From Actinospineispora eucalypti (GTDB lineage: Bacteria; Actinomycetota; Actinomycetes; Mycobacteriales; Pseudonocardiaceae), in NCBI GenBank assembly GCA_014208095.1, contig JACHMT010000005.1, forward strand, positions 186,001 to 250,000: a stretch of 64,000 nt of DNA, given 5' to 3'. The position numbers were made by a program, and so were the translations under genes. The notes beneath the pieces are model-generated. The model was given only the letters and a program-made list of their open reading frames with translations, did no database searches and was not told the DNA's origin. This document shows, one piece after another, positions 1 through 64,000 of this stretch (the first letter of the stretch is position 1; each line of letters starts with the position of its first letter).

Positions 1-2
1 TT

Positions 3-245
3 GCGCTCGAGGTCGCGAACACCAACGAGGTCCTGCGTGGGGTCTGCGCGGAGGTGTTCACCTCCTGGCAGTCGGCGGTGGTCGAGCGCCTCGTCGGCGA
101 GGGATGCGAGGCGTCACGGGCGCGCGAGCTCGCGAGCTTTGCCCTGGCGGCCCTGGAGGGTGCGTTCATCCTGAGCCGGACCAGCCGGGACGCGGCGCCG
201 GTCCGCTCCACCGGCACGATCGTCGCCGAGGAGCTGCGAGCCTAG
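3..245 (+). CDS. TetR-family regulator, C-terminal fragment (5' end outside window)
   Basis: The frame is open from the window edge and ends at TAG 243-245, giving about 80 residues. The helical text (ELASFALAALEGAFILSRT, then a short tail) matches the ligand-binding C-terminus of LmrA/YxaF-like TetR repressors; the DNA-binding domain lies upstream of the window. An internal GTG at 54 could be mistaken for a start but cuts through the conserved helix. The gene precedes a crotonase on the same strand with only 33 bp between them, and a perfect palindrome lies in that gap, so autoregulation and control of the crotonase are plausible. Family assignment rests on the C-terminus only. Confidence 0.65.
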   Translation, partial: ALEVANTNEVLRGVCAEVFTSWQSAVVERLVGEGCEASRARELASFALAALEGAFILSRTSRDAAPVRSTGTIVAEELRA

Positions 246-253
246 CGGCGATT

Positions 254-265
254 TAGAACGTTCTA
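254..265. promoter_or_regulatory. Palindromic operator TAGAACGTTCTA upstream of the crotonase
   Basis: TAGAACGTTCTA is a perfect 12-bp palindrome, as is typical of TetR operators. A TATAGT hexamer at 266-271 lies 7 nt before the ATG at 279, so the crotonase transcript may be leaderless and the operator would cover the promoter. A closely similar sequence occurs at 16600-16616. Confidence 0.5.
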
Positions 266-278
266 TATAGTTTCGGGC

Positions 279-1082
279 ATGTCGAAGGTCCTGTACGAGA
301 AGCGTGACCGGATCGCCCATGTCACCCTCAACCGGCCCGAGGCGCGCAACGCGATCGACCCCGATGTCCATCGGCTGATGGTCGAGACGTTCACCGACTT
401 CCGCGACGACGACTCGGTGGACGTGGCGATCCTCACCGGCGCCGGTGAGGCCTTCTGTTCCGGGGCCGACCTCAAGACCTTCATTCCGCCCCTGATCGGC
501 GACGCCCGCCCGGGCGACGTGCGCGACATCGTCGACCTGGGTATCAACGGGATCACCCGGGGCCTGCACCGCATCGACAAGCCGATCATCGCGGCGGTCA
601 ACGGCTGGGCGCTGGCCGCGGGCCTGGAGACCGCGCTGGCCTGTGACATCCGTATCGCCTCCGAACGTGCGATGTTCGGCTCCTTCGAAGCGCGGCGGGG
701 ATATCACCACGGGGACGGGGGCATCGTCCGGCTGCTGAACTCCGCCGGGGTCGGTGTCGCCTCCCACCTGGTGCTCACCGCCGAACCGATCGACGCGCAC
801 CAGGCCCTCACCTGGGGCCTGGTCACCAAGGTCGTTCCCCATGACCGCCTCGCCGAGGAAGCGCTGTTGATCGCCCGGCAGATACTTCGCAACTCACAAC
901 GGGCCGTCCGCTCGGCCAAACGCACGCTGCACGACACGATCGGCAAGTCGCTCGACGACCAACTCCGCAACGAGGCCTTCACCGCGTACACCGGCGCCGA
1001 CCCCGACACCCCGCGGCGACTCGAGCGCTTCTACGGCAAATCCGACCCCGGTCGAACCGGCCGCCACGCCACCGATCTTTAG
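279..1082 (+). CDS. Enoyl-CoA hydratase/isomerase family protein (crotonase)
   Basis: This 267-residue protein has the crotonase fold from its N-terminus (VTLNRPEARNAID) through the first oxyanion-hole segment (AFCSGADL, about residues 58-65) and the second (NGWALAAGLETALACDIRIA, about 108-127). Length is normal for the family. It probably acts on a CoA thioester as hydratase or isomerase in cytosolic beta-oxidation; the substrate cannot be read from sequence. There is no clear Shine-Dalgarno and the ATG lies 7 nt after a TATAGT element, consistent with leaderless translation. The preceding gene is TetR-like and probably controls it. Confidence 0.88.
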   Translation: MSKVLYEKRDRIAHVTLNRPEARNAIDPDVHRLMVETFTDFRDDDSVDVAILTGAGEAFCSGADLKTFIPPLIGDARPGDVRDIVDLGINGITRGLHRIDKPIIAAVNGWALAAGLETALACDIRIASERAMFGSFEARRGYHHGDGGIVRLLNSAGVGVASHLVLTAEPIDAHQALTWGLVTKVVPHDRLAEEALLIARQILRNSQRAVRSAKRTLHDTIGKSLDDQLRNEAFTAYTGADPDTPRRLERFYGKSDPGRTGRHATDL

Positions 1083-1116
1083 CCTCGGAACCGAGCTGAG
1101 CCATTTTGGCTTGCGG

Positions 1117-1146
1117 TGGTGCCATAGCTGAGCCATGATGGCACCA
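1117..1146. promoter_or_regulatory. 9-bp inverted repeat plus direct repeat before the RHH gene
   Basis: TGGTGCCAT (1117-1125) and ATGGCACCA (1138-1146) form perfect 9-bp arms with a 12-bp spacer; the right arm runs into the ATG of the next gene. A direct repeat GCTGAGCCAT occurs at 1095-1104 and 1127-1136, 32 bp (about three helical turns) apart. This arrangement suits autoregulation by the ribbon-helix-helix protein encoded just downstream. Confidence 0.5.
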
Positions 1147-1667
1147 TGGACTTGACCGTGTACGTGAGCAACCTCGGGCGTGAGTTCGCCACGCTTGCCG
1201 ATGCCGGCGGTGACGAGGCCCGTGCGCTGGTCGAGCGCCTGACCGGGTCGCTCGAGTCGGCGATCCGGATGACGCTGCTGGAGGCGCTGTCCGCCGCCGC
1301 GGACGAGATCACCCGGGACCTGGCCCCGGGTTCGGTGGAGCTGCGCCTGCGTGGACGCGATCCGAACTTCGTCGTGACCGCGCCGCCGGCCGCGCCGATC
1401 GAGGAGCCGGCCGGGGACGAGCCGGCGACGGTGGACGGCGGCGCGCTGTTCGCCGAGGACGGCCCGAGCTCGCGGATCAACGTGCGTCTCCCGGAGCAGC
1501 TCAAGGCGGCGGTCGAGGAGGCCGCCGCCAAGGAGGGGCGCTCGGTCAACGCCTGGTTGGTCCGGGCGGCCTCGGTCGCGGTCGCGCGCGCCGACCGCGA
1601 CCAGCGGCCCGAGCAGCGCCCCAGCGGCAGAAGAGCCCGGCAGAGCTTCACCGGGTGGGTGCGCTAG
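1146..1667 (+). CDS. HicB-like ribbon-helix-helix protein
   Basis: A 173-residue protein with an acidic, helical N-terminal half and a C-terminal ribbon-helix-helix segment (INVRLPEQLKAAVEEAA then GRSVNAWLVRAASVAVAR, about residues 117-152), like HicB-family antitoxins and small actinobacterial regulators. No HicA-type toxin is next to it; instead a DUF4097 beta-repeat protein follows after 73 bp. RHH proteins bind paired repeats, and the inverted repeat overlapping its own start is a natural autoregulatory site. Basic tail residues follow the RHH. Its role with the DUF4097 protein is unknown; calling it an antitoxin would go beyond the evidence. Confidence 0.7.
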   Translation: MDLTVYVSNLGREFATLADAGGDEARALVERLTGSLESAIRMTLLEALSAAADEITRDLAPGSVELRLRGRDPNFVVTAPPAAPIEEPAGDEPATVDGGALFAEDGPSSRINVRLPEQLKAAVEEAAAKEGRSVNAWLVRAASVAVARADRDQRPEQRPSGRRARQSFTGWVR

Positions 1668-1740
1668 CCGCACCACTCTCCACCACGCCAAGTCCCTGAC
1701 CAGCGGGGATGCGCCACCTACTCATCACGAGGGGACAGCT

Positions 1741-2586
1741 ATGCCCAATTTCGAGACACCCGAACCGATCTCGGTCACGCTCGAGCTCGGCGTCGGCAAT
1801 GTGCGGATCGCCGCGAGCGACCGTGCCGACACCACCGTGGAGGTGCGCCCGAGCGACGACTCCGACGAGTCGGACGTACAGGCGGCCGAGAGGGTCCGGG
1901 TCGATTACGCGAACGGCGTGCTCCAGGTCGCCGGGCCGAAGGCGCGGGCCTTCGACTTCTCCCGCAAGTCCAGGTCGGTGGAGGTGTCCATCGAGCTGCC
2001 CAGCGGTTCACCGGTGTCCGGCGAGGTGCAGCTGGGGGACCTGAGCGCCACGGGCCGGCTCGGGGAGTGCCGGTTCAAGCCCTCCTGCGGGAACGTCCGG
2101 CTCGAGCGGACCGGTCCGTTGCGGGTGGACACCGGGGCCGGCCACGTCACCGCCGATGGGGTCGCGGGCAATGCCGAGATCCACACCGGTACCGGGAAGG
2201 TCAGCCTCGGCGAGGTCGAGGGCTCGGTGGTGGTGAAGAACTCCAACGGCCACACCACGATCGCCGCGGCCACCGGTGACGTGCGGGTGCGCTCGGCCAA
2301 CGGCGACATCTCCGTCGGCCGGGCCGGAGCGGGTGTCGACGCGAAGACGTCCAACGGCAGCATCCGCCTCGGCGAGGTGGCCCGGGGCAGCGTCGAGCTC
2401 GGGACCGCGGCGGGCGACCTGGAGATCGGCATCGCCCACGGCACCGCCGCCCTGCTCGAGGTGAAAACCGGGTTCGGGCAGGTGCACAACCTGCTGGACA
2501 ACATCACCGGGCCCGGGGAGTCCGACGAGACCGTCGAGGTGCGCGCGCACACCTCGTACGGCGCCATCACGATCCAGCGTTCCTGA
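1741..2586 (+). CDS. DUF4097 beta-strand repeat protein (paralogue 1)
   Basis: A 281-residue protein made of short repeating beta strands with the DUF4097 look: alternating V/I with G, N and D, for example [20 protein letters not shown] and [13 protein letters not shown]. No signal peptide or membrane segment is visible, so a cytosolic beta-solenoid is expected. The start follows a good AGGGGACA ribosome site. A second family member lies at 3913-4701 and shares the opening (MPxFxTPxP) and the overall strand pattern, with a P450 between them. Biochemical function of the family is not established. Confidence 0.8.
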
Positions 2587-2647
2587 CCCAACTTCTGGCC
2601 CTCGGGGGAGTGACCCCTGGTTTCGCGCGCCCGAAAGGAGCGGAGAC

Positions 2648-3820
2648 ATGACGATCTCGCTGGACGGCCTGCCCGCCGCCCGGGCACCCGGCTGTCCGTT
2701 CGACCCGCCGGCCGGGCTGACCGGGCTGGCCGGACTGACCCGGATGACCTACCCGGACGGCCACGTCGGCTGGCTGGCCACCGGCCACCGGGCGGCGCGC
2801 ACCGTGCTCGCCGACCCCCGGTTCAGCGCCCGCTACGAGCTGATGCACCACCCGTTCCCCGGCGCCGGATCGGGCACGCTGACGCCCGCGCCACCCGGCG
2901 ACATGCTCGGCGTGGACCCGCCCGAGCACACCCGTTACCGGCGCCTGCTGGCCGGCCGGTTCAGCGTGCGCCGGATGCGGCTGCTCACCGAGCGCGCTGA
3001 ACAGCTCACCGGCCAACACCTGGACGCGATGGACCGGGCCGGCCCGCCGGTGGACCTGGTCGCGGAGTTCGCCCGGCCCATCCCGGCGCTGATGATCTGC
3101 GAGCTGCTCGGCGTGCCGTACGCCGACCACGAGTACTTCCAGCGCCATGCCGCGACGGTGAACCGCCACGAGGCCACCGAGGAGCAACGCGCCACCGCGT
3201 ACCTGGAGATTCAGGGGTACCTGCGGGAGCTGGTCGCCGCGAAGCGGGCGGCGCCCACCGACGACCTGCTCGGCGACCTGACCACCAGCGACCTGGACGA
3301 CGAGGAGTTGGCCGGGGTGGGCACGCTGCTGCTCGGCGCCGGCCTGGACACCACCACGAACATGATCGCCCTCGGCGTGTTCGCCCTGCTCCGGTGGCCC
3401 GAGCAGCTCGCCGCGCTGCTCGCCGACCCGGACCGGGCCGTCGAGGAGCTGCTGCGGTACCTGAGCATCGTGCCGTTCCTGGTCCGCGCCGCGCTGGCCG
3501 ACGTGGCGCTGGACGGCCATCTGGTCAAGGCCGGCGAGACGGTCACCGTGGCCGTTCCGGCCGCCAACCGCGACCCCATCCGGTTCGCCGACCCGGACAC
3601 CCTCGACGTGGCGCGACGCGCCACCGGGCACTTGGCCTTCGGCCACGGGGTGCACCAGTGCCTGGGCCAGCAGCTGGCCCGGATGCAGATGCGGGTCGCC
3701 TACCCGGCACTGTTCGCCCGGTACCCCGGTCTGCGCCTGGCCGTGCCGCCCGAACAGGTGCCCCTGCGCACCGACATGGACATCTACGGCGTGCACCGGC
3801 TCCCCGTCGCCTGGGACTGA
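2648..3820 (+). CDS. Cytochrome P450
   Basis: This 390-residue soluble bacterial P450 has the I-helix AGLDTT at 231-236, ExxR at 267-270 (EELLR) and the haem loop [10 protein letters not shown] with Cys338 as thiolate ligand. The N-terminus opens CPFDPPAGL as in CYP105/CYP107-like enzymes. It should be a monooxygenase needing external ferredoxin and reductase; none is adjacent, the nearest ferredoxin being at 33.8 kb. AAAGGAG stands 8 nt before the ATG. It lies in line with two DUF4097 genes, suggesting one transcript. Substrate is unknown. Confidence 0.93.
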
Positions 3821-3912
3821 GCCCTGGACCGGGCGGATCCCGCCCGACGACGCCGGCCCGGCCTGACCGGCCGGCGATCACCATCACCATCACCGAGTAG
3901 GAGACCTGTCCG

Positions 3913-4701
3913 ATGCCCACCTTCCAGACTCCTGGCCCCGTGACCGCCACGGTCGAGCTCGCCGCCGGGAACCTCCGGGTCAGCGCCGGCGACCGGACCG
4001 AAACCACGGTCACGGTGAACCCCACCAACCCCGGCACCGACCGGGACGTCAAAGCGGTCGAGCAGACCGCGGTCACCCTCACCGGCGGTGAGCTGCGGGT
4101 TGCCGCGCCCACCGGCAAACCGAGCCTGTTCGGCAAGGTCGGCTCGGTCGACGTGCTGATCGAGCTGCCCACCGGCTCCGCCCTGCACGCCACCGCCGCC
4201 ATGGCCGAGTTCCGGACCGAAGGCACCCTCGGCGAAACCCGCATCCGGACCAGTGGCGGCGCGATCACCCTGGAGTCCACCGGCTCGCTGGAAGCCGGCA
4301 TCCGCCTCGGCGACGTGACCGTGGCGAGGGTCGACGGGCACGCCGAGGTGAGCGTCGAGTCCGGAAAAATCAACATCGGGCAGGTCGGCGGCACCGCGTT
4401 GCTCAGGAACACCAACGGCGATACCCGCCTGGACCGGATCACCGGCGACCTGACCGTCGAGGCCCGGAACGGCGGCATCCGGATCGGGGAGATCCTGCGC
4501 GGCGTCGTCTCGCTGCGCACCGAGAACGGCGGCATCCAGGTGGGCGTGCACCCCGGCACCAACGCCCAGGTGGACGCTCGGACCGCGTCCGGCGATGTAC
4601 GCAACGAGCTGGAGAGCCTGGACACCGCCGAGGAGAAGGCCGAGCTGCGCGCCAGCAGCACGCACGGCAACGTCCGGATCCACCGGTCCACCGCCGGCTA
4701 G
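3913..4701 (+). CDS. DUF4097 beta-strand repeat protein (paralogue 2)
   Basis: A 262-residue homologue of the protein at 1741-2586, with the same N-terminal pattern (TPGPVTATVELAAGNLRVSA) and repeating strand/turn units such as GGIRIGEILRGVVSLRTENG. No signal peptide or membrane segment. The 92-bp gap before it contains a GC-rich hairpin (arms CGCCGGCC 3851-3858 and GGCCGGCG 3869-3876) and three ATCACC repeats. A strong hairpin follows the stop, so it probably closes a transcript begun at the RHH gene. Function unknown. Confidence 0.78.
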   Translation: MPTFQTPGPVTATVELAAGNLRVSAGDRTETTVTVNPTNPGTDRDVKAVEQTAVTLTGGELRVAAPTGKPSLFGKVGSVDVLIELPTGSALHATAAMAEFRTEGTLGETRIRTSGGAITLESTGSLEAGIRLGDVTVARVDGHAEVSVESGKINIGQVGGTALLRNTNGDTRLDRITGDLTVEARNGGIRIGEILRGVVSLRTENGGIQVGVHPGTNAQVDARTASGDVRNELESLDTAEEKAELRASSTHGNVRIHRSTAG

Positions 4702-4720
4702 ACACGCGGCACGAAGGGGG

Positions 4721-4757
4721 CTCGAGGGCACCGGCGGAAAACGCCCGTGCCCTCGAG
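4721..4757 (+). terminator. Strong hairpin closing the DUF4097/P450 group
   Basis: CTCGAGGGCAC (4721-4731) pairs perfectly with GTGCCCTCGAG (4747-4757), and inside it GGCG (4733-4736) pairs with CGCC (4742-4745) around a GAAAA loop. No U-tract follows, as is common for actinobacterial terminators. Confidence 0.65.
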
Positions 4758-4781
4758 GGGTCCCACCCGGTCGGTCAAGAT

Positions 4782-5726
4782 GTGCGGATGGCAGTGGCCG
4801 AGTTGAGGTTCGAGCAGCATCTGGTGCGCGGTCTGCTGCGGGAACAGCATCCGGACCTCGCGCACCTGGAGCTGCGTGACGTCAGCGGCGGCTGGGACAA
4901 CCAGCAGTGGCGCCTCGGCGAGGAGCTGGCCGTGCGCCTGCCCCGCACCGAGCGAGCGCCGGCCCTGCTGCACATCGAGCAGACCTGGCTGCCGCGGCTG
5001 GCCGGGCGCCTGCCGCTGCCGACGCCCGCCCCGGTGCGCGTCGGCCGGCCTTCGAGCCGGTTCGAGCACATCTGGACGATTGCGCGCTGGGTCGAGGGGG
5101 AGCCGGCCGATCGCGCGCCGATCACCCGCATCGAGGCGGCCGAGATCCTCGCGGGGTTCCTGACGGCGCTGCATCACCGGGCACCGGCCGACGCCCCGGC
5201 CAACCCTCCGCGCGGAATGCCCCTGAGCGGACTGGGGCCGGTCGACGGCTGGTTCGAGCTCATTGCCGACCACCCGCACGCCGACGCCGCGCGGGAACTG
5301 TGGGAGAGGGCCGTCGCGGCGCCCGCCTGGCCGGGTCCGCCCCTGTGGTTGCACGCTGACCTCCATCCGGCGAACGTGGTGGTCAGGGACGGGATGCTCG
5401 CCGGGGTGATCGACTTCGGCGACCTGTGCTCGGGCGATCCCGCGTTCGATCTCTCGGCCGCCTGGATCCTGTTGCCGGCCGGCGCGGCGGGCCGGTTCTT
5501 CGACGCCTACGAGCGGGCCGACGAGGCCACCATCACCCGGGCCCGCGGCTGGGCCGTCCTGCGCGCCCTGGCCCTGATCGGGATCGGCCAGAACGGCCGG
5601 CTCGGTCGGCCCGGCGGCAAGCCGACCTGGGAGCCGGCCGGCTACGCCACCCTCGAACGGGCACTGGCGAGTCGGGGATTCGGGTACGGCGAGTCGGGGA
5701 TTCGAGGACGCCGACGCTCCGGGTAA
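4782..5726 (+). CDS. Aminoglycoside phosphotransferase (APH)-family kinase
   Basis: The 314-residue protein has the APH/choline-kinase catalytic core: a Brenner-type loop LHADLHPANVVV (HxDLxxxN) and the metal-binding IDFGDLCSGDPAFDL. The N-lobe includes WDNQQWRLGEELAVRLPR, fitting a nucleotide-binding sheet. A GTG start at 4782 is given; ATG 4788 two codons on is equally possible. Such proteins phosphorylate small hydroxylated molecules, but many genomic copies are not resistance enzymes, so no drug substrate is claimed. It stands alone, after the terminator. Confidence 0.8.
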   Translation: MRMAVAELRFEQHLVRGLLREQHPDLAHLELRDVSGGWDNQQWRLGEELAVRLPRTERAPALLHIEQTWLPRLAGRLPLPTPAPVRVGRPSSRFEHIWTIARWVEGEPADRAPITRIEAAEILAGFLTALHHRAPADAPANPPRGMPLSGLGPVDGWFELIADHPHADAARELWERAVAAPAWPGPPLWLHADLHPANVVVRDGMLAGVIDFGDLCSGDPAFDLSAAWILLPAGAAGRFFDAYERADEATITRARGWAVLRALALIGIGQNGRLGRPGGKPTWEPAGYATLERALASRGFGYGESGIRGRRRSG

Positions 5727-5789
5727 CCGCCGTCTTCGTCGCTCTCTGTGAACTCTCAGTAACGATGCGTGCGGTAATGGGGCCTTGCA

Positions 5790-7172
5790 ATGGCAGGATC
5801 CAGCCCCATGGACAGCCGAGTTCTGGACAGGCGCGAGTGGGGACTCGCTGAGGCCACTCGCCAGCTGCTGGGCACAGCGGATCCGGCCGAGGCCGGGCGG
5901 CGGGATGCGCAGATCGAGCGCTCGATCAGGTCGTTCCTGGCCCAGCCGGCCGGCGCGGTCGAGCTGGACGATGCCCTCGCGGACCAGTTGATCATTCTTG
6001 CTCACCACTTCGGCGTCGAGGAGGCCTACTTCACCGACCCGGATGTGGCCGAAGCGGCCGCCGCCCGGCGAACACACCCCCCGGCCCGCCAGCCCGTTGC
6101 GGCGGCGGCCGACGGCGGAGTCCTCGCCCCGACGCCGGGCGTGGCCCGCCGCCACCGGGGGTGGGCGGGCGTGGCTGTCGGGTCGGCCGCGCTGCTGGTC
6201 GGTGCCGCCGCCGGCGGGTTGGTGGGCTACCGGATCGGGGCCGACACCGGCCGGCCCGCGTCACCGGTGGCCGCGCCGGTGCCGGTACCTTCCCGCGTTT
6301 CGCCGGGCGAGCCGTCGAGGGGTGCCGGTGACAGGGTGCTGTCCAGCGTGGTGCGGTTGCGGGTCCACCCGGGGAACCAGGCGGGTTCCGGATCCGGCGT
6401 CGTGCTCAGCCCCGACGGTTTGGTGCTGACCAACGACCACGTGATCGCCCACGCCGGCCAGATCACCGTGCTGCTTCCGAACGGCGCCTCCCGGCCCGGT
6501 CACGTCGTCGGCCGTGACCCCGCATCCGACGTCGCCGTGGTGGCGGCGGACAACCTCACCGGGCTCACCCCGATCGAGCCCGCCAACTCCGACGCGGTTC
6601 GGGTCGGGCAGCCGGTCACGGCGATCGGGTCACCGCTCGAGGCGGGCGGCACGGTGACCAGCGGCGTGGTCAGCGCGGTCAACCGCAACGCGATCCAGAT
6701 CGACGCCACGATCAACCCCGCCGACTCCGGCGGGCCACTGCTCGACTCCCACCGCCAGGTCATCGGGATCGAGACCGTCCCCGGCCCCTCGGCGCCGGGT
6801 GGGCGGCCCCAGCCCGGCTTCGCGATCCCGATCAACCAGGCCGTACGGGTCGCCGAGCGGCTCCTCGACGCCACCAGGGCCGCTCAGACGGTCCTGGGTG
6901 CGCAGGTAGCCACCGGTGGCCGGCTCGCGGCGCTGAACGAACCGTCCGGGGCGCGGGTCGTCGCCGTGACCTCCGGCGGCCCCGCGAGTGCCGCCGGGCT
7001 CAAGGCCGGCGACATCGTCGCCAAGGTCAACGGGCGTCCCGTGGCGTCCGGCGACGAGCTGGTCGCGCTGACCAGGAACCTGGCGCCGCGCGACGTCGTC
7101 ACCCTGCAGCTGGGCGACGGCCGGTCGGTCCGCGTCCCGCTGGCCCAACGATCGACGGCCGCCGGCCGATGA
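5790..7172 (+). CDS. HtrA-like S1C serine protease with PDZ domain and XRE-like N-terminus
   Basis: A 460-residue membrane-anchored protease. Residues 125-147 form one transmembrane helix; the trypsin-like domain has His217 (TNDHVI), Asp247 (DPASDVAV) and Ser313 (DSGGPL), so the triad is complete, and a PDZ domain occupies about 365-450. Unusually, the cytoplasmic segment before the helix (about 58-90: LADQLIILAHHFGVEEAYFTD) resembles the second half of XRE regulators of the EspR type. The usual arrangement puts the protease domain outside the membrane. ATG 5808 is an alternative start. The gene converges on the acetyltransferase. Confidence 0.85.
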   Translation: MAGSSPMDSRVLDRREWGLAEATRQLLGTADPAEAGRRDAQIERSIRSFLAQPAGAVELDDALADQLIILAHHFGVEEAYFTDPDVAEAAAARRTHPPARQPVAAAADGGVLAPTPGVARRHRGWAGVAVGSAALLVGAAAGGLVGYRIGADTGRPASPVAAPVPVPSRVSPGEPSRGAGDRVLSSVVRLRVHPGNQAGSGSGVVLSPDGLVLTNDHVIAHAGQITVLLPNGASRPGHVVGRDPASDVAVVAADNLTGLTPIEPANSDAVRVGQPVTAIGSPLEAGGTVTSGVVSAVNRNAIQIDATINPADSGGPLLDSHRQVIGIETVPGPSAPGGRPQPGFAIPINQAVRVAERLLDATRAAQTVLGAQVATGGRLAALNEPSGARVVAVTSGGPASAAGLKAGDIVAKVNGRPVASGDELVALTRNLAPRDVVTLQLGDGRSVRVPLAQRSTAAGR

Positions 7173-7207
7173 CCTAGTGCCCCGACACGAGCGTCCGCGC
7201 CGGGTCG

Positions 7208-7729
7208 CTAGCCGAGGTGGCGAACGACCCGGGCCGGTACGCCGGCGGCCAGCGTGGCCGGCGGCACATCGCGGGTGACGACCGCGCCGGCCGCGATGAC
7301 CGAGTCCGCTCCCACCGTCACTCCTTGCATGATCATCGCCGAGGCCCCAATCCAGGCGTTCCGGCCGATCCGGATCGGTGCGGCGGTGATCCCCGAGCGA
7401 CGCGGCGACGGGTCGACGGGGTGGCCGGACGTGATCAGGCTGACCGACGGGCCGATCATCACGTCGTCCTCGATCTCGATGCCGCCGACGTCGTTGAGCC
7501 GGCACCCCTGGTTGACGAAGACGTTGTGGCCGAGCCGGATGTTGACGCCGTGGTCCGAGTACACCGGCGGGATCAGGTGGAAGCCCTCGTCGACGGGGCG
7601 GCCCGTCAGCTCGGCCCAGGTGGTCCGGATCGCCTCCTGATCACCGTAGGGCAGCGCGTTGAGCCGTTCGGTCAGGCGGATCGCGCGCTCGACCCGTTCC
7701 CGGAACCCGCGCGGTACGGGCTGACGCAT
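7208..7729 (-). CDS. Hexapeptide-repeat O-acetyltransferase (maltose/galactoside acetyltransferase type)
   Basis: About 173 residues. The left-handed beta-helix repeats and the signature GRNAWIGASAMIMQGVTVGAD followed by IAAGAVVTRDVPP mark the LacA/Maa/NodL group, and the N-terminal helical part (YGDQEAIRTTWAELTGRPVDE) fits its maltose-acetyltransferase domain. It should move acetyl from acetyl-CoA to a sugar hydroxyl. The frame opens at 7777, but ATG 7729 has GAGGGAGAA just upstream and gives the normal family length. A LysR gene is divergent from it and probably regulated it; that regulator is frameshifted here. Confidence 0.85.
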   Translation of the reverse strand: MRQPVPRGFRERVERAIRLTERLNALPYGDQEAIRTTWAELTGRPVDEGFHLIPPVYSDHGVNIRLGHNVFVNQGCRLNDVGGIEIEDDVMIGPSVSLITSGHPVDPSPRRSGITAAPIRIGRNAWIGASAMIMQGVTVGADSVIAAGAVVTRDVPPATLAAGVPARVVRHLG

Positions 7730-7745
7730 GGCTTCTCCCTCGAGG

Positions 7746-7841
7746 TGTACAACCGTTCCTTGGGAACGCCGATGCAATCACCGGCTGACAAGCCTGGTCA
7801 AACAACGCTTGTGCCATGACGTCACAACCGATGGTTGTACA
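7746..7841. promoter_or_regulatory. Divergent promoter region with paired TGTACAACC / GGTTGTACA boxes
   Basis: Between the acetyltransferase and LysR genes, TGTACAACC (7746-7754) and GGTTGTACA (7833-7841) are perfect 9-bp inverted copies 78 bp apart. Between them are CGTTCC-TTG-GGAACG (7754-7768) and the palindrome TGACGTCA (7817-7824). LysR regulators commonly bind such paired sites in divergent regions. Confidence 0.4.
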
Positions 7842-7855
7842 TCTAGGGTGGCGGA

Positions 7856-8793
7856 GTGGAGCTCGAAGTCGTCCGGACCTTCGTGGCGGTCGCCGACAAC
7901 GGGCAGTTCCAGGCGGCCGCCGACGAGCTCGGGATAACGCAGCAGGCCGTCTCGAAACGGGTCGCCACCCTGGAGCGGGCGCTCGGCGCGCCGCTGTTCG
8001 CCCGGTCGCCCCGGGCGCGCGGCTGAGCGTCGACGGGCAGGCGTTCCTGCCGCACGCCCGGGAGCTCCTGCGGGTCGCGGAGCGCGCGGCCGCCTCGGTC
8101 CGGCCGGGCCGGCGGGCCCTGCGCATCGATGTGCTCAACCGCCGCACCGCTCCGGCGACGTCGCTGCACGCCTTCCACCAACTGCACCCCGGCATCGACC
8201 TCGACGTGATCACCCTCCCCGACGCCCACGCCGACGCCGCCGTGGCGGCGGTCGCCGCCGGAACCATCGACGCGACCGTCCGCGCCGTCATGGAACCCCG
8301 GCGTCAGATCACCTCGCCGATCAGGGCTGCCCGGGCCATCGACGACCGCCACCAGCTTCTGGTCGGCCCCCGCCACCCGCTGGCCGACGCCGCCAGCCTG
8401 ACGCCCGGAGACCTCCGGCGGCGGCGGATCTGGATGCCGGGAATGAGGGCCGACACGGAATGGGGCGCGTACTACGACGAGCTGGCCGAGGAGTTCGGGC
8501 TCAGCATCGACACCGTAGGGCCGGCGTTCGGGACCGAGGTACTCCTGGAGGAGATCGCCGAGTCCGCCGACGTGGCCACCCTGGTCGGTGAGGGCACGCG
8601 CTACCTGTGGCCGGAGTCCTACGACCTGCGCCGCATCCCGATCGTCGATCCCACGCCGGTCTACCCCCACTCGGTCATCTGGCGCGACGACAACGCCCAT
8701 CCGGGCCTCGCGGCCTTTCTCGACCATCTGCGCGCCGTCCGCGCGAGCAGGGCTGGGGAGCGCACCTGGGCACCGAGCTGGGCTCGGGCATGA
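7856..8793 (+). pseudogene. LysR-family regulator split by a 1-bp frameshift
   Basis: GTG 7856 opens a clear LysR winged helix (VVRTFVAVADNGQFQAAADE, then TQQAVSKRVATLE) which hits a stop at 8024-8026. The expected continuation (RLSVDGQAFLPHARELL and the whole effector domain to 8793) lies in the other frame. Adding one G to the GGG run at 8013-8015 would restore an uninterrupted protein of about 312 residues. The break sits in a GC homopolymer, so a sequencing error is as likely as true inactivation. Divergent orientation implies control of the acetyltransferase. Confidence 0.75.
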
Positions 8794-8856
8794 TCACCGG
8801 CTCTGGTGCTTCAGCGTCGATTTTCGACGCTCAATCGCCACGAACGGCGATCACCC
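8791..8856. repeat. Dispersed palindromic element, copy 1
   Basis: AGCGTCGA (8813-8820), TTT, TCGACGCT (8824-8831) form a perfect hairpin, flanked by TGGTGCTT / AATCGCCA arms that pair with one mismatch and one wobble. The sequence outside (TGATCACC before, CGATCACC after) also matches the second copy near 17.75 kb. It fills the gap between the convergent LysR and sigma-factor genes, so it may act as a two-way terminator. Confidence 0.65.
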
Positions 8857-8908
8857 TCTTCGCGGCTACCTGATTCCATGGTCAACAGGGCACCACGGCC
8901 GCCCGGCC

Positions 8909-10093
8909 TTAGTCGCGGTCCAGGGCCGAGCGGATGCGGGAGGCGAGGAACCGCTGTTCGGCGGCGTTCTCGGTGATTCCCAGGGCGGCGTGGTAGGCCT
9001 CGATGGCCTCGGCGTGCCGGCCGAGGCGGCGGAGCAGGTCGGCCTTGGCCGCCGGCAGGTAGGGGTAGCCGGTGAGCCGGCCGTCGCGCTCCAGCGCCTC
9101 GATCTCCGCCAGCCCGGCCGCCGGCCCGTCGACCATGGACACCGCGACCGCACGGTTGAGCGCCACGACCGGCGTGTCCCAGATCCGCAGCAGCTCGTCG
9201 TAGAGGGCGCGGATCTGAGGCCAGTCGGTCGCGGCGTAGCTCGGTGCCTGCGCGTGCAGGGCCGCGATCGCCGCCTGCAGGGCGAACCGGCCCGGCGGCC
9301 CGGCCCGCAGCGCGGTGACGACCAGCCGGTCGGCCTCCCCGATCAGGTCACGGTCCCAGGCGGAGCGGTCCTGCTGCTCGAGGCGGACCAGTTGCCCCTG
9401 GTCGTCGGTACGGGTGCCCCGGCGGGCGTGATGGGCCAGCATCAACGCCAGGATCCCGGCGTTCTCCGGGTCGTCCGGCACCAGGCGCATGAGCATGCGG
9501 GCCAGGTCGAGGGCGCGGTCGGTGAAGTCGTCGCGGACCAGCTCGTCACCGAACTGCGCGGTGTGGCCGGCGGTGTAGAGCAGGTGGATCACGGTGCGCA
9601 CGGCGTCCACCCGGGCCGGCAGGTCGGCGGCGGCCGGCACCACGTAGGGGATGCCGGCGGTGGCGATCTTCTTCTTGGCCCGGGTCAGCCGGGCGGCCAT
9701 GGTGGTGTCACTGACCAGGAAGGCGCGGGCGATGTCCGGAACCGCGACCCCGCACACCAGCCGCAGGGTGAGCGCGATCCGGGCGTGCTCGGCCAGCGCC
9801 GGGTGGCAACAGGTGAAGATCAGCCGGAGCCGGTCGTCGGGGATCGCGCCGGCGTCGTGTTCGGCGGGCTCGCGGGTCTCGGGCTCCATCAACAGCGGCA
9901 GCTTGCGCTCGAGCGTCCGCTGGCGGCGCATGACGTTGAGTGAGGTGCGCCGGGCCACGGTGGTCAGCCAGGCGCCCGGCCAGTCGGGTACTCCGTCCTG
10001 CCGCCATATCCGCAGGGCCTGCTCGTAGGCGTCCTGCACGGCCTCCTCGGCCGCATCCAGGTCGCGAGTCACGCGCACCGTCGCGGCGAGCAC
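8909..10093 (-). CDS. ECF sigma factor, ECF42 type with C-terminal TPR-like extension
   Basis: Sigma region 2 (AAEEAVQDAYEQALRIW) and region 4 (LVCGVAVPDIARAFLVSDTT, then MAARLTRAKKKI) are followed by an extension of about 200 residues rich in paired helices (ending LGRHAEAIEAYHAALGITEN). That layout and the neighbouring DGPF/YCII gene match the ECF42 group, which has no anti-sigma factor. GTG 10093 is the first standard start, but the reading frame continues upstream with family-like sequence (EIERAVADAHRREWAYVLAA) to a CTG at 10160-10162 that overlaps the previous stop as CTGA, so the true protein is probably longer (417 residues). Confidence 0.88.
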   Translation of the reverse strand: MLAATVRVTRDLDAAEEAVQDAYEQALRIWRQDGVPDWPGAWLTTVARRTSLNVMRRQRTLERKLPLLMEPETREPAEHDAGAIPDDRLRLIFTCCHPALAEHARIALTLRLVCGVAVPDIARAFLVSDTTMAARLTRAKKKIATAGIPYVVPAAADLPARVDAVRTVIHLLYTAGHTAQFGDELVRDDFTDRALDLARMLMRLVPDDPENAGILALMLAHHARRGTRTDDQGQLVRLEQQDRSAWDRDLIGEADRLVVTALRAGPPGRFALQAAIAALHAQAPSYAATDWPQIRALYDELLRIWDTPVVALNRAVAVSMVDGPAAGLAEIEALERDGRLTGYPYLPAAKADLLRRLGRHAEAIEAYHAALGITENAAEQRFLASRIRSALDRD

Positions 10094-10158
10094 GTAGGCC
10101 CACTCGCGACGGTGCGCGTCGGCGACCGCCCTCTCGATCTCGCCCGGGTCCGCTCCGT

Positions 10159-10509
10159 TCAGCTCGTGTCCCCGAGTTGGATTCCGAGCAGCGGGCGGAC
10201 CTCGACCCCGCCGTTGGCGACCGGGGTGAGCTTGGCCAGCTCGAGGGCATGGTCGAGGTCGCGGGCCTCGATCACGGTCACCCCGGCCAACGCCTCCTTG
10301 GTCTCGATGAACGGGCCGTCGGTGACCAGGTCGCCGCGAACCGCCGTCGCGGTGTCCGGCGGCTGCAGCGCGATCCCGGCCAGGATCCGGCCGCCGCGTT
10401 CGACCATCTCGGCGTCGACCGTCTCGTTGGCGGCCATCACCTCCGGCGGGACGTCATCGGGCCAGTTGGGGGTCATCCGCTCGTAGATCAGCACCACGTA
10501 CTGAGGCAT
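10159..10509 (-). CDS. YCII-related (DGPF-domain) protein
   Basis: A 116-residue protein with the hallmark TDGPFIETKEALAGV at about 63-77 and the ferredoxin-like YCII fold (MPQYVVLIYER at the start). DGPF proteins are the usual genetic partners of ECF42 sigma factors; their biochemical role is unclear. Its ATG is at the end of the SRPBCC gene (TAG immediately before ATG) and its TGA overlaps a possible CTG start of the sigma gene, so the three are very likely translationally coupled. Confidence 0.9.
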   Translation of the reverse strand: MPQYVVLIYERMTPNWPDDVPPEVMAANETVDAEMVERGGRILAGIALQPPDTATAVRGDLVTDGPFIETKEALAGVTVIEARDLDHALELAKLTPVANGGVEVRPLLGIQLGDTS

Positions 10510-11262
10510 CTATCCGGCCACCTTCTCCTCGAACACTCCGGTCAACCAACGCTGCCAGGCCTCCTGCTGCATCGCCTGGTCGACACCGTCGGCGAACAGG
10601 TGGTGCGCCACGCCGACCGGGTAGCCCCAGGCGTCCCGCCCGTACACGCGGTAGAGCGCGTCGGCGGTACGTACGCCCAGGAACGCGTCGGTCGAGTAGT
10701 CCACGACGCCGTCGATCGGGTCCAGGCCGGCCGGGGTCAACCGGACCCGTTGGCCGGCGGCGACATCCCCGGACAGGCCGAGCGCCGCGCGCACCGCCGA
10801 CATCCCGCCCTTGGCCGACGACTCGGGGCCGTCCACGCTCACGTAGGCGGCCTCGCGCCCGCCGAAGTAGCGGACGTACTCGGCCAGGGAGTGGTGGTAG
10901 AACTCGGTGTGCCGGCGGCAGGCGTCCAGCTCGACGTCATAGTTCTCGGTCAAGACGCTGTTGTGGACGTAGTGCACGTGCGTCCCTTCGGGATGCGGCA
11001 CCAGCACGAACGACAGCTGGTTGAACCCCTCCGACGTCTCGCCGGGTTCGCTGCCCTCGGCGCGGGTGACGAAACGCTTGGGCGGCTCCCACACGGTGAC
11101 GCTGCCGCCCTGTGGGGTCAGGCCCCGCTCGGCCCCGCCGACCCGTGGCTCGTACTCCACCTTCCACACCCACCCCTCGGCATGCACGGTGATCGCGTCC
11201 CAGACCTGTTCCGGGGTTCCGGGCAGCACACCCTCCCATCGCACCTCGAACGGTTCCGCCAT
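10510..11262 (-). CDS. SRPBCC/AHSA1-like protein with C-terminal extension
   Basis: The N-terminal two thirds match the AHSA1/START-like fold (FEVRWEGVLPGTPEQVWDAI, later GFNQLSFVLVPHPEGTHVHY), a hydrophobic ligand-binding cup. About 110 further residues (AALGLSGDVAAGQRVRLTP onward) look like a second small domain. GAGGAGAG lies just before ATG 11262; the earlier ATG at 11277 is less likely. First gene of the ECF42 triad, so probably a target or partner of that system. Ligand unknown. Confidence 0.75.
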   Translation of the reverse strand: MAEPFEVRWEGVLPGTPEQVWDAITVHAEGWVWKVEYEPRVGGAERGLTPQGGSVTVWEPPKRFVTRAEGSEPGETSEGFNQLSFVLVPHPEGTHVHYVHNSVLTENYDVELDACRRHTEFYHHSLAEYVRYFGGREAAYVSVDGPESSAKGGMSAVRAALGLSGDVAAGQRVRLTPAGLDPIDGVVDYSTDAFLGVRTADALYRVYGRDAWGYPVGVAHHLFADGVDQAMQQEAWQRWLTGVFEEKVAG

Positions 11263-11314
11263 CGTCGCTCTCCTCATCTCGTGCCATGGCCGTACACCCG
11301 GCCCTCACACCAGA

Positions 11315-11343
11315 TCGACAAACTGCTTAGGTCGGAATCGACA
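11315..11343 (-). promoter_or_regulatory. Candidate ECF42-dependent promoter
   Basis: On the minus strand two TGTCGA hexamers (11343-11338 and 11320-11315) are separated by 17 bp, upstream of the SRPBCC-YCII-sigma operon. TGTCGA is the reported -35 motif of ECF42 promoters, with a short CG-rich -10; the second copy sits at -10 distance. This fits an autoregulated operon but rests on motif recall only. Confidence 0.4.
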
Positions 11344-11379
11344 TCGTGGACGGGGAAATCTGGCCGCGGGCGGGACATT

Positions 11380-11395
11380 TGTGACTGGCATCACA
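11380..11395. promoter_or_regulatory. Perfect CRP-like site TGTGA-N6-TCACA
   Basis: TGTGACTGGCATCACA has both half-sites exact. It ends 17 bp before the GTG start of the Fpg/Nei gene, and so is close to where a promoter or transcript start would lie. Actinobacterial Crp proteins recognise this consensus. Confidence 0.6.
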
Positions 11396-11412
11396 GACCA
11401 TAAGGAGGCGAG

Positions 11413-12210
11413 GTGCCCGAGCTTCCCGAAGTGGAGTCGGCCCGCTTGGTCATCGAGCGGGCCGCGCTGGGGCGGCGGATCGTCGCGGTCGACGACTCCG
11501 ACGGCTGGGTGTGCCGCCCGCACACCGAAGGGCAGATCGCCTCGGCGCTGGTCGGCGGCACCCTGACCGCGGCGCACCGGCGGGGCAAGACGATGTGGTG
11601 CGACACCACGAGCGGCCCGGTTCTCGGCATCCACCTGGGGATGTCCGGCAAGATCGTGATCGCCGACCCGGACGGGACCGAGATCGACGGCGGCGACTAC
11701 TGGGAGGGCGGCCGGAAGCCCGGCGACTACCGCTGGTCGCGCTTCTCGCTCGGCTTCGCCGGGGGCGGCACGCTCCGGCTGGTCGACCCGCGCCGGCTCG
11801 GGCGGGTGCGGCTGGACCCGCCGCTGGACGGCCTCGGCCCGGACGCCGCGACCATCGGCGCGGACCGGTTCGCGGCGGCGCTGCGCGGGCGGGGGCCGGT
11901 CAAGGCGCGCCTGCTGGACCAGCAGGCACTGGCCGGCGTGGGCAACCTGCTGGCCGACGAGATCCTGTACCGGGCCGGGATCAACCCGGCCCGCCCGGTC
12001 GACGAGCTCACCGGGCGGGAACGCGGACGGCTGCACCGGGCGGTGCGCGAGGCCGTCGGCGAGGCGATGCGGGGCGGCGGTGTGCACACCCTTCCGCTGG
12101 TGCCCCACCGCCGGCCGGGTGGCCACTGCCCTCGGGACGGAGCCGAGCTGCGGCGGACCAAGGTCGGCGGCCGGACCACCTTCTGGTGCCCCCGCCACCA
12201 ACCCGCCTGA
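11413..12210 (+). CDS. Fpg/Nei-family DNA glycosylase/AP lyase
   Basis: A 265-residue enzyme of base-excision repair. It begins MPELPEVE, giving the catalytic Pro2 and Glu3, has the conserved Lys at about 59 (RRGKT) and the helix-two-turn-helix region GVGNLLADEILYRAGINP. The C-terminal zinc finger is altered: the usual C-x2-C...C-x2-C reads CPRDG...CPRHQ, i.e. Cys, Asp, Cys, His. TAAGGAGG stands before a GTG start. A CRP-like site lies directly upstream. Not next to the replication/repair genes that usually accompany the primary mutM, so probably an additional homologue. Confidence 0.88.
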   Translation: MPELPEVESARLVIERAALGRRIVAVDDSDGWVCRPHTEGQIASALVGGTLTAAHRRGKTMWCDTTSGPVLGIHLGMSGKIVIADPDGTEIDGGDYWEGGRKPGDYRWSRFSLGFAGGGTLRLVDPRRLGRVRLDPPLDGLGPDAATIGADRFAAALRGRGPVKARLLDQQALAGVGNLLADEILYRAGINPARPVDELTGRERGRLHRAVREAVGEAMRGGGVHTLPLVPHRRPGGHCPRDGAELRRTKVGGRTTFWCPRHQPA

Positions 12211-12215
12211 ACGGT

Positions 12216-13835
12216 TCAGCCGGTCCGCAGCCGTGCCCGCTGCAGCTTGCCGACCTCGTTGCGGGGCAGCGCGTCCACGTAGTCGAAGATCCGGGGGCTG
12301 GCGTGCGCCCCGACCCGCCGGGTCACCTCCGCGCGCAGCTGGTCCTCCAGCTCCGGCTGGGGCGGCGCGTCGTCGGCGCGGACGAGCACCGCGCGTACCA
12401 CCGTCCCGCCCCGCCGGCCGGGGGCGGCCACGGCGGCCGCCTCGACCACCGCCGGGTGGTCGCCGAGGACCCGCTCGACCTCCACCGGGCTGACGTTGTA
12501 CCCGGAGGTCACGATCATGTCGTCGTCGCGGCCGAGGAACCGCCAGCGCCCGTCCGGGTGGATCACCGCCCGGTCCTCGGTGACGAACTCGTCCCCGCGC
12601 CAGCGGGCCGCCCACGTCTCGGGGCGGTTCTCGTAGCCGGTGCTGAGCTGGTAGCGCGGTCGGCGCACGGCGATGAGCCCGCTCGCGCCGGCCTCGACCG
12701 GCTCCCCGCCCGGGTCGAGCAGCCGGGCCTCGAACCCGGGCAGTGGCCCGCCGAGCGTGCCCGGCCGGGGCGGTGACCCGTCGACCAGGTCGCACAGCAC
12801 CATGCCGACCTCGGAGAGCCCGTACCCGTCCCGGATCGCCGGTGCCCGCCCGGCGGCCCAGCGGCGCGCGGTGTCGGCGTCGAGGGGCTCGCCGGCCGCG
12901 GCCGAGGTCCGCAGGGCCGGCGGTGCGGCACCGGCGCGTTCCAGCGGGGTGAGCAGCCGCCGGTAGGCGCTGGGGGCGGCGGCGATGCAGGTCACGCGTT
13001 CCTCCCGGATCACCCGCCACCAGGCGTCGGCGTCGAAGTCGCCGCTGTAGAGCACCCGGGGGACGCCCAGCGCCATCGGCGCGGCGCCGGTCGAGTAGAG
13101 GCCGTAGGCCCAACCGGGGTCGGCGGCGGTGAACAGCAGGTCCGCCGGCCCGACCCCGAGCGAGTGGCGGACGAACGGCATCAGCGCGAGCAGCGCCGAG
13201 TGCGGCATGACGCAGGACTTCGGCTCGCCGGTGGTGCCGCTGGTGAACAGCAGCGTGGCCGGGTCCGCCCCGGCCGTGGGGGCCGCCGGGCCGTCCGGGG
13301 CGGCGCGCTCCAGCTCGGCGTGGAAGTCGCGGTCGCCGGGCCGCCGGCCCCGCCCCGCCGCGTCGGTGACCGTGAGGATGTGTGGGTCGCCGTCCAAGCT
13401 TTCCAGCGCGGGTTCGAGGCCGGCCCGCCAACGGTGGTCGACCACGACCAGCGCGGCGCGCGACGCGGCGAGGCGGTAGGCGAGGGCGTCGGAGCCGAAG
13501 CCACAGAACAGCGGCACGTAGACCAGCCCGCTCCGCCACGCGGCGAGCACGACGATCCAGCTCTCCACCTGCCGGGACAGCAGGCCGGCCACCCGGTCGC
13601 CCTGGCGCAACCCGGCGGCGGAGAACACCCGCGCCGCCCGGGCGCAGGCGCGGTCCAGCTCGGCGTAGGTCCACCGCTCGGCGCGGCCGTCGGCGTGCCG
13701 GACCACCAGCGCGAGCCGGCCCGGTTCGCCGGCGTACCGGCCGCAGGCCTCCCGGGCCGTGTTCAGCCCGACGGCCGGGTCGGTGCTGAGACCGGCCTCG
13801 ACCTGGTCCCAGACCCGCTCGGTCTCCGCACTCAT
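12216..13835 (-). CDS. Acyl-CoA synthetase of the acetyl/medium-chain (ACS/MACS) type
   Basis: A 539-residue AMP-forming ligase. The P-loop-like core LFTSGTTGEPKS lies at about 184-195, followed by ADPGWAYGLYSTGAAPMALG (ACS/MACS hallmark), the adenylation segment RDGYGLSEVGMVL, the hinge GRDDDMIVTSGYNVSP and the C-terminal catalytic lysine region PRNEVGKLQR. It should activate a carboxylic acid to its CoA ester. The start at ATG 13835 overlaps the stop of the MFS gene (ATGA), so uptake and activation are coupled. The frame stays open upstream, but that sequence belongs to the transporter. Substrate unknown. Confidence 0.88.
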   Translation of the reverse strand: MSAETERVWDQVEAGLSTDPAVGLNTAREACGRYAGEPGRLALVVRHADGRAERWTYAELDRACARAARVFSAAGLRQGDRVAGLLSRQVESWIVVLAAWRSGLVYVPLFCGFGSDALAYRLAASRAALVVVDHRWRAGLEPALESLDGDPHILTVTDAAGRGRRPGDRDFHAELERAAPDGPAAPTAGADPATLLFTSGTTGEPKSCVMPHSALLALMPFVRHSLGVGPADLLFTAADPGWAYGLYSTGAAPMALGVPRVLYSGDFDADAWWRVIREERVTCIAAAPSAYRRLLTPLERAGAAPPALRTSAAAGEPLDADTARRWAAGRAPAIRDGYGLSEVGMVLCDLVDGSPPRPGTLGGPLPGFEARLLDPGGEPVEAGASGLIAVRRPRYQLSTGYENRPETWAARWRGDEFVTEDRAVIHPDGRWRFLGRDDDMIVTSGYNVSPVEVERVLGDHPAVVEAAAVAAPGRRGGTVVRAVLVRADDAPPQPELEDQLRAEVTRRVGAHASPRIFDYVDALPRNEVGKLQRARLRTG

Positions 13836-15151
13836 CGGAGAACCCCTGCCCGCCGGGCCGCCGCGGAGGAATCGACCTGGGCCGGCGGCGCGGCCCGCAG
13901 CGCCAGGAAGGTCACCGCGCAGGCCAGCACGATGTACAGCGCGATCGGCCACGATCCACCCCCCATCCCGACCAGCGCGACCGCGAGGAACGGGGCCGGG
14001 CCGCTGGTGACCATGCCGCCGACCTGGTAGGCGGCCGAGGCGCCGGTGTAGCGCAGCCGGGCCGGGAAGATCTCCGCGAGGAATCCGGCGATCGCCGCGT
14101 AGGTGACCGCGTGCCCGACCGTGATGACCAGCAGCATCGCCAGCAGGATCGCCCACGGGTTCCCCGTGTCGAACAACCAGAAGAACGGGAACGCGACCGA
14201 GGCCATGTAGCCGGCGCCGGCGGTCAGCATCGCGCGGCGGCCGATCCGGTCGGCGAGGGCGGCGGCGATCGGCACGGTGGCCAGGTCCAGCACGCAGGCG
14301 ACCAGCAGGCACAGCAGGATCACGTCGCGGGAGACGCCCACCTCGGCGGGCCCGTAGGACAGCACGAACACCGACACCAGGTAGAACGGCACGTTCGAGG
14401 CGGCCTGGGTGGCGATGCCGACCAGCAGCGCCCGGGGTGAGCCGGTGAGCACGTCACGCAGCGGGAACCGGGACACCGTACAAGTGTCGCGGACCCGCTG
14501 GAAGTCGGGCGACTCCACGATGCGCAGCCGGACGTAGAGCCCGAGCAGCACCAGCACCAGGCTGGCCAGGAACGGCAGCCGCCAGCCCCACTCCGCGAGC
14601 TGGTCGGCCGGCAGTTGCTGCACCGCCAGGAACGCCGCCGAGGACAGCACCAGCCCGGCCGGCACTCCGGCCTGCGGGAAACCGCCGAAGAACGCCCGGC
14701 GGCCCGGTGGCGCGTGCTCGACCGCCATCAGCACCGCGCCGCCCCACTCGCCGCCGACCGCGAACCCCTGCACCATCCGGGCCAGCACCAGCAACATGGG
14801 CGCCGCGACTCCGACCTGCGCGTACGTCGGCAGCAGGCCGATCGCCGTGGTTGCGCCGCCCATCAGGACCAGGGACAGCACCAGCATCCGCTTGCGGCCG
14901 ATCCGGTCGCCGAAGTGGCCGAAGACCAGCCCGCCGACCGGGCGGGCGACGAACGCCACGCCGAAGGTGGCCAGTGCGGCGAGGGTGCCCGCGACCGGGC
15001 TCAGCGTGGGGAAGAACTGCCGGTTGAAGATCAGCGTGGCGGCGGCGCCGAACAGGAAGAAGTCGTACCACTCGATGGCCGTCCCGATGAAGCTGGCCAG
15101 GGCCACGCGGGCGGGATGTGCGGCCGCCCTCCGCTCGTCCTCGGTCGTCAC
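13832..15151 (-). CDS. MFS transporter, metabolite:H+ symporter (MHS) family
   Basis: About 439 residues with 12 predicted membrane helices, the MHS opening ASFIGTAIEWYDFFLFGAAA, the loop 2-3 motif GHFGDRIGRKRML and QGFAVGGEWGGAVLMAVEHA. MHS carriers import carboxylates (shikimate, citrate, aromatic acids) with protons. GTG 15151 with GGAGG six nt upstream is preferred; an ATG at 15223 would add 24 residues and lies in the operator region. Operon with the CoA ligase suggests uptake of the acid that the ligase activates. Divergent from the SDR gene. Confidence 0.9.
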   Translation of the reverse strand: MTTEDERRAAAHPARVALASFIGTAIEWYDFFLFGAAATLIFNRQFFPTLSPVAGTLAALATFGVAFVARPVGGLVFGHFGDRIGRKRMLVLSLVLMGGATTAIGLLPTYAQVGVAAPMLLVLARMVQGFAVGGEWGGAVLMAVEHAPPGRRAFFGGFPQAGVPAGLVLSSAAFLAVQQLPADQLAEWGWRLPFLASLVLVLLGLYVRLRIVESPDFQRVRDTCTVSRFPLRDVLTGSPRALLVGIATQAASNVPFYLVSVFVLSYGPAEVGVSRDVILLCLLVACVLDLATVPIAAALADRIGRRAMLTAGAGYMASVAFPFFWLFDTGNPWAILLAMLLVITVGHAVTYAAIAGFLAEIFPARLRYTGASAAYQVGGMVTSGPAPFLAVALVGMGGGSWPIALYIVLACAVTFLALRAAPPAQVDSSAAARRAGVLR

Positions 15152-15203
15152 GGCAACCTCCGCGTCCTCGGTGAGCGCAACGGCCGGGAACGTAACACGG
15201 TTG

Positions 15204-15255
15204 GAACGATCGGTACAAGACATAGCTGCACTTCAACTGCAGCACTGGATCGTTC
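15204..15255. promoter_or_regulatory. Nested inverted repeats in the MFS/SDR divergent promoter
   Basis: GAACGATC (15204-15211) and GATCGTTC (15248-15255) are perfect 8-bp inverted copies; inside lies GCTGCA (15225-15230) with TGCAGC (15238-15243). A TACAGT element at 15259-15264 precedes the SDR ATG at 15270 closely enough for a leaderless transcript. The TetR encoded two genes downstream (16018-16599) is the likely binder. Confidence 0.45.
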
Positions 15256-15269
15256 GGTACAGTGCCGGC

Positions 15270-16004
15270 ATGACGAAGCTACCCCGAGTGGTACTGGTGA
15301 CCGGGGCCTCGCGCGGGATCGGGGCCGCGATAGCCCGCGAGCTGCTCGCCCGGGGATGCCGGGTCGGCTGTGGTTACCGGCGAGACCCCGATGCGGTCGC
15401 CCGGGCGGTGGGGCCGGCCGAGCCGGAGGCGGTGCTGCCGGTGCCCTACGACCTGGCCGACGAGGCGAGCGCGGAACGCGCGGTAGACACGATGCTCGAT
15501 GCGTGGGGCGGGCTGGACGGCCTGGTGCTGAACGCCGGCGTGTGGGACGGCGGGCGGCTGGCCACCCTCGACCCGGCGGACTGGTGGCGGGTGGTCGAGC
15601 TGAACGTCCGGGGTACCGCGGCGTTGGCGCGGGCCGCACTGCCGGCACTGGCCAAGGGCGACCGGCCGGGCATCGTGCTGGTGTCCTCGATCGTCGGGCT
15701 GATCGGTCACGCCGGTGACACCGCTTACGCCAGCGCCAAGGCCGCGATGATCGGGTTCGCCCGCTCGCTGGCGAAGGAGGTCGCGGCCGACGGCATCCGG
15801 GTGAACGTCCTGGCGCCGGGGTTCGTGGACACCGACATGACCGCCTTGGTCCCCGAGCGGTCCCGCCGCGCCATCGCCGACGCCACCCTGCTGGGCCGGT
15901 TCGGCACGGTCGAGGAGATCGCCCGCGCGGCGGTGTTCCTCTCCGAGGACGCCACGTTCTGCACCGGATCGGTGCTGAGCATCGACGGTGGCTGGTCCCT
16001 CTAG
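15270..16004 (+). CDS. Short-chain dehydrogenase/reductase (FabG-like)
   Basis: A classical 244-residue SDR: cofactor motif TGASRGIG at about 11-18, NAG (LNAGVWDGG), catalytic Ser in LVSSIVG and Tyr/Lys in YASAKAA. Ends GSVLSIDGGWSL, the usual 3-oxoacyl reductase tail. Likely interconverts a hydroxy and keto group on a CoA-linked or free intermediate with NAD(P)H. First gene of an SDR-TetR-alcohol dehydrogenase run, opposite the transporter and CoA ligase, so probably part of the same catabolic unit. Confidence 0.88.
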   Translation: MTKLPRVVLVTGASRGIGAAIARELLARGCRVGCGYRRDPDAVARAVGPAEPEAVLPVPYDLADEASAERAVDTMLDAWGGLDGLVLNAGVWDGGRLATLDPADWWRVVELNVRGTAALARAALPALAKGDRPGIVLVSSIVGLIGHAGDTAYASAKAAMIGFARSLAKEVAADGIRVNVLAPGFVDTDMTALVPERSRRAIADATLLGRFGTVEEIARAAVFLSEDATFCTGSVLSIDGGWSL

Positions 16005-16017
16005 TCTGAGCGGCACC

Positions 16018-16599
16018 ATGGCGACGAGCACCTACGAGATGAACCGGGAGCGGGTCATCGCCGTCGCGGCCGAGCTGTTCGCCCGCAACGGCTACCACGG
16101 CACCGGCATCGCCGAGCTCGGCAAGGCCGCCGGGCTCGGCCGGGGCGCGCTCTACCACTACATCGAGAGCAAGGAAGCGCTGCTCTACGCGATCAGCAAG
16201 GAACAGGTCGACCGCATGAACACCTTCGCCGAGCGGGCGATGTCGGCCGGCCTGGAACCCGAGGAGCTGCTCCGCACGCTGGCCCGGGGGCTGCTGCGCA
16301 ACATCGCCGACCACCGCGCGCAGTGGGCGGTGTTCTTCCGCGACTACGGCGCGCTCACCGGCGAGCGGCGGGACAAGGTGATCACCGCCCGGGAACGCTA
16401 CGAGGGCTATTGGCGCCAGGCGCTGGACCGGGGGGTGCAGGCGGGGGTGCTGCGCCCGACGCCCCGGCTGTTGGTCAAGGGCATCCTCGGCATGCTCAAC
16501 TACACGTACCTGTGGTTCGACCCGGGCGGCGAGCTCACCCCGGAACAGGTCGCCGACGACTTCCTGGACGCGCTGATGCGCGGCGTTCGGGCTGGCTAA
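16018..16599 (+). CDS. TetR/AcrR-family regulator
   Basis: 193 residues. The N-terminal HTH (VAAELFARNGYHGTGIAELG then LGRGALYHYIESKEALLYA) is typical; the C-terminal region resembles TetR_C domains that sense acyl-CoA-like ligands. The start ATG 16018 is chosen over the in-frame ATG 15988, which lies inside the SDR gene. Only 13 bp separate it from the SDR, so they are co-transcribed. Candidate targets are the palindromes at 15204-15255 and 16600-16616. Confidence 0.9.
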   Translation: MATSTYEMNRERVIAVAAELFARNGYHGTGIAELGKAAGLGRGALYHYIESKEALLYAISKEQVDRMNTFAERAMSAGLEPEELLRTLARGLLRNIADHRAQWAVFFRDYGALTGERRDKVITARERYEGYWRQALDRGVQAGVLRPTPRLLVKGILGMLNYTYLWFDPGGELTPEQVADDFLDALMRGVRAG

Positions 16600-16616
16600 T
16601 AGAGCGATCTATCTAG
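16600..16616. promoter_or_regulatory. TetR-type operator-like sequence before the alcohol dehydrogenase
   Basis: TAGAGCGATCTATCTAG overlaps the TetR gene end and shows ATAGA/TCTAT dyad symmetry. It matches the crotonase operator region (254-270, TAGAACGTTCTATATAG) at 14 of 17 positions, hinting at one regulator or related regulators. Confidence 0.45.
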
Positions 16617-16650
16617 TACGGTTCCCTGAGGCCGAACAAGGGAGCCCGGG

Positions 16651-17673
16651 ATGCGTGCGCTCTGGTACCTGAAACCTGGTGAGCTCGAGTGGCGGGACGT
16701 CCCCGAGCCGGAGCCGAACGGCCCGGACGCGGCGATCGTGCGGCCGCTCGCGGTGGCCACCTGTGACCTGGACGGACCGATCGTGCGCGGCGAGGTGCCC
16801 GCGCCGGGGCCGTTCCCGGTCGGCCACGAGTTCGTCGCGGAGGTGGTCGCGGTCGGGGAGTCGGTGACCTCGGTGGCGGCGGGCGACCGGGTCAGCGTGC
16901 CGTTCCAGATCAGCTGCGGGCAGTGTGCCCGTTGCCGGGCCGGCCTGACCGCCGACTGCCGCTCGGTGCCCGCCGGCTCGGCCTACGGCATGGGGCCGCT
17001 GAGCGACGGGCTGCGCTGGGCCGGCGCGGTCGCCGACCTGGTCGGGGTGCCGTACGCCGACGCCATGTGCGTGCCGCTGCCGGCCGGGTTGGACCCGGCC
17101 GCCCTGGCCGGGCTCTCGGACAACCTGGTGGACGGCTGGCGCACCGTCGGCCCCTACCTCGGCGCGGCGACCGAACCCCGGGTGCTGGTGTTCGGCCGGG
17201 GCTCCATCGGGCTGTACGCCACGGCGATCGCGGCCGCGCTGGGCGCCGAGGTGAGCTACGTGGACCCCGATCCGGACCGCTGCCGCATCGCCGAACTGGT
17301 CGGCGCGAGCGTGTTCCACGAGCCGCCGAAGGAGCGGTACCGGGCGCACCCCCTGGTGGTGCACACCGCCGGCACGCCCGACGCGCTGCGCGCCGCGATC
17401 GCCTCGACCACCTCCAGCGGGGTGTGCGTGGACACCGGCATCATCTTCGACAACGAGACCCCGTTGCCGCTGTTCAACATGTACGTCAAGGGCATCACCC
17501 TGGTGACCGGCCGGGCGCACGCCCGCCCGGCCATGCCGAAGGTCCTGGACCTGGTCACCGGCGGGCGCCTGGACCTGGCGCCGATGGTGCGCGCCACCGC
17601 CCCCTGGTCCGACGCGGTCGATGCCTGGGCCGGGCACACCGGTCGCCTGGCCCTGGTCCGCGACCCCATCTAG
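16651..17673 (+). CDS. Zinc-dependent alcohol dehydrogenase (MDR family)
   Basis: 340 residues. The structural zinc loop CGQCARCRAGLTADC (about 90-104) is intact, as is GHEF for the catalytic zinc; the Rossmann fold is at FGRGSIGLYATAIAAALGAE. It should oxidise a primary or secondary alcohol or reduce the matching carbonyl with NAD(P)+. AAGGGAG precedes ATG 16651. It follows the TetR gene closely and completes the SDR-TetR-ADH set. Specific substrate cannot be deduced. Confidence 0.87.
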   Translation: MRALWYLKPGELEWRDVPEPEPNGPDAAIVRPLAVATCDLDGPIVRGEVPAPGPFPVGHEFVAEVVAVGESVTSVAAGDRVSVPFQISCGQCARCRAGLTADCRSVPAGSAYGMGPLSDGLRWAGAVADLVGVPYADAMCVPLPAGLDPAALAGLSDNLVDGWRTVGPYLGAATEPRVLVFGRGSIGLYATAIAAALGAEVSYVDPDPDRCRIAELVGASVFHEPPKERYRAHPLVVHTAGTPDALRAAIASTTSSGVCVDTGIIFDNETPLPLFNMYVKGITLVTGRAHARPAMPKVLDLVTGGRLDLAPMVRATAPWSDAVDAWAGHTGRLALVRDPI

Positions 17674-17999
17674 CCGGGCGGACGTGGGGCTTCGGCCCGG
17701 CCCTTCGAGCTGGACCGGCCGACGTTCGCGGTCCTCGTCCCAGGTTGATCGCCATCCGTGGCGGTTCAGCGTCGAAAATCGACGCCAAACCGCCAGGAAC
17801 AACGATCTCCACCGGCCGGAGCGGAAGGCGACCAGCGAGCGCGAGCGCCGTACCAGCGGCATGCCCATCTGCCGCGGGTCGGGTCCCGCCCAGCGCGTTC
17901 TCGCGCGTGCCCACGGCGAGCGGCTGGTGGGTGGCGGTCTTCGTCACGCGGCGTTGCCAACCGCCGATCCGGCGGGCCGAGGACGACGGGCTCGAAACC
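17674..17999. other. 326-bp convergent intergenic region without a convincing gene
   Basis: It lies between the ends of the alcohol dehydrogenase (+) and the MHS transporter (-). It holds copy 2 of the palindromic element; the rest is GC-rich with only shadow reading frames that lack ribosome sites and protein-like composition. Confidence 0.5.
17746..17805. repeat. Dispersed palindromic element, copy 2
   Basis: TGGCGGTT (17759-17766) pairs with AACCGCCA (17788-17795) and GCGTCGA (17769-17775) with TCGACGC (17779-17785), separated by CA on each side: a long two-part hairpin. About 60 bp align with copy 1 at 8791-8856, including the flanking TGATC and CGATC. Several differences between copies fall in paired positions. 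Confidence 0.65.
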
Positions 18000-19328
18000 T
18001 CAACTGAACGGCTTTGCCTCTGGACGCGCCGGCGTGGCCGGGGGGTTCAGCGGGATACCGGGCCGGTCCGGGATGAACACGCTGGCCAACAGGCCGATCA
18101 CCGTCATTCCGGCCAGGTAGCCGCCGATCGAGTAGACGGTGCCGGTGGTGGTGCGCAGCGCCTCGGCGATGGTCGGCGCAAACGCGCCGCCGAGCACCGA
18201 GCCGAGCGCGTAGGCGATCGCCGCGCCCCGGTAGCGCACCCGGGTGGGGAACATCTCGGCGTACAGCGCCGACTGCGGGCCGTAGGTGAACCCGAGGCCC
18301 ACCGCGTAAAGCATCAGCGCCAGCACCAGCGCGGGAATCGTGGCCAGGTCGACCAGCGCGAAGAACGGCACCATCCAGATCAGCTGGAGCACGAAACCGG
18401 CCTGGTACACCCGGACGCGCCCCCACCGGTCGGCCAGCCAGCCGCCGGCCAGCGTGCTGACCAGCCACACCGCCGCCGAGGCCATCACCGAGGCGAGCAC
18501 CGCCGCCGGATCGAGGTGCAGCGACTTCACCGCGTAGGACTGCACGTAGCCGCCGGTGGTCATGTAGCCGACCGCGCTGTTCGCCGCGAACAGCAGCGCG
18601 CCCAGCAGCACCAGCCGGCCCCGCTCGCGGAACAACGCGCCCAGGGGGACGGGTGCCGAGCCGGCCCGGCGTACCTCCTCGAACACCGGGCTCTCCGCCA
18701 CCCGGGACCGGATGAGCAGGCCGACCACGATCAGCACCACGCTGAGCAGGAACGGGATGCGCCAACCCCAGGCGAGGAACTGCCCGGGCGTGGTCAGCGC
18801 GCTGACCAGGGCGAGTACCCCGTTGGCCAGCAACAGCCCGATCGGCACGCCGATCTGTGGGAAGGCGCCGTACAGGCCGCGCCGCTCGGGTGGGGCGTGC
18901 TCCACCGCGAGCAGCGCCGCGCCGCCCCACTCACCGCCGGCGGAGAGGCCCTGCAGGATGCGCAGCAGCACCAGGATGACCGGCGCGGCCACCCCGATGC
19001 TCGACGCGGCCGGCACCAGGCCCATGAGCACGGTGGACACGCCCATCAGCAGCAGGGTGGCGATCAGCATCGCGCGCCGGCCGAACCGGTCGCCCAGCTG
19101 TCCGGCGAGCACCGCGCCGACCGGCCGGAACACGAAGCTGATGCCGACCGTGGCGAAGGACAGGATCAGCGCGTTCGGGCCCAGCGCGGCGAAGTACTGG
19201 CCGGCGAACACCAGGCCCGCGCAGATCGCGTAGATGAAGAAGTCGTACCACTCGATGGTGGTGCCGACCATGGCGGCGAGCACCACGCGGCGGTGCTCCC
19301 GGTCGATTCCTCCGCCGGACAAGGGCAT
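18000..19328 (-). CDS. MFS transporter, MHS family (homoprotocatechuate operon)
   Basis: 442 residues with about 12 helices, TTIEWYDFFIYAICAGLVFA near the N-terminus, GQLGDRFGRRAML in the 2-3 loop and LSAGGEWGGAALLAVEHAPP. Same family as the transporter at 13.8-15.2 kb. It starts 10 bp after hpaD and is the last gene of the meta-cleavage operon, so it most likely imports a hydroxyphenylacetate or related aromatic acid. The palindromic element downstream probably ends the transcript. Confidence 0.9.
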   Translation of the reverse strand: MPLSGGGIDREHRRVVLAAMVGTTIEWYDFFIYAICAGLVFAGQYFAALGPNALILSFATVGISFVFRPVGAVLAGQLGDRFGRRAMLIATLLLMGVSTVLMGLVPAASSIGVAAPVILVLLRILQGLSAGGEWGGAALLAVEHAPPERRGLYGAFPQIGVPIGLLLANGVLALVSALTTPGQFLAWGWRIPFLLSVVLIVVGLLIRSRVAESPVFEEVRRAGSAPVPLGALFRERGRLVLLGALLFAANSAVGYMTTGGYVQSYAVKSLHLDPAAVLASVMASAAVWLVSTLAGGWLADRWGRVRVYQAGFVLQLIWMVPFFALVDLATIPALVLALMLYAVGLGFTYGPQSALYAEMFPTRVRYRGAAIAYALGSVLGGAFAPTIAEALRTTTGTVYSIGGYLAGMTVIGLLASVFIPDRPGIPLNPPATPARPEAKPFS

Positions 19329-19338
19329 GACGACCTCC

Positions 19339-20403
19339 TCAGACCTGGTTGCCGACCTTGAAACCCCGCGCGGCCGCGCCGTCGGCCTCGGCCGGCCGGG
19401 TGTAGCTGAAGCCGTCCGCGCCGATGGTCACGTCGGCCTCGCGCGGCTCGGTGCGGGTGTTGATCGGGCGCAACTGCCCGTCCAGGTTCAGCACCGGCGA
19501 CGCCTCGGCGTACCAGGACGGCACCACCGGGTTGCCCCACCAGTCCCGGCGCTGGTTGTCGTGCACGTCCCAGCTGATCACCGGGTTGTCCGGGTCACCG
19601 GTGTAGTAGTCGTGCGTGTAGATCTCCACGCGGTGCCCGTCCGGGTCGCGCAGGTACAGGTAGAACGCGTTGGAGACGCCGTGCCGGCCGGGTCCGCGTT
19701 CGATCTGGTCGGACCGGCGCACCGCGCCCAGGTGGTCGCACAGGTGCAGGATCTGCCCGCGTTCCTGGCTGGCGAACGCGATGTGGTGCAGCCGGGGGCC
19801 GTCCCCGCCGGTGAGCGCGATGTCGTGCACGGTGGGTTTGCGGAACATCCAGGCGGCGTAGACCGTGCCGTCGGCGTCCACGATGTTCTCCGACAGGCGG
19901 AAGCCCAGGTCCTGGTAGTACCGCTGACCGGCCGGCACGTCCGGGACCACCACGTTGAAGTGGTCCAGCCGGCTGATCGCGGCGGCGCCGTGCCGGTCGT
20001 AGCGCTGGGTGAACCGCTCCACGTGGGTGGCGTGGTGGAAGAACTCCACCGGGAACCCGAGCGGGTCCTCGATCCGCACCGCCTCGCCGATGCCCAGGGT
20101 GGCGCCGGCCGGCACCCGCAGCACCCGCACGCCCAGCTCCCCGAAGTACCGCTCGGCGCGGTCCAGCTCCTCCGGCGCGGTGACCCGGTACGCCAGCTTG
20201 GCGCAGGCCGGCACCGGGCCGAGCCGCAGCACCAGCGAGTGGTGCAGGTACTCCTCGAAGGCGCGCAGGTAGATCGCATCCCCGGTCTCCTCGGTGACCA
20301 CCAGGCCGAGCAGGTCGCGGTAGAACCAGCGCGCGGCGGCCAGGTCGGTCACCACCAGCTCGGCGTAGGCGCAGCGCAGGATGTTCGGTGGAGCGGCGGA
20401 CAT
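19339..20403 (-). CDS. hpaD: 3,4-dihydroxyphenylacetate (homoprotocatechuate) 2,3-dioxygenase
   Basis: A 354-residue extradiol dioxygenase of the vicinal oxygen chelate fold, very like the Brevibacterium fuscum enzyme (tail RRDWWGNPVVPSWYAEASPV). Predicted metal ligands are His148 (RLDHFN), His207 (RLHHIAF) and Glu260 (GHRVEIY); His193 (PTVHDIA) and Tyr250 fit the acid/base and second-sphere residues. It opens the catechol ring next to the hydroxyl to give 5-carboxymethyl-2-hydroxymuconate semialdehyde. ATG 20403 is chosen; the frame is open far upstream, but only as a shadow of hpaE. Start lies 23 bp after hpaE. Confidence 0.92.
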   Translation of the reverse strand: MSAAPPNILRCAYAELVVTDLAAARWFYRDLLGLVVTEETGDAIYLRAFEEYLHHSLVLRLGPVPACAKLAYRVTAPEELDRAERYFGELGVRVLRVPAGATLGIGEAVRIEDPLGFPVEFFHHATHVERFTQRYDRHGAAAISRLDHFNVVVPDVPAGQRYYQDLGFRLSENIVDADGTVYAAWMFRKPTVHDIALTGGDGPRLHHIAFASQERGQILHLCDHLGAVRRSDQIERGPGRHGVSNAFYLYLRDPDGHRVEIYTHDYYTGDPDNPVISWDVHDNQRRDWWGNPVVPSWYAEASPVLNLDGQLRPINTRTEPREADVTIGADGFSYTRPAEADGAAARGFKVGNQV

Positions 20404-20426
20404 CGGGTCTCCTCGTCGAGAGCGGT

Positions 20427-21938
20427 TCAGGAGCCGAACCGGGTGGTGTGCACCGGGTGCAGCGCCACGTGCACCGCCTGCTCCTCGGTGTAGAAGTCGA
20501 TGGACCGGCGACCGCCCTCGTGGCCCAGCCCGGAGGCCTTGACCCCGCCGAACGGGGTGCGCAGGTCGCGTACGTTGTGCGAGTTCAGCCAGACCATTCC
20601 GGCCTCGACGGCGTGCGCCACCCGGTGGCCCCGGGCCAGGTCGGAGGTCCACACGTAGCCGGCCAGCCCGTAGCGCACGTCGTTGGCCAGCGCGATCGCC
20701 TCGGCCTCGTCGTCGAACGGGGTCAGCGCCACCACCGGCCCGAAGATCTCCTCCTGGAAGATCCGCGCGGTCGGCGGCACGTCGGCGAACACCGTGGGGG
20801 CCAGGTAGTTGCCCTCCGGCAGGTGCTCCGGCCGGCCGCCGCCGGCGACCAGGGTGGCCTCCCGCCGGCCGATCTCCACGTAGCGCAGCACCCGCTGGTA
20901 GTGCTCGGGGTGCACCAGCGCGCCGACCTCGGTCTTCGGGTCGTGCGGGTCGCCCACCACGATCCGCTCCGCCCGGGCGGCGAGCCGGGCGACGAAATCG
21001 TCGTAGCTGCCCCGCTGCACCAGGATCCGGGAGCCGGCGGTGCACCGCTCGCCGTTCAGCGAGAACACCCCGAACAGCGCCGAGTCCAGCGCGGCGTCCA
21101 GGTCGGCGTCGTCGAAGACGACCACCGGGGACTTGCCGCCCAGTTCCATGGAGAGCGCCTTGAGGTGCGGCGCCGCCGCGCGGAAGATCGTCTGCCCGGT
21201 GGCCGACTCCCCGGTGAACGAGATCAGCTTGCTGCCCGGGTGGGACACCAGCGCCGCACCGGCCTCCTCGCCGATGCCGTTGACCAGGTTGAACACCCCT
21301 CGGGGCAACCCGGCCTCGGCGAAGATGTCCGCCCACAGGCTGGCCGAGAGCGGGGTGAACTCGGCCGGCTTGAGCACCACGGTGCATCCGGCGGCCAGCG
21401 CCGGCGCCAGCTTCCAGGACTCCAGCATGAACGGGGTGTTCCACGGCGTGATCAGCCCGGCCACCCCGGCCGGCTTGCGGTTGACGTAGTTGAGCTGCTG
21501 GCCGGGCACCTGGTAGGCCTCGTCGGTCTGCGTGGTGACCAGGTCGGCGAAGAAGCGGAAGTTCTCCGCCGCCCGCCGCGCCTGGCCGAGCGCCTGGGTG
21601 ATCGGCAGGCCGGTGTCGAAGCACTCCCACTCGGCCAGCCGGGCCTCCCGGTCCTCGATCAGGTCGGCGATCCGGTACAGCACCCGGGCCCGCGCCCGGC
21701 CGGTCATCAGCGGCCACGGCCCCTCGGCGAACGCCCGCCGGGCGGCGGCGACGGCCAGGTCGACGTCCCGTGCCCGGCCGGCCGAGGCGGTGGCGTAGGG
21801 CCGGTTGGACACCGGGTCGGCCACCTCGAACGTGTCGCCGTCGGCCGAGTTCCGGCGCTCGCCGTCGACGAAGTGCGGCAGGTGGTCGGGCAGGCCGGCC
21901 GGCACGTGCGGCGCGGCGACGGCCGGTTGCGTGGTCAT
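20427..21938 (-). CDS. hpaE: 5-carboxymethyl-2-hydroxymuconate semialdehyde dehydrogenase
   Basis: A 503-residue aldehyde dehydrogenase. Catalytic Cys299 (NGERCTAGS), Glu265 (MELGGKS) and Asn167 (TPWNTPF) are present, with the NAD site FTGESATGQTI. Length and neighbours match HpaE, which oxidises the ring-cleavage semialdehyde to the dicarboxylic acid. The ATG overlaps the stop of the DapA-family gene (ATGA). The assignment over other ALDHs relies mainly on context with hpaD. Confidence 0.88.
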   Translation of the reverse strand: MTTQPAVAAPHVPAGLPDHLPHFVDGERRNSADGDTFEVADPVSNRPYATASAGRARDVDLAVAAARRAFAEGPWPLMTGRARARVLYRIADLIEDREARLAEWECFDTGLPITQALGQARRAAENFRFFADLVTTQTDEAYQVPGQQLNYVNRKPAGVAGLITPWNTPFMLESWKLAPALAAGCTVVLKPAEFTPLSASLWADIFAEAGLPRGVFNLVNGIGEEAGAALVSHPGSKLISFTGESATGQTIFRAAAPHLKALSMELGGKSPVVVFDDADLDAALDSALFGVFSLNGERCTAGSRILVQRGSYDDFVARLAARAERIVVGDPHDPKTEVGALVHPEHYQRVLRYVEIGRREATLVAGGGRPEHLPEGNYLAPTVFADVPPTARIFQEEIFGPVVALTPFDDEAEAIALANDVRYGLAGYVWTSDLARGHRVAHAVEAGMVWLNSHNVRDLRTPFGGVKASGLGHEGGRRSIDFYTEEQAVHVALHPVHTTRFGS

Positions 21939-22870
21939 CGGGTCACCTCCGGGACAGGGGTCAGGTAGCGCTCGCCGGCGGCGGCCAGCGCGCGCACCTT
22001 CCGCCGGCCGTCCTCGCTGAGCGGGACCAGCGGGGGCCGCACATGGTCGCCCGCGATCAGGCCCCGCTCGGCCAGCAACCACTTCGCCGGGGCCGGGTTG
22101 GTCTCCACGAACAGCAGGTCCACCAGCGGGTGCACGCCGTAGTGGATCGCCCGGGCCCGCTCCAGGTCCCCGGCCCGGGCCGCCTGGTACATCTCGGCGA
22201 CCGCCGCCGGCGCGATGTTGGCCAGCGCGGAGACGAATCCGGCGCCCCCGAGCGACAGGACGGGCAGGCACAGCAGCTCGATCCCGGACCACACCAGCAG
22301 CTCCGGCCCGGCCGCGTGCAGCACCCGGGAGAAGTGCTCGAAGTCCTTGGTCGTCTCCTTCACCCCGACGAAGTTGTCGTGGTCCCGGAACAGCCGGCCC
22401 ACCGTCTCCGGGGCGATGTCCACGGCGGTCCGTGTCGGCACGTTGTAGGCCACGATGGGCAGGTCCGGGAACTCGGCGGCCACGGTGGCGTACCAGGTGT
22501 AGAGCGCCTCCTGGGTGGGCCGGGCGTAGTACGGGGTGATGACCAGGGCGGCGTCCGCCCCGGCGTCCCGGGCGGCGGCGGTGAGCTCCAGCGTCTCGTC
22601 CAGCTTGGCCGAGCCGGTGCCGGGGAGCAGCGGAACCCGGTCGCCCACCTCGGCGGCCACCGTGCGGATCGCCTCGGCGCGCTCGGCGACCGACTGCGCG
22701 GACGGCTCGCCGGTGGACCCGCCGATGGAGATGCCGTGCGAGCCGGCGTCCAGCTGCCAGTGCACCATGGCGCGCAGCCCGTCGTGGTCAACCGCCCCGG
22801 TCGCGGTGAACGGCGTGACCAGCGGGGCGATCGAACCCCTGATCCGCGCGGGGTCGGAGCGGAATCTCAT
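21935..22870 (-). CDS. Dihydrodipicolinate synthase/N-acetylneuraminate lyase (DapA)-family aldolase
   Basis: 311 residues of the class I pyruvate-aldolase barrel: pyruvate carboxylate loop GGSTGE (50-55), Tyr near 114 (ITPYY), Tyr142 (AYNVPTRT) and Schiff-base Lys171 (GVKETTKD). True DapA is usually elsewhere with lysine genes; here it overlaps hpaE and the GntR gene by 4 bp each. The standard pathway ends with HpaI, a class II aldolase absent here, so this enzyme may do the final pyruvate- or semialdehyde-releasing cleavage. That role is inference. Confidence 0.85.
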   Translation of the reverse strand: MRFRSDPARIRGSIAPLVTPFTATGAVDHDGLRAMVHWQLDAGSHGISIGGSTGEPSAQSVAERAEAIRTVAAEVGDRVPLLPGTGSAKLDETLELTAAARDAGADAALVITPYYARPTQEALYTWYATVAAEFPDLPIVAYNVPTRTAVDIAPETVGRLFRDHDNFVGVKETTKDFEHFSRVLHAAGPELLVWSGIELLCLPVLSLGGAGFVSALANIAPAAVAEMYQAARAGDLERARAIHYGVHPLVDLLFVETNPAPAKWLLAERGLIAGDHVRPPLVPLSEDGRRKVRALAAAGERYLTPVPEVTR

Positions 22871-23529
22871 CCTCGTCCTTCCTGGGAGTTCAGCACGGCG
22901 CGCACGGTGTGTTCCCGGTGCCGGCGCACCATGGCCTCGATGTCCGCCGGCGGGGCGTGCCGCTCGATCAGGGCGAGCAGCGTGTCGTGCTCGTCCACCG
23001 ACTCCCGGGCCCGGTCCGGGACGAACGAGAAGACCGTGGCGCGCAGCGTGGCCATCCGCGCCCACTCCCGGTGCACCAGCTCGAGCAGGTGCGGGTTGGG
23101 GCAGGTGGCGATCAGTACGTGGTGGAACTGCTGGTTCAGCCGGCTGTGCCGCATCGGGTCCAGGTCGGCCAGGCCTTCGCGCATCGCCGCGTTCAGCCGG
23201 TGCGCCTCGCCCAGTGCGGCGGCGTCCAGGTGTTCGGCGGCCAGGCCGGTGGCCGCCGACTCGACGATGGCCAGCGTCTCGGCCGTCCACCGGTACTCGG
23301 CCGGGTCCAGGCCGCGCACGGCGGCGCCCACGTTGCGCACCACCTCGACCAGCGACTCCGCCTCCAGCCGCCGCACCGCCTCGCGCACCGGCACGGTGGA
23401 GACGCCCAGCTCCTTGGCCAGCGTGCTGAGCACCAGCCGGTAGCCCGGGGTGTACGAGCCGTCCAGGATGCGCCGGCGGATCAGGTGGTAGGCCCGCTCG
23501 ACCTTGGACGATGCCTCGGTGCTGGTCAT
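22867..23529 (-). CDS. GntR-family (FadR-type) regulator of the operon
   Basis: 220 residues: winged HTH (YHLIRRRILDGSYTPGYRL, then KELGVSTVPVREAVRRLEAE) and an all-helical FCD domain with likely metal-binding residues (SRLNQQFHHVLI; the Asn/His pattern of FCD). FCD regulators sense carboxylic acids. ATG 23529 is preferred to the upstream in-frame starts because it overlaps the previous stop as ATGA. It is embedded in the operon it probably controls; the operator candidate is at 25002-25040. Confidence 0.88.
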   Translation of the reverse strand: MTSTEASSKVERAYHLIRRRILDGSYTPGYRLVLSTLAKELGVSTVPVREAVRRLEAESLVEVVRNVGAAVRGLDPAEYRWTAETLAIVESAATGLAAEHLDAAALGEAHRLNAAMREGLADLDPMRHSRLNQQFHHVLIATCPNPHLLELVHREWARMATLRATVFSFVPDRARESVDEHDTLLALIERHAPPADIEAMVRRHREHTVRAVLNSQEGRG

Positions 23530-24980
23530 CCGGCTCCCTCGTCGTAGCGTGCTCGCCATTGCCCGGCCAGCGGGTACAGGTCCGGCAGGGCCGCGCCCTC
23601 GGCGACCCGGGCGGTGATCCAACGTTCTTCGGTTTCCTGGCGTTCCGCGTCTTCCAGTACCTCGGTGACCAGTGCGCGGGGGATCACCACTACGCCGTCG
23701 TCATCGCCGACCAGCACGTCCCCCACCGCGACGGTCGCGCCGCCGCAGGCGATGGTCACGTCGGTCTCCCACGGCACGTGCCGGCGGCCCAGCACGGCCG
23801 GATGCCGGCCGGCGCCGTACACCGGAAGCTCCAGGGCGGCGACCGCGGCGGCGTCGCGCACGGCTCCGTCGGTGACCACCCCGGCCGCCCCGCGCACCTG
23901 CGCGCGCAGCGCCAGGATGTCGCCCAGGGTTCCGGCGGTCGGGTCCCGGCGGGCCTCCATGACCAGCACCTCGCCGGCGCCGATGCCGTCCACCGCGCGT
24001 TTCTGCGCGTTGTACCCGCCGCCGTGCTCGGCGAACAGGTCCGGGCGGAACGGCAGGAAGCGCAGCGTGCGGGCGACGCCGACCAGCTTCCGCCCCGGGG
24101 TCAGCGGGCGCACCCCGTCGATGCTGGAGTCCTCGAAGCCGCGCTTGCGCAGCTGGACGGACAGCGTGGCCACCGCGACGTTGGCCAGCCGCTCGCGCAG
24201 CTCGTCGCCCAGCCCAGGTCGGGACGCCGGCTCGGTGCCCCAGGCGTCGGCGCGCGCCGCATCGTCCACCCGGGCTGGGGATCCCCACGGCGACAGCTCG
24301 GGGCCTTCGACGACCTCGGTGCGCAGCCGCCCGGTGCTCCGTTGCCCGGTCCGGTCGGTGACCTCGACCTCGATGACCTGGCCGGGCCGGGCCACCGAGG
24401 CACCGGCCGGCGTGCCGGTCAGGATGACGTCACCCCGCTCGAGGGTGATCATCCGGGACAGGTCGGCGACCAGGTGGCCGAAGTCGAACAACAGGTTCTC
24501 GCTGGTGTCGTCCTGCACCGGTGCCCCGTCCAGCCAGGTGCGCAGGCGCAGCCCGCGCGGATCGAGGCCGGCGGCCGGCAGCAGGGCCAGCCCGAGCGGG
24601 GTGAACCCGTCGCCGCCCTTGCTGCGCACGTTGGAGCCCCGGTCGGCGGCGCGCAGGTCGTGCAGCCCCAGGTCGTTGGCCGCCGTCACCCAGCCCACGT
24701 GCGCCCAACCCTCGTCCGGGCGCACGTGTCGGGCCGGCTGGCCGATGACCAGGGCGATCTCGCCCTCGAAGGCGAGCAGCTCGGTTCCCTCCGGGCGGGT
24801 CACCGCGCCGTCGCCGGCGAGCGAGGAGGAAGGTTTCAGGAAGTAGGACGCCTCGGTGGGGGTGCGGCCGCGCTGCGCCGCCCGGGAGCGGTAGTTGAGG
24901 TGCACCGCGATGACCTTGCCGGGGCGTTCGCCCAGCGTCCGGGTCACCGCGTCCGTTGTCCCCGCCTCCGTGACGCCCAA
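23526..24980 (-). CDS. FAH-RraA fusion: HpaG-like isomerase/decarboxylase with a C-terminal RraA-like aldolase domain
   Basis: The first ~250 residues are a fumarylacetoacetate hydrolase domain (LAFEGEIALVIG with metal-binding Glu residues; DVILTGTPAGAS). The last ~210 residues are RraA/HMG-aldolase-like (AAGVVTDGAVRDAAAV and a final VAVGDVLVGDDDGVVVIP). HpaG normally carries two FAH halves and does the isomerase and decarboxylase steps; here the second half is a different fold that in other proteins cleaves or decarboxylates oxoacids. A GTG at 25052 would give 508 residues, but a good -10 and GntR-like sites lie within that extension; TTG 24980 with GAGG upstream is preferred. First gene of the operon. 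Confidence 0.82.
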   Translation of the reverse strand: MGVTEAGTTDAVTRTLGERPGKVIAVHLNYRSRAAQRGRTPTEASYFLKPSSSLAGDGAVTRPEGTELLAFEGEIALVIGQPARHVRPDEGWAHVGWVTAANDLGLHDLRAADRGSNVRSKGGDGFTPLGLALLPAAGLDPRGLRLRTWLDGAPVQDDTSENLLFDFGHLVADLSRMITLERGDVILTGTPAGASVARPGQVIEVEVTDRTGQRSTGRLRTEVVEGPELSPWGSPARVDDAARADAWGTEPASRPGLGDELRERLANVAVATLSVQLRKRGFEDSSIDGVRPLTPGRKLVGVARTLRFLPFRPDLFAEHGGGYNAQKRAVDGIGAGEVLVMEARRDPTAGTLGDILALRAQVRGAAGVVTDGAVRDAAAVAALELPVYGAGRHPAVLGRRHVPWETDVTIACGGATVAVGDVLVGDDDGVVVIPRALVTEVLEDAERQETEERWITARVAEGAALPDLYPLAGQWRARYDEGAG

Positions 24981-25001
24981 CTGGCGTACCTCGCCTCCGG
25001 T

Positions 25002-25040
25002 CAGATCTGATCTGATATCAGCGACGAAATCATATACGAT
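25002..25040 (-). promoter_or_regulatory. Promoter and GntR-like operator of the homoprotocatechuate operon
   Basis: ATCGTATATGAT (minus strand, 25040-25029) is a near-perfect dyad of the kind bound by FadR-type GntR proteins and contains TATGAT, a good -10. Just downstream are the perfect palindromes CTGATATCAG (25012-25021) and CAGATCTG (25002-25009). Confidence 0.5.
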
Positions 25041-25100
25041 CTGGGTCGCCACGGCCAGAGGCGCGTTGCGTGCGCCCGGCTGCCCTCGTAGTGCGCCCGG

Positions 25101-25532
25101 CTACCCGCCGGCGGTGAGGTTGCGCTCGAGTCGGCCGAGCGTCTCGGTGAACCCGTTGAGCTGGTCCTCGCCGATGCCGGCCCGCAGCCTCCGGTCGAAC
25201 TCACGCGCGACGCCGGCCAGCCGTTTGAACAGGTCCTGGCCGGCCCCGGTCAGCTCGACGATGTGCACCCGCCGGTTCGCCGGGTCCCGCCGCCGGGTGA
25301 CCAGGCCGGCGGACTCCATGCCGTTCAGATGGTGGGTCAGCGTGGCGCCCTGAATGCCCACCGCCGAGGCGAGCTCGCGCTGGTTGGCGCCCTGGTGCGT
25401 CTTCAACGCCAACAGGATCAGCCAGATCGGCATCGACCCGCCGGCCCGGCTCATCGCGTCGTCGAACGCCGCGCTGGTCGCCTTCGCGGCCTGGGCCAGC
25501 GCAATGCCGATCGGGGTCCCGGCCGGTCGCAC
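25101..25532 (-). CDS. MarR-family regulator
   Basis: 143 residues. The winged helix NQRELASAVGIQGATLTHHLNG followed by GLVTRRRDPANRRVHIVELT (wing with the conserved DxRxxx pattern) is typical MarR. It starts with GTG 25532 and is divergent from a DHA2-type exporter gene, the classic arrangement in which MarR represses the pump and itself. The likely operator is the large dyad at 25550-25600. It ends 48 bp before the promoter of the homoprotocatechuate operon. Confidence 0.9.
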   Translation of the reverse strand: MRPAGTPIGIALAQAAKATSAAFDDAMSRAGGSMPIWLILLALKTHQGANQRELASAVGIQGATLTHHLNGMESAGLVTRRRDPANRRVHIVELTGAGQDLFKRLAGVAREFDRRLRAGIGEDQLNGFTETLGRLERNLTAGG

Positions 25533-25549
25533 GCGGTCACCCTAGCACG

Positions 25550-25600
25550 AACGTTAGCCATCGAATTGTATTGACGCCTAATCATTCGATATCTAACGTT
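25550..25600. promoter_or_regulatory. 17-bp inverted repeats with embedded promoter between marR and the exporter
   Basis: AACGTTAGCCATCGAAT (25550-25566) and ATTCGATATCTAACGTT (25584-25600) are inverted copies with two mismatches. TTGACG (25571-25576) and TAACGT (25594-25599) are spaced 17 bp as -35 and -10, placing the transcript start at about the ATG 25607 (leaderless). MarR binding would cover the promoter. Confidence 0.6.
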
Positions 25601-25606
25601 TTGTCG

Positions 25607-27088
25607 ATGGCTACCCACCCGCACCGCTGGTCGGCGCTCGCGGTCGTCTCGCTGGCCCAGCTGATGATCGCCCTGGACGCCACGGTGATGAACGTCGCGC
25701 TGCCGTCGGTGCAGCACGCGCTGGGCCTCTCCGACGGCGACCGGCAGTGGGTGATCACCGCGTACACGCTGGCCTTCGGCGGGCTGTTGCTGCTCGGCGG
25801 CCGGCTCACCGACCGGCTGGGCCAGGCCCGCGCGTTCCTGGCCGGGCTGGCCGGCTTCGCGGCGGCGTCGGCCGCCGGCGGGCTGGCCACCGGTCTGGTC
25901 CCGCTGGCGCTGGCCCGAGCCGCGCAGGGTGCGTCGGCCGCGCTGCTGGCACCGAGCGCGCTCGCGCTGGTGTCGGTCACGTTCACCGCGCCGCGCGACC
26001 GGGCGAAGGCGTTCGCCCTGTTCGGGGCCATCGCGGGCAGCGGGGGAGCGGTGGGCCTGCTGCTCGGTGGCGTGCTGGTCGGTCAGCTGGGTTGGCGGGC
26101 CTGCCTGTTCGTCACGGTCCCGGTCGCGGTGGTGGCCGCCCTCGGCACCCGCTACCTGCCGTCCGGCCCGCCCTTCCGGCCCCGGATGGCGCCGGGCGGC
26201 CCGGGCGCCGGTTTGGACCCGCCTGGCGTGGGTTTGGACCGGCCGGGTGCCGGTTCGGACCCGCCGGGTGCTGGGCTGGATCTGCCGGGCGCCGCGCTGG
26301 TTACCGCCGGGCTGGCCGGGCTGGTGGCCGGCTGCTCCGGAGCGGCGGGCCAGGGCTGGGCGTCCGGTTGGACGCTGGGGCCGCTCGGTGCCGGGCTGGC
26401 GCTGATCGCTCTGTTCGGCTGGTGCGAGGCGCGCGCCGCCCGGCCGCTGCTTCCGCCGCGCCTCCTGGCCGACCGGGCCCGGGTTGGCGCGTGCCTGGCG
26501 GTGGCGTTCGCGGTGGCCGGCATGCTGGGGGTGTTCCTGTTCCTCAGCTACTACCTGCAGGTGGTGCTGGGCTACTCGCCGGTGCGCACCGGGCTGGCCT
26601 TCCTGCCGTTGTCGCTCGCGGTGTTCGGCTCCGCGCAGCTCGTCGCCGCGCGGTTGCTGCCTCGCTGCCCGGCCCGCGCGCTGATCGTGCCCGGCCTGCT
26701 GGCGGCCGCCGCCGCGATGGGGCTGCTCACCCGGCTCACGCCGGAGAGCGGCTACGCCTCGCTGGTCCTGCCCGCCGAGATCCTGCTCGGTGTGGGCCTC
26801 GGGTGCGTGTTCACCCCGGCGATCAGCAGCGCGACCGCCCGGGTGGACCGGGCCGACGCCGGGATCGCGGCCGCCGTGGTCAACACCGCGCAGCAGGTGG
26901 GCGGGTCGGTCGGCCTCGCGCTGCTGAACACCGTGGCCGCCGGGGCCGCCGCCGGCTACCCGGCCGCCCGGACGGTCGCCCTGGTCCACGGCTACACCAC
27001 GGCCGCCGCGGTCGCCGCCGGGCTGCTGCTCGCCGGCGCGGCGCTGGCCGCCTTTCTGATCACCACCAGTACCGGAGGGAACCCATGA
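25607..27088 (+). CDS. MFS drug/metabolite exporter, DHA2 (14-helix) family
   Basis: About 493 residues with 14 predicted helices; MIALDATVMNVALPSVQ in helix 1 (the LDxTxxNVALP motif of DHA2), GGRLTDRLGQARAF and the motif C-like GGAVGLLLGGVL. An unusual proline/glycine-rich loop with GxGxDPPG-type repeats lies at about 196-228, between helices 6 and 7. ATG 25607 is chosen (an earlier start at 25571 would lie in the promoter). Its stop overlaps the next ATG (ATGA), so the NmrA-like protein is co-translated. Confidence 0.9.
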   Translation: MATHPHRWSALAVVSLAQLMIALDATVMNVALPSVQHALGLSDGDRQWVITAYTLAFGGLLLLGGRLTDRLGQARAFLAGLAGFAAASAAGGLATGLVPLALARAAQGASAALLAPSALALVSVTFTAPRDRAKAFALFGAIAGSGGAVGLLLGGVLVGQLGWRACLFVTVPVAVVAALGTRYLPSGPPFRPRMAPGGPGAGLDPPGVGLDRPGAGSDPPGAGLDLPGAALVTAGLAGLVAGCSGAAGQGWASGWTLGPLGAGLALIALFGWCEARAARPLLPPRLLADRARVGACLAVAFAVAGMLGVFLFLSYYLQVVLGYSPVRTGLAFLPLSLAVFGSAQLVAARLLPRCPARALIVPGLLAAAAAMGLLTRLTPESGYASLVLPAEILLGVGLGCVFTPAISSATARVDRADAGIAAAVVNTAQQVGGSVGLALLNTVAAGAAAGYPAARTVALVHGYTTAAAVAAGLLLAGAALAAFLITTSTGGNP

Positions 27089-27939
27089 TCCTGGTCACCG
27101 GAGCCACCGGGCATGTCGGCGCCGAGCTGGTCCGCCGGCTCGCCTCCGCCGGCGCCGAGCCGGTCCGCGCGATGACCCGCCGGCCGGAGGCGTTCACCGC
27201 GCTGCCCGGCGTGCGGGTGGTCCGGGGCGACGCCGACGACCCGGCCAGCCTGTGCGCCGCGTTCCACGGCGTCGAGCGGGCATTCCTGATGTCCGCCGAG
27301 CCCGTCGGCGGCGGTGGCCGGCGGCCGACCCAGCTGCCCCGGCTGGTGGAAGCGGCGGTGCGCGCCGGGGTGCGGCACGTGGTGGCGTTGTCCGTCTACA
27401 CCGGGGGCGGGGGCGGCGACGTAATCGCCGAGTGGTGCGGGCGGATCGAGGGCGCGGTCACCGACAGCGGGATGGACTGGACGCTGCTGCGGCCGGGCCG
27501 GTTCATGTCCAACGCGCTGCACTGGGCACCGATGATCCAGCGGGGCGACGACATCACCATCCCGTTCGCGCACCGCCCGGCCGCCTCGATCGACCCCGCC
27601 GACATCGCTGCCGTGGCCGCCCTCGCGCTCACCACCGACGACCACCGGGGCGCCGCGTACCAGCTGTCCGGCCCGGAGGCGCACACCCCGGCCGAGGAAC
27701 TGTCCGTGCTGGCCGAACTGTTGGACCGGCCGCTGCGCGCCATCGACCCGCCGCTGGACACGGTGCGCGCCGGCATGCGGCGAGGCGGGGTGACGGACGA
27801 GGTGTTCGACGCGATGGTGGCCCGCACCCTCGGCTCCGACGTGGGCACCGAGCTGCTGCCCACCGTGGCCGAGCTGCTCGGCCGGCCCCCCGGCAGGTTC
27901 GCGGACTGGGCACGAACACACCTCGACCAGTTCCGGTGA
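27085..27939 (+). CDS. NmrA-like NAD(P)-binding protein (atypical SDR)
   Basis: 284 residues with an N-terminal TGATGHVG nucleotide-binding motif and the NmrA/SDR_a5 arrangement (RVVRGDADDPASLCAAFHGV; LLRPGRFMSN). The classical SDR Tyr-x3-Lys is not evident, so it may be a redox sensor or an atypical reductase rather than a dehydrogenase. It overlaps the exporter gene by 4 bp and should be under the same MarR control, as in quinone or electrophile stress operons; this link is inference. Confidence 0.82.
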   Translation: MILVTGATGHVGAELVRRLASAGAEPVRAMTRRPEAFTALPGVRVVRGDADDPASLCAAFHGVERAFLMSAEPVGGGGRRPTQLPRLVEAAVRAGVRHVVALSVYTGGGGGDVIAEWCGRIEGAVTDSGMDWTLLRPGRFMSNALHWAPMIQRGDDITIPFAHRPAASIDPADIAAVAALALTTDDHRGAAYQLSGPEAHTPAEELSVLAELLDRPLRAIDPPLDTVRAGMRRGGVTDEVFDAMVARTLGSDVGTELLPTVAELLGRPPGRFADWARTHLDQFR

Positions 27940-27960
27940 CCGGCCGGCGGTAGCGGATCG

Positions 27961-28812
27961 TCACCCCTGGACGTCGGTCAGCGCGGGCCCGCGGTTGAGG
28001 TAGCCGGCGTCCACGGGGAAGGTCACGCCGGTGACGTAGCGGGCCTCGTCCGAGGCGAGGTAGACGATGGCGTTGCTGACGTCGACCGGTTCGATGAGCT
28101 GGACGGGCATCGGGTTCTGGTAGAGCGGGCTGCCGGCGATCTCGGGGAACCGCTCCACGAACGCGCCGTACTCGGCGTTGGCCACCATCGGGGTGTTCAC
28201 GCCGGTCGGGTGCACGGTGTTGACCCTGATGTTGTGCTGGGCGAGCTGGCCGGCGTACAGGCGCATGAGCCCGACGACGCCGTGCTTGGCCGCGACGTAG
28301 GCGGCCTGCCCGGGCAGGGTGTTGAGCCCGATGCCGCTGAGGCCGGCGGTGGAGCTGGTGATGATGATCGCGCCGCCCCGGCCGCGCTCGATCATGCCGG
28401 GGATGGTGATCTCGAGGGTGTGCCAGACGCCGGTGAGCAGCGTGTCGATCCCGTCGTGCCAGGCCTGGACCCGCTCGCCCTCGCCGATGACCGGCATGAT
28501 CCCGGCGTTGGGCAGCACGATGTCGACCGGCCCGAACTCGGCGACGCCGGCGTCGTAGGCCGCCTGCAGCCGCGCGCGGTCCCGCACGTCGGCGACGGCG
28601 GTGAGGATTCGGCCGTCGGCGTCCTCGACCAGCCGCTGGGTCTCCTCCAGGTCGGCCTCGGTGGCCAGGGGGTAGAACACCGTGGAGATCTGCTCGCAGA
28701 TGTCCACCGCGATGACGGCCGCACCCTCCTCGGCGAGCCGGATGGCGTGCGAGCGGCCCTGGCCCCGGGCGGCGCCGGTGATGAAGGCGACCTTGCCCTC
28801 GAGTCGACCCAT
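27961..28812 (-). CDS. Mycofactocin-coupled SDR-family oxidoreductase
   Basis: 283 residues. Besides the SDR core (FITGAARGQGRSHA; PNAG; ITSSTAG; YVAAKHG), it has the insertion typical of the mycofactocin-coupled group after the second strand (AVDICEQISTVFYPLATEAD, then EETQRLVEDADGRI). Such enzymes hold NAD(H) tightly and pass electrons to mycofactocin; no mycofactocin biosynthesis gene is in this window. Likely an alcohol-to-ketone oxidation. AGGAGG precedes the ATG. Third gene after DUF35 and the thiolase-like protein. Confidence 0.87.
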   Translation of the reverse strand: MGRLEGKVAFITGAARGQGRSHAIRLAEEGAAVIAVDICEQISTVFYPLATEADLEETQRLVEDADGRILTAVADVRDRARLQAAYDAGVAEFGPVDIVLPNAGIMPVIGEGERVQAWHDGIDTLLTGVWHTLEITIPGMIERGRGGAIIITSSTAGLSGIGLNTLPGQAAYVAAKHGVVGLMRLYAGQLAQHNIRVNTVHPTGVNTPMVANAEYGAFVERFPEIAGSPLYQNPMPVQLIEPVDVSNAIVYLASDEARYVTGVTFPVDAGYLNRGPALTDVQG

Positions 28813-28835
28813 GACGGTTGATCCTCCTGCTGGTT

Positions 28836-30002
28836 CTAGCGGCGGTCTTCGGTGGCGAACAGTGCGGAACTGACCAGCGGGTCGCCCGGGCCGCCGGTCA
28901 TCAGGGACAGGCCGGCCCCCGGCACCTGGTTGCAGGAGGTGCCCCTGATCTGCCGGACGGCCTCGGTGACCAGGCTCATCCCGTGGATGAAGCCCTCGGC
29001 CAGGTTTCCGCCCGAGGTGTTCACCGGCAGGCCGCCCCCGGGGGCGATGAGGTTGTCGAAGGTCAGCACCTCGCCGGCGGTCTCCGGCGTGCAGAAGCCG
29101 TGGTCGATGAGGGCGGCCACGCCCATACCGGTCATGTTCTCGTAGACCTGCACCACGTCCACGTCCTCCGGGCGGTAACCGGACTCCGCCCACAACCGGC
29201 GGGCCACGCCGGCGAAGTTCGCCGAGCCGTACGGCGTGTGGCTCTCCTCGAGGCCCGCGCCGCCCGCGGTGGCCCCGGTGGGCGCGGAGAGCAGGTACGC
29301 CGGCGGCTGGGCCAGGTCGCGGGCCCGCTCCGCGGAGACCAGCACCACGGCCACGGCGGCGTCGCTCTCCCGCGAACAGTCGAACAGGTGGAACGGCTCG
29401 GAGATCCACCGGGAGGCCTCGTAGGTGGCCACGTCCAGCGGTTTGTCGAAGGCCACCGCGTGCGGGTTGCGCTGCGCGTGGAAGTAGGAGGCAAGGGCCA
29501 TCGCGCGCAGCGTCTCGCGGGGGACGCCACCGGCCTCGATCAGCCGTTGGGCGCGCATGGCGCAGATCTGGGCCGGGCCGTCGATGCCGTTGACCAGGTA
29601 CTGGGCCGCCGTGTCGTCCTGGGCCACCGCCACCCGCAGTCGCTGGCCGGCGGACTCGGCGATCGCCCGGTAGACCACGACCACCTCGGCCTGACCGGTC
29701 ACGATCGCGGCGGCGGCCAGCCCCAACGCTCCCGGGATGCCGCCGCCGTGCGTCCAGTTCAGCGCGGAGAACCGCAGCTCGCGGACGCCCAGGGCGGGCG
29801 CCAGCTTCGGCGGGTCGTTCTTGTCCGCGCCGTAGGAGACGAACCCGTCGATGTCGGCGGTGGAGAGCCCGGCATCCGCGCAGGCCTCCGCGATCGCCCG
29901 CAGGCACAGCTTCATCTCCGGGTCGGGCGAGGTGCCGCGCTTGTACATCGGGGTCTGCCCGATGCCGACCACGGCGGTCGCGCCGCGCAGCGGGTGGTTC
30001 AC
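28836..30002 (-). CDS. Thiolase-like lipid-transfer protein (Ltp2-type, candidate retro-aldolase)
   Basis: 388 residues with thiolase-fold landmarks (GGGLPVNTSGGNLAEGFIHG near the C-terminus; VDVVQVYENMTG). The N-terminal nucleophile position reads VVVVYRAIAE and lacks the thiolase Cys, as in SCP-x-related Ltp2 proteins. With a DUF35 partner, Ltp2 proteins in steroid degradation act as retro-aldolases on tertiary hydroxyacyl-CoA. GTG 30002 overlaps the stop of the DUF35 gene (GTGA), strong support for a stoichiometric complex. Exact substrate unknown. Confidence 0.85.
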   Translation of the reverse strand: MNHPLRGATAVVGIGQTPMYKRGTSPDPEMKLCLRAIAEACADAGLSTADIDGFVSYGADKNDPPKLAPALGVRELRFSALNWTHGGGIPGALGLAAAAIVTGQAEVVVVYRAIAESAGQRLRVAVAQDDTAAQYLVNGIDGPAQICAMRAQRLIEAGGVPRETLRAMALASYFHAQRNPHAVAFDKPLDVATYEASRWISEPFHLFDCSRESDAAVAVVLVSAERARDLAQPPAYLLSAPTGATAGGAGLEESHTPYGSANFAGVARRLWAESGYRPEDVDVVQVYENMTGMGVAALIDHGFCTPETAGEVLTFDNLIAPGGGLPVNTSGGNLAEGFIHGMSLVTEAVRQIRGTSCNQVPGAGLSLMTGGPGDPLVSSALFATEDRR

Positions 30003-30445
30003 GACGCTCCTCCCAGCGCCCACCGCACCGCCGGGTAGCCCTTCGACCGGCCCGACGGCGGGTCGATGCTCCCGGTGACCGGGGCACCCACCCGCAGGCC
30101 GTCCTCGGATCCCTTCAGCACGCCCAGCACCCGTGCGTTCCCGGCGCCCGGAATCTCGGCGAGCACCACCACGTAGGGCACGTCCTCGACGCGCTCCTTC
30201 GTGCGGTCGAACGCGTACCAGGACCGGGTCCAGGTGTAGACGGTGCCGACCGGCTCCACCGCGACCCACTCCTGCTCCCAGCCGCCGCAGTGGCCGCAGC
30301 GGAAGTGCGCCGGCCAGCGCCACGTGCCGCAGTCGGGGCACCGCGGCAGCCGGAACTCGCCGGCCGCCAGCCCGTCCCAGTACCCCCGGTCGGCGCCGAT
30401 GCCTCCGGTGATGGTGGTCTCCGCCGCGACGGCGTTGTCCGGCAC
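29999..30445 (-). CDS. DUF35 OB-fold protein with zinc ribbon
   Basis: 148 residues. The N-terminal rubredoxin-like ribbon CPDCGTWRWPAHFRCGHC (four Cys, about 36-53) is followed by an OB-fold (VGTVYTWTRSWYAFDRT, VPYVVVLAEI). DUF35 proteins are obligate partners of thiolase-like enzymes, binding the acyl-CoA. First gene of a three-gene operon; two CCTA-N7-TAGG sites lie 36-84 bp upstream. Confidence 0.9.
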   Translation of the reverse strand: MPDNAVAAETTITGGIGADRGYWDGLAAGEFRLPRCPDCGTWRWPAHFRCGHCGGWEQEWVAVEPVGTVYTWTRSWYAFDRTKERVEDVPYVVVLAEIPGAGNARVLGVLKGSEDGLRVGAPVTGSIDPPSGRSKGYPAVRWALGGAS

Positions 30446-30480
30446 CTGGACTCCTCCTCGCCGTTGTCGCCTACAAAATA

Positions 30481-30529
30481 CCTAAAAGGTGTAGGCGGGC
30501 GCTAGGAGGCTGCGCCTAATTATTTTAGG
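30481..30529. promoter_or_regulatory. Two CCTA-N7-TAGG operators upstream of the DUF35 operon
   Basis: CCTAAAAGGTGTAGG (30481-30495) and CCTAATTATTTTAGG (30515-30529) share the form CCTA-N7-TAGG. The first is nested in a wider GCCTAC/GTAGGC dyad (30469-30496). The same motif occurs twice in the P450/CoA-ligase promoter region at 35249-35313. Confidence 0.65.
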
Positions 30530-30554
30530 CAAGACACTTCGGCGCCCCCGAGGA

Positions 30555-31001
30555 TCACGGTCGGTGCGCCCGGGCATGGCTTTCTTCCAGGGAGAGGCCG
30601 CGCTGTTGGCCCTCGATGATCGACCAGAATCGCGGGCATCTCATGGGTTCGCCGGCCGGGCACCGCCGGCCGTGCTCGAGTGCGGTGCGGGCCACCTCGA
30701 TGCGGTGCTGCTGCTCGGCCAGCTCGGCCAGTTTGCGGTCGATCAGCTCCCGCTGGGACCGCCGTTCGCCGGCGATGAACCGCCCGATCTCGGCCAGCGA
30801 GAACCCGATCTCGCGGAAGAACAGGATCACGGCGACGTCCCGGACCGCCGACGCGGCATAGCGCCGTCGTCCCGATGCGCGAGCCGTCGGCCGCACCAGG
30901 CCGAGCTCGTCGTAGTACCGCAGTGCGGTGGTGGGCACGCCGGTGCGTTCGGACAGCTCGCCGATCGACAGCAGGCCCGGGGTCAGCTCGGTGTCGGCCA
31001 T
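30555..31001 (-). CDS. MerR-family regulator
   Basis: 148 residues with the MerR helix-turn-helix (LSIGELSERTGVPTTALRYY, then ELGLVRPTARASGRRRYAA), a long dimerisation helix, and a short C-terminus with two cysteines (HGRRCPAGEPMRCPRFW). The Cys pair could sense metal or redox but the spacing does not match SoxR or CueR clearly. Divergent from a methyltransferase gene with a MerR-type promoter between them. Confidence 0.9.
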   Translation of the reverse strand: MADTELTPGLLSIGELSERTGVPTTALRYYDELGLVRPTARASGRRRYAASAVRDVAVILFFREIGFSLAEIGRFIAGERRSQRELIDRKLAELAEQQHRIEVARTALEHGRRCPAGEPMRCPRFWSIIEGQQRGLSLEESHARAHRP

Positions 31002-31032
31002 TTGACTTCAAGCGTACTCGAAGTGCTGTGCT
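31002..31032 (+). promoter_or_regulatory. MerR-type promoter with over-long spacer
   Basis: TTGACT (31002-31007) and TGTGCT (31027-31032) are 19 bp apart, and the dyad ACTTCAAG (31005-31012)/CTCGAAGT (31017-31024) lies between them, as expected for MerR activation by DNA distortion. The methyltransferase ATG (31039) follows 6 nt after the -10. Confidence 0.5.
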
Positions 31033-31038
31033 TGGTTG

Positions 31039-31710
31039 ATGGAGATCAAGGAGAGGGCGCTGGACCGGATCCTGCGGTGGTGGGGTCCGCGCGGGGGGAT
31101 TGCGCAGTTCCATCGGCCGACCGGGGCGGTGGGGCACGTGGCCGGTTGGATCATGGGCCGGCGTTCGTCGAACGTGGCCCGCAACCGCTGGGCGGCGGGG
31201 CTGCTCGACATCCGGCCGGCCGACCGGGTCGTCGAGCTCGGCTGCGGCCCGGGCGTGGCCCTCGCCGCCCTTGCCGGGCGGGCGGCCCGGGGACTGGTGG
31301 TCGGCGTGGACCACTCGGCGGTGATGATCAGCCAGGCCCGCCGCCGCAACCGGGCCGCCGTGCGGGCCGGGCGGGTTCGGCTGGTTCACGCGCCGGTTGA
31401 GGGCCTGTCGTTCGAGGAAGGGCCGTTCGACGCCGCGCTCGCCGTCAACACGGTCGGCATGTGGACCGACCCGGCGGCCCGGCTACGCGAGCTGGGCCGA
31501 ATGCTGCGGCCCGGCGGCCGAATCGCCCTGGTGACCCAGCCCCGCTGTCCCGGTGCCACGGCGGCCACCTCGGCCGCGGCGGCCGGCGAACTGGCTGACC
31601 TGCTCACCGAGGCCGGGTTCGAGCAACTCCGGACCGAGATGCTCGGCATCGACCCGCCGGTGGCCTGCGTCCTCGGGGTCACGCCGGAGCTCAGCGCAGG
31701 TGGTACCTGA
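31039..31710 (+). CDS. Class I SAM-dependent methyltransferase
   Basis: About 223 residues with motif I VVELGCGPGVALA, the acidic end of strand 2 (VGVDHSAVMI) and LRPGGRIALVTQP (post III). The N-terminal part (GHVAGWIMGRRSSNVARNRW) resembles small-molecule methyltransferases beside MerR regulators. ATG 31039 is used; an in-frame TTG lies one codon earlier. Divergent from MerR, which likely activates it. The 3' end overlaps the tail of the GNAT gene by 20 bp. Substrate unknown. Confidence 0.85.
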   Translation: MEIKERALDRILRWWGPRGGIAQFHRPTGAVGHVAGWIMGRRSSNVARNRWAAGLLDIRPADRVVELGCGPGVALAALAGRAARGLVVGVDHSAVMISQARRRNRAAVRAGRVRLVHAPVEGLSFEEGPFDAALAVNTVGMWTDPAARLRELGRMLRPGGRIALVTQPRCPGATAATSAAAAGELADLLTEAGFEQLRTEMLGIDPPVACVLGVTPELSAGGT

Positions 31711-32599
31711 TGTCGGTGCGCTCGTGCTGGAACCCGGCCAGCCGGCAGTCGGTGACCAGGCCCCGGTCCCGCTCGTCCACCGTGATGGCCGCGACCCGGG
31801 AACCGTCCCGCCGGATCGCCGCCATCGCCGCGTCGAGCAGGCCGGCCCGGGTGCCGTTCTCGGCGTGTTCCGGCGCGACGAGCACGGCCGTGATCAGCCC
31901 GGCCGGCCCGAACTCGGTGGGCTCGGCCGCGGTGGCGTCGAACCAGGCCGCGCCGTGCGGTGCGTCCGCCGGCCCGGTCACCAGGACCCGGCCGGCGGCC
32001 GGGGCCGGGTCGCGGCGGCCGCTGGCCAGCCACAACTTGTCCAACCCCGGGCCGGGCGAACCCGGCTGGCCTATCCGTGACCCGGACCCGGCCGGGCGCA
32101 GCGGGGCGATCAGCCGCCAGCGCCGGCGGTCGCGGATGATCCGGGGGTTGTCCAGCCGCCGCCACATGCGGTGCGCGGCGGGGTGGTCGCCCCGGGCCCA
32201 GCAGCGCAGTCGGGTGCACCCGGTGCCGACCCAGCCGTCCGGCCCGGTGACGTCCGTGCCGAGCTGTTCGCCCAGCAGCGTGGAGATGCCGCGGGCCCGC
32301 AGGTCCGGGTGCACCACCATCCGCACCTCCGCGCCTTCCGCCCCGGCGCCGTTCGGTTCGGCGCTGTCCGGTTCTAGGCGCAGGCAGGCGGCCAGCGTCG
32401 GCGGCGGCTCGGTCCGCCCGGTCCGCTCGTCGGGCAGCAGCCAGACCAGCAGGTAGCGGGAGCCCGGCGGCACCGGGTCGGTGAGCGCGAAGGACGGGAA
32501 CCCGGGCTCGGCGTCCCGCTCGGCGGACTCGGTGAGCAGGCGGTCGAGCTCCTCGCGCTCGGCTCCGGTGACCTCTGTGCGCCACTCGTAGTGGATCAC
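31691..32599 (-). CDS. Tandem GNAT acetyltransferase-like protein
   Basis: 302 residues with two GNAT-like halves: the first has a CoA-loop motif VRMVVHPDLRARGISTLLGE (about 110-129), the second ends in a degenerate fold (LITAVLVAPEHAENGTRAGL). The architecture recalls mycothiol synthase MshD but the sequence is not close enough to claim it. Its GTG start overlaps the stop of the Rieske oxygenase gene (GTGA), placing it in the P450-ferredoxin-Rieske operon. The long open frame upstream is a shadow of the Rieske gene. Function unknown. Confidence 0.65.
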   Translation of the reverse strand: MIHYEWRTEVTGAEREELDRLLTESAERDAEPGFPSFALTDPVPPGSRYLLVWLLPDERTGRTEPPPTLAACLRLEPDSAEPNGAGAEGAEVRMVVHPDLRARGISTLLGEQLGTDVTGPDGWVGTGCTRLRCWARGDHPAAHRMWRRLDNPRIIRDRRRWRLIAPLRPAGSGSRIGQPGSPGPGLDKLWLASGRRDPAPAAGRVLVTGPADAPHGAAWFDATAAEPTEFGPAGLITAVLVAPEHAENGTRAGLLDAAMAAIRRDGSRVAAITVDERDRGLVTDCRLAGFQHERTDIRYHLR

Positions 32600-33765
32600 T
32601 GGTTGTCGGTCACCAGCTTGCGCAGCTCGCGGTGGAAGATCTGGTTGGCGATCTCGTTGCGGCCCAGCAGCATCGGGCCCGCGTTGGCGCTCTCCATGCC
32701 CGACTGCGAGGACCGCAGCAGAGGGAAGTCCTCCTGGTGCAGCACCGCCAGCAGGATCTGCCAGTTCTTGTCCCACAGCCTGGTCCAGGTGTCCATCTCC
32801 ATCCCGCTGTCCCGCTGTCGCGGGACCATCAGCCGCATCTCCATCTGCGAGCGGCCGGGCTCCTTCGGGTGCGGCCGGAAGGTGAGCAGCTGGAAGTGGT
32901 CCGGCTGGCGCAGCAGCGTGTGGCAGGGCAGCAGGAAGTGCGTCTCGATCACGTGCTTGGCCAGGCTGTGGTCACCCGGGTCCTCGTCCAGCCAGCGGTC
33001 GATGGACTTGCGGGGGGCCACGAACCGGCAGTGCCGGCCGAAGTCCTCCATCGCCATGATGTTGGTGTGGACGATCTTGCCCGCCGTGTTCGGGTGGGCG
33101 TACTGGATGTGGTAGCCGTCCAGGAACGCGTCCTGCATGATCTTCCAGTTGACCGGCTCGTCGAACGCCTCGCCCCGCACGCAGACCAGGTCACCGAGGT
33201 GGTAGCCGGCCATGATCTCGTCCATCTCCGGTCCGAGCCAGGCCGCCACGTCGATCTCCGCCGTGGCCTCGTCGACGATCCAGACGAACCCGTGCCGCTC
33301 CTCGCAGGGCAGCTCGACCAGCCCCTGCGCGGAGCGGTCGATGTCGCCGAAGGTTCGGTCTCGGGTGATCGCCCGCAGCGTGCCGTCGGTGTTGTACGAC
33401 CAGCGGTGGTAGGCACAGGAGAAGATCCGGCAGCGGCCCCGGTCCCGCTCCTCGAGCAGGGCGCCCCGGTGGCGGCAGAGGTTGACGAAGGCCTTCACCC
33501 CGCCGTCGGCCTGGCGGGCCACGATCACCTTGTTGCGCGGCATCTGGTGGGTGATGAAGTCGTTCGGCTCGGGCAGCTCCGAGCTGTGCGCGATGATCGA
33601 CGGCACCCGGGCGAAGATCGCGCGGTCGGTGGCCGCGATCTCCGGGCTGGTGAACTCCTCGGGGCCGAACGGGCTGATGCTCTCGAACTCGTCGGTGCTG
33701 CCGTTGCGCAGGTGCTCGAGGGCGCGCCTGATCCGGACCTCGCGCGGGGCAATGGGCCTGGTCAT
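32596..33765 (-). CDS. Rieske non-haem iron oxygenase, alpha subunit
   Basis: 389 residues. The Rieske cluster ligands are Cys97/His99 (CRHRG) and Cys117/His120 (CAYH). The mononuclear iron site has His219 and His224 (DGYHIQYAHP) with Asp347 (QEDFP) as likely third ligand. This is a ring- or C-H-hydroxylating oxygenase needing a reductase; no beta subunit or reductase is nearby, so it is probably a homo-oligomeric type served by a shared reductase. It lies between the ferredoxin and the tandem-GNAT gene. Confidence 0.9.
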   Translation of the reverse strand: MTRPIAPREVRIRRALEHLRNGSTDEFESISPFGPEEFTSPEIAATDRAIFARVPSIIAHSSELPEPNDFITHQMPRNKVIVARQADGGVKAFVNLCRHRGALLEERDRGRCRIFSCAYHRWSYNTDGTLRAITRDRTFGDIDRSAQGLVELPCEERHGFVWIVDEATAEIDVAAWLGPEMDEIMAGYHLGDLVCVRGEAFDEPVNWKIMQDAFLDGYHIQYAHPNTAGKIVHTNIMAMEDFGRHCRFVAPRKSIDRWLDEDPGDHSLAKHVIETHFLLPCHTLLRQPDHFQLLTFRPHPKEPGRSQMEMRLMVPRQRDSGMEMDTWTRLWDKNWQILLAVLHQEDFPLLRSSQSGMESANAGPMLLGRNEIANQIFHRELRKLVTDNQ

Positions 33766-33777
33766 GATCCAACCCTC

Positions 33778-33978
33778 CTAGTCCCGCTCCCACGACAATG
33801 CCCGCTCCGGGCATGCGTCGACAGCGGCATCGGCTTCGTCGAACCGGTCGTCGGGTACCGGATCGGCGGTGACGACCGGGTCGCCCTGGTCGTCGGCGTC
33901 GAGCACGTCGGGCGCCACGCTGTAGCAGAGTCCGTGCCCGGCGCAGGCCTTCCGGTCCACCAGCAGATGGTTACCCAT
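33778..33978 (-). CDS. Small ferredoxin, [3Fe-4S] or [4Fe-4S] type (P450 partner)
   Basis: 66 residues. Cysteines are at C-x5-C (CAGHGLC) and CPERAL; the second position of the usual CxxCxxC is His-containing, typical of [3Fe-4S] ferredoxins serving actinobacterial P450s. ATG 33978 overlaps the P450 stop by 8 bp. The longer open frame on this strand covers P450 sequence and is not coding. Likely electron donor to the P450 and perhaps to the Rieske oxygenase. Confidence 0.9.
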
Positions 33979-35224
33979 GGCCGTGCCTTTCGGTGAATAC
34001 GATCGGCAGGCGCTGCACCGACCGGACCTGGCTGGGCAGCACCACCGGCGGGTCGTCCGGGTCGAGGGCGAAGTCCGGCACCCGGTCCAGCAGCTCCTCG
34101 AACGCGATCCGCAGCTCGATGCGGCCCAGGTGCGAGCCGAGGCAGCGGTGCGGGCCGGAGCCGAAGGTGAGGTGCCGGTTCGGGGTGCGGTCCACCCGCA
34201 TCCGGTCGGGATCGTCGAACTCGGCGGCGTCCCGGTTGGCCGAGCAGAGCATGACCAGCAGCTGGTCGCCCTCCTGGACCCGCACGCCGCCGATCTCCAC
34301 GTCGGCGGTGGCCCGGCGGCCGGCGGCGACCTGGGCCTCCAGCCGGAGGATCTCCTCCACGGCGGCCGGAATCCGGGACCGGTCGTCGAGCAGCAGCTTG
34401 CGCTGCTCGGGGTTCTGGGACAGGTGCATGACGCCCCAGGCCAGCGAACCCTGCACGGTGTGCATCCCGCCCATGAGCAGCAGGAAGAAGGAGCGCACCA
34501 GCTCCTCGTCGCTGAGCGGGCGCTCATCGCCGTCCAGGGTGAGCCGCTGGCGCATGATCTCGGAGGTGATGTCGGTGGGCTGCTCGCCCGCCTCGAACGC
34601 GGCGCGGCGCTGGTTGATCACCTTCAGGAAGTACTCGTACATGGCGAACGCCGACCGGGCGCGGGACTCGTTGGCCTGTTCCGGGGTGTCGCCGGGGCGC
34701 CCGTTCAGCGCGATGTCGCTGGCCTCGGCGAACAGTGCGGTGTCCTCCCTCGGCCAGCCCATCAGGGCCAGGAACACCTGCGCGGGCAGCTCGTGGGCGA
34801 ACTCGGAGACGTACTCCGCTTTGCCCCTCGCCGCGAAGCCCTCGATCAGCTCGATCACGATGCGGCGGATCTCGGTTTCCAGTGCGCGCATCCGGGACGG
34901 GCTGAACAGCGGCTGGAGGGCGTGACGGTAGGCGGTGTGGTCCGGCGGGTCGATCTCCAGCGGGATGAACTTGCCCTGCGCCGCGTTGACCAGGTTGTTC
35001 GGGTAGCTGGAGAACAGCTCCGGCCGGCGCAGCACGTCGTGGCACTCCCGGTAGTGGGTGACCACCCAGTGCCCGCCGTGGGCGGTGGACCACACCAGCG
35101 GTCCCCGGCGGGCGAGCGCTCCGACGTGTTCCTGCATGTGGTCCACCGGAATGGTGTGGCTCGGGTCGTACACGTCGAAATCGACGACCAGATTCTCCGG
35201 TACATCGGCAGCCGTGGTGGGCAT
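33971..35224 (-). CDS. Cytochrome P450 with atypical I-helix
   Basis: 417 residues. The haem loop [10 protein letters not shown] gives Cys361; ExxR is at 291-294 (EILR). The I-helix reads GGMHT (252-256), with His255 where an acidic residue usually assists oxygen activation; Thr256 is kept. It leads an operon with ferredoxin, Rieske oxygenase and tandem-GNAT genes, and is divergent from a CoA ligase across a region with two CCTA-N7-TAGG sites. Likely hydroxylates a CoA-linked or free acid, which is inference from context. Confidence 0.92.
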
Positions 35225-35248
35225 CCTCGCCGCTCCTGTCAGCTCGAG

Positions 35249-35313
35249 CCTAATAGTTATAGGCTAATGGTCTCGACTGGGCGAGTCAACGGTTGTAACC
35301 TAAAGCCTATAGG
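35249..35313. promoter_or_regulatory. Two CCTA-N7-TAGG operators between the P450 and CoA-ligase genes
   Basis: CCTAATAGTTATAGG (35249-35263, within GCCTA...TAGGC) and CCTAAAGCCTATAGG (35299-35313, overlapping GCCTATAGGC at 35305-35314). They are 50 bp apart, one nearer each divergent gene, and identical in form to the pair at 30481-30529. Confidence 0.65.
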
Positions 35314-35336
35314 CAATCGTGGACCCGAGGAGAGAC

Positions 35337-36854
35337 ATGGCGACCTCGATCGCATCGGCCCTGGAGTGGTGGGGGCGGACCCAGGGGGACCGGGAAGCGC
35401 TGGTGTTCGCCGACGGCGCGGTGTCCTACCGCGAGCTGCGGGACTGGTCCGGCCGCATCGCCCGGCGGCTGGTGGACGACGGCGTGGCGCCCGGCGACCG
35501 GGTCGCGCTGCTGGGCGGCAACACCGCCGGGTGGGCGGCCGCCGCGTTCGGCGTGATCAAGGCCGGCGCGATTCTCATCCCGCTGAACCCCCGCCTGGTA
35601 GCGGCCGAGATGCACACCTTGCTGGAGTCGGCCGGCGCCGGCGTGGTGATCGCCGACGCCGGGTTCGAGGCCATCCTCAAGGAGGTCGAGGAGCTGGGCG
35701 CGGTGTTCCGGCCGGTCGAGCTGACCGAGCTGGGTGCGCTGCGCGACGGGCCGGCCGAGCCGTTCCGGGTGGAGCGAGGGCCGGACGAGACGCTGGCGGT
35801 GATGTTCACCAGTGGGTCCACCGGCCTGTCCAAGGGCGTCATCCTGACCAACCGGACGCTGCTCAACATCGCCTTCGAGGCGAGCCTGACCGAGGAGGGC
35901 CTGCACCCCGGCGGCCGGACGCTGTTGCTGCTGCCGTTCTGCTTCACCCCGGGACTGGTGTGGGGCCTCTACATGCACGCGGTGCTGGGCGGCACCCTGG
36001 TGGTGGAGGCCGACCTGAACCCCTCGCGGGCGGTGCGTCAGCTCGAGGAACAGCGGATCGAGGCCATCTTCGGGGTGCCGCTGATCTACGAGGTGATGGC
36101 GAAGGCTCCCGAGTTCGCCGGCGCCGACCTTTCCGGCCTGCGCACGGCCACGGTCGGCGGGGCCGCGGTGCCGGGTCCGTTGCTGGAGGCCTGGGCGGAC
36201 AAGGGGGTCGCGCTGCGGCAGATCTACGGCATGGTCGAGGGCGGCGGGACAGTCACCGCCACGCTACGCCACGAGGCCGCCGCGCACCCCGACTCCTGCG
36301 GCATCGGCTCGGTGTTCACCGAGATCAAGGTGGTGCGGGAGGACGGCACCGAGTGCGAGCCGGGTGAGGCGGGCCAGATCCTGGTGCGCGGCCCCTCGGT
36401 CACGCCCGGCTACTGGAACGACCCGGACGGCACCGCCCAGGTGCTCCGGGACGGCTGGCTGCACAGCGGTGACCTGGGCCGGCGCGATGCCGATGGTCGG
36501 CTCACGTTCGTCGACCGGCTCAAGGACCTGATCATTTCCGGCGGGATCAACATCTCCCCGGTGGAGCTGGAGGCGGTGATCGCCCGCATCGACGGCGTCG
36601 AGGAGGTCGCGGTGATCGCGGCCCGGGACGACCGGTTCGGGGAGACCCCGGCGGCCGTCATCTACGGACGGGCCGGGCTGCAACCGGCGGACGTGGTCGC
36701 CGAGTGCGACCGCCGGGTGGCCGGGTACAAGGTGCCGCGCTACGTGGTGGTGCGGGACCGGCCGCTGCCCCGCCTGCCCAACGGCAAGATCTCCAAACGG
36801 GAGATCCGCGCGGAGTACGCCGACATCACCACCCGCCACCCCAGGGTGCGGTGA
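35337..36854 (+). CDS. Acyl-CoA synthetase (class I AMP-forming, fatty-acid/aromatic type)
   Basis: 505 residues: MFTSGSTGLSKGVILTN (adenylate-forming core, about 158-174), IYGMVEGGGT in the acceptor region, SGDLGRRDADGRLTFVDRLKDL, and PNGKISKREI carrying the catalytic Lys. It should form a CoA thioester at the entry to the pathway. ATG 35337 with GAGGAGA upstream is chosen; an in-frame GTG at 35319 lies close to the operator. Divergent from the P450 operon. Confidence 0.9.
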   Translation: MATSIASALEWWGRTQGDREALVFADGAVSYRELRDWSGRIARRLVDDGVAPGDRVALLGGNTAGWAAAAFGVIKAGAILIPLNPRLVAAEMHTLLESAGAGVVIADAGFEAILKEVEELGAVFRPVELTELGALRDGPAEPFRVERGPDETLAVMFTSGSTGLSKGVILTNRTLLNIAFEASLTEEGLHPGGRTLLLLPFCFTPGLVWGLYMHAVLGGTLVVEADLNPSRAVRQLEEQRIEAIFGVPLIYEVMAKAPEFAGADLSGLRTATVGGAAVPGPLLEAWADKGVALRQIYGMVEGGGTVTATLRHEAAAHPDSCGIGSVFTEIKVVREDGTECEPGEAGQILVRGPSVTPGYWNDPDGTAQVLRDGWLHSGDLGRRDADGRLTFVDRLKDLIISGGINISPVELEAVIARIDGVEEVAVIAARDDRFGETPAAVIYGRAGLQPADVVAECDRRVAGYKVPRYVVVRDRPLPRLPNGKISKREIRAEYADITTRHPRVR

Positions 36855-36881
36855 CCACCGGCTCTACTAGGTGGATGGCTC

Positions 36882-37271
36882 TCAGACCCGCAGTGAGTAG
36901 CCGAGGTCGACGTCGCACGCCGCCTGGCCGCCCCGGAGCCCTACGTTCTCCGGCGCGCATTCGAGCAGCACAATCTTGACGTCGGCCGGCGGCACCTCGA
37001 ACCGGCCCAGGTTTCGCACGATCGCCCGGTACAGCCGGCGTTTCGCCTCGACGGACCGCCCGGCGAACAGGGCGATCTCGATCCGGGTGAAGCGTTCGCC
37101 CGCCGCATCCGGCGTCAGGTAGTTGCCCGCCGGGTGCTCGATGAGGCGCGCCAGCGGTTCGTCCTCGGGTGTTCCGAGGGCCTCGGTGACCGCCCGGTGC
37201 ACCGCCCGCAGGAATGCGGCCTGCCGGCCCGCCAGCCACGGGCCTCTCACCTCGACCAGGATGTCCGGCAA
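36882..37271 (-). CDS. Tautomerase-superfamily protein
   Basis: 129 residues starting MPDILVEVRG, so that processing exposes Pro1, the catalytic base of the 4-oxalocrotonate tautomerase superfamily. Length and the VPPADVKIVLLE segment fit the two-unit (about 130-residue) members such as malonate semialdehyde decarboxylase or cis-CaaD-like proteins. It converges on the CoA ligase with 27 bp between. Reaction not assigned. Confidence 0.78.
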   Translation of the reverse strand: MPDILVEVRGPWLAGRQAAFLRAVHRAVTEALGTPEDEPLARLIEHPAGNYLTPDAAGERFTRIEIALFAGRSVEAKRRLYRAIVRNLGRFEVPPADVKIVLLECAPENVGLRGGQAACDVDLGYSLRV

Positions 37272-37519
37272 CGGTCGGCCCCTTCCTCGTGCCCGCCCCC
37301 GGGTTCAGGGTGGCACCGTTGCCCGGCCCGGACAATTCGCCGATCGGCGAGGCAGCCTTCGGCCTGGACGAAGGCTGGTTGGCGGCGGACGGTTCCGCCG
37401 GCTGGGGTACTCAACCGGCGGAACCTGGTACCGAACGGTGTCCGGACACCCTCCGGTACCTGCCTCGGCGCCGCGTCGATCTGGTACCCGATCGTCTCAC
37501 GGCTAATCGGAGGAGGCGC

Positions 37520-37544
37520 GTTTATCGTTCATTGCCCAGGGAAT
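37520..37544 (+). promoter_or_regulatory. Possible SigB/SigF-type stress promoter
   Basis: GTTT (37520-37523) and GGGAAT (37539-37544) are separated by 15 bp, resembling the actinobacterial GTTT-N14/16-GGGTAT general-stress promoter. The ATG at 37555 would be 10 nt downstream. The GTTT/GGGAAT match is partial. Confidence 0.3.
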
Positions 37545-37554
37545 GCGACCCGGC

Positions 37555-38133
37555 ATGAATAACGTGATGCTCACCCTCCTGATCATTCTTGGCGTGGTCG
37601 TCGTACTCGGTTTGGCGGCCGGCGCCTTCTATTCATGGCGAGGCAAACGCACCGACCGGCTGCGCGAACGCTTCGGCCCCGAGTACGACCGGGTGGTGGA
37701 CCGCGCCGACGACCGCGGCAAGGCCGAGTCCGAGCTGCGGGAGCGGGAGAAGCGGCACAGCGAGTTCGAGCTGCGGCCGTTGGAGCCCGAGGCCCGGGGC
37801 CGGTACGAGATCCGTTGGCAGCAGGTGCAGGGCGAGTTCGTGGACAACCCGGCGCGCGCGGTCCGGGACGCGGACGAGCTGGTGACCGAGGTCATGTCCG
37901 CCCGCGGCTACCCGGTGCGCGACTTCGACCAGCGCGCCGACGACCTCTCGGTGGAGCACCCGGAGCTGACCCAGCGCTACCGGTCGGCCCGCGAGATCGC
38001 CCGCGCCAACGAGAACGGCGAGGCCAGCACCGAGCAGCTGCGCGATGCGACCACCTCCTACCGGTCGCTGGTGCAGGTGCTCCTCGAGGACAAGCGGACT
38101 AACGCCACAACCACCGAGCCGGAGCGGAGCTGA
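37555..38133 (+). CDS. Small membrane-anchored protein of unknown function
   Basis: About 192 residues. An N-terminal membrane helix (LTLLIILGVVVVLGLAAGAF) is followed by a highly charged cytosolic domain. Residues about 78-112 (RYEIRWQQVQGEFVDNPARA, VRDADELVTEVM) are repeated in the next gene. ATG 37543 is an alternative start but lies in a promoter-like element. Conserved pairs of this kind occur in actinobacteria without known function; a structural or stress role is only a guess. Confidence 0.65.
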   Translation: MNNVMLTLLIILGVVVVLGLAAGAFYSWRGKRTDRLRERFGPEYDRVVDRADDRGKAESELREREKRHSEFELRPLEPEARGRYEIRWQQVQGEFVDNPARAVRDADELVTEVMSARGYPVRDFDQRADDLSVEHPELTQRYRSAREIARANENGEASTEQLRDATTSYRSLVQVLLEDKRTNATTTEPERS

Positions 38134-38134
38134 G

Positions 38135-38428
38135 ATGACCGACCCGAACCCCACCAACCACAACCAGACGACACTGCTCGAGCCGGGACGGTCCCAGGCC
38201 TACGAGTCCCGGTGGAACCAGCTCAAGGCCGGGTTCGTGGACGAGCCCCGCACGGCGGTGCACGGAGCGGACAGCCTGGTCGGCGAGGTGCTCGATGAGC
38301 TGCAGCGGGTCTTCCGCGAGCAGCGCGCCGAGCTGGAGCAGGACCTGGACGACAACGCGTCCACCGAGGACCTGCGCCGGGCGCTCGGCCAGTACCGGGG
38401 GATGATCGACCGGTTGTTGGCCGTCTGA
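38135..38428 (+). CDS. Small soluble protein sharing a domain with its neighbour
   Basis: 97 residues. AYESRWNQLKAGFVDEPRTA and VHGADSLVGEVL align with the upstream protein (RYEIRWQQVQGEFVDNPARA, VRDADELVTEVM), so the two carry copies of one helical domain; here the membrane anchor is missing. One base separates the preceding TGA from this ATG, indicating co-translation. Function unknown. Confidence 0.68.
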   Translation: MTDPNPTNHNQTTLLEPGRSQAYESRWNQLKAGFVDEPRTAVHGADSLVGEVLDELQRVFREQRAELEQDLDDNASTEDLRRALGQYRGMIDRLLAV

Positions 38429-38465
38429 CCGGTTCGACCCCCACCCGGCCGGGTAGCAGAGCGAC

Positions 38466-39995
38466 ATGAGCGCAGTGACGACAACCAAGGAGACGGAACG
38501 CAAGTACGAGACGGACCGGCCGATCAGCCTGCCGGAACAGGCTGGACCGGCCGGTCTTTCCGCCGGTTCGGGGCCGGAGGAACAGCGGCTGGCGGCGGTG
38601 TACTTCGACACCGGGGACCTGCGGCTGCTGCGGGGCGGAGTCACCCTCCGCCGCCGCGAGGGGGGCCACGACGAGGGCTGGCACCTCAAGCTGCCGGCCG
38701 GCGGGGACAGCCGGGACGAGCTGCGCCTGCCGCTCGGCCGGGGTGGCCCGCACGAGCCGCCGGCCGAGCTGGTTTCGCTCACCCGGCTGCGGACCCGGGG
38801 CGCCGAGCTGGCGCCGGTCGCCGAGCTGGACACCGAACGGCGCCGCTGGGTGCTCGCCGACTCGGGCGGCCGGGTGGTGGCCGAGCTGGTCGAGGACCGG
38901 GTTCGCGCCCACACGCTGGGTGCCTCGACGAGCTCGATGTCGTGGAGCGAGCTGGAGGTGGAACTGGCCGAGCCCGGCCGGGTCGAGCTGCTCGACCGGA
39001 TCGAGCGCGACCTGCTGCGGCACGGCGCGCACCGCTCGGCGGCACCCTCGAAGCTGGCCAGGGTGCTCGGTGACCAACTGCCGAGGGAGACGAAGCGCCG
39101 GAAGACGAAGCGGGGCAGCGCGGGCGAGGCCGTGCTCGAGTACCTGGACGCGCAGGCCGAACGGCTGCGCGCGTACGACCCGCTGGTCCGCCAGGACGCC
39201 CCGGACGCGGTGCATCAGATGCGGGTGGCCGCGCGCCGGATGCGCAGCGGGCTGCAGGCCTACCGCCGGGTGCTCGACCGGGCGGCCACCGAGCCGCTGG
39301 TGGACGAGCTGCGCTGGCTGGGCAACGAGCTCGGCGACGCCCGGGACAGCGAGGTCATCGAGGAACGCCTGGCGGAGATGATCGACGCGTTGCCCGCCGA
39401 GCTGGTCATGGGACCGGTGGCGGCGCACACCACCCGGCAGCTGCAGCGCCGGCGGGCGCTGGGCCGCGAGCGGGCGATCGCGGCGCTGGACAGCGACCGG
39501 TACCTGGCCCTGCACGACGCGATCGACCGCCTGCTGGCCGACCCGCCGCTGACCGGCAGGGCCAAGCGGCCGGCGAAGCGCGAGCTGCCGAAGAGCGCGG
39601 CGAGGGCGTGGCGCCGCACCGCGAAGCGGATGGACGCGGCGGACCGGGCCTCCGGCGAGGAGCGCGACCGGGGGCTGCACGAGACCCGCAAGGCGGCGAA
39701 GCGGATGCGGTACGCGGTCGAGGTGGCCGCGCCGAGCGTGGGCAAGCCGGCCAAGCGACTGCGCAAGCTGCTCAAAGGGGTGCACAGCCTGCTCGGTGAC
39801 CACCAGGACGCGGTGGTGGCCCGGCCGGTGATCCGCGAGCTGGCCGGGCAGGCGCACAGCGAGGGCGGCAACGGCTTCACCCATGGGGTGATGCACGGCC
39901 TGGAGACCCGCCGGGCCGAGCAGGCGGAGCGTGACCTCCCCGCCGCGTGGCGGAAACTGAACCGGCGCAAGCGGCTGAAGTGGCTCAAGTCCTGA
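38466..39995 (+). CDS. CYTH and CHAD domain-containing protein
   Basis: 509 residues. The CYTH (triphosphate tunnel) signature ETERK (ExExK) is at about 9-13, with charged tunnel strands to about residue 200; the C-terminal 300 residues form the His-rich helical CHAD domain (HQMRVAARRMRSGLQAYR, HETRKAAKRMRYAVEVA). CHAD domains bind inorganic polyphosphate and CYTH domains handle triphosphates, so a polyphosphate-associated triphosphatase is likely. It follows the two small genes on the same strand. The tail overlaps the MaoC gene end by 11 bp. Confidence 0.9.
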   Translation: MSAVTTTKETERKYETDRPISLPEQAGPAGLSAGSGPEEQRLAAVYFDTGDLRLLRGGVTLRRREGGHDEGWHLKLPAGGDSRDELRLPLGRGGPHEPPAELVSLTRLRTRGAELAPVAELDTERRRWVLADSGGRVVAELVEDRVRAHTLGASTSSMSWSELEVELAEPGRVELLDRIERDLLRHGAHRSAAPSKLARVLGDQLPRETKRRKTKRGSAGEAVLEYLDAQAERLRAYDPLVRQDAPDAVHQMRVAARRMRSGLQAYRRVLDRAATEPLVDELRWLGNELGDARDSEVIEERLAEMIDALPAELVMGPVAAHTTRQLQRRRALGRERAIAALDSDRYLALHDAIDRLLADPPLTGRAKRPAKRELPKSAARAWRRTAKRMDAADRASGEERDRGLHETRKAAKRMRYAVEVAAPSVGKPAKRLRKLLKGVHSLLGDHQDAVVARPVIRELAGQAHSEGGNGFTHGVMHGLETRRAEQAERDLPAAWRKLNRRKRLKWLKS

Positions 39996-40842
39996 ACGGG
40001 CGCGCGGTGGCCACCACGCTGGCCTGGTCGGAGCCGGCCATGCGGAGCGCGAGCCGCCACTCGTCCGCGTCGTGGGCACTGGCCAACTCGACCGTTCCGG
40101 GCAGCCGTACCGGTTTGCGGAACGTCACGTCGAGGGCGTGCGCGGGCGGCAGCCGGCCGGCCACCGTGCCGGCGCAGCGGGCGGCCGCCCACATGCCGTG
40201 GGCGATCGTGCCCGGGAACCCGAACAGCCGGGCGGCGGCCGGGTTCAGGTGGATCGGGTTCATGTCGCCGCTGACCCGGGCGTAACGCCGGGCGGTTTCC
40301 GCCTCCACCCGCCAGCGGGCGACCGGGTGTCCGGGCGGGACCTCCGGAGGGGGTGCCGGTTCGACGGGCACGCCCGGTGCCGCCGCGCCCTTGGCCAGGT
40401 AGGTGCTCCGGCCCCGCCACACCGGCTCACCGGCCGCCCACAGTTCGGTGACCAGGTCGATGCACGCGCCGCGCCGGTGCGCCCGGAGCCGCTCCGCCCG
40501 GACCGCCACCGAGGGCGCCTCGCCCGCGCCGATCGGCCGGCGCTGTTCGATCCGCTGGCGCAGGTGGACCAGGCCGGGAAGGCGGAACGGGAAGTCCCCG
40601 GCCGCCATCAGCCGGGCCTGCAGCGGGAACCCGAGCAGGTGCGGGAACGGGCTGGGCAGGTTCCCGTCCAGCACGAAGCCACACAGCCGGCAGTACTCGG
40701 CCAGCCGGGCCGGGTCGGTCGGCGCGCTGTCCAGCTCGAGCACCCGGTCCGGCGGGGCTTCGCCGCGTGAGCGGCGGGGCAGCAGGGCGGCCGCGTAGCT
40801 GCCGGCCAACCGGGGTGGCCTGCTGAGGTGTTCGGTGCGCAC
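39985..40842 (-). CDS. MaoC-like (R)-hydratase, HtdX-like
   Basis: 285 residues. The hotdog hydratase motif is YARVSGDMNPIHLNP, with GFPGTIAHGMW completing the active site (Asp and His); an N-terminal degenerate hotdog domain makes it a double-hotdog protein. It should hydrate trans-2-enoyl-CoA/ACP. The order MaoC - FabG4 - FadA - divergent FadE mirrors Rv0241c-Rv0244c of mycobacteria, where the MaoC gene is htdX. Only 3 bp separate it from the FabG4-like gene. Confidence 0.85.
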   Translation of the reverse strand: MRTEHLSRPPRLAGSYAAALLPRRSRGEAPPDRVLELDSAPTDPARLAEYCRLCGFVLDGNLPSPFPHLLGFPLQARLMAAGDFPFRLPGLVHLRQRIEQRRPIGAGEAPSVAVRAERLRAHRRGACIDLVTELWAAGEPVWRGRSTYLAKGAAAPGVPVEPAPPPEVPPGHPVARWRVEAETARRYARVSGDMNPIHLNPAAARLFGFPGTIAHGMWAAARCAGTVAGRLPPAHALDVTFRKPVRLPGTVELASAHDADEWRLALRMAGSDQASVVATARPFRT

Positions 40843-40845
40843 GGC

Positions 40846-42150
40846 TCAGGCCCCGAGCATGCTCTGCCCGCACACCCGGACCACCTGCCCGGTCACGCCG
40901 GCACTGGACGGTTCGGCCAGCCAGGCCACCGTCTCGGCCACGTCCACCGGCAGCCCGCCCTGCCGCAGGCTGTTGATCCGGCGACCCGCCTCCCGGGTGG
41001 CCAGCGGCATCGCCCCGGTCATCTCGGTCTCGATGAAGCCGGGGGCGACCGCGTTGACCGTGATCGAGCGGCTCGCCGTCACCGGGGCCAGCGCGCGCAC
41101 CATGCCGATCACGCCCGCCTTGCTGGCCGCGTAGTTGGCCTGTCCCCGGTTGCCGGCGATGCCGCTGGTGGAGGCCACCGACACGATCCGCCCGCCGTCC
41201 CGCAGCGGACCGGCGAGCAGCGCCTCGTTCAGGTCCAGCTGGGCCCGCAGGTTGACCGCGAGCACCGTGTCCCAGCGGGCTTCGTCCATGTTCACCAGCA
41301 GCTTGTCCCGGGTGACGCCGGCGTTGTGCACCACCACGTCCACCCCGCCCTGCCGTTCCCGCAGGTGGCGGACCAGGCGGGCGGGCGCGTCCGGTGCGGT
41401 GATGTCCAGCTGCACGGCGAGCGCGCCCAGCCGGTTCGCGGTGGTGCCGAGCGCCTCGCCCTGGGCGGGCACGTCGAGGCACACCACGGTGGCGCCGTCC
41501 CGGGCGAAGACCTCGGCGATCGCCGCGCCGATGCCCCGTGCGGCCCCGGTGACCAGCACCACCCGGCCCGCGTGCGGCGGGTCCTCCGGCGCGGGCGTGC
41601 GCTCGGCCGACGCCACCCGGATCACCTGGCCGTCCACGTATGCCGATCGGGCGGACAGCAGGAACCGCACCGTGGACCCGAGGTCCGCTCCGTCCTCGGC
41701 GAGCACCAGGTTGGCGGTGGCGCCGTCACGCAGCTCCTTGGCCACCGACCGGACCAGCCCGTCCAACGCCTGCCGGGCGGCCGCCGATTCCACCGAGTCG
41801 GCCCGCTCCGGCGGGCTGCCCAGCACGACCAGCCGGCCGCACCGGCCCAACCGGCGCAGCGCCGGCCGGAGGAACTCCCGCACGCCGGCCAGCTCACCCA
41901 CCCGCGCCAATCCGGCCGCGTCCAGCACCACGCCGCCCAGCGTGCCCTCCCCGGAGTCCGCCTCCGGGACCAGCTCCCGTACCTGGCCGGCGAACCGCGG
42001 CTTGCCGACCGCGCCGACCAGTACCGGGCCGTCGACCAGCGGCTGACCCGGCGTGTAGCGGCGCAGCGGCACGGGCCGGGGCAGTCCGAGGCGCCGGCTC
42101 AGCGCGGCGCCCGGCCCGCCGTTCACCAGCCGCGCATAGGTGTCGGTCAC
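40846..42150 (-). CDS. fabG4: High-molecular-weight 3-oxoacyl reductase (FabG4-like)
   Basis: 434 residues, longer than classical FabG because an N-terminal flavodoxin-like domain (about 180 residues, no cofactor motif) precedes the SDR domain. The SDR part has VLVTGAARGIGAAIAEVFA, NAGVTRD, SVASTSGIAG and NYAASKAGV. Mycobacterial FabG4 reduces long-chain 3-oxoacyl-CoA with NADH. GTG 42150 overlaps the thiolase stop (GTGA). The open frame continues to 42603 but only as thiolase shadow. Confidence 0.87.
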   Translation of the reverse strand: MTDTYARLVNGGPGAALSRRLGLPRPVPLRRYTPGQPLVDGPVLVGAVGKPRFAGQVRELVPEADSGEGTLGGVVLDAAGLARVGELAGVREFLRPALRRLGRCGRLVVLGSPPERADSVESAAARQALDGLVRSVAKELRDGATANLVLAEDGADLGSTVRFLLSARSAYVDGQVIRVASAERTPAPEDPPHAGRVVLVTGAARGIGAAIAEVFARDGATVVCLDVPAQGEALGTTANRLGALAVQLDITAPDAPARLVRHLRERQGGVDVVVHNAGVTRDKLLVNMDEARWDTVLAVNLRAQLDLNEALLAGPLRDGGRIVSVASTSGIAGNRGQANYAASKAGVIGMVRALAPVTASRSITVNAVAPGFIETEMTGAMPLATREAGRRINSLRQGGLPVDVAETVAWLAEPSSAGVTGQVVRVCGQSMLGA

Positions 42151-43424
42151 GGCGCCTCCAGGATCGCTACCACGCCCTGCCCGCCCGCGGCGCAGATGGA
42201 GACCAGCCCCCGGCCGGAGCCGCGCTCGGCCAGCAGCTTGGCCAGCGTGGCCACGATGCGCCCGCCGGTGGCCGCGAACGGGTGCCCGGCGGCGAGGCTG
42301 GAACCGGTCACGTTCAGCCGGGACCGGTCGATCGGCCCCAACGCGGCGTCCAGCCCCAGCCGTTCGGTGCAGAACTCCTTGTCCTCCCAGGCCGCCAGCG
42401 TGGCCAACACGGTGGACGCGAAGGCCTCGTGGATCTCGTAGAAGTCGAAGTCGCGCAGCGTCAGCCCGTTGCGCTCGAGCAGCACCGGCACCGCATAGGC
42501 CGGCGCCATCAACAGGCCCTCGTCGCCGTGCACGTAGTCCACGGCCGCGGTCTGCGCGTCCACCAGCCACGCCCGCACCGGCAGCCGGCGCCGGGCGGCC
42601 CATTCCTCGCTGGCCAGCAGCACCGTGGACGCGCCGTCGGACAGCGGCGTCGAGTTGCCCGCCGTCATGGTGCCGTCGGAACCGCCGAACACCGGGCGCA
42701 GCTTGGCCAGCGACTCCACGGAGGAGTCCGCGCGGAGGTTGGCGTCCCTGGTCAACCCGAGGTACGGGGTGACCAGGTCGTCGAAGAACCCCCGGTCGTA
42801 CGCGGCGGCCAGGTTGCGGTGGCTGGCCGTCGCCAGCTCGTCCTGGGCCTCGCGGGAGATCCGCCAGCGTTCGGCGGTGATCGCGGCGTGTTCACCCATG
42901 GACAGGCCGGTGCGCGGCTCGGCGTTGCGCGGCAGGTCGGGCACGATCTGCCCGGGCCGCAGCCGGCGCAGCGCGGCCAGCCGCGCGCCCGTCGAGCGGG
43001 CCTGGTTCAGCTCGAGCAGCACCCGGCGGAGGTCGTCGTTCAGCGCGACCGGCGCGTCGCTGGTGGTGTCCACCCCGCCGGCCACCGCGCTGTCCAGCTG
43101 GCCCAGCGCGATCTTGTTCGCGGCCAGCACGACCGTCTCCAGCCCGGTGCCGCAGGCCTGCTGCACGTCGTAGGCCGGGGTCGCGGGGGACAGCCGGCTG
43201 CCGAGCACACACTCCCGGGTGAGGTCCCGGTCCCGGCTGTGCTTGAGCACCGCACCCGCCACCACCTCGCCGATCCGCTCGTCCCGCAGCCCGAACCGGG
43301 CCACCAAGCCGTCCAGCGCGGTGGTCAGCATGTCCTGGTTGGAGGCGCGCGCGTAGCGCCCTCCGGACCGGGCGAACGGGATCCGGTTGCCGCCGATGAC
43401 CGCCGCCCGGCGCAAGTTGTTCAT
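42147..43424 (-). CDS. fadA2: Acetyl-CoA acyltransferase (thiolase, FadA2/FadI-like)
   Basis: 425 residues with nucleophile Cys91 (QQACGTGLETV), ExHEAF (EIHEAFAS) and a C-terminal CAAGGQG where the second catalytic Cys lies. Also GSSLAAGHPFAATGGR. It cleaves 3-oxoacyl-CoA with CoA, or works in reverse. First gene of the minus-strand operon, opposite the acyl-CoA dehydrogenase gene. Synteny with Rv0243 supports the FadA2 name; the activity rests on family motifs. Confidence 0.88.
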   Translation of the reverse strand: MNNLRRAAVIGGNRIPFARSGGRYARASNQDMLTTALDGLVARFGLRDERIGEVVAGAVLKHSRDRDLTRECVLGSRLSPATPAYDVQQACGTGLETVVLAANKIALGQLDSAVAGGVDTTSDAPVALNDDLRRVLLELNQARSTGARLAALRRLRPGQIVPDLPRNAEPRTGLSMGEHAAITAERWRISREAQDELATASHRNLAAAYDRGFFDDLVTPYLGLTRDANLRADSSVESLAKLRPVFGGSDGTMTAGNSTPLSDGASTVLLASEEWAARRRLPVRAWLVDAQTAAVDYVHGDEGLLMAPAYAVPVLLERNGLTLRDFDFYEIHEAFASTVLATLAAWEDKEFCTERLGLDAALGPIDRSRLNVTGSSLAAGHPFAATGGRIVATLAKLLAERGSGRGLVSICAAGGQGVVAILEAP

Positions 43425-43480
43425 GATTCGAGCCTTTCCGGGTAACCCCCTCGGGTGGCTGATCCCGCATCGGAGGAGAC

Positions 43481-45397
43481 ATGACTACCACGCAAAGCTC
43501 CCTCTCAACCGTGCCCGACCCGATCGATGTGCGAAGCCTGCGTGCGGTGATGGACGGCCGCTGGCAGGCCGTCCGCGAGGACGTCCGGGCGCGGATGGGG
43601 GAGCGCCGTATGCACCCCGACCCGGAGTGGAGCATGGCCGAGCACCGCGCCAAGGTGGGCGAGCACATGCGGAAGCTCGCGGAGAGCGGTCGGGCCAGCC
43701 TCGGCTTCGTCGAGCGGTACGGCGGCCGGGACGACATCGGCGGCTCGGTCACCTCGATCGAGATGCTCGGCTACGGCGACCTCTCGCTGATGGTCAAGGC
43801 GGGCGTGCAGTGGGGCCTTTTCGGCGGCGCCGTGCAGGCTCTCGGCACCGAGCGGCACTACGACCGCTACCTGCGCGAGATCATGGACTACCGGCTGCCC
43901 GGGTGCTTCGCGATGACCGAGACCGGGCACGGCAGCAACGTGCAGGCGCTGGAGACCACCGCGACCTACGACCCGGACAGCGGCGAGTTCGTGGTGCACA
44001 CGCCCACCCCGTCCGCCCGCAAGGACTACATCGGCAACGCCGCCCGGGACGGCCGGGTGGCGGTGGTGTTCGCCCAGCTCGTCACGCCGGGCGGCCGGCA
44101 CGGCGTGCACGCGCTGGTGGTGCCGATCCGCGACGCGGACGGCCGCCCGTGCCCCGGCGTGGAGATCTCCGACTGCGGGGTGAAGGCCGGGCTGAACGGG
44201 GTGGACAACGGCCGGCTGAGCTTCGATCGCGTCCGGGTGCCGCGCGAGGCCCTGCTCAACCGGTACGGTGACGTGGACGCCGACGGCAGCTACCACAGCC
44301 CGATCGAGAACGAGTCCCGCCGGTTCTTCACCATGCTCGGCACGCTGGTCCGGGGCCGGGTGAGCGTGGCCGGCGCGGCGAGCAGCGCCGCCCACGTCGC
44401 GCTCACCATCGCCGTCCGCTACGGCCTCACCCGCAGGCAGTTCGCCGCGCCCGGGGCCGAGGAGGAGACCGTGGTGCTGGACTACCTCGCCCACCAGCGG
44501 CGGCTGCTGCCCCGGCTGGCCACCAGCTACGCGCTGCACTTCGCCCAGCAGCGGCTGGTGGAGATGCTGCACGAGGTGCAGAGCGGCGGCACCGGGGACG
44601 AGACCGCGCAGCGCGAGCTGGAGACCCGGGCGGCCGGGCTGAAGGCGGTGAGCACCTGGCACGCCACCGGCACCATCCAGGCCTGCCGGGAGGCCTGCGG
44701 CGGCGCCGGCTACCTGGCCGAGAACCGGATCGTGCAGCTCAAGGCCGACACCGACGTGTTCACCACGTTCGAGGGCGACAACACGGTGCTCCTTCAGCTG
44801 GTGGCCAAGGCGCTGCTCACCAACTACCGCGACCACGTCGGCGACCTGGACACCCTGGGCATGATCCGGTTCGTGGTGGAGAACATCGCGGACACCGTGG
44901 CCGAGCGCACCTCGGCCCGCGCGCTGGCCCAGCGGCTGCGCGACCCGGATTTGGAGGACCCGGAGTGGCACCGCTCGCTGCTGGAGGACCGCGAGGAGCA
45001 CCTGCTGGCCGGCCTGGCCCGCCGGCTGCGCCGGGCCGGCGAGGCCGACGCGGACCCCTTCGCGGTGTTCAACGCGGCGCAGGACCACCTGCTGACGGCG
45101 GCCAAGGCCCACGTCGACCGGTTCGTGCTGGACGCCTTCGACCGCACCGTCGACGCCTGCGCGGATCCCGGCGTGGCCGGGCTGCTCGGCCGGGTGCGCG
45201 CGCTGCACGTGCTGGCCCTGGTGGAGGCCGACCGGGCCTGGTACCTGGAACACGGCCGGCTCACCGCCACCCAGTCCAAGCAGGTCCTCGGGATGGTCAA
45301 CCAGCTGTGCGCCCAGCTGCGCCCGCACGCCCGCACCCTGGTGGACGGTTTCGGTATCCCGGAGGCCTGGCTGGACGCGCCGATCGCCCGCGACTGA
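43481..45397 (+). CDS. fadE5: Acyl-CoA dehydrogenase, FadE5-like long form
   Basis: 638 residues, clearly longer than ordinary ACADs (about 380) and like FadE5 (about 610). It has the FAD-binding signature CFAMTETGHGSNVQALETTA and a catalytic region EGDNTVLLQLVAKALL near the C-terminal helical domain, as in acyl-CoA oxidase-type members. It should introduce the 2,3 double bond in medium to long acyl-CoAs. GGAGGAGAC precedes the ATG. Divergent from the thiolase gene with 56 bp between, so probably co-regulated. Confidence 0.9.
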   Translation: MTTTQSSLSTVPDPIDVRSLRAVMDGRWQAVREDVRARMGERRMHPDPEWSMAEHRAKVGEHMRKLAESGRASLGFVERYGGRDDIGGSVTSIEMLGYGDLSLMVKAGVQWGLFGGAVQALGTERHYDRYLREIMDYRLPGCFAMTETGHGSNVQALETTATYDPDSGEFVVHTPTPSARKDYIGNAARDGRVAVVFAQLVTPGGRHGVHALVVPIRDADGRPCPGVEISDCGVKAGLNGVDNGRLSFDRVRVPREALLNRYGDVDADGSYHSPIENESRRFFTMLGTLVRGRVSVAGAASSAAHVALTIAVRYGLTRRQFAAPGAEEETVVLDYLAHQRRLLPRLATSYALHFAQQRLVEMLHEVQSGGTGDETAQRELETRAAGLKAVSTWHATGTIQACREACGGAGYLAENRIVQLKADTDVFTTFEGDNTVLLQLVAKALLTNYRDHVGDLDTLGMIRFVVENIADTVAERTSARALAQRLRDPDLEDPEWHRSLLEDREEHLLAGLARRLRRAGEADADPFAVFNAAQDHLLTAAKAHVDRFVLDAFDRTVDACADPGVAGLLGRVRALHVLALVEADRAWYLEHGRLTATQSKQVLGMVNQLCAQLRPHARTLVDGFGIPEAWLDAPIARD

Positions 45398-45422
45398 CCT
45401 CATAGCCGAGGCGCAGGGTGAG

Positions 45423-45463
45423 GACGGCCGGAGCCCCCCCCGCGACTGCCCCGCGCGGCCGTC
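45423..45463 (+). terminator. Possible terminator after the FadE5-like gene
   Basis: GACGGCCG (45423-45430) and CGGCCGTC (45456-45463) are perfect 8-bp arms with a 25-nt GC-rich loop including a run of seven C. No U-tract. Confidence 0.35.
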
Positions 45464-45522
45464 GCGATGGGAAACGTTCGGCGGGCGACGCGGTTGGAAT
45501 GGTCCTGTCAGGCAAGGTCTGA

Positions 45523-46467
45523 ATGGATCTGTTCATCGGACCTTTCCTGGCCGACAGTGAACCTATGATCAGTTCCGCGAGGCCACGGCCGTCGGGTGGC
45601 CTGGCCACCGCCGCCGGGTTGGCCGCCATGGGATGCGTCGGTGGTGGCGTCGGGGTCTCCGGCCTGCTGGGTGACGCCCCGCTGTTCACCAGCCAGGCGC
45701 TGCGCTACACCTGTGCCGCGGCGCTGCTGGTGGCCGTCGCCCGGCTGCTGCGGCGCCGGCTGGTGTGCCCGCGCGGCCTGGAGTGGGCCTGGCTCGCCGC
45801 CGTCGCGGCGACCGGCCTGGTGCTGTTCAACGTGGCGCTGGTGCGGGGTTCCGCGCACGCCGCGCCCGCGGTTCTCGGGGTGGCGGTCGCCTGCGTCCCC
45901 ATCGTGCTGGCCGTGACCGGGCCGATCCGGGCCGGGCGCCGGCCCAGCCCGGCCGTGACCGCGGGCGCGGTCGTCGTCACCCTCGGGGCGATGATCGTGC
46001 AGGGCGGGGGGCGCACCGACGCGGCCGGCCTGGGCTGGGCGGCCGTGGTGCTGGCCTGCGAGGTGGGGTTCACGCTGCTGGCCGAGCCGGTGCTGCGCCG
46101 GCACGGCCCGTGGGGGGTCTCGGTGCACAGCTGCTGGATCGCCGCCGTCCTGCTGGGCGCGCTCGGTCTCACCACCGAGGGCGCGTCGGCCGTGCTCACC
46201 CTGCGGCCGGTGCACCTGCTGGCGGTGGGGTACCTCGCCGTGGTGCTGACCGCGCTCGCGTTCGTGCTCTGGTACTCCGCCGTGGTGGGCCTCGGCTCGG
46301 CGCGGGCCGGCCTGTTCACCGGCGTCGCCCCGGTGGCCGCCGCCGGGATGGGATGGCTGCTGGGCGCGCCGGCGCCGTCCGGGCTGATGTGGGCGGGGAT
46401 TGCCCTGGTCGGCGCCGGGCTGGCGGTCGGCCTGCGAGCCCGCACGCCCGCGCCCGTGCCGGTGTGA
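45523..46467 (+). CDS. EamA-family (DMT) transporter
   Basis: 314 residues with ten predicted helices in two EamA halves, for example FTSQALRYTCAAALLVAVAR in the first and TALAFVLWYSAVVGLGSARA in the second, which is the usual motif near helix 9. Such carriers export amino acids or small metabolites. ATG 45565 is an equally good start and would remove 14 residues. It stands alone before the redox operon. Substrate unknown. Confidence 0.85.
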   Translation: MDLFIGPFLADSEPMISSARPRPSGGLATAAGLAAMGCVGGGVGVSGLLGDAPLFTSQALRYTCAAALLVAVARLLRRRLVCPRGLEWAWLAAVAATGLVLFNVALVRGSAHAAPAVLGVAVACVPIVLAVTGPIRAGRRPSPAVTAGAVVVTLGAMIVQGGGRTDAAGLGWAAVVLACEVGFTLLAEPVLRRHGPWGVSVHSCWIAAVLLGALGLTTEGASAVLTLRPVHLLAVGYLAVVLTALAFVLWYSAVVGLGSARAGLFTGVAPVAAAGMGWLLGAPAPSGLMWAGIALVGAGLAVGLRARTPAPVPV

Positions 46468-46504
46468 CCGTGTGACGGTGTTGACGCCCCGCGTCTTGGT
46501 AAAG

Positions 46505-46525
46505 ATACTGAACCGGTAACAGTAT
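46505..46525. promoter_or_regulatory. Dyad and direct repeats upstream of the HsaA-like operon
   Basis: ATACTG (46505-46510) and CAGTAT (46520-46525) form a dyad with a 9-bp spacer; TGAACCGGT is repeated directly at 46509-46517 and 46526-46534. The HxlR protein at the end of the operon is the obvious candidate binder. Confidence 0.45.
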
Positions 46526-46546
46526 TGAACCGGTGGAGGGCGCTTC

Positions 46547-47695
46547 ATGGGCGAGCGGTCGGACGGCTTCGGGGAACTGCGCCGGGCGGCGGAGCGGGGC
46601 GCGGAACTGGCCCGGGAGCACGCGCCGGCCACCGAGTCGGGCCGGGCGCTGCCCGGGGAGCTGGTCGGGTCGCTGCGCGACGGCGGGCTGTTCCGGGCCG
46701 GGGTGCCCCGGGGGCTGGGCGGTCCGGAGGCGCCGCCCGAGGTGATCCTCGGCTGCGCGGAGACCGTGGCCCGGGGTGACGCGTCCGCCGGTTGGTGCGT
46801 GTCCATCGGGGCCACCAGCAGCCTGCTCGCCGCCTACCTGCCCAAGGACGGCGCGGAGGAGGTGTTCGGCGAGCCGGCCTCGGTCGCCGCCGGCGTCTGG
46901 GCGCCGACCGGCCGGGCCCGGGCCGTGGACGGCGGTCTCCAGGTCTCGGGCCGCTGGTCGTTCTGCAGCGGGATCAACCACTCGGACTGGTTGTTCGCCG
47001 GGTGCATGGTGGACGCCGGCGACGGCCCGCCGGTGAACCGGGTGGTGGCGATCCCCAAGGCCGACCTGGAGGTCCGGGACACCTGGTACACCGGCGGCCT
47101 GCGCGGCACCGGCAGCCACGACTCGGTCGCCGAGGCCGTATTCGTGCCCGGGCGCCGGATCCTGGCGCTGGGCGAGGGGCCACAGGTCGACGAGCCGCTC
47201 TACCGGTTCCCGATCTTCGGGTTCTTCGCCCTCTCCATCGCGGCGGCCGCGCTGGGCAACGCGCGCGGCGCGATCGACGACCTGACCGCGCTGGCCGGGG
47301 AGAAGCGGTCGCTCGGGTCCTCCCGATCACTGGCCGAGCGCTCCTCGGTGCAAGGGGCGGTGGCCGAGGCCGAGGCGGCGCTGCGGGCCGCGCGGCTGCT
47401 CTTCTTCCAGGCCGTGGCCGACGCGTGGCAGGCGGCGCTGGCGACGCGGGCGGTGCCGGACGCGGCGCGGCTCGGGCTGCGCCTGGCCGCCACCCACGCC
47501 ACCCGCACCTCGGCCGAGGTCACCAGGTCGATGCACGACCTGGGCGGCGGGGCGGCGATCTACGAGCGGTCCCCGCTGCAGCGGCGCTTCCGCGACGCGC
47601 ACACCGCGACGGCGCACTTCCAGGTCAACCCGGCCACCTACGAGCTCGCCGGCCGGCTCCTGCTCGGGCTGCCGACCCGGACGGACCAGCTGTGA
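46547..47695 (+). CDS. Acyl-CoA dehydrogenase-fold flavin monooxygenase (HsaA/DszC-like)
   Basis: 382 residues of the ACAD fold. Features such as VARGDASAGWCVSIGATSSL, SGRWSFCSGINHSDW and the C-terminal LGGGAAIYERSPLQRRFRDA place it with group D flavin hydroxylases rather than true dehydrogenases (no catalytic Glu pattern). Such enzymes use reduced flavin from a partner reductase to hydroxylate phenols or other substrates; no reductase is in the operon. GGAGGG precedes the ATG. Its stop overlaps the LLM start (GTGA). Confidence 0.82.
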   Translation: MGERSDGFGELRRAAERGAELAREHAPATESGRALPGELVGSLRDGGLFRAGVPRGLGGPEAPPEVILGCAETVARGDASAGWCVSIGATSSLLAAYLPKDGAEEVFGEPASVAAGVWAPTGRARAVDGGLQVSGRWSFCSGINHSDWLFAGCMVDAGDGPPVNRVVAIPKADLEVRDTWYTGGLRGTGSHDSVAEAVFVPGRRILALGEGPQVDEPLYRFPIFGFFALSIAAAALGNARGAIDDLTALAGEKRSLGSSRSLAERSSVQGAVAEAEAALRAARLLFFQAVADAWQAALATRAVPDAARLGLRLAATHATRTSAEVTRSMHDLGGGAAIYERSPLQRRFRDAHTATAHFQVNPATYELAGRLLLGLPTRTDQL

Positions 47696-48666
47696 CCGAG
47701 CTCGGCGTGGTGACGCCGTTCTGGCTGGACCGGCCGGACACCGAGGCACTGGAGGTCGCGGTCGAGGCCGACCGCAACGGGTTCGACGCGCTGTGGATCG
47801 GCGAGATGGTGACCTTCGACGCCTTCGCGCTGGCCACCGCGGTCGGCGCGCGGACCGGCTCCATACCGCTGCGCATCGGGCCGCTGGCCGCCACCGTGCG
47901 CGGCCCGGTGGCCCTCGCCCTGGGGCTCTCCTCGGTGGCCACGCTCACCGGCCGCGACGTCGGCCTGGCGCTCGGCGCGTCCAGCCCGCCGATCGTGTCG
48001 GGCTGGCACGACCGGCCGTGGGACCACGCCGCCGGGCGCATGCGGGAGTGCGTGCGCGCCCTGCGGGGGATCCTCGACGGCGAGCGCGGGGTGTTCGAGG
48101 GGAGGTACGTGCGGACGCGGGGTTTCCGCCTGCGTTCGCCCCGCCCGGGGACCCGCATCTCGATCGCCGCGTTCGGGCCGGCCATGACCCGGGTGGCCGC
48201 CGAGGAGGCGGATGAGCTGGTGCTCAACCTGGTCACCGCCGAACACGTCGCGCGGACCCGGGAGATCGTGGACACCCACGCCCGTGACGCCGACCGCCCG
48301 CCGCCCCGGATCGCGGTGTGGCTGCCCGTCGCGCACGACCCCGGCGCCGCGACCCTGCGCCAGCTCGCCGGCCAGCTCGCCGTGTACCTCCGGCCGCCCG
48401 GCTACGGCGAGATGTTCAGCCAGCTCGGCCACGGCGCACTGGTCGAGCGGGCCAGGGCCGGGGCACCGAGGTCCGAGCTGGCCGCCGCCGTACCGGCGGA
48501 GCTGGTGGCGGCGGTCGGCGCCGTCGGCTCGATGACCCGGATCGCCGGCCGGATCGCGGAGTACCGGCGCGCCGGTGCCGATCACGTGGCGGTCGTCCCC
48601 GCCACCGCCGAAGACCCGGCGGGCGCCAAGGTACTCGCCGAACTAGCCATGGAGGCCCGCTCATGA
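47692..48666 (+). CDS. LLM-class flavin/F420-dependent oxidoreductase
   Basis: 324 residues with the luciferase-like barrel: DALWIGEMVTFDAFALATAV near the N-terminus, LALGASSPPIVSGWHDRPW around the active-site loop, and DHVAVVPATAEDPAG at the end. Members bind F420 or FMN; the sequence cannot decide between them. GTG start overlapping the upstream stop, and ATGA overlap with the next gene, show tight translational coupling. It could supply a hydride or monooxygenase step beside the HsaA-like enzyme. Confidence 0.85.
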   Translation: MTELGVVTPFWLDRPDTEALEVAVEADRNGFDALWIGEMVTFDAFALATAVGARTGSIPLRIGPLAATVRGPVALALGLSSVATLTGRDVGLALGASSPPIVSGWHDRPWDHAAGRMRECVRALRGILDGERGVFEGRYVRTRGFRLRSPRPGTRISIAAFGPAMTRVAAEEADELVLNLVTAEHVARTREIVDTHARDADRPPPRIAVWLPVAHDPGAATLRQLAGQLAVYLRPPGYGEMFSQLGHGALVERARAGAPRSELAAAVPAELVAAVGAVGSMTRIAGRIAEYRRAGADHVAVVPATAEDPAGAKVLAELAMEARS

Positions 48667-49670
48667 CCAACCGCCAATGCCGCCTCGCCGCCCGGCCGTC
48701 CGGCCTGCCCGGGGCGACGGACTGGGAGTTCACCGAGGAGGCCGTGCCGGCGCCCGCCGAGGGGGAGTTCCTGGTGCGGAACGAGTACCTCTCGGTGGAC
48801 CCGGCGATGCGGGCGTGGATGAACGACGTCCCCTCCTACGTGCCGCCCGTACAGCTCGGCGAGGTCATGCGGGCCGCAGGCATCGGCCGGGTGGTCGAGT
48901 CCCGGCACCCCGACTACTCGGTGGGTGACACCGTCTACGGCACCTTCGGGGTGCAGCGCTTCGCGCTGGCCGACGGGCGGGGCGTGACGCCGGTCGACAC
49001 GTCCGTGGCCTCCGCGCCCACGCACCTCGGCGCGCTGGGGCTCAGCGGGCTGACCGCCTACTTCGGCCTGCTGGACATCGGCCGCCCGGAGCCGGGGCAG
49101 ACCGTCGTGGTCTCCGCCGCGGCCGGCTCGGTCGGCAGCATCACCGGGCAGATCGCCAAGATCCGGGGCTGCCGCGCGATCGGGATCGCCGGCGGACCGG
49201 AGAAGTGTGCGCTGCTGGTGGACCAGCTCGGGTTCGACGCCGCGATCGACTACAAGTCCGAACACGTCGGCCGCCGGCTGCGCGATCTGGCCCCGGACGG
49301 CATCGACGTCTTCTTCGACAACGTGGGCGGCGCGATCCTGGAGGGCGCCCTGGGCAACCTCGCCCGGGGCGCGCGCATCGTGCTCAGCGGCGCGGTCTCG
49401 CAGTACAACTCGCCGCCCAGCGGGCCGCGCAACTACATGCAGCTGCTGATCCGCCGGGCGACCATGGCCGGCTTCGTGATCTTCGACTACGCCCGGCGCT
49501 ACCCGGAGGCCCGGGCCGAGCTGGCCGAATGGGTCCGCGCCGGGTCGATCACCGGCCTGGAGACGATCGTGGACGGCGACATCGACCGGTTCCCGGAGAC
49601 CCTGCTCAAGCTGTTCACCGGGGGGAACACCGGCAAGCTCATCCTGGCCCTGCCCGGCCGGCAGGGCTGA
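48663..49670 (+). CDS. NADPH-dependent MDR reductase (CurA/leukotriene-B4 dehydrogenase type)
   Basis: 335 residues, zinc-free MDR. Recognised by EYLSVDPAMRAWMND near the N-terminus, the nucleotide site VVVSAAAGSVGSITGQIAKI and FDNVGGAILEGALGNL. Family members reduce the 2-alkenal or enone double bond with NADPH. It overlaps the LLM gene by 4 bp and is followed within 2 bp by HxlR. Substrate not known. Confidence 0.9.
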   Translation: MTNRQCRLAARPSGLPGATDWEFTEEAVPAPAEGEFLVRNEYLSVDPAMRAWMNDVPSYVPPVQLGEVMRAAGIGRVVESRHPDYSVGDTVYGTFGVQRFALADGRGVTPVDTSVASAPTHLGALGLSGLTAYFGLLDIGRPEPGQTVVVSAAAGSVGSITGQIAKIRGCRAIGIAGGPEKCALLVDQLGFDAAIDYKSEHVGRRLRDLAPDGIDVFFDNVGGAILEGALGNLARGARIVLSGAVSQYNSPPSGPRNYMQLLIRRATMAGFVIFDYARRYPEARAELAEWVRAGSITGLETIVDGDIDRFPETLLKLFTGGNTGKLILALPGRQG

Positions 49671-49672
49671 CC

Positions 49673-50122
49673 GTGGTCTCCGAGCACGACCTTCCCCGCG
49701 GTCTCGAGGCGGACTCGGTCAGCCGCGCCCTCAACCTGGTCGGGGAGCGCTGGACGCTGCTCATCCTGCGCGAGATGTTCTTCGGCGTCCGCCGCTACGG
49801 CCGGCTCGCCCGCAACCTCAACATCCCCCGGCCCACCCTGTCCGCGCGCCTGCGCTCCCTGGTGGACGCCGGCCTGCTGGAGCGCGTCCGCTACGCCACC
49901 GAGCCGGACCGGCACGAGTACCACCTCAGCCAGTCGGGCCGGGACCTCTTCCCGGCCGTGGTCGCGCTGATGCGCTGGGGCGACGCCTACCTCGCCGGGC
50001 CGCAGGGGCCGCCGATCGTGCTGCGCCACCACGAATGCGGCCAACCCGCCGACCCCACCCTCACCTGCCGCCACTGCCAACAGGAGATCACCGCGCACAA
50101 TGTGACCCCGGAACCGGCCTGA
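49673..50122 (+). CDS. HxlR-family regulator
   Basis: 149 residues with the HxlR winged helix (RWTLLILREMFFGVRRYGRL, then NIPRPTLSARLRSLVDAGLL) and an unusual C-terminal tail carrying HHECG and CRHCQQE, a possible metal-binding or redox Cys/His cluster. GTG start 2 bp after the reductase. HxlR proteins respond to electrophiles or aldehydes, which would fit a reductase/monooxygenase operon; the dyad at 46505-46525 is the likely target. Confidence 0.88.
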   Translation: MVSEHDLPRGLEADSVSRALNLVGERWTLLILREMFFGVRRYGRLARNLNIPRPTLSARLRSLVDAGLLERVRYATEPDRHEYHLSQSGRDLFPAVVALMRWGDAYLAGPQGPPIVLRHHECGQPADPTLTCRHCQQEITAHNVTPEPA

Positions 50123-50126
50123 CCCG

Positions 50127-52319
50127 TCATCGCCCGCCCTCGTGGAGCGCCGGTACTCGTGCGCCCGGGGTCCTGACCGCGCTCACCGCGGTGTCGACGC
50201 CGTTGACGTGGCCGTTGCCGGACAGCTGGTCGTGGGTCTCGGCCGCGCTCGTGGTCAGCAGGTTGTAGTTGGCGCCGCCGGCGGCATTGGCCAGCCGCCA
50301 CCCGCCGTTGTGCCCCCAGCCCTGCGGGAGGCCGATGTTGCCGGCGGCCATCTCCTCGCTGACCAGTGCCTCGACCTCGATCTCACCCTCGGCGCTGCGA
50401 ATGGTGACCATGTCGCCGCTGTTGATGCCGGCGGCCTCGGCGTCGACCGGGTTGATCCGCAGCCGCTGGCGACGGTCGCCGGTCATCAACTTCTCGACGT
50501 TCAACAGGTAGGTGTTGCAGGTCCGGAGCTCGCGCACGCTGACCAGGCGCAGTGGCAGGTCGCCGTTCACCGATCGCGCCGTGTGCCGGACCAGCTCGTC
50601 GCGCATCTTCGGCTGCTCGAGGTGAACCCGCTTGTCCGGGGTGTACAGCTTCTCGCGCAGCACATCGGTCGGCAGCTCGTCCTCCAGGATCACGCCTTGC
50701 GGGTTCTGCCAGGCCTTTTCCCGGTTCCAGCCGTCCGGCCGCTGGCCGAACAGGTCGCCGCGCGGGCTGATCCGCAGGAACAGGTCGAAGGTCTGTTGCG
50801 GGGTGAGCCGCAGGCCGGTTTCACCCAGCTCGCGGATGAGCGGGAATGGCGAAGGCACGAGGCCGAGGCGTTCGCAGATCTGGTCGACCACCCACCATTC
50901 CTCCCGGCAGCCCGGCGGCGGCTCGACCGTCTTGTCCGCCCACAGCGCGAACGGTTTGATCGTGTGCCCGGAGTTGAGCCAGGGCAGGCAGTCGCGCTCG
51001 ATCCCGAGCACCCCGGGCAGCACGTAGTCGGCGTAACCGGCGGTCTCGGTCTGCTGGACGTCCAGGACGACCAGCAGCTCGAGCTGTTGCAGCGCGCGCC
51101 CGAGCTCGCCCGAGCCCGGCACGCTCATCGCCGGGTTCCCGGCGTTCACGATCAGGGCCTTCAGCTGGCCCTTGCCGGGTGTGGTGATCTCCCTGGCCAT
51201 GCTGACCGCGGGCGCGGTACCGAGAACCTCGGGGAATCCGTCGACCCGGGTCCGCCAGGTGTCATAGGTCGCCGCGCCCGCGAGGTGGGTGATCAGCTGC
51301 AGGTCGATGAACTCCTCGCCGAAGACGTAACCGCCGACCCGGTCCAGGTTCCCGGTGACGATGTTGAGCGCGTCCATCAGGTACTTCGCCAGGGTTCCGG
51401 CGCTGCCCAGGGAGATGCCGCAGCGGCCGTAGGCGGCGGCCCGGGGCGTGGTCGCGAAGTCGTGCGCGAGCGCGCGAATGGTCGCGGCCGGAATCCCCGT
51501 TCGATGCTCGGTGGACTCCGGGGTGTGCCCGCCGACCATGTCGCGGATGAAGCGGCCGCCGTCCGTCGTCTGCCGCTCCAGCGCATCCTGGTCGGCCAGC
51601 CCGCCGGCGAAGATTGTCTGCAGTAGTGAGGCCATGAGCAGCACGTCTTCGTCCGCGCGGATCGGGAGCCAGTCGAACGCGGCCGCCGTCTCGGACCGGC
51701 GCGGGTCGATCACCACCACCCGGCCGCCCCGGCGCACCACCCCGGTGAAGTGGTCGCGCGCCCTCGGCGCGGTCAGCATCGACGAGTGCGAGATGAGTGG
51801 GTTCGCGCCGAACACGAGCAGGAAGTCGGTCCGGTCGATGTCCGGAATGGGATTGATCAGCGGATGCCCGTAGAGCATCGACCCGATCGCCCAGTAGTTG
51901 TTGATGTCGACCGAGGACGACGTGTAGTTGTGCGGAGAGCCCAACGCGGCGCACATTCCGGCGTCCCAGAAGAAGCCGCTGTAGTTGTCCAGGAGCGCGT
52001 GGCCGCCGAAGAGACCGACGCTGTCGCCGCCGTCGCGGTCGATGATCGTCCGGAGCCGGTCGGCGATGTCGTCGAGTGCGTCGTCCCAGGTGACCGGGAC
52101 CAGGTTGCCCGAGGGGAGCCGCCTGAGCGGTTCCACGACGCGGTCCGGGTCGGCCGCGATACTCGGGTACGCGATCCCCTTGGGGCAGGCGAAGCCCTTG
52201 GACAACGGCGAGTTCTTGTCCGGCCGGACCTTGACCGCCTTTCCGCCCTCCACCGTGACGACGATTCCGCACTGGCCTTCGCAGATGCCGCAATAGGTGA
52301 TCTTCTCCTGGGTGGGCAT
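50127..52319 (-). CDS. Molybdopterin oxidoreductase with N-terminal [4Fe-4S] site (DMSO reductase superfamily)
   Basis: 730 residues. The cluster ligands are Cys10, Cys13, Cys17 and Cys45 (C-x2-C-x3-C-x27-C), followed by three Mo-bisMGD domains (GANPLISHSSM; VIDPRRSETA; INPVDAEAAGINSGDMVTI near the end). In the region that normally supplies the metal ligand (about 130-140, SSSVDIN) there is no Cys; Ser134-136 or Asp138 are candidates. No Tat signal is seen, so it is cytosolic. ATG 52319 is chosen; the open frame upstream is antisense to the mini-ferredoxin. The size matches acetylene hydratase-like and BisC-like enzymes, but the reaction is unknown. Confidence 0.87.
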   Translation of the reverse strand: MPTQEKITYCGICEGQCGIVVTVEGGKAVKVRPDKNSPLSKGFACPKGIAYPSIAADPDRVVEPLRRLPSGNLVPVTWDDALDDIADRLRTIIDRDGGDSVGLFGGHALLDNYSGFFWDAGMCAALGSPHNYTSSSVDINNYWAIGSMLYGHPLINPIPDIDRTDFLLVFGANPLISHSSMLTAPRARDHFTGVVRRGGRVVVIDPRRSETAAAFDWLPIRADEDVLLMASLLQTIFAGGLADQDALERQTTDGGRFIRDMVGGHTPESTEHRTGIPAATIRALAHDFATTPRAAAYGRCGISLGSAGTLAKYLMDALNIVTGNLDRVGGYVFGEEFIDLQLITHLAGAATYDTWRTRVDGFPEVLGTAPAVSMAREITTPGKGQLKALIVNAGNPAMSVPGSGELGRALQQLELLVVLDVQQTETAGYADYVLPGVLGIERDCLPWLNSGHTIKPFALWADKTVEPPPGCREEWWVVDQICERLGLVPSPFPLIRELGETGLRLTPQQTFDLFLRISPRGDLFGQRPDGWNREKAWQNPQGVILEDELPTDVLREKLYTPDKRVHLEQPKMRDELVRHTARSVNGDLPLRLVSVRELRTCNTYLLNVEKLMTGDRRQRLRINPVDAEAAGINSGDMVTIRSAEGEIEVEALVSEEMAAGNIGLPQGWGHNGGWRLANAAGGANYNLLTTSAAETHDQLSGNGHVNGVDTAVSAVRTPGARVPALHEGGR

Positions 52320-52333
52320 GACGCTCCTCGTGG

Positions 52334-52480
52334 TCAAGAACTGCCGGCGGCGTAGTACTCGGCGGCCTTCGCCTCGAAATGACTCATTTCTTCGGGTAGC
52401 TCGTCGTAGTCGACCGGACACACGGCCGCGCAACTGCCGTCCTTCTGCCCGATACACGCTTCGGTAATTACGTAGGCCAC
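52334..52480 (-). CDS. Miniature ferredoxin-like protein with second cluster domain missing
   Basis: 48 residues. The start (AYVITEACIGQKDGSCAAVC, then PVD) matches the first part of 7Fe/8Fe ferredoxins, with Cys9, Cys17 and Cys21; the end (DELPEEMSHFEAKAAEYYAA) matches their C-terminal helix. The central ~30 residues that bind the second cluster are absent, joined in frame, and no nonsense or frameshift is present. GTG 52480 lies about 10 nt after an AATAAT sequence, so a leaderless start is possible. 14 bp before the molybdoenzyme gene, hence a probable electron carrier or small subunit for it. Confidence 0.7.
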   Translation of the reverse strand: MAYVITEACIGQKDGSCAAVCPVDYDELPEEMSHFEAKAAEYYAAGSS

Positions 52481-52529
52481 GCCAGGAAGATTATTCAGTG
52501 ACGCAATACGCCGATACTCTCGTCAGCGA

Positions 52530-52539
52530 TAATCGATTA
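52530..52539. promoter_or_regulatory. Palindrome TAATCGATTA before the mini-ferredoxin gene
   Basis: A perfect 10-bp AT-rich palindrome about 50 bp upstream of the mini-ferredoxin start, directly after the LuxR gene. It may be the LuxR-family binding site for the ferredoxin-molybdoenzyme transcript. Confidence 0.35.
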
Positions 52540-52551
52540 CCTCGTTCGAGG

Positions 52552-53751
52552 TCATCGGGAGTGCGCGGACCTTTCGAGTCGGGCGAACCGAGCGGCGGCT
52601 TCGGCCCGGTTGCTCACCCGCAGCTTGCGGAAGATGCGTTTGACGTGTGATTTGACCGTGCCCTCGGCGAGGACGAGGCGCCGCGCGATCGCCGCGTTGG
52701 TCGCACCGCCGGCCAGCAGGGCCAGGACCTCTCGTTCCCGGCCGCTCAGCGGACTGTCCACATACGGCGGGTCACCGGCCTCCGGCTCGGGCGAGGCCGG
52801 CCTCGGCGGGCCGATCCGGATGTCGCCGTCGGCGAACTCCCTGATCAGGTCCTCGCTGGCCCGCAGCATCGCCCGGGCCCGATCCCGCTGCGCATACAGC
52901 CGGCCGGCCAGCAGCGCCTTCTCGACCAGCGATCCCAGGCTCGCCGCGAAGGCCCCCAGGCAGTCCCGGTCGACCACGTCGACCCGGCGTCCGCTGAAGT
53001 GCATGTCGCCGTGAACGGTGCCGATCGCCACCCCACCGGAGATGATCGGCGCGGACGCGTAGCTGAATGTCCGGGTGTTGGCGACGATCGGGTGGTTGGC
53101 TCTCGGGTCGTCGCGGGGATCGAGCACCAGGCCGGCGGTCCGCCGGCGCAGCACCTCGCTCTCGAAACGGCCCCGGTCGAGCGCAATCGGATGGGCTCGA
53201 GCGAATTCCCGAGCGTCGGACGCCCAGTCCTCGTGTCCCCGGAAATGGGCCGCCTGAGCGGCGAGATGTGTCTCGTCGAGCCGGAGAATGAGAATGCGGT
53301 CGAAATTGCACGTATCGCACGCGTCCATTGCGGCACGGTGGAAGAGCTTCTCGATTCCGGTCGACTCGCCTACCGTGGGCGTCAGCTCGTGGAGCATTCC
53401 CAGCGCGCGAAGTCGCCGCGAGAAGAGGTGCCTCTGGTAGTGGTTGTTGAGCGCCAGCAGCTCGAACGCCAGGCGCGTCATCTCGACGTAGTCGGCCGCT
53501 TCCAGCCCGGTCGCGGAGGTGAGGCGCTGCTTCAGCTGTTCGACGGTCCGGCCGAGGCAGACGTCGATGCTGTCGCGCGGTCGGTCGCGGGCCGGTGGGA
53601 CGGCGGCGTCCACGTCGACATAGGCGCGCGCCTGGTCGAGCGCCGCCCGGATCCGGCGTTCGAACGCGGTGTCCGCCCGGCGCTGGGCCTCGAACTCGGC
53701 GCTGGTCGTGTCGCGGGTGATCGGCGCGAACGAGGTGGCCACGTCCTTCAC
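52552..53751 (-). CDS. LuxR-type regulator with GAF-like sensor domain
   Basis: 399 residues. The C-terminal HTH (SGREREVLALLAGGATNAAI, then ARRLVLAEGTVKSHVKRIFR) is standard LuxR. A GAF-like domain occupies about 135-290 (GIEKLFHRAAMDACDTCNFD; FSYASAPIISGGVAIGTVHG). The N-terminal 120 residues are helical and of unknown role. GGAGG precedes a GTG start. Same strand and just upstream of the mini-ferredoxin and molybdoenzyme genes, so probably their activator, sensing a small ligand. Confidence 0.88.
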   Translation of the reverse strand: MKDVATSFAPITRDTTSAEFEAQRRADTAFERRIRAALDQARAYVDVDAAVPPARDRPRDSIDVCLGRTVEQLKQRLTSATGLEAADYVEMTRLAFELLALNNHYQRHLFSRRLRALGMLHELTPTVGESTGIEKLFHRAAMDACDTCNFDRILILRLDETHLAAQAAHFRGHEDWASDAREFARAHPIALDRGRFESEVLRRRTAGLVLDPRDDPRANHPIVANTRTFSYASAPIISGGVAIGTVHGDMHFSGRRVDVVDRDCLGAFAASLGSLVEKALLAGRLYAQRDRARAMLRASEDLIREFADGDIRIGPPRPASPEPEAGDPPYVDSPLSGREREVLALLAGGATNAAIARRLVLAEGTVKSHVKRIFRKLRVSNRAEAAARFARLERSAHSR

Positions 53752-53839
53752 CTCCCGCCGACGGGCTGGTCCGCCACTCTAAGGCGGTCGAAGGTGGGGC
53801 TGCCACCGCTGGTGTCCGTTCGAGGGCATGGATTACCTC

Positions 53840-55195
53840 TTACGACTCACCCGCGAGGTCCGCGAGCTCGCTAGCGATGGTCGCCACCAGGCGCCGCGCG
53901 AAGGCCTCCGGTTCGGCCGCCGCGTCGGGGAGTTCGGCGACGACCCGGTGCACGATGCCCAGGCGGGCCAGGTCGGCGGCGCGGATTCCCTGGTTCGCCG
54001 CCATCTCCTCCGCCCGGCCCGGCGCGCCGTGCATGATCGTGCTGGCGCCCTCGGGGGACAGCGGCGCCAACCACGAGTGCCGTGCCGCGATCACCCGGCG
54101 GGCGGGCAGCAGGGCGATGGCCGTGCCACCGGCGCCCTGCCCGAGGAGCACTGCCAGGGTGGGTCGGCCGGCCCGGGTCAGGTCCAGCAGGCAGCCGGCG
54201 ATCTCGGCGGCCAGGCCGCCCTCCTCGGCGGGCCCGCTCAGTTCGCCGCCGTCGGTGTCCACCACGGTGACGGTGGGCAGCCCCAGCTCGCCGGCCAGCG
54301 CGATGCCCCGCCGGGCCACTCGCAGGTCGGCCGGCCCGATGGGCATTCCGTCCGCCTGCGCGGCGCGGTCCTGGCCGATCAGCACGCAGCGGGTGCCGCC
54401 GATCTCGGCCAGCGCCAGCAGCGTCGCCCGCGCCACGTCGCCCCGGCCGCTGCCGTGCAGCTCGGCGATGGTCAGCCCGGCGTGCCGGACGATGTCGCGG
54501 ATGCCGGGGCGGTTCCGGTCTCGGCTGCGCGCCAGCACCTCGACCGCCGGTGCCTCGGCGGCCTCGGGGCCGGGGTCACCGGTGGCGGGGGAGTCCCGGC
54601 TCCGGTCGGTCAGGTCGAGTACCTTGCCGACCGCCGTGCGCAGGCCGGCGAGCGGGACCACCCGGTCGATCAGGCCGTTGCGGTGCAGGTTCTCCGCGGT
54701 CTGCACGCCGGGCGGGAGGGGCCGCCCGTTCAGGGCCTCCACCACCCGGGGGCCGAGGAAACCGATGCGGGCGCCGGGCTCGGCCGCGGTGAGGTGTCCC
54801 TGCGACCCCCAGGACGCGAGGACACCGCCGAACACCGGATCGCGCAGCCAGACCAGGTAGGGCAGGCCGGCCCGGCGGTGCTCGGAAACCGCCGCCGTGA
54901 TCGGCAGCACCCCGACGAACGCGGCCGTCCCGTCCTGCATCCGGGTGCCGGCCGACCGGGGCGAAGCGAGCAGGGGCAGCCGCTCGGCGGTGGCCCGGCG
55001 CACCGCGGCGGTGATCTGTCCGGCCGCCTCGACCCCGATGGACCCGCCGTGCACCTGGTACTCCCCGAGCAGCACCGCGACCCGCCGCCGGTCGACGGTG
55101 CCCTCGCCGGCGACGATCGAGTCGTGGTTGGGCGACCAGTTCCGGAACGACCCCGGGTCGAGCACCGCGTCCAGGGTGTCGGCGATACCGGTCAA
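53840..55195 (-). CDS. Fused carboxyltransferase (acetyl/propionyl-CoA carboxylase type, beta+alpha halves)
   Basis: 451 residues with two crotonase-like halves: an AccD/PccB-like N-half (FVGVLPITAAVSEHRRAGLP; DPVFGGVLASWGSQGHLTA) and an AccA-like C-half (GLPTVTVVDTDGGELSGPAE; GQGAGGTAIALLPARRVIAA). It should transfer CO2 from biotin to an acyl-CoA. No biotin carrier or biotin carboxylase gene lies near, so a partner must be elsewhere or the role differs. TTG 55195 has AAGGAGGGA seven nt upstream and overlaps the stop of a 35-codon ORF (TTGA). Confidence 0.82.
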   Translation of the reverse strand: MTGIADTLDAVLDPGSFRNWSPNHDSIVAGEGTVDRRRVAVLLGEYQVHGGSIGVEAAGQITAAVRRATAERLPLLASPRSAGTRMQDGTAAFVGVLPITAAVSEHRRAGLPYLVWLRDPVFGGVLASWGSQGHLTAAEPGARIGFLGPRVVEALNGRPLPPGVQTAENLHRNGLIDRVVPLAGLRTAVGKVLDLTDRSRDSPATGDPGPEAAEAPAVEVLARSRDRNRPGIRDIVRHAGLTIAELHGSGRGDVARATLLALAEIGGTRCVLIGQDRAAQADGMPIGPADLRVARRGIALAGELGLPTVTVVDTDGGELSGPAEEGGLAAEIAGCLLDLTRAGRPTLAVLLGQGAGGTAIALLPARRVIAARHSWLAPLSPEGASTIMHGAPGRAEEMAANQGIRAADLARLGIVHRVVAELPDAAAEPEAFARRLVATIASELADLAGES

Positions 55196-55299
55196 GTCGG
55201 GTTCCCTCCTTCGAGGAGCTGGTCGACCAGGCTCCGGGTGAGCCACTGCTCGTACCGGGTCGCCGACCAGCCTCGGTGGATCACCAGCATGTGGTACAC
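55192..55299 (-). CDS. Small ORF resembling a TetR C-terminal tail
   Basis: A 35-codon frame (GTG 55299; ATG 55290 also possible) reading YHMLVIHRGWSATRYEQWLT followed by RSLVDQLLEG. The GWSxxxYExWL pattern is common at the very end of TetR-family repressors. It lies in the same frame as the cyclase gene, directly after its stop, and its own stop overlaps the carboxyltransferase TTG. It may be a remnant of a deleted regulator or a short peptide coupling the two genes. Confidence 0.4.
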   Translation of the reverse strand: MYHMLVIHRGWSATRYEQWLTRSLVDQLLEGGNPT

Positions 55300-55320
55300 G
55301 GTCGGGCGCGAGTCCCTCGG

Positions 55321-56274
55321 TCAGAACGTGGCGATCGGGTTGACCGGGCTGCCGGACGTGCCGGCGAAGCGGACCGGCGCGACCGCGAGGTGGAAGTCCC
55401 ACTGGCCGAGCCCGGCGGCCGTGGTCGCGCACGCCTCCAGGTCGCAGTTGTCCAGCAGCCACAGGCCCATCGCGACCAGGCCCACGGCGTGAACCGGCAT
55501 CAACACGTCGTCGTAGCCCGACGGCTGCACGTCCTGGGGGGTGTCGGCGCCGATCAGCGCCACTTCCCGTTCGTGCAGCCACGGCAGGCAGGACGCGTGC
55601 CAGCCGGCCTGGGTGAAACCGCCGGCCGGACCGGCCTCGTGCCGGACGCGGCCGTAGCCGGTCCGCAGGAGTACCGCATCGCCGGATCGCACCCGCACGC
55701 CCTGGCGGCGCTCGGCCTCCTCGAGATCCTCGGGAAACACGCCCTGCCCCGGTTCCAGCCACGGCACGTCACGGGCCCTGGCGACGTCCAGCAGGACACC
55801 CCGCGTGACGATCCCGTTGGCCGCCGCCGTGACGGCCGCCCACGCCGATCCCGTCGTGGGGTCGACCAGCGAGTGCGGCCGCCCGTTGTACATCGTGCCG
55901 TCCCAGAAGAGGTGGCACGGCGAGTCGACGTGGGTGATGGTGTTGCCGTGGAACAGGAGGCCGAGCCGCTCGTTCGAGAAGCCCCAGCGCCGGTCGGCGT
56001 GGAACGCGGGCGGCATGCCCTCGGCACCCGGCATGTCGGCGGCGCACGGGCAGGTCGTCGTCGAGCGCTCCATCTCCTCCGGCACGGCGACCTCCCACGC
56101 GCACGACACGCTCCGGCCGTGGCGCACCGACCGCGCCGCGTCCAGCCGGACGTCGTCGGTGATGTGGTTCAGGGTGCCGAGCTCGTCGTCGTCGCCCCAC
56201 CGTCCCCAGTTCGACAGCGTGCTGAAGTACCCGAGCACGTCGTCCTGGGTGGGCATCGGTCGCTCTGTCGTCAT
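55321..56274 (-). CDS. Cyclase-family protein (kynurenine formamidase-like fold)
   Basis: 317 residues. The metal-binding motif of the family, HxGTHxDxPxH, appears as HGNTITHVDSPCH (about 109-121), with Thr in place of the motif's Gly-Thr order partly shifted; a later His/Glu region completes the site. Family members are metal-dependent hydrolases (formamidase, isatin hydrolase, and related amidases). ATG 56274 overlaps the TetR stop (ATGA), so TetR and the cyclase form one transcript with the carboxyltransferase. Substrate unknown. Confidence 0.85.
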   Translation of the reverse strand: MTTERPMPTQDDVLGYFSTLSNWGRWGDDDELGTLNHITDDVRLDAARSVRHGRSVSCAWEVAVPEEMERSTTTCPCAADMPGAEGMPPAFHADRRWGFSNERLGLLFHGNTITHVDSPCHLFWDGTMYNGRPHSLVDPTTGSAWAAVTAAANGIVTRGVLLDVARARDVPWLEPGQGVFPEDLEEAERRQGVRVRSGDAVLLRTGYGRVRHEAGPAGGFTQAGWHASCLPWLHEREVALIGADTPQDVQPSGYDDVLMPVHAVGLVAMGLWLLDNCDLEACATTAAGLGQWDFHLAVAPVRFAGTSGSPVNPIATF

Positions 56275-56870
56275 CCCGGCATCGCCTCCTCCGTCCGTCC
56301 CAGCGCCAGCGTGATGAACCGGTCGACGGTGCGCCGCGCGGTCTGCTCGTCCCGGTCCACCAGGAACCGGATCACCACCCCGTCCAGCGCGGCCACCAGC
56401 AACTCGATCAGCGGGTCCAGCTGGGTCGGGTCCAGATCCTCGCCGGTCGCCCGGGCCAGCGCCAGGCGGCAGACGTCGCGGTAGCCCTGGTAGATGGATG
56501 CGGCGAACCCGGACGCCGAGGGGGTGCGGGCGGCCCAGAGCATCAGCTCGAACTGGGCGATGCCCAGGGTGCGGTCGCCGACGACCCAGTCGAGGAAGCC
56601 GGTCATCAGGCCGCGCACGCAGGCCTCCAGGCCGCGGCCCTCGGGCACCTGGCCGGAGAGCTGTTCGGTCATCAGGTCGACCCAGTGCCGGTAGACGGCG
56701 GCGAACAGCGCCTCTTTGTCCTCGAACGTGTAGTGCACGCTGGCCAGTGGCGCGCCCGCCTGCTTGGCGATGCGCCGGATCGAGGCGCCCTCCAGGCCGG
56801 CCTCGCGCATCACCACGATGGCCGCCTCGACGATCTGCCGACGGCGCTCCCGCGCCGGCACGTGCGGCAT
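56271..56870 (-). CDS. TetR-family regulator
   Basis: 199 residues. HTH region: IVEAAIVVMREAGLEGASIR followed by RIAKQAGAPLASVHYTFEDK. The C-terminal domain (LIELLVAALDGVVIRFLVDR) fits TetR_C members near BetI/YcdC types. ATG 56870 is chosen because the HTH begins just after it; the frame is open to 57257 without a credible start. Divergent from the membrane protein gene across a strong dyad, and leading the cyclase-carboxyltransferase operon. Confidence 0.88.
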   Translation of the reverse strand: MPHVPARERRRQIVEAAIVVMREAGLEGASIRRIAKQAGAPLASVHYTFEDKEALFAAVYRHWVDLMTEQLSGQVPEGRGLEACVRGLMTGFLDWVVGDRTLGIAQFELMLWAARTPSASGFAASIYQGYRDVCRLALARATGEDLDPTQLDPLIELLVAALDGVVIRFLVDRDEQTARRTVDRFITLALGRTEEAMPG

Positions 56871-56969
56871 GTGTCTCCCGTCGCCCCGCTCGCCAACCCC
56901 GATCGATCCTACGAGCTGGGACTTCCCGGCCGGTCTTGACGCCCTTCCGGCGCCGTGCCAGAGTTCGGA

Positions 56970-57006
56970 TCGACTGAGTTGAACGTCCGTCTCAGTCGAC
57001 CGTTCA
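56970..57006. promoter_or_regulatory. Interlocked inverted repeats in the TetR/membrane-protein intergenic region
   Basis: TCGACTGAG (56970-56978) and CTCAGTCGA (56991-56999) form 9-bp arms with a 12-bp spacer. TGAACG (56980-56985) and CGTTCA (57001-57006) form a second dyad interleaved with the first. This is a likely TetR operator controlling the divergent gene 22-58 bp downstream. Confidence 0.55.
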
Positions 57007-57027
57007 GACTCCTGAGGTGAGGTCCCG

Positions 57028-57759
57028 ATGAACCCCGGAACCCAACGGTTGTGCCTGTGGTCCATGCCGCTGTTCGCGGTGTTGTTCGGCGCCGGACTGT
57101 GGCCGCTCGCCGGCTTCCTGCCGCCGCCCTCGCCCCGGCTGGGTCTGGGGGAGGTGGCCGCGCTGTTCGACGCCAACCGCACCGGGATCCGGCTGGGCAC
57201 CCTGCTCATGTGGCTGGCCGCGCCGTTGACCTGCGCCTGGGTTTCGGTGATCTTCATTCAGCTGCGCCGGATCGACACCTCGCTGGCGACCCTGCAGTTG
57301 GCCGCCGGGGTGCTCGGCGTGCTGCCGGCGATGCTGCCGCCGATGTTGTGGGCGGTCGCGGCGTTGCGCGCGGACAGCTCGGCGGAGTCGGTCGCGCTGC
57401 TGAACGACGTCGCCTGGGTCATGCTCGTGGGCACGGTCGGCCCGGCAGTGTTGCAGGGGGTGGCGATCGCCGCCGCGATCTTCGCCGACCGCACGCCCGA
57501 GCCGGTGTTCCCGCGCTGGCTGGGCTACTTCAACCTGTGGATCGCCGTGCTGCTGACGCCCGGCGCGCTGGTCGTGTTCTTCCTGACCGGGCCGTTCGCC
57601 TGGAACGGGGTGTTCACCTTCTGGCTCGGCCTGGCCGCGCTGCTGATCTGGCTGGCGGTCATGTTCGTCATGCTGCGCGCGGCGGCGCGCGACGAGGAGC
57701 GGGCCGAGCCGGCGCCGGCCGGCCCGCCCGTGAGCCTCACGGGAACACCGCGATCGTGA
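57028..57759 (+). CDS. Integral membrane protein of unknown function
   Basis: 243 residues with six likely helices, for example LFAVLFGAGLWPLAGFLPP, LGTLLMWLAAPLTCAWVSVI and WIAVLLTPGALVVFFLTGPF. No recognised motif or binding site. TGAGG stands before the ATG. It is divergent from the TetR regulator and probably under its control. The tail overlaps the DoxX gene by 23 bp in the convergent direction. Confidence 0.8.
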   Translation: MNPGTQRLCLWSMPLFAVLFGAGLWPLAGFLPPPSPRLGLGEVAALFDANRTGIRLGTLLMWLAAPLTCAWVSVIFIQLRRIDTSLATLQLAAGVLGVLPAMLPPMLWAVAALRADSSAESVALLNDVAWVMLVGTVGPAVLQGVAIAAAIFADRTPEPVFPRWLGYFNLWIAVLLTPGALVVFFLTGPFAWNGVFTFWLGLAALLIWLAVMFVMLRAAARDEERAEPAPAGPPVSLTGTPRS

Positions 57760-58093
57760 ACGCCAGCACGGCGATGCAGGTGAGCAGCATGCCGCTGGCG
57801 TTCAGGAACAGGTTGCGGCCGAAGTCGCCGGCCCGGACGTGCATCGTGACGGCGATCAGGAAGTACAGCACCAGGGCGCCGGCGGTCAGCACGGCCAGCG
57901 GCGGCAGCCAGATGCCGATCACCAGGCCGGCCGCCGCCGCCAGCTTGATCGGCGGCAGCAGCTTCCAGTACCGCTGGGGGAAGTGCACGTCGCGCAGGCA
58001 TGCGCGGATGAACGCGAGCGGCTTCACGCACATCACCGCGTCCCCGGCCGAAACCACGGCCAACACCGCCAGCGGCCACCAGGGTGTAAACAT
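57737..58093 (-). CDS. DoxX-family membrane protein
   Basis: 118 residues with four helices (WWPLAVLAVVSAGDAVMCVK; PPIKLAAAAGLVIGIWLPPL; ALVLYFLIAVTMHVRAGDFG; MLLTCIAVLAFTIAVFP). The central IKLxAAAGLVIG and LIAVTxHxRAGD motifs are typical of DoxX-like proteins, several of which associate with redox or terpenoid-related enzymes. ATG 58093 with GGAGA upstream; a TTG at 58123 is less likely. It follows the P450 on the same strand after 74 bp, so may be co-transcribed. Confidence 0.83.
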   Translation of the reverse strand: MFTPWWPLAVLAVVSAGDAVMCVKPLAFIRACLRDVHFPQRYWKLLPPIKLAAAAGLVIGIWLPPLAVLTAGALVLYFLIAVTMHVRAGDFGRNLFLNASGMLLTCIAVLAFTIAVFP

Positions 58094-58167
58094 CTCGGGT
58101 CTCCTCGGCACCTCGATCGACAAGGGTCATCCATCTGACGATGCGGCCGCCCCGGATGTGAGGTGCT

Positions 58168-59505
58168 TCAGCGCGGGCCGGCCAGCACCACCCGGCCGCC
58201 CCGGGACGGCGCGTAGGTGATGAACCGGCGCCGGGTGCGTTCCGCCGCCGGCCCGGCCGGGCGCAGTTCCACCTGGTCCAGCACGGTGCGCAGTACCACG
58301 CGCATCTCCAGCTGGGCGAAGTTGGCGCCCAGGCAGCGCCGCACGCCGCCGCCGAACGGGGTCCATTCGTGCGCCTTGGGGGCGGTGCCGAGGAACCGTT
58401 CCGGCCGGAAGCGCTCCGGGTCGGCGTGCACCGCCGGGTCCCGCTGCACCAGGTAGGCGCACGGCGCCAGCCAGGCGCCGGCGGGCAGCTGGTGCTCGCC
58501 GAGCGTCATCGGCGCGGCCAGCTTGCGCAGCACGATGGGCAGCACCGGCCGCAGCCGCAGGGTCTCCTTCACCACCGCGTCCGCGTACGCCTCGGCGGCG
58601 TCCTCGTCCGGCTGGGCGCGCAGCCGGGCCAGCTGGTCGGGGTGGCGGAGCAGCCGTTCGAACGCCCAGGCCAGCATGGTCGAGGTGGACTCGTGCCCGG
58701 CGATGAGCAGGGTGATCAGTTCGTCGCGCAGCTGCTGGTCGGTGCGCTCCTCGCGCATCAGCGCGGAAAGGATGTCCCCGCCGCCGCCCGGTGCGGACCG
58801 GCGGGCGGCGATCTCGGTGAAGATCGCGTCGTCCACCGGCCGCAGCAGCCGGCGCGCCGGCGCGGACTCGCCCAGGTCGCCGGCCCGGCCGCCGGTGACC
58901 ATCGCGTGCAGCCCGTGCACGGCCAGGAACCGGGCGCCGGTCATGCCGTCCAGCAGCCGGCCGAGCAGGTTCTGCCACCGGGCAACCTCGGCCGCCTCGG
59001 TGATGCCGAAGATCGCCCGGACGATCACTTCGAGGGTGATGGCCCGCATGTGCGGCCACACCGCGAACGGGCGCCCGACCGGCCAGTGGCGAATCCGGGC
59101 CCGGGTCACGTCGGCGATCAGGTCCCGGTAGCCGGCCACCCGGTCGCCGTGCAGCGGGGGATGCAGCAGCCGGCGCTCGGCCATGTGCATCGGTTCGTCG
59201 AGCACCAGGATGGAGCGCTCGCCGACCACCCCGCGCAGGAACATGTTGGTCTCGCCGGTGAGCACGGTCGCCGGGTCCGCGCGGAACACCTGCTTGATGT
59301 GCTCCGGGTTGGCCAGGAACACCCACGGGGTCCACCGGGTGCCGGCGCCCGGACCGGCCACCGCGTAGGGCAGCAGGTCCAGCGTGAACACGTCGCCGTA
59401 GCGGGCGCGGCAGTCGCGCAGGTAGCGGGGGCCGTCGGCCAGCCAGCGCAGCGTCTGGGCGGCGCGCGGTGAACTCGGGCCGGGTGGCAGGTGGGCGGCG
59501 TTCAT
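58168..59505 (-). CDS. Cytochrome P450 (eukaryote-like CYP110/CYP135 style)
   Basis: 445 residues. Cys391 lies in FGGGVRRCLGANF; the I-helix is AGHEST (269-274), ExxR is at 314-317 and PERF at 363-366, a pattern typical of the fatty-acid/steroid-type class closer to eukaryotic P450s. ATG 59505 with GGGAGGA upstream is preferred to an in-frame start at 59526. Its promoter has a perfect TTGACA and a palindrome in the spacer; the MerR gene directly upstream is the likely regulator. No ferredoxin is adjacent. Confidence 0.92.
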   Translation of the reverse strand: MNAAHLPPGPSSPRAAQTLRWLADGPRYLRDCRARYGDVFTLDLLPYAVAGPGAGTRWTPWVFLANPEHIKQVFRADPATVLTGETNMFLRGVVGERSILVLDEPMHMAERRLLHPPLHGDRVAGYRDLIADVTRARIRHWPVGRPFAVWPHMRAITLEVIVRAIFGITEAAEVARWQNLLGRLLDGMTGARFLAVHGLHAMVTGGRAGDLGESAPARRLLRPVDDAIFTEIAARRSAPGGGGDILSALMREERTDQQLRDELITLLIAGHESTSTMLAWAFERLLRHPDQLARLRAQPDEDAAEAYADAVVKETLRLRPVLPIVLRKLAAPMTLGEHQLPAGAWLAPCAYLVQRDPAVHADPERFRPERFLGTAPKAHEWTPFGGGVRRCLGANFAQLEMRVVLRTVLDQVELRPAGPAAERTRRRFITYAPSRGGRVVLAGPR

Positions 59506-59526
59506 GGCGTCCTCCCGATTCGACAC

Positions 59527-59574
59527 TCCCTTAGGGAATGTGTACGAACCTACCCTTCCCTAAGGGAATGTCAA
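59527..59574 (-). promoter_or_regulatory. P450 promoter with two CCCT-A-AGGG palindromes
   Basis: On the minus strand TTGACA (59574-59569) is a perfect -35; the palindrome TTCCCTTAGGGAA (59568-59556) fills the spacer, and TAGGTT follows at -10 distance. A second copy TCCCTAAGGGA (59537-59527) has its centre 30 bp from the first. The position between -35 and -10 is that of MerR operators. Confidence 0.65.
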
Positions 59575-60209
59575 CCGCTCCGGTCGCCGAATGTGCGCGC
59601 GGACACCTGCTGCTGGGCCAGCCGGCGCAGCGCGGCGAACACCACGTCGCCGAGCACGGTTGCGATCACCGCGCCCTCCACGATCGACTCGGTGCTGGGC
59701 AGGTCGGCGATGGTGCGCAGGTCCAGCTCGGCGATCCGGTCGGCCAGTTCGGCGTAACCACTGAGCTGGGCGATCAGCTCGGGTCGCCCCAGCTCGGCGA
59801 ACGCGCTGAGCGTGCCGACCAGCGAGTCCACCACGGGGTGGTCCGGGCGGAGCTGCCAGCCGCGCTCCGCGACCACCCGGTCGACCTGCTCGGCCGCCCA
59901 CTCCCGGGCCTGTGCGTCCCCGCCGGCCTTCGGCATGGGCAGGCCGTGCGAGGCGATGCCGAGCACCTTGTGGGTGGAGATCTGCTCGTCCAGCGCGGCC
60001 AGTACGTCGGCGACGGTGGCCACGGACAGGCCGCCGACCTCGAGCAGCGCCCGGATCAGCTTGAGCCGGCGGATATGGGTCTCGTCGTAGAGCGCCTGGT
60101 TCGGGCTGGTGCGCTCGCCGGGCGGCAGCAGGCGTTCGCGCAGGTAGTACTTGATGGTGGCGACCGGCACCCCCGACTCGCGGCTCAGCTCGGCCATCCT
60201 GATCAACAT
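59571..60209 (-). CDS. MerR-family regulator with long effector domain
   Basis: 212 residues. HTH: MAELSRESGVPVATIKYYLR, then ERLLPPGERTSPNQALYD, as in the MerR branch that controls acyl or drug metabolism. The C-terminal 120 residues are helical (VVDSLVGTLSAFAELGRPEL) and could bind a small molecule. An in-frame ATG at 60197 is a possible start. It ends within the P450 promoter; regulator and P450 may also be co-transcribed. Direct repeats GTGGACAG (60210-60217, 60232-60239) precede its own start. Confidence 0.88.
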   Translation of the reverse strand: MLIRMAELSRESGVPVATIKYYLRERLLPPGERTSPNQALYDETHIRRLKLIRALLEVGGLSVATVADVLAALDEQISTHKVLGIASHGLPMPKAGGDAQAREWAAEQVDRVVAERGWQLRPDHPVVDSLVGTLSAFAELGRPELIAQLSGYAELADRIAELDLRTIADLPSTESIVEGAVIATVLGDVVFAALRRLAQQQVSARTFGDRSG

Positions 60210-60218
60210 GTGGACAGC

Positions 60219-60668
60219 CTAACTACCCATAGTGGACAGTCTGTTTATCCGCTCGGCGCGCCACCGGTGGACGGACCGTACGGCCAGGAAGATCACCAGG
60301 CCGAAGGGGGAGAGCAGGATGGTCAGGAACAGGATCACGCTGACCAGCGGCGCCGGCAGGTCTCGCCCGCGCAGGTACATCCAGCGGCCGATGAACAGGT
60401 CGAACGCGATCAGCTGCGCCCAGATCGTCGCCGCGCCGTAGGACGTGCCGAGATAGTCGCGCAGCGGTTCCAGCTCCGGTCGGCTCACCACCGGCCAGAG
60501 CTCGCCCAGGTACGGGATGGCGAGGGCGAAGTAGACCGCCAGCGGGAGCAGGGTGACCCACGGCGAGGCCATCACCCGGCGGGTGACCGACCACCTCGGC
60601 ACCAGGATCATCAACGCCCAGAACGGTGCGGCCAGCCAGAACGTGACCTGGAACAGTGGGGTGATCAC
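60219..60668 (-). CDS. ABA4-like (DUF4281) membrane protein
   Basis: 149 residues with four helices: TPLFQVTFWLAAPFWALMIL, WVTLLPLAVYFALAIPYLGE, IWAQLIAFDLFIGRWMYLRG and SVILFLTILLSPFGLVIFLA. The WAxLIAFDLFxGRW segment is the family hallmark (plant ABA4 acts in neoxanthin formation; bacterial homologues are uncharacterised). GTG 60668 overlaps the stop of the upstream membrane-protein gene (GTGA). Confidence 0.8.
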   Translation of the reverse strand: MITPLFQVTFWLAAPFWALMILVPRWSVTRRVMASPWVTLLPLAVYFALAIPYLGELWPVVSRPELEPLRDYLGTSYGAATIWAQLIAFDLFIGRWMYLRGRDLPAPLVSVILFLTILLSPFGLVIFLAVRSVHRWRAERINRLSTMGS

Positions 60669-61609
60669 GCCGGCACCTCCACGGCCGACCGGGGTGCGCG
60701 CATTGCGAGCACTCCGCCGGCGGCCACCGCGCCGGTGAGCACGGCCAGTGCGAGCAGTGTCGGGCCGTCCGGCCGGATCAGTGGTTGCCCGCGCAGCGCC
60801 TGCCAGGTGACCAGGGCCAGCAGCCCGGCGTACCCGCCCGCCGCCACGATCACCAGGCGGGCGCGCACCGACTCGGGGCGCAGCCGGGGATAGCGGGTGG
60901 CCAGTGCGCCGAGCAGCATGGCCAGCAGGGGCAGCGCCTGCAGCGCGTGCATGCCGACGAAGTGCGGGATGCGCAGGTCGCCGCCGGTGGTGCTCCAGCC
61001 GGTGATGGGCATGCCCGGCCCGCCGTCCAGGACTCCGACGCCGTGCGCGCCCTGCACGTGGAATCCGTCGATGGTCTTCGGGCGGGTCTGCGACGGCAGG
61101 CCGGTCATCAGGCCGGCCAGGGCCAGGCCGACCAGTGCGATCGGGGTGCCCAGCCGGATCGCCCACCGGCTCGGCCGGTCGGCCACCGGGGCGCGCAGCG
61201 CGGACACGGTCAGCGCCAGCGTGCCCAGCCACAGCGCGACGATGGTGAACGCCATGACGTCCCACAGCGCCGAATCCAGCGGGGTGGACCGGTTGAAGTG
61301 GCTGGGCCGGCCGCGCACCACCTGGCCCACGATCACGACGTACTCGATGGCCATGCAGGCCACCACCCCGTTGGACAGCCAGTACGCGGCCCGGCGGGGC
61401 CGGTTCAGCAGGGCGTAGAGCCAGGCCCACGCGGCGCTGTAGAGCGCCATGGACACGGCGAACTTGAACGGCTTCAGCCAGATCGGGGCGCCCAGCAGCA
61501 CGCGGTCGTCCACCGCCAGCCCCACCAGGCAGAGCGCCGCCGCACCGGCCATCAACCCGGCCAAGACCAGCATCGGCCGGTGCCAATCGGCGAATAGCGA
61601 CTCGGACAT
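60665..61609 (-). CDS. Polytopic membrane protein of unknown function
   Basis: 314 residues with about eight helices (VLAGLMAGAAALCLVGLAVD at the start, ALPLLAMLLGALATRYPRL near the end). A soluble loop at about 170-215 (GLPSQTRPKTIDGFHVQGAH, then GGDLRIPHFVGMHALQALPL) contains conserved-looking His residues. No known function. Paired with the ABA4-like gene by a GTGA overlap. A large dyad is found just upstream at 61628-61652. Confidence 0.78.
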   Translation of the reverse strand: MSESLFADWHRPMLVLAGLMAGAAALCLVGLAVDDRVLLGAPIWLKPFKFAVSMALYSAAWAWLYALLNRPRRAAYWLSNGVVACMAIEYVVIVGQVVRGRPSHFNRSTPLDSALWDVMAFTIVALWLGTLALTVSALRAPVADRPSRWAIRLGTPIALVGLALAGLMTGLPSQTRPKTIDGFHVQGAHGVGVLDGGPGMPITGWSTTGGDLRIPHFVGMHALQALPLLAMLLGALATRYPRLRPESVRARLVIVAAGGYAGLLALVTWQALRGQPLIRPDGPTLLALAVLTGAVAAGGVLAMRAPRSAVEVPA

Positions 61610-61627
61610 GGCTACCTCGTGTTCGGA

Positions 61628-61652
61628 TAGTAGATAGCATCAGTATCTACTA
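61628..61652. promoter_or_regulatory. Perfect 9-bp-arm dyad upstream of the membrane-protein operon
   Basis: TAGTAGATA (61628-61636) and TATCTACTA (61644-61652) with a 7-bp spacer. It is 19 bp upstream of the membrane-protein ATG, on the side from which that gene is read. No regulator gene is directly adjacent; the MarR at 62300 and the MerR at 59571 are the nearest. Confidence 0.5.
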
Positions 61653-61776
61653 CGAGAAGTTAAACTATCTGCTTGGCGCTGTCCAGGAGTTTCTGTGTGG
61701 GCCGCCCGAACGGCCCAGCCGGGGCTGCTGCCCTTTTTCCAAGACTCGTGGCGAACGTCCGGGCAGCCTGGGAGCC

Positions 61777-62196
61777 ATGAGCAACGTGATCGACCTCGAC
61801 TCCAGCTACTTCCACCTGCGGGACACCCGCGCCGAGACGATGCCGGGCGGGGCGGCGTTCTGGGCTCGGCTGGCCGGCGGCGACCTGGAGCTGTCCGGCT
61901 GGTTGGTGGCCACCTTCGACTTCCCGGACCGCGGCGACCTGGACGGCGGGCACAGCGAGGTGCACCCCAACGGCGACGAGCTGCTGATCTGCCTGGCCGG
62001 CTCGATGACCGCGGTGCTGGAACACCCGGACGGCGAGGAGCGGATGGAGTTCGCCGCCGGCCAGGTCTGCTTCATCCCGGCCGGCACCTGGCACCGGGTC
62101 GCGCCGAATGAGGCGGGCCGGATGCTGAGCCTGACCTTCGGCGACGGCACCGAGCACCGGCCGACCCGGCCAGCGGCGGTGGGGGCCGGCCGGTGA
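61777..62196 (+). CDS. Cupin-domain protein
   Basis: 139 residues with the cupin motifs GHSEVHPNGDELLICLAG (motif 1 with His, Glu and metal-binding pattern) and FIPAGTWHRV (motif 2). Could be a small dioxygenase or isomerase or only a ligand-binding protein. GGGAG precedes the ATG. A hairpin terminator and then a MarR gene follow. No specific function can be assigned. Confidence 0.8.
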   Translation: MSNVIDLDSSYFHLRDTRAETMPGGAAFWARLAGGDLELSGWLVATFDFPDRGDLDGGHSEVHPNGDELLICLAGSMTAVLEHPDGEERMEFAAGQVCFIPAGTWHRVAPNEAGRMLSLTFGDGTEHRPTRPAAVGAGR

Positions 62197-62204
62197 GTCG
62201 GTAA

Positions 62205-62241
62205 GGTGCCCGGTCCGGCGGTGCGCAAGCCGCCGGGCACC
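62205..62241 (+). terminator. Hairpin terminator after the cupin gene
   Basis: GGTGCCC (62205-62211) and GGCGG (62217-62221) pair with CCGCC (62230-62234) and GGGCACC (62235-62241), leaving a 5-nt bulge and an 8-nt loop. No U-tract. Confidence 0.5.
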
Positions 62242-62299
62242 CGGCCGCGCGCCATGGCAGGCTCCGGGTGGCCGACCGGTGCATAGTGGGTGAGGCGGG

Positions 62300-62779
62300 A
62301 TGGCAAGCGACAGGCGGGCCGAGGAAACCGGCGGTCTACCGGTTCCCGGTGAGTTGCTTGCCGCGCCGGGCTACGTGGCGCGACGGCTGCATCAGGCCTA
62401 CGTGGCGGCCTGGGTGCGGATGGTCGATGCCACGTTGACCGGCCCCCAGTTCGCCGTGCTCACCGCGGTGAACGCCTATCCGGGCGCCGAGCAGGGCTCG
62501 CTGGCCTCGTGTGTGGCGCTGGACCGGTCCACCATGGCCAGCCTGGTTCGCCGGTTGGAGGACCGGCGGCTGATCATCCGGGAGACCCCGGCCGAGGACG
62601 GGCGAAAGCGCCTGCTGTACCTGACCGAGCAGGGCCGGGTGGCGTTGCGTGATGCCGACCGGCGCGCGCGGGAGCTGGATGTGCTGTTGATGCGCGGCTA
62701 CCAGGCGGACCGCCAAAAAGCGCTGTTGCAGGAGCTCACCGAGCTTTCCGAACGGTGGGAGAGCCTGGTGGACGACTGA
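62300..62779 (+). CDS. MarR-family regulator
   Basis: 159 residues: helix-rich N-terminus, winged helix SLASCVALDRSTMASLVRRLEDRR with wing TPAEDGRKRLLYLTEQG. GAGG and a CATAGT element lie before the ATG. It is followed after 102 bp by an aromatic hydroxylase gene on the same strand, so it may regulate that gene in response to a phenolic ligand, as many MarR proteins do. Confidence 0.88.
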   Translation: MASDRRAEETGGLPVPGELLAAPGYVARRLHQAYVAAWVRMVDATLTGPQFAVLTAVNAYPGAEQGSLASCVALDRSTMASLVRRLEDRRLIIRETPAEDGRKRLLYLTEQGRVALRDADRRARELDVLLMRGYQADRQKALLQELTELSERWESLVDD

Positions 62780-62881
62780 TCTTGGCGGTCGGTTTCCTCT
62801 CTGTTAAGGCTTGACGGATCCCTTGCCATCCAGGATCGTCAGTGTTCGGATTATCTCCGAGCAACCGCCGTGGAGGAAGCC

Positions 62882-64000
62882 GTGCCGCCCAGTCAGTCGT
62901 ACTCGGTCACCGTCGTCGGCGCCGGGCTCGGCGGCCTGACCTGCGCACTTGCCCTGCGGCAGCGGGGCCTGCTGGTCACCGTGCTGGAGCAGGCGCCCGA
63001 GCTGGGGGAGGTCGGCGCCGGCATCCAGACCGCGCCCAACGCCAGCCGGATCCTGCTCGGCCTGGGCCTGCGCCGCCAGCTGGCGGACATCCGCACCGAG
63101 CCGTTGGACCAGGTGCGCCGCCGCTGGCGGGACGGCGCGATCATCGCCCAGCTGCCGCTGGGCGAGCGGGTGCAGCGCGAGTACAACGCGCCGTACTGGC
63201 ACTACCACCGGGCCGACCTGCACCGGGTGCTGCTGGACGCCTGCCTGGACCCGGACGGCGCCGGCCCGGTCGTCCAGGTGCACACCAGCGCCAGCGTCAC
63301 CGACATCGACCGCGCCGAGCCCACCCGCCCGGTCGCCGTGACCGCGGACGGCCGCCGGTTCGCCGCCGACGTGGTCATCGGCGCGGACGGCATCCGCTCG
63401 GCTGTCCGGGACATCATGGGCCTGCCGGACACCCTGGTGTTCTCCGGCGAGATGGCCTACCGGGCGCTGATCCCGGGGGAGAAGATCGCCGCCGACCCGG
63501 CCACCCGGTTCCTGCTGGACCGCTACCACTCGACCATCTGGTACGGCCCGGAGCGGCACCTGGTGCACTACTGCATCCGGGGCGGCGAGTACCTCAACGT
63601 GGTGGCCATCGTGCCGAACACGCTGGACGTCTCCCGGGAATGGGCCGCGCCGGCCACCGCCGACGAGATGGTGGCGGCGTTCTCCGAGTGGGACGACCGG
63701 GTGGCCGCGATGTTGTCCAAGGCGGAGGGGGACGCGTCCAAGTGGGCGCTGTTCCGCCGCCGCCGCGACCCGGTGTGGGTGGACGGGCACGTCGCGCTGC
63801 TCGGCGACGCCTGCCACGCCATGCTGCCCTACCAGGCGCAGGGCGCTTCCCAGGCGATGGAGGACGCCGCCGTGCTGGCCGAGGAGCTGGGCGCGGTCGG
63901 CGCCGGCGGCATCGCGGGCGCGTTGCTCCGTTACGTCAACCGTCGGGCCAAACACGCCGGCATGGTGCAGGACGCTTCACTGGAGAACATGCGCTTCTAC
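62882..64000 (+). CDS. FAD-dependent aromatic monooxygenase, 3' end outside window
   Basis: The frame runs open from GTG 62882 (GGAGGA just upstream) to the window edge, 373 codons. It has the FAD site [31 protein letters not shown], the DG motif VVIGADGIRSAVRD and the GD motif LLGDACHAMLPYQAQGASQA, as in salicylate 1-hydroxylase and 3-hydroxybenzoate 6-hydroxylase (about 400 residues). Predicted NAD(P)H-dependent hydroxylation of a phenolic acid. The upstream region has a TTGACG -35-like element and an imperfect TGACGGATCC/GGATCGTCA dyad. Confidence 0.9.
   Translation, partial: MPPSQSYSVTVVGAGLGGLTCALALRQRGLLVTVLEQAPELGEVGAGIQTAPNASRILLGLGLRRQLADIRTEPLDQVRRRWRDGAIIAQLPLGERVQREYNAPYWHYHRADLHRVLLDACLDPDGAGPVVQVHTSASVTDIDRAEPTRPVAVTADGRRFAADVVIGADGIRSAVRDIMGLPDTLVFSGEMAYRALIPGEKIAADPATRFLLDRYHSTIWYGPERHLVHYCIRGGEYLNVVAIVPNTLDVSREWAAPATADEMVAAFSEWDDRVAAMLSKAEGDASKWALFRRRRDPVWVDGHVALLGDACHAMLPYQAQGASQAMEDAAVLAEELGAVGAGGIAGALLRYVNRRAKHAGMVQDASLENMRFY

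Follow-up and report, generated by a model that had tools for sequence, protein, structure and literature searches.

Four palindromes of the form CCTA-N7-TAGG, paired in two promoter regions of a catabolic gene block, are very probably operators of a TetR_C_1-type repressor that is encoded elsewhere in the genome, on contig C4, and that would control the catabolic promoters. The window, i.e. the whole stretch of 64,000 nucleotides that was analysed, corresponds to C5:186001-250000 of a source genome of 9.62 Mb in 7 contigs. In the proposed mechanism, each 15-bp palindrome would receive one dimer of the C4 TetR, and the promoters blocked in this way would be those that drive the DUF35-thiolase-SDR operon, the P450-ferredoxin-Rieske-GNAT operon and, divergent from the latter, the CoA ligase. 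The repressor would also target its own promoter region, common to a divergent 2Fe-2S ferredoxin gene, and the pathway substrate or a CoA-ester intermediate would release it from the DNA. We infer binding, repression rather than activation, and the ligand from sequence. The four palindromes would then define a regulon that can be tested, with a repressor candidate already named, for a catabolic pathway in Pseudonocardia that has yet to be described. The features are collected in Table 1.

Table 1. Putative operators and genes in the window, and the candidate regulator (last line), with coordinates
Feature	Position	Strand	Details
operator A1 (putative)	30481..30495	.	CCTAAAAGGTGTAGG; centre to DUF35 start, 43 bp
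operator A2 (putative)	30515..30529	.	CCTAATTATTTTAGG; centre to DUF35 start, 77 bp
operator B1 (putative)	35249..35263	.	CCTAATAGTTATAGG; centre to P450 start, 32 bp
operator B2 (putative)	35299..35313	.	CCTAAAGCCTATAGG; centre to CoA-ligase start, 31 bp
DUF35 protein, ChsH2-type zinc ribbon + OB fold	29999..30445	-	Pfam PF12172, PF01796; first gene behind A1/A2
thiolase-like (lipid-transfer-type) protein	28836..30002	-	PF22691; NCBIfam PRK07855 under its cut-off
mycofactocin-coupled SDR oxidoreductase	27961..28818	-	TIGR03971 above cut-off
cytochrome P450	33971..35224	-	first gene of operon behind B1
ferredoxin, single-cluster type	33778..33972	-	PF13459, PF13370
Rieske oxygenase alpha subunit	32596..33765	-	PF00848, PF00355
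GNAT-like protein	31691..32590	-	PF00583, barely over cut-off
AMP-binding CoA ligase	35337..36854	+	PF00501; behind B2, divergent from P450 operon
MerR-family gene	30555..31001	-	PF13411; upstream of A2
MarR-family gene	25101..25532
TetR-like gene	16018..16599	+
TetR-like gene	56271..56870	-
second molybdopterin oxidoreductase match of source genome	50172..52310		without upstream site
candidate TetR gene	G000:C4:898402-899052	-	outside window

A scan of the full window returns exactly four CCTA-N7-TAGG matches and no fifth exact one, two in each region and all at precisely the coordinates given in the earlier note. The first pair, 34 bp apart from centre to centre, lies upstream of the DUF35-thiolase-SDR genes, and the second, 50 bp apart, in the gap that separates the P450 operon from the divergent CoA ligase, with 31-82 bp from gene starts to site centres over all four sites. 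That such an arrangement is unlikely to arise by chance, as had been proposed, is borne out by dinucleotide shuffles of the window (n=100), which contain a mean of 0.11 sites and a maximum of 2 (Poisson P = 5.6e-6 for the four observed). The source genome as a whole carries 15 exact sites, 4 in the window and 11 outside, so that two intergenic gaps of 221 bp in total hold 4 of the 15, where 0.00025 would be expected at the rate seen outside the window. The spacer is also distinctive: summed over spacers N0-N20, the genome contains 125 matches to CCTA-Nk-TAGG, of which N7 alone accounts for 15 against an average of 5.5 for the other spacers, and when 12 arrangements of the half-site letters are compared at N7 in the window, CCTA alone gives intergenic sites (4), with 0 for the other 11. 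The reversed pattern, taken as a control, is commoner in the source genome than the motif itself (143 vs 15) because CCTA and TAGG words are rare in its GC-rich sequence; raw density therefore proves nothing, and the case is built on the shuffles, clustering, spacer and conservation. The string CTAANNNNNTTAG, present at 8 places in the genome (1 in the window; reversed control, 19), is uninformative. No promoter was found by a sigma-70-like scan at the four sites. By eye, TTGACT-N17-TAGCCT for the P450 and TCGACT-N17-TAACCT for the CoA ligase would put a -10 element over B1 and B2, respectively, which we record here as an observation and do not claim as established.

The neighbouring genes named in the earlier note (DUF35, thiolase-like and mycofactocin-type SDR; P450, ferredoxin, Rieske and GNAT; AMP-binding CoA ligase) could all be identified. 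The nearest solved relatives of the P450 are of the CYP101D, CYP125 and P450cam/P450cin types, and the GNAT-like gene adjoins the Rieske gene in relatives too. The MerR-family gene that borders the first site pair is absent from the earlier note. In Pseudonocardia spinosispora the cluster contig also has an MlaE/Mce-type transport operon, and this importer, together with the P450, Rieske protein, CoA ligase, DUF35/thiolase-like proteins and mycofactocin SDR, suggests the breakdown of a hydrophobic compound; from this gene content, the pathway substrate is perhaps a hydrophobic terpenoid or steroid-like molecule.

Conservation of the sites in relatives that keep the genes, a check suggested with the original observation, was found in one form or another throughout. 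A search for the P450 in 99 relatives identified 9 whose best place has 59-68% identity, the next best being at 38-39%; in this and the other genome searches a limited number of candidates was scored per genome (49 in the TetR search), and absences are not absolute. Six of the nine have CCTW-N7-WAGG (W = A or T) between cluster genes (G093, G030, G024, G057, G058 and G010, the last of which is taken to be P. spinosispora DSM 44797), this W-form having been picked after viewing the relatives' sites and not blind. The remaining three, which are mutually alike (G046, G002 and G037), have no intergenic CCTW-N7-WAGG in their P450 loci (L047, L048 and L050); they carry nine sites of the looser form YCTW-N7-WAGR, all intergenic, and in each of them a CCTTATGCAATTAGG site also occurs next to a TetR gene of that region. 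With other spacers from 0 to 15, YCTW-Nk-WAGR occurs in these three 6 times at N0, 3 at N12, 2 at N15 and not at all at the rest. Over 13 cluster loci of the nine relatives, CCTW-N7-WAGG gives 23 intergenic and 2 coding sites, the 23 including one overlapping pair (L046), a GC-rich, chance-looking site (L052:6427) and nearly the same sites from the closely related G024 and G030. More generally, some of the site counts given here derive from near-identical relatives (G024/G030 and G002/G037/G046). In the same loci, every other spacer from 0 to 20 gives 0-4 intergenic sites, and permuted half-sites at spacer 7 give 0-3. Genes in the loci were called with our own codon-usage script.

The earlier note was right that the block itself has no TetR gene, and its suggestion that the binder may be encoded outside leads to a candidate on C4 that is well supported by sequence. 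The two TetR-like genes elsewhere in the window score weakly against the subfamily profile (22.7 and 26.7 bits, in the order of Table 1) compared with 280 bits for the C4 TetR, which alone among the source-genome proteins matches the subfamily query at E <= 1e-25. It is 63-66% identical to the cluster-encoded TetRs of P. spinosispora DSM 44797 and of G093, a member of another family of the same order, and among 397 sampled genomes of the order the next-best TetRs after those two are at 50-51%. The protein has TetR_N at its N-terminus (PF00440, 38.8 bits vs a cut-off of 24) and the tetracycline-repressor-type C-terminal domain, TetR_C_1. Its AlphaFold model (pLDDT 88.7, pTM 0.84) has an all-helical TetR fold, for which Foldseek retrieves TetR class D (e.g. 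6fts, TM 0.77/0.83), and its sequence likewise matches TetR class D among PDB entries. The region between the C4 TetR gene and the divergent 2Fe-2S ferredoxin gene contains CCTAACAGTTTAAGG, a variant that departs from the motif by one mismatch and whose distance is 124 bp to the TetR start and 58 bp to the ferredoxin, upstream in both cases; the candidate regulator thus has a site, in variant form, in its own promoter region. Although the C4 gene is unlinked to the catabolic cluster in the source genome, the TetR gene of both G093 and P. spinosispora DSM 44797 belongs to the cluster, and a site separates it from a divergent SDR gene (the sites close to the C4, G093 and P. spinosispora TetRs are L074:10177, L046:8185 and L104:5856, respectively).

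Regulator and cluster also occur together. TetR (E <= 1e-25) and P450 (at least 59% identity) share the same 9 of the 60 genus genomes that were in both searches (Fisher 6.8e-11, a value inflated by shared descent). As a check more independent of the sites on which the W-form was chosen, further TetR loci were taken from a named genome collection, as the best 80 of 313, of which 73 are not from Pseudonocardia. Within about 400 bp either side of the TetR in these 73 there are 16 sites with spacer 7 vs 0-4 for each of 20 other spacers; the 16 come from 13 of the 73 loci, among them two Rhodococcus and two Williamsia loci whose sites are identical. Over the best 80 of 313 as a whole, a CCTW site is found near the TetR in 15, and YCTW-N7-WAGR is absent within 250 bp upstream of the TetR in 61.

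A whole-genome scan for hits concentrated in the two regions and at a regulator's own promoter had been put forward as a test of the motif. With CCTWA-N5-TWAGG, a consensus refined on relatives, the scan favours the proposal: there are three places in the source genome, namely the window site at 30515, the promoter region of the C4 TetR, and C3:1017373, so that the refined consensus catches one of the four window sites. The last place, 8 bp before the start of a response-regulator gene, is probably a chance match. P. spinosispora has three such sites; each is on the contig that bears the cluster, and they accompany the TetR, the P450 and the MlaE/Mce-type transport operon. Across 62 genus genomes, 16 places are found in the 10 that have the TetR and 14 in the 52 that do not; the corresponding hand-summed counts for the reversed motif are 19 and 55, so that where the TetR is present this control is no rarer than the motif. 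All but two of the 16 places (C3:1017373 and one in G058) have coordinates close to the P450 cluster or to a subfamily TetR, the assignment for G454 being by analogy with G024. G454 looks like a near copy of G024.

Among alternative binders, a more distant TetR paralogue of the C4 protein, acting alone or together with it, is unlikely, but it survives best. The source genome does encode more TetR homologues, with 28-31% identity to the G093 cluster TetR, and several relatives have two to four subfamily TetRs beside site-bearing clusters; nevertheless, the C4 protein alone reaches E <= 1e-25 to the subfamily query, and the three paralogues inspected (L075-L077) have no exact or W-form site nearby except for one coding match. 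Slightly less probable again is the MerR-family protein, whose gene adjoins the first site pair and whose family binds inverted repeats, since no MerR homologue (E <= 1e-4) is present in the 13 site-bearing cluster loci of the nine relatives, the loci being the extent of that search. The MarR-family protein, encoded about 5 kb from the sites and belonging to a family that binds palindromes, is a distinctly poorer candidate: its homologue is missing from the same 13 loci and there is no exact CCTA-N7-TAGG near the MarR gene itself. We consider it highly improbable that the sites are palindromes that arose by chance in AT-rich sequence between genes. Among the 15 exact matches of the genome, some do lie within genes and look random (by our own gene calls, three of those beyond the window, where there are 11; L007, L009 and L010), and with one mismatch permitted the window holds an unremarkable 8 matches vs 4.1 expected; however, the shuffle, spacer and permutation controls and the recurrence in relatives contradict chance. 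The known regulators IdeR, KstR and KstR2 can be dismissed almost entirely, even though IdeR boxes hold TTAGG/CCTAA words and KstR and KstR2 govern P450/thiolase catabolism: what we take to be the IdeR/DtxR box, TWAGGTWAGSCTWACCTWA, has 0 matches with up to 3 mismatches, what we take to be the KstR box, TnnAACnnGTTnnA, has a single window match, at 19661, outside the block and in neither promoter region, and the KstR2 box has 0 in the window.

With the C4 TetR as the preferred binder, two of the 11 exact sites that the source genome has outside the window are possible members of its predicted regulon. At C2:1544788, a pair of sites, CCTATATGTATTAGG and, 31 bp on, CCTACACTTTTTAGA, lies upstream of a molybdopterin oxidoreductase, and at C4:448220 a site lies 48 bp upstream of another P450. 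Besides this molybdopterin oxidoreductase, the genus has 13 matches to it at E <= 1e-100. YCTW-N7-WAGR is found just upstream of six (G024, G454, G030, G002, G046 and one of two in G037) and is lacking there in seven (G010, G049, G027, G038, G023, the other G037 match and the source genome's own second match). The six site-bearing genomes all have the P450 cluster (G454 by analogy), and G010 has the cluster without the site. More speculatively, and with the balance of probability against it, an actinobacterial branch of tetracycline repressors, recognisable by SLPRL...PSLYHHF and the lack of Arg28 and Gln38, may use a tetO-like operator, CCTWA-N5-TWAGG, in the control of catabolic clusters of P450/Rieske/molybdopterin-oxidoreductase/mycofactocin type, and the TetR of antibiotic resistance would be an offshoot of this larger group of catabolic sensors. 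If true, resistance TetR and catabolic sensors would have an operator geometry in common.

A TetR-type catabolic regulator with its operators is of a well-known kind; this one would have an operator and a reading head that differ from tetO and TetR in matching ways. A literature search gave no match to the exact motif strings, and among the matches listed no description of this cluster or operator was recognised. The likeness to tetO and TetR lies in a 15-bp operator with CTA/TAG at equal distance from the centre, in the TetR_N and TetR_C_1 domains, and in the fold. The differences are that the operator ascribed to the C4 TetR lacks the preference of tetO at +2/+3 and has CC/GG at its ends, where the outer bases of tetO are different, and that the putative targets are catabolic genes and not tetA. 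Against NCBIfam NF010319, the tet-repressor equivalog (cut-off 265 bits), three cluster TetRs of relatives score far lower, at 81, 78 and 80. For TetR, hydrogen bonds to tetO bases are reported for two side chains only, Arg28 and Gln38, at +2 (G) and +3 (A), with van der Waals contacts from Pro39, Thr40, Tyr42 (to T+4) and Trp43, and the change of Arg28 to Ala abolishes tetO binding (PMC7102968), so that the C4 TetR must compensate for the loss of Arg28. In an ungapped alignment with TetR, the C4 protein has Pro at residue 28 and Thr at 38, keeps Pro39, Tyr42 and His44, and differs at 27, 37, 40, 43 and 48 (Met, Arg, Ser, His and Arg). All 26 subfamily members compared have PSLYHHF without change. 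A matrix of 33 sites does not have the G+2 and A+3 of tetO, +2 being mixed (G 26%) and +3 mostly T (68%; A 15%). It does have T+4 A+5 G+6, equally far from the centre as in tetO, with T+4 at 70% and A+5, G+6 and G+7 at 100%; the pattern by which sites were chosen itself imposes the 100% values and the A/T at +4, but not the shared centre distance or the loss at +2/+3. The changes in the reading head (28 and 38) match those in the operator (+2/+3), and this joint change offers a clean test of how tetO-type recognition evolves; the repressor/operator pair could also serve as a new part.

Two other regulators help to place the system. KstR2 of mycobacteria and rhodococci is likewise a repressor of TetR type whose short palindrome is found in a small number of catabolic-cluster promoters, including its own, with sites common to divergent promoters; it differs in its box, AnCAAGnnCTTGnT (PMC3068626), and in that the present regulator gene is not linked to the cluster. 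AmtR of Corynebacterium glutamicum is of TetR type and has a CTAT half-site as in tetO, and it can dispense with the G-C pair that Arg28 reads in TetR; its spacer (tttCTATN6AtAGat/aA) and its nitrogen-control targets are different (PMC2723105). AmtR is a precedent for a CTAT half-site without the base pair read by Arg28.

Candidate operators of the CCTA-N7-TAGG type were found elsewhere in the genome under study and in other genomes (table), and the P450 gene behind the exact site on contig C4 is a possible further member of the regulon. A site also lies just upstream of the molybdopterin oxidoreductase homologues of several relatives that carry the P450/Rieske/CoA-ligase cluster; the homologue in P. 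spinosispora DSM 44797 (G010) has none just upstream. The P. spinosispora permease operon is downstream of the P450.

Candidate sites outside the window
Site	Position	Context
CCTATTCTCGTTAGG (exact)	L060:9721-9735 (G000:C4:448220)	precedes another P450 gene, with the site's centre 48 bp away
pair	L186:3752-3766, 3783-3797 (G000:C2, from 1544788)	upstream of molybdopterin oxidoreductase gene
CCTAACACATTTAGG	L054:11946-11960 (P. spinosispora, G010:C13:152945)	between ABC ATPase gene and MlaE/Mce-type permease operon
CCTATCCTTGATAGG	L144:6717-6731 (Aeromicrobium ginsengisoli)	just downstream of subfamily TetR gene

In two relatives, G030 (contig C111; loci L049, L055 and L058) and G024 (L051 and L057), several P450, Rieske and CoA-ligase copies stand side by side with multiple subfamily TetR genes, as if the cluster had been duplicated.

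Between window sites B1 and B2 (35264-35298) lies an inverted repeat, GACT-GGGCG-AGTC, which, judged by eye, might contain back-to-back -35 elements of the two divergent promoters.

The box of the cholesterol regulator KstR (TAGAACGCGTTGGA) has one match in the window (19661-19674), against 0.02 expected. The A. ginsengisoli site closely resembles the classic tetO sequence.
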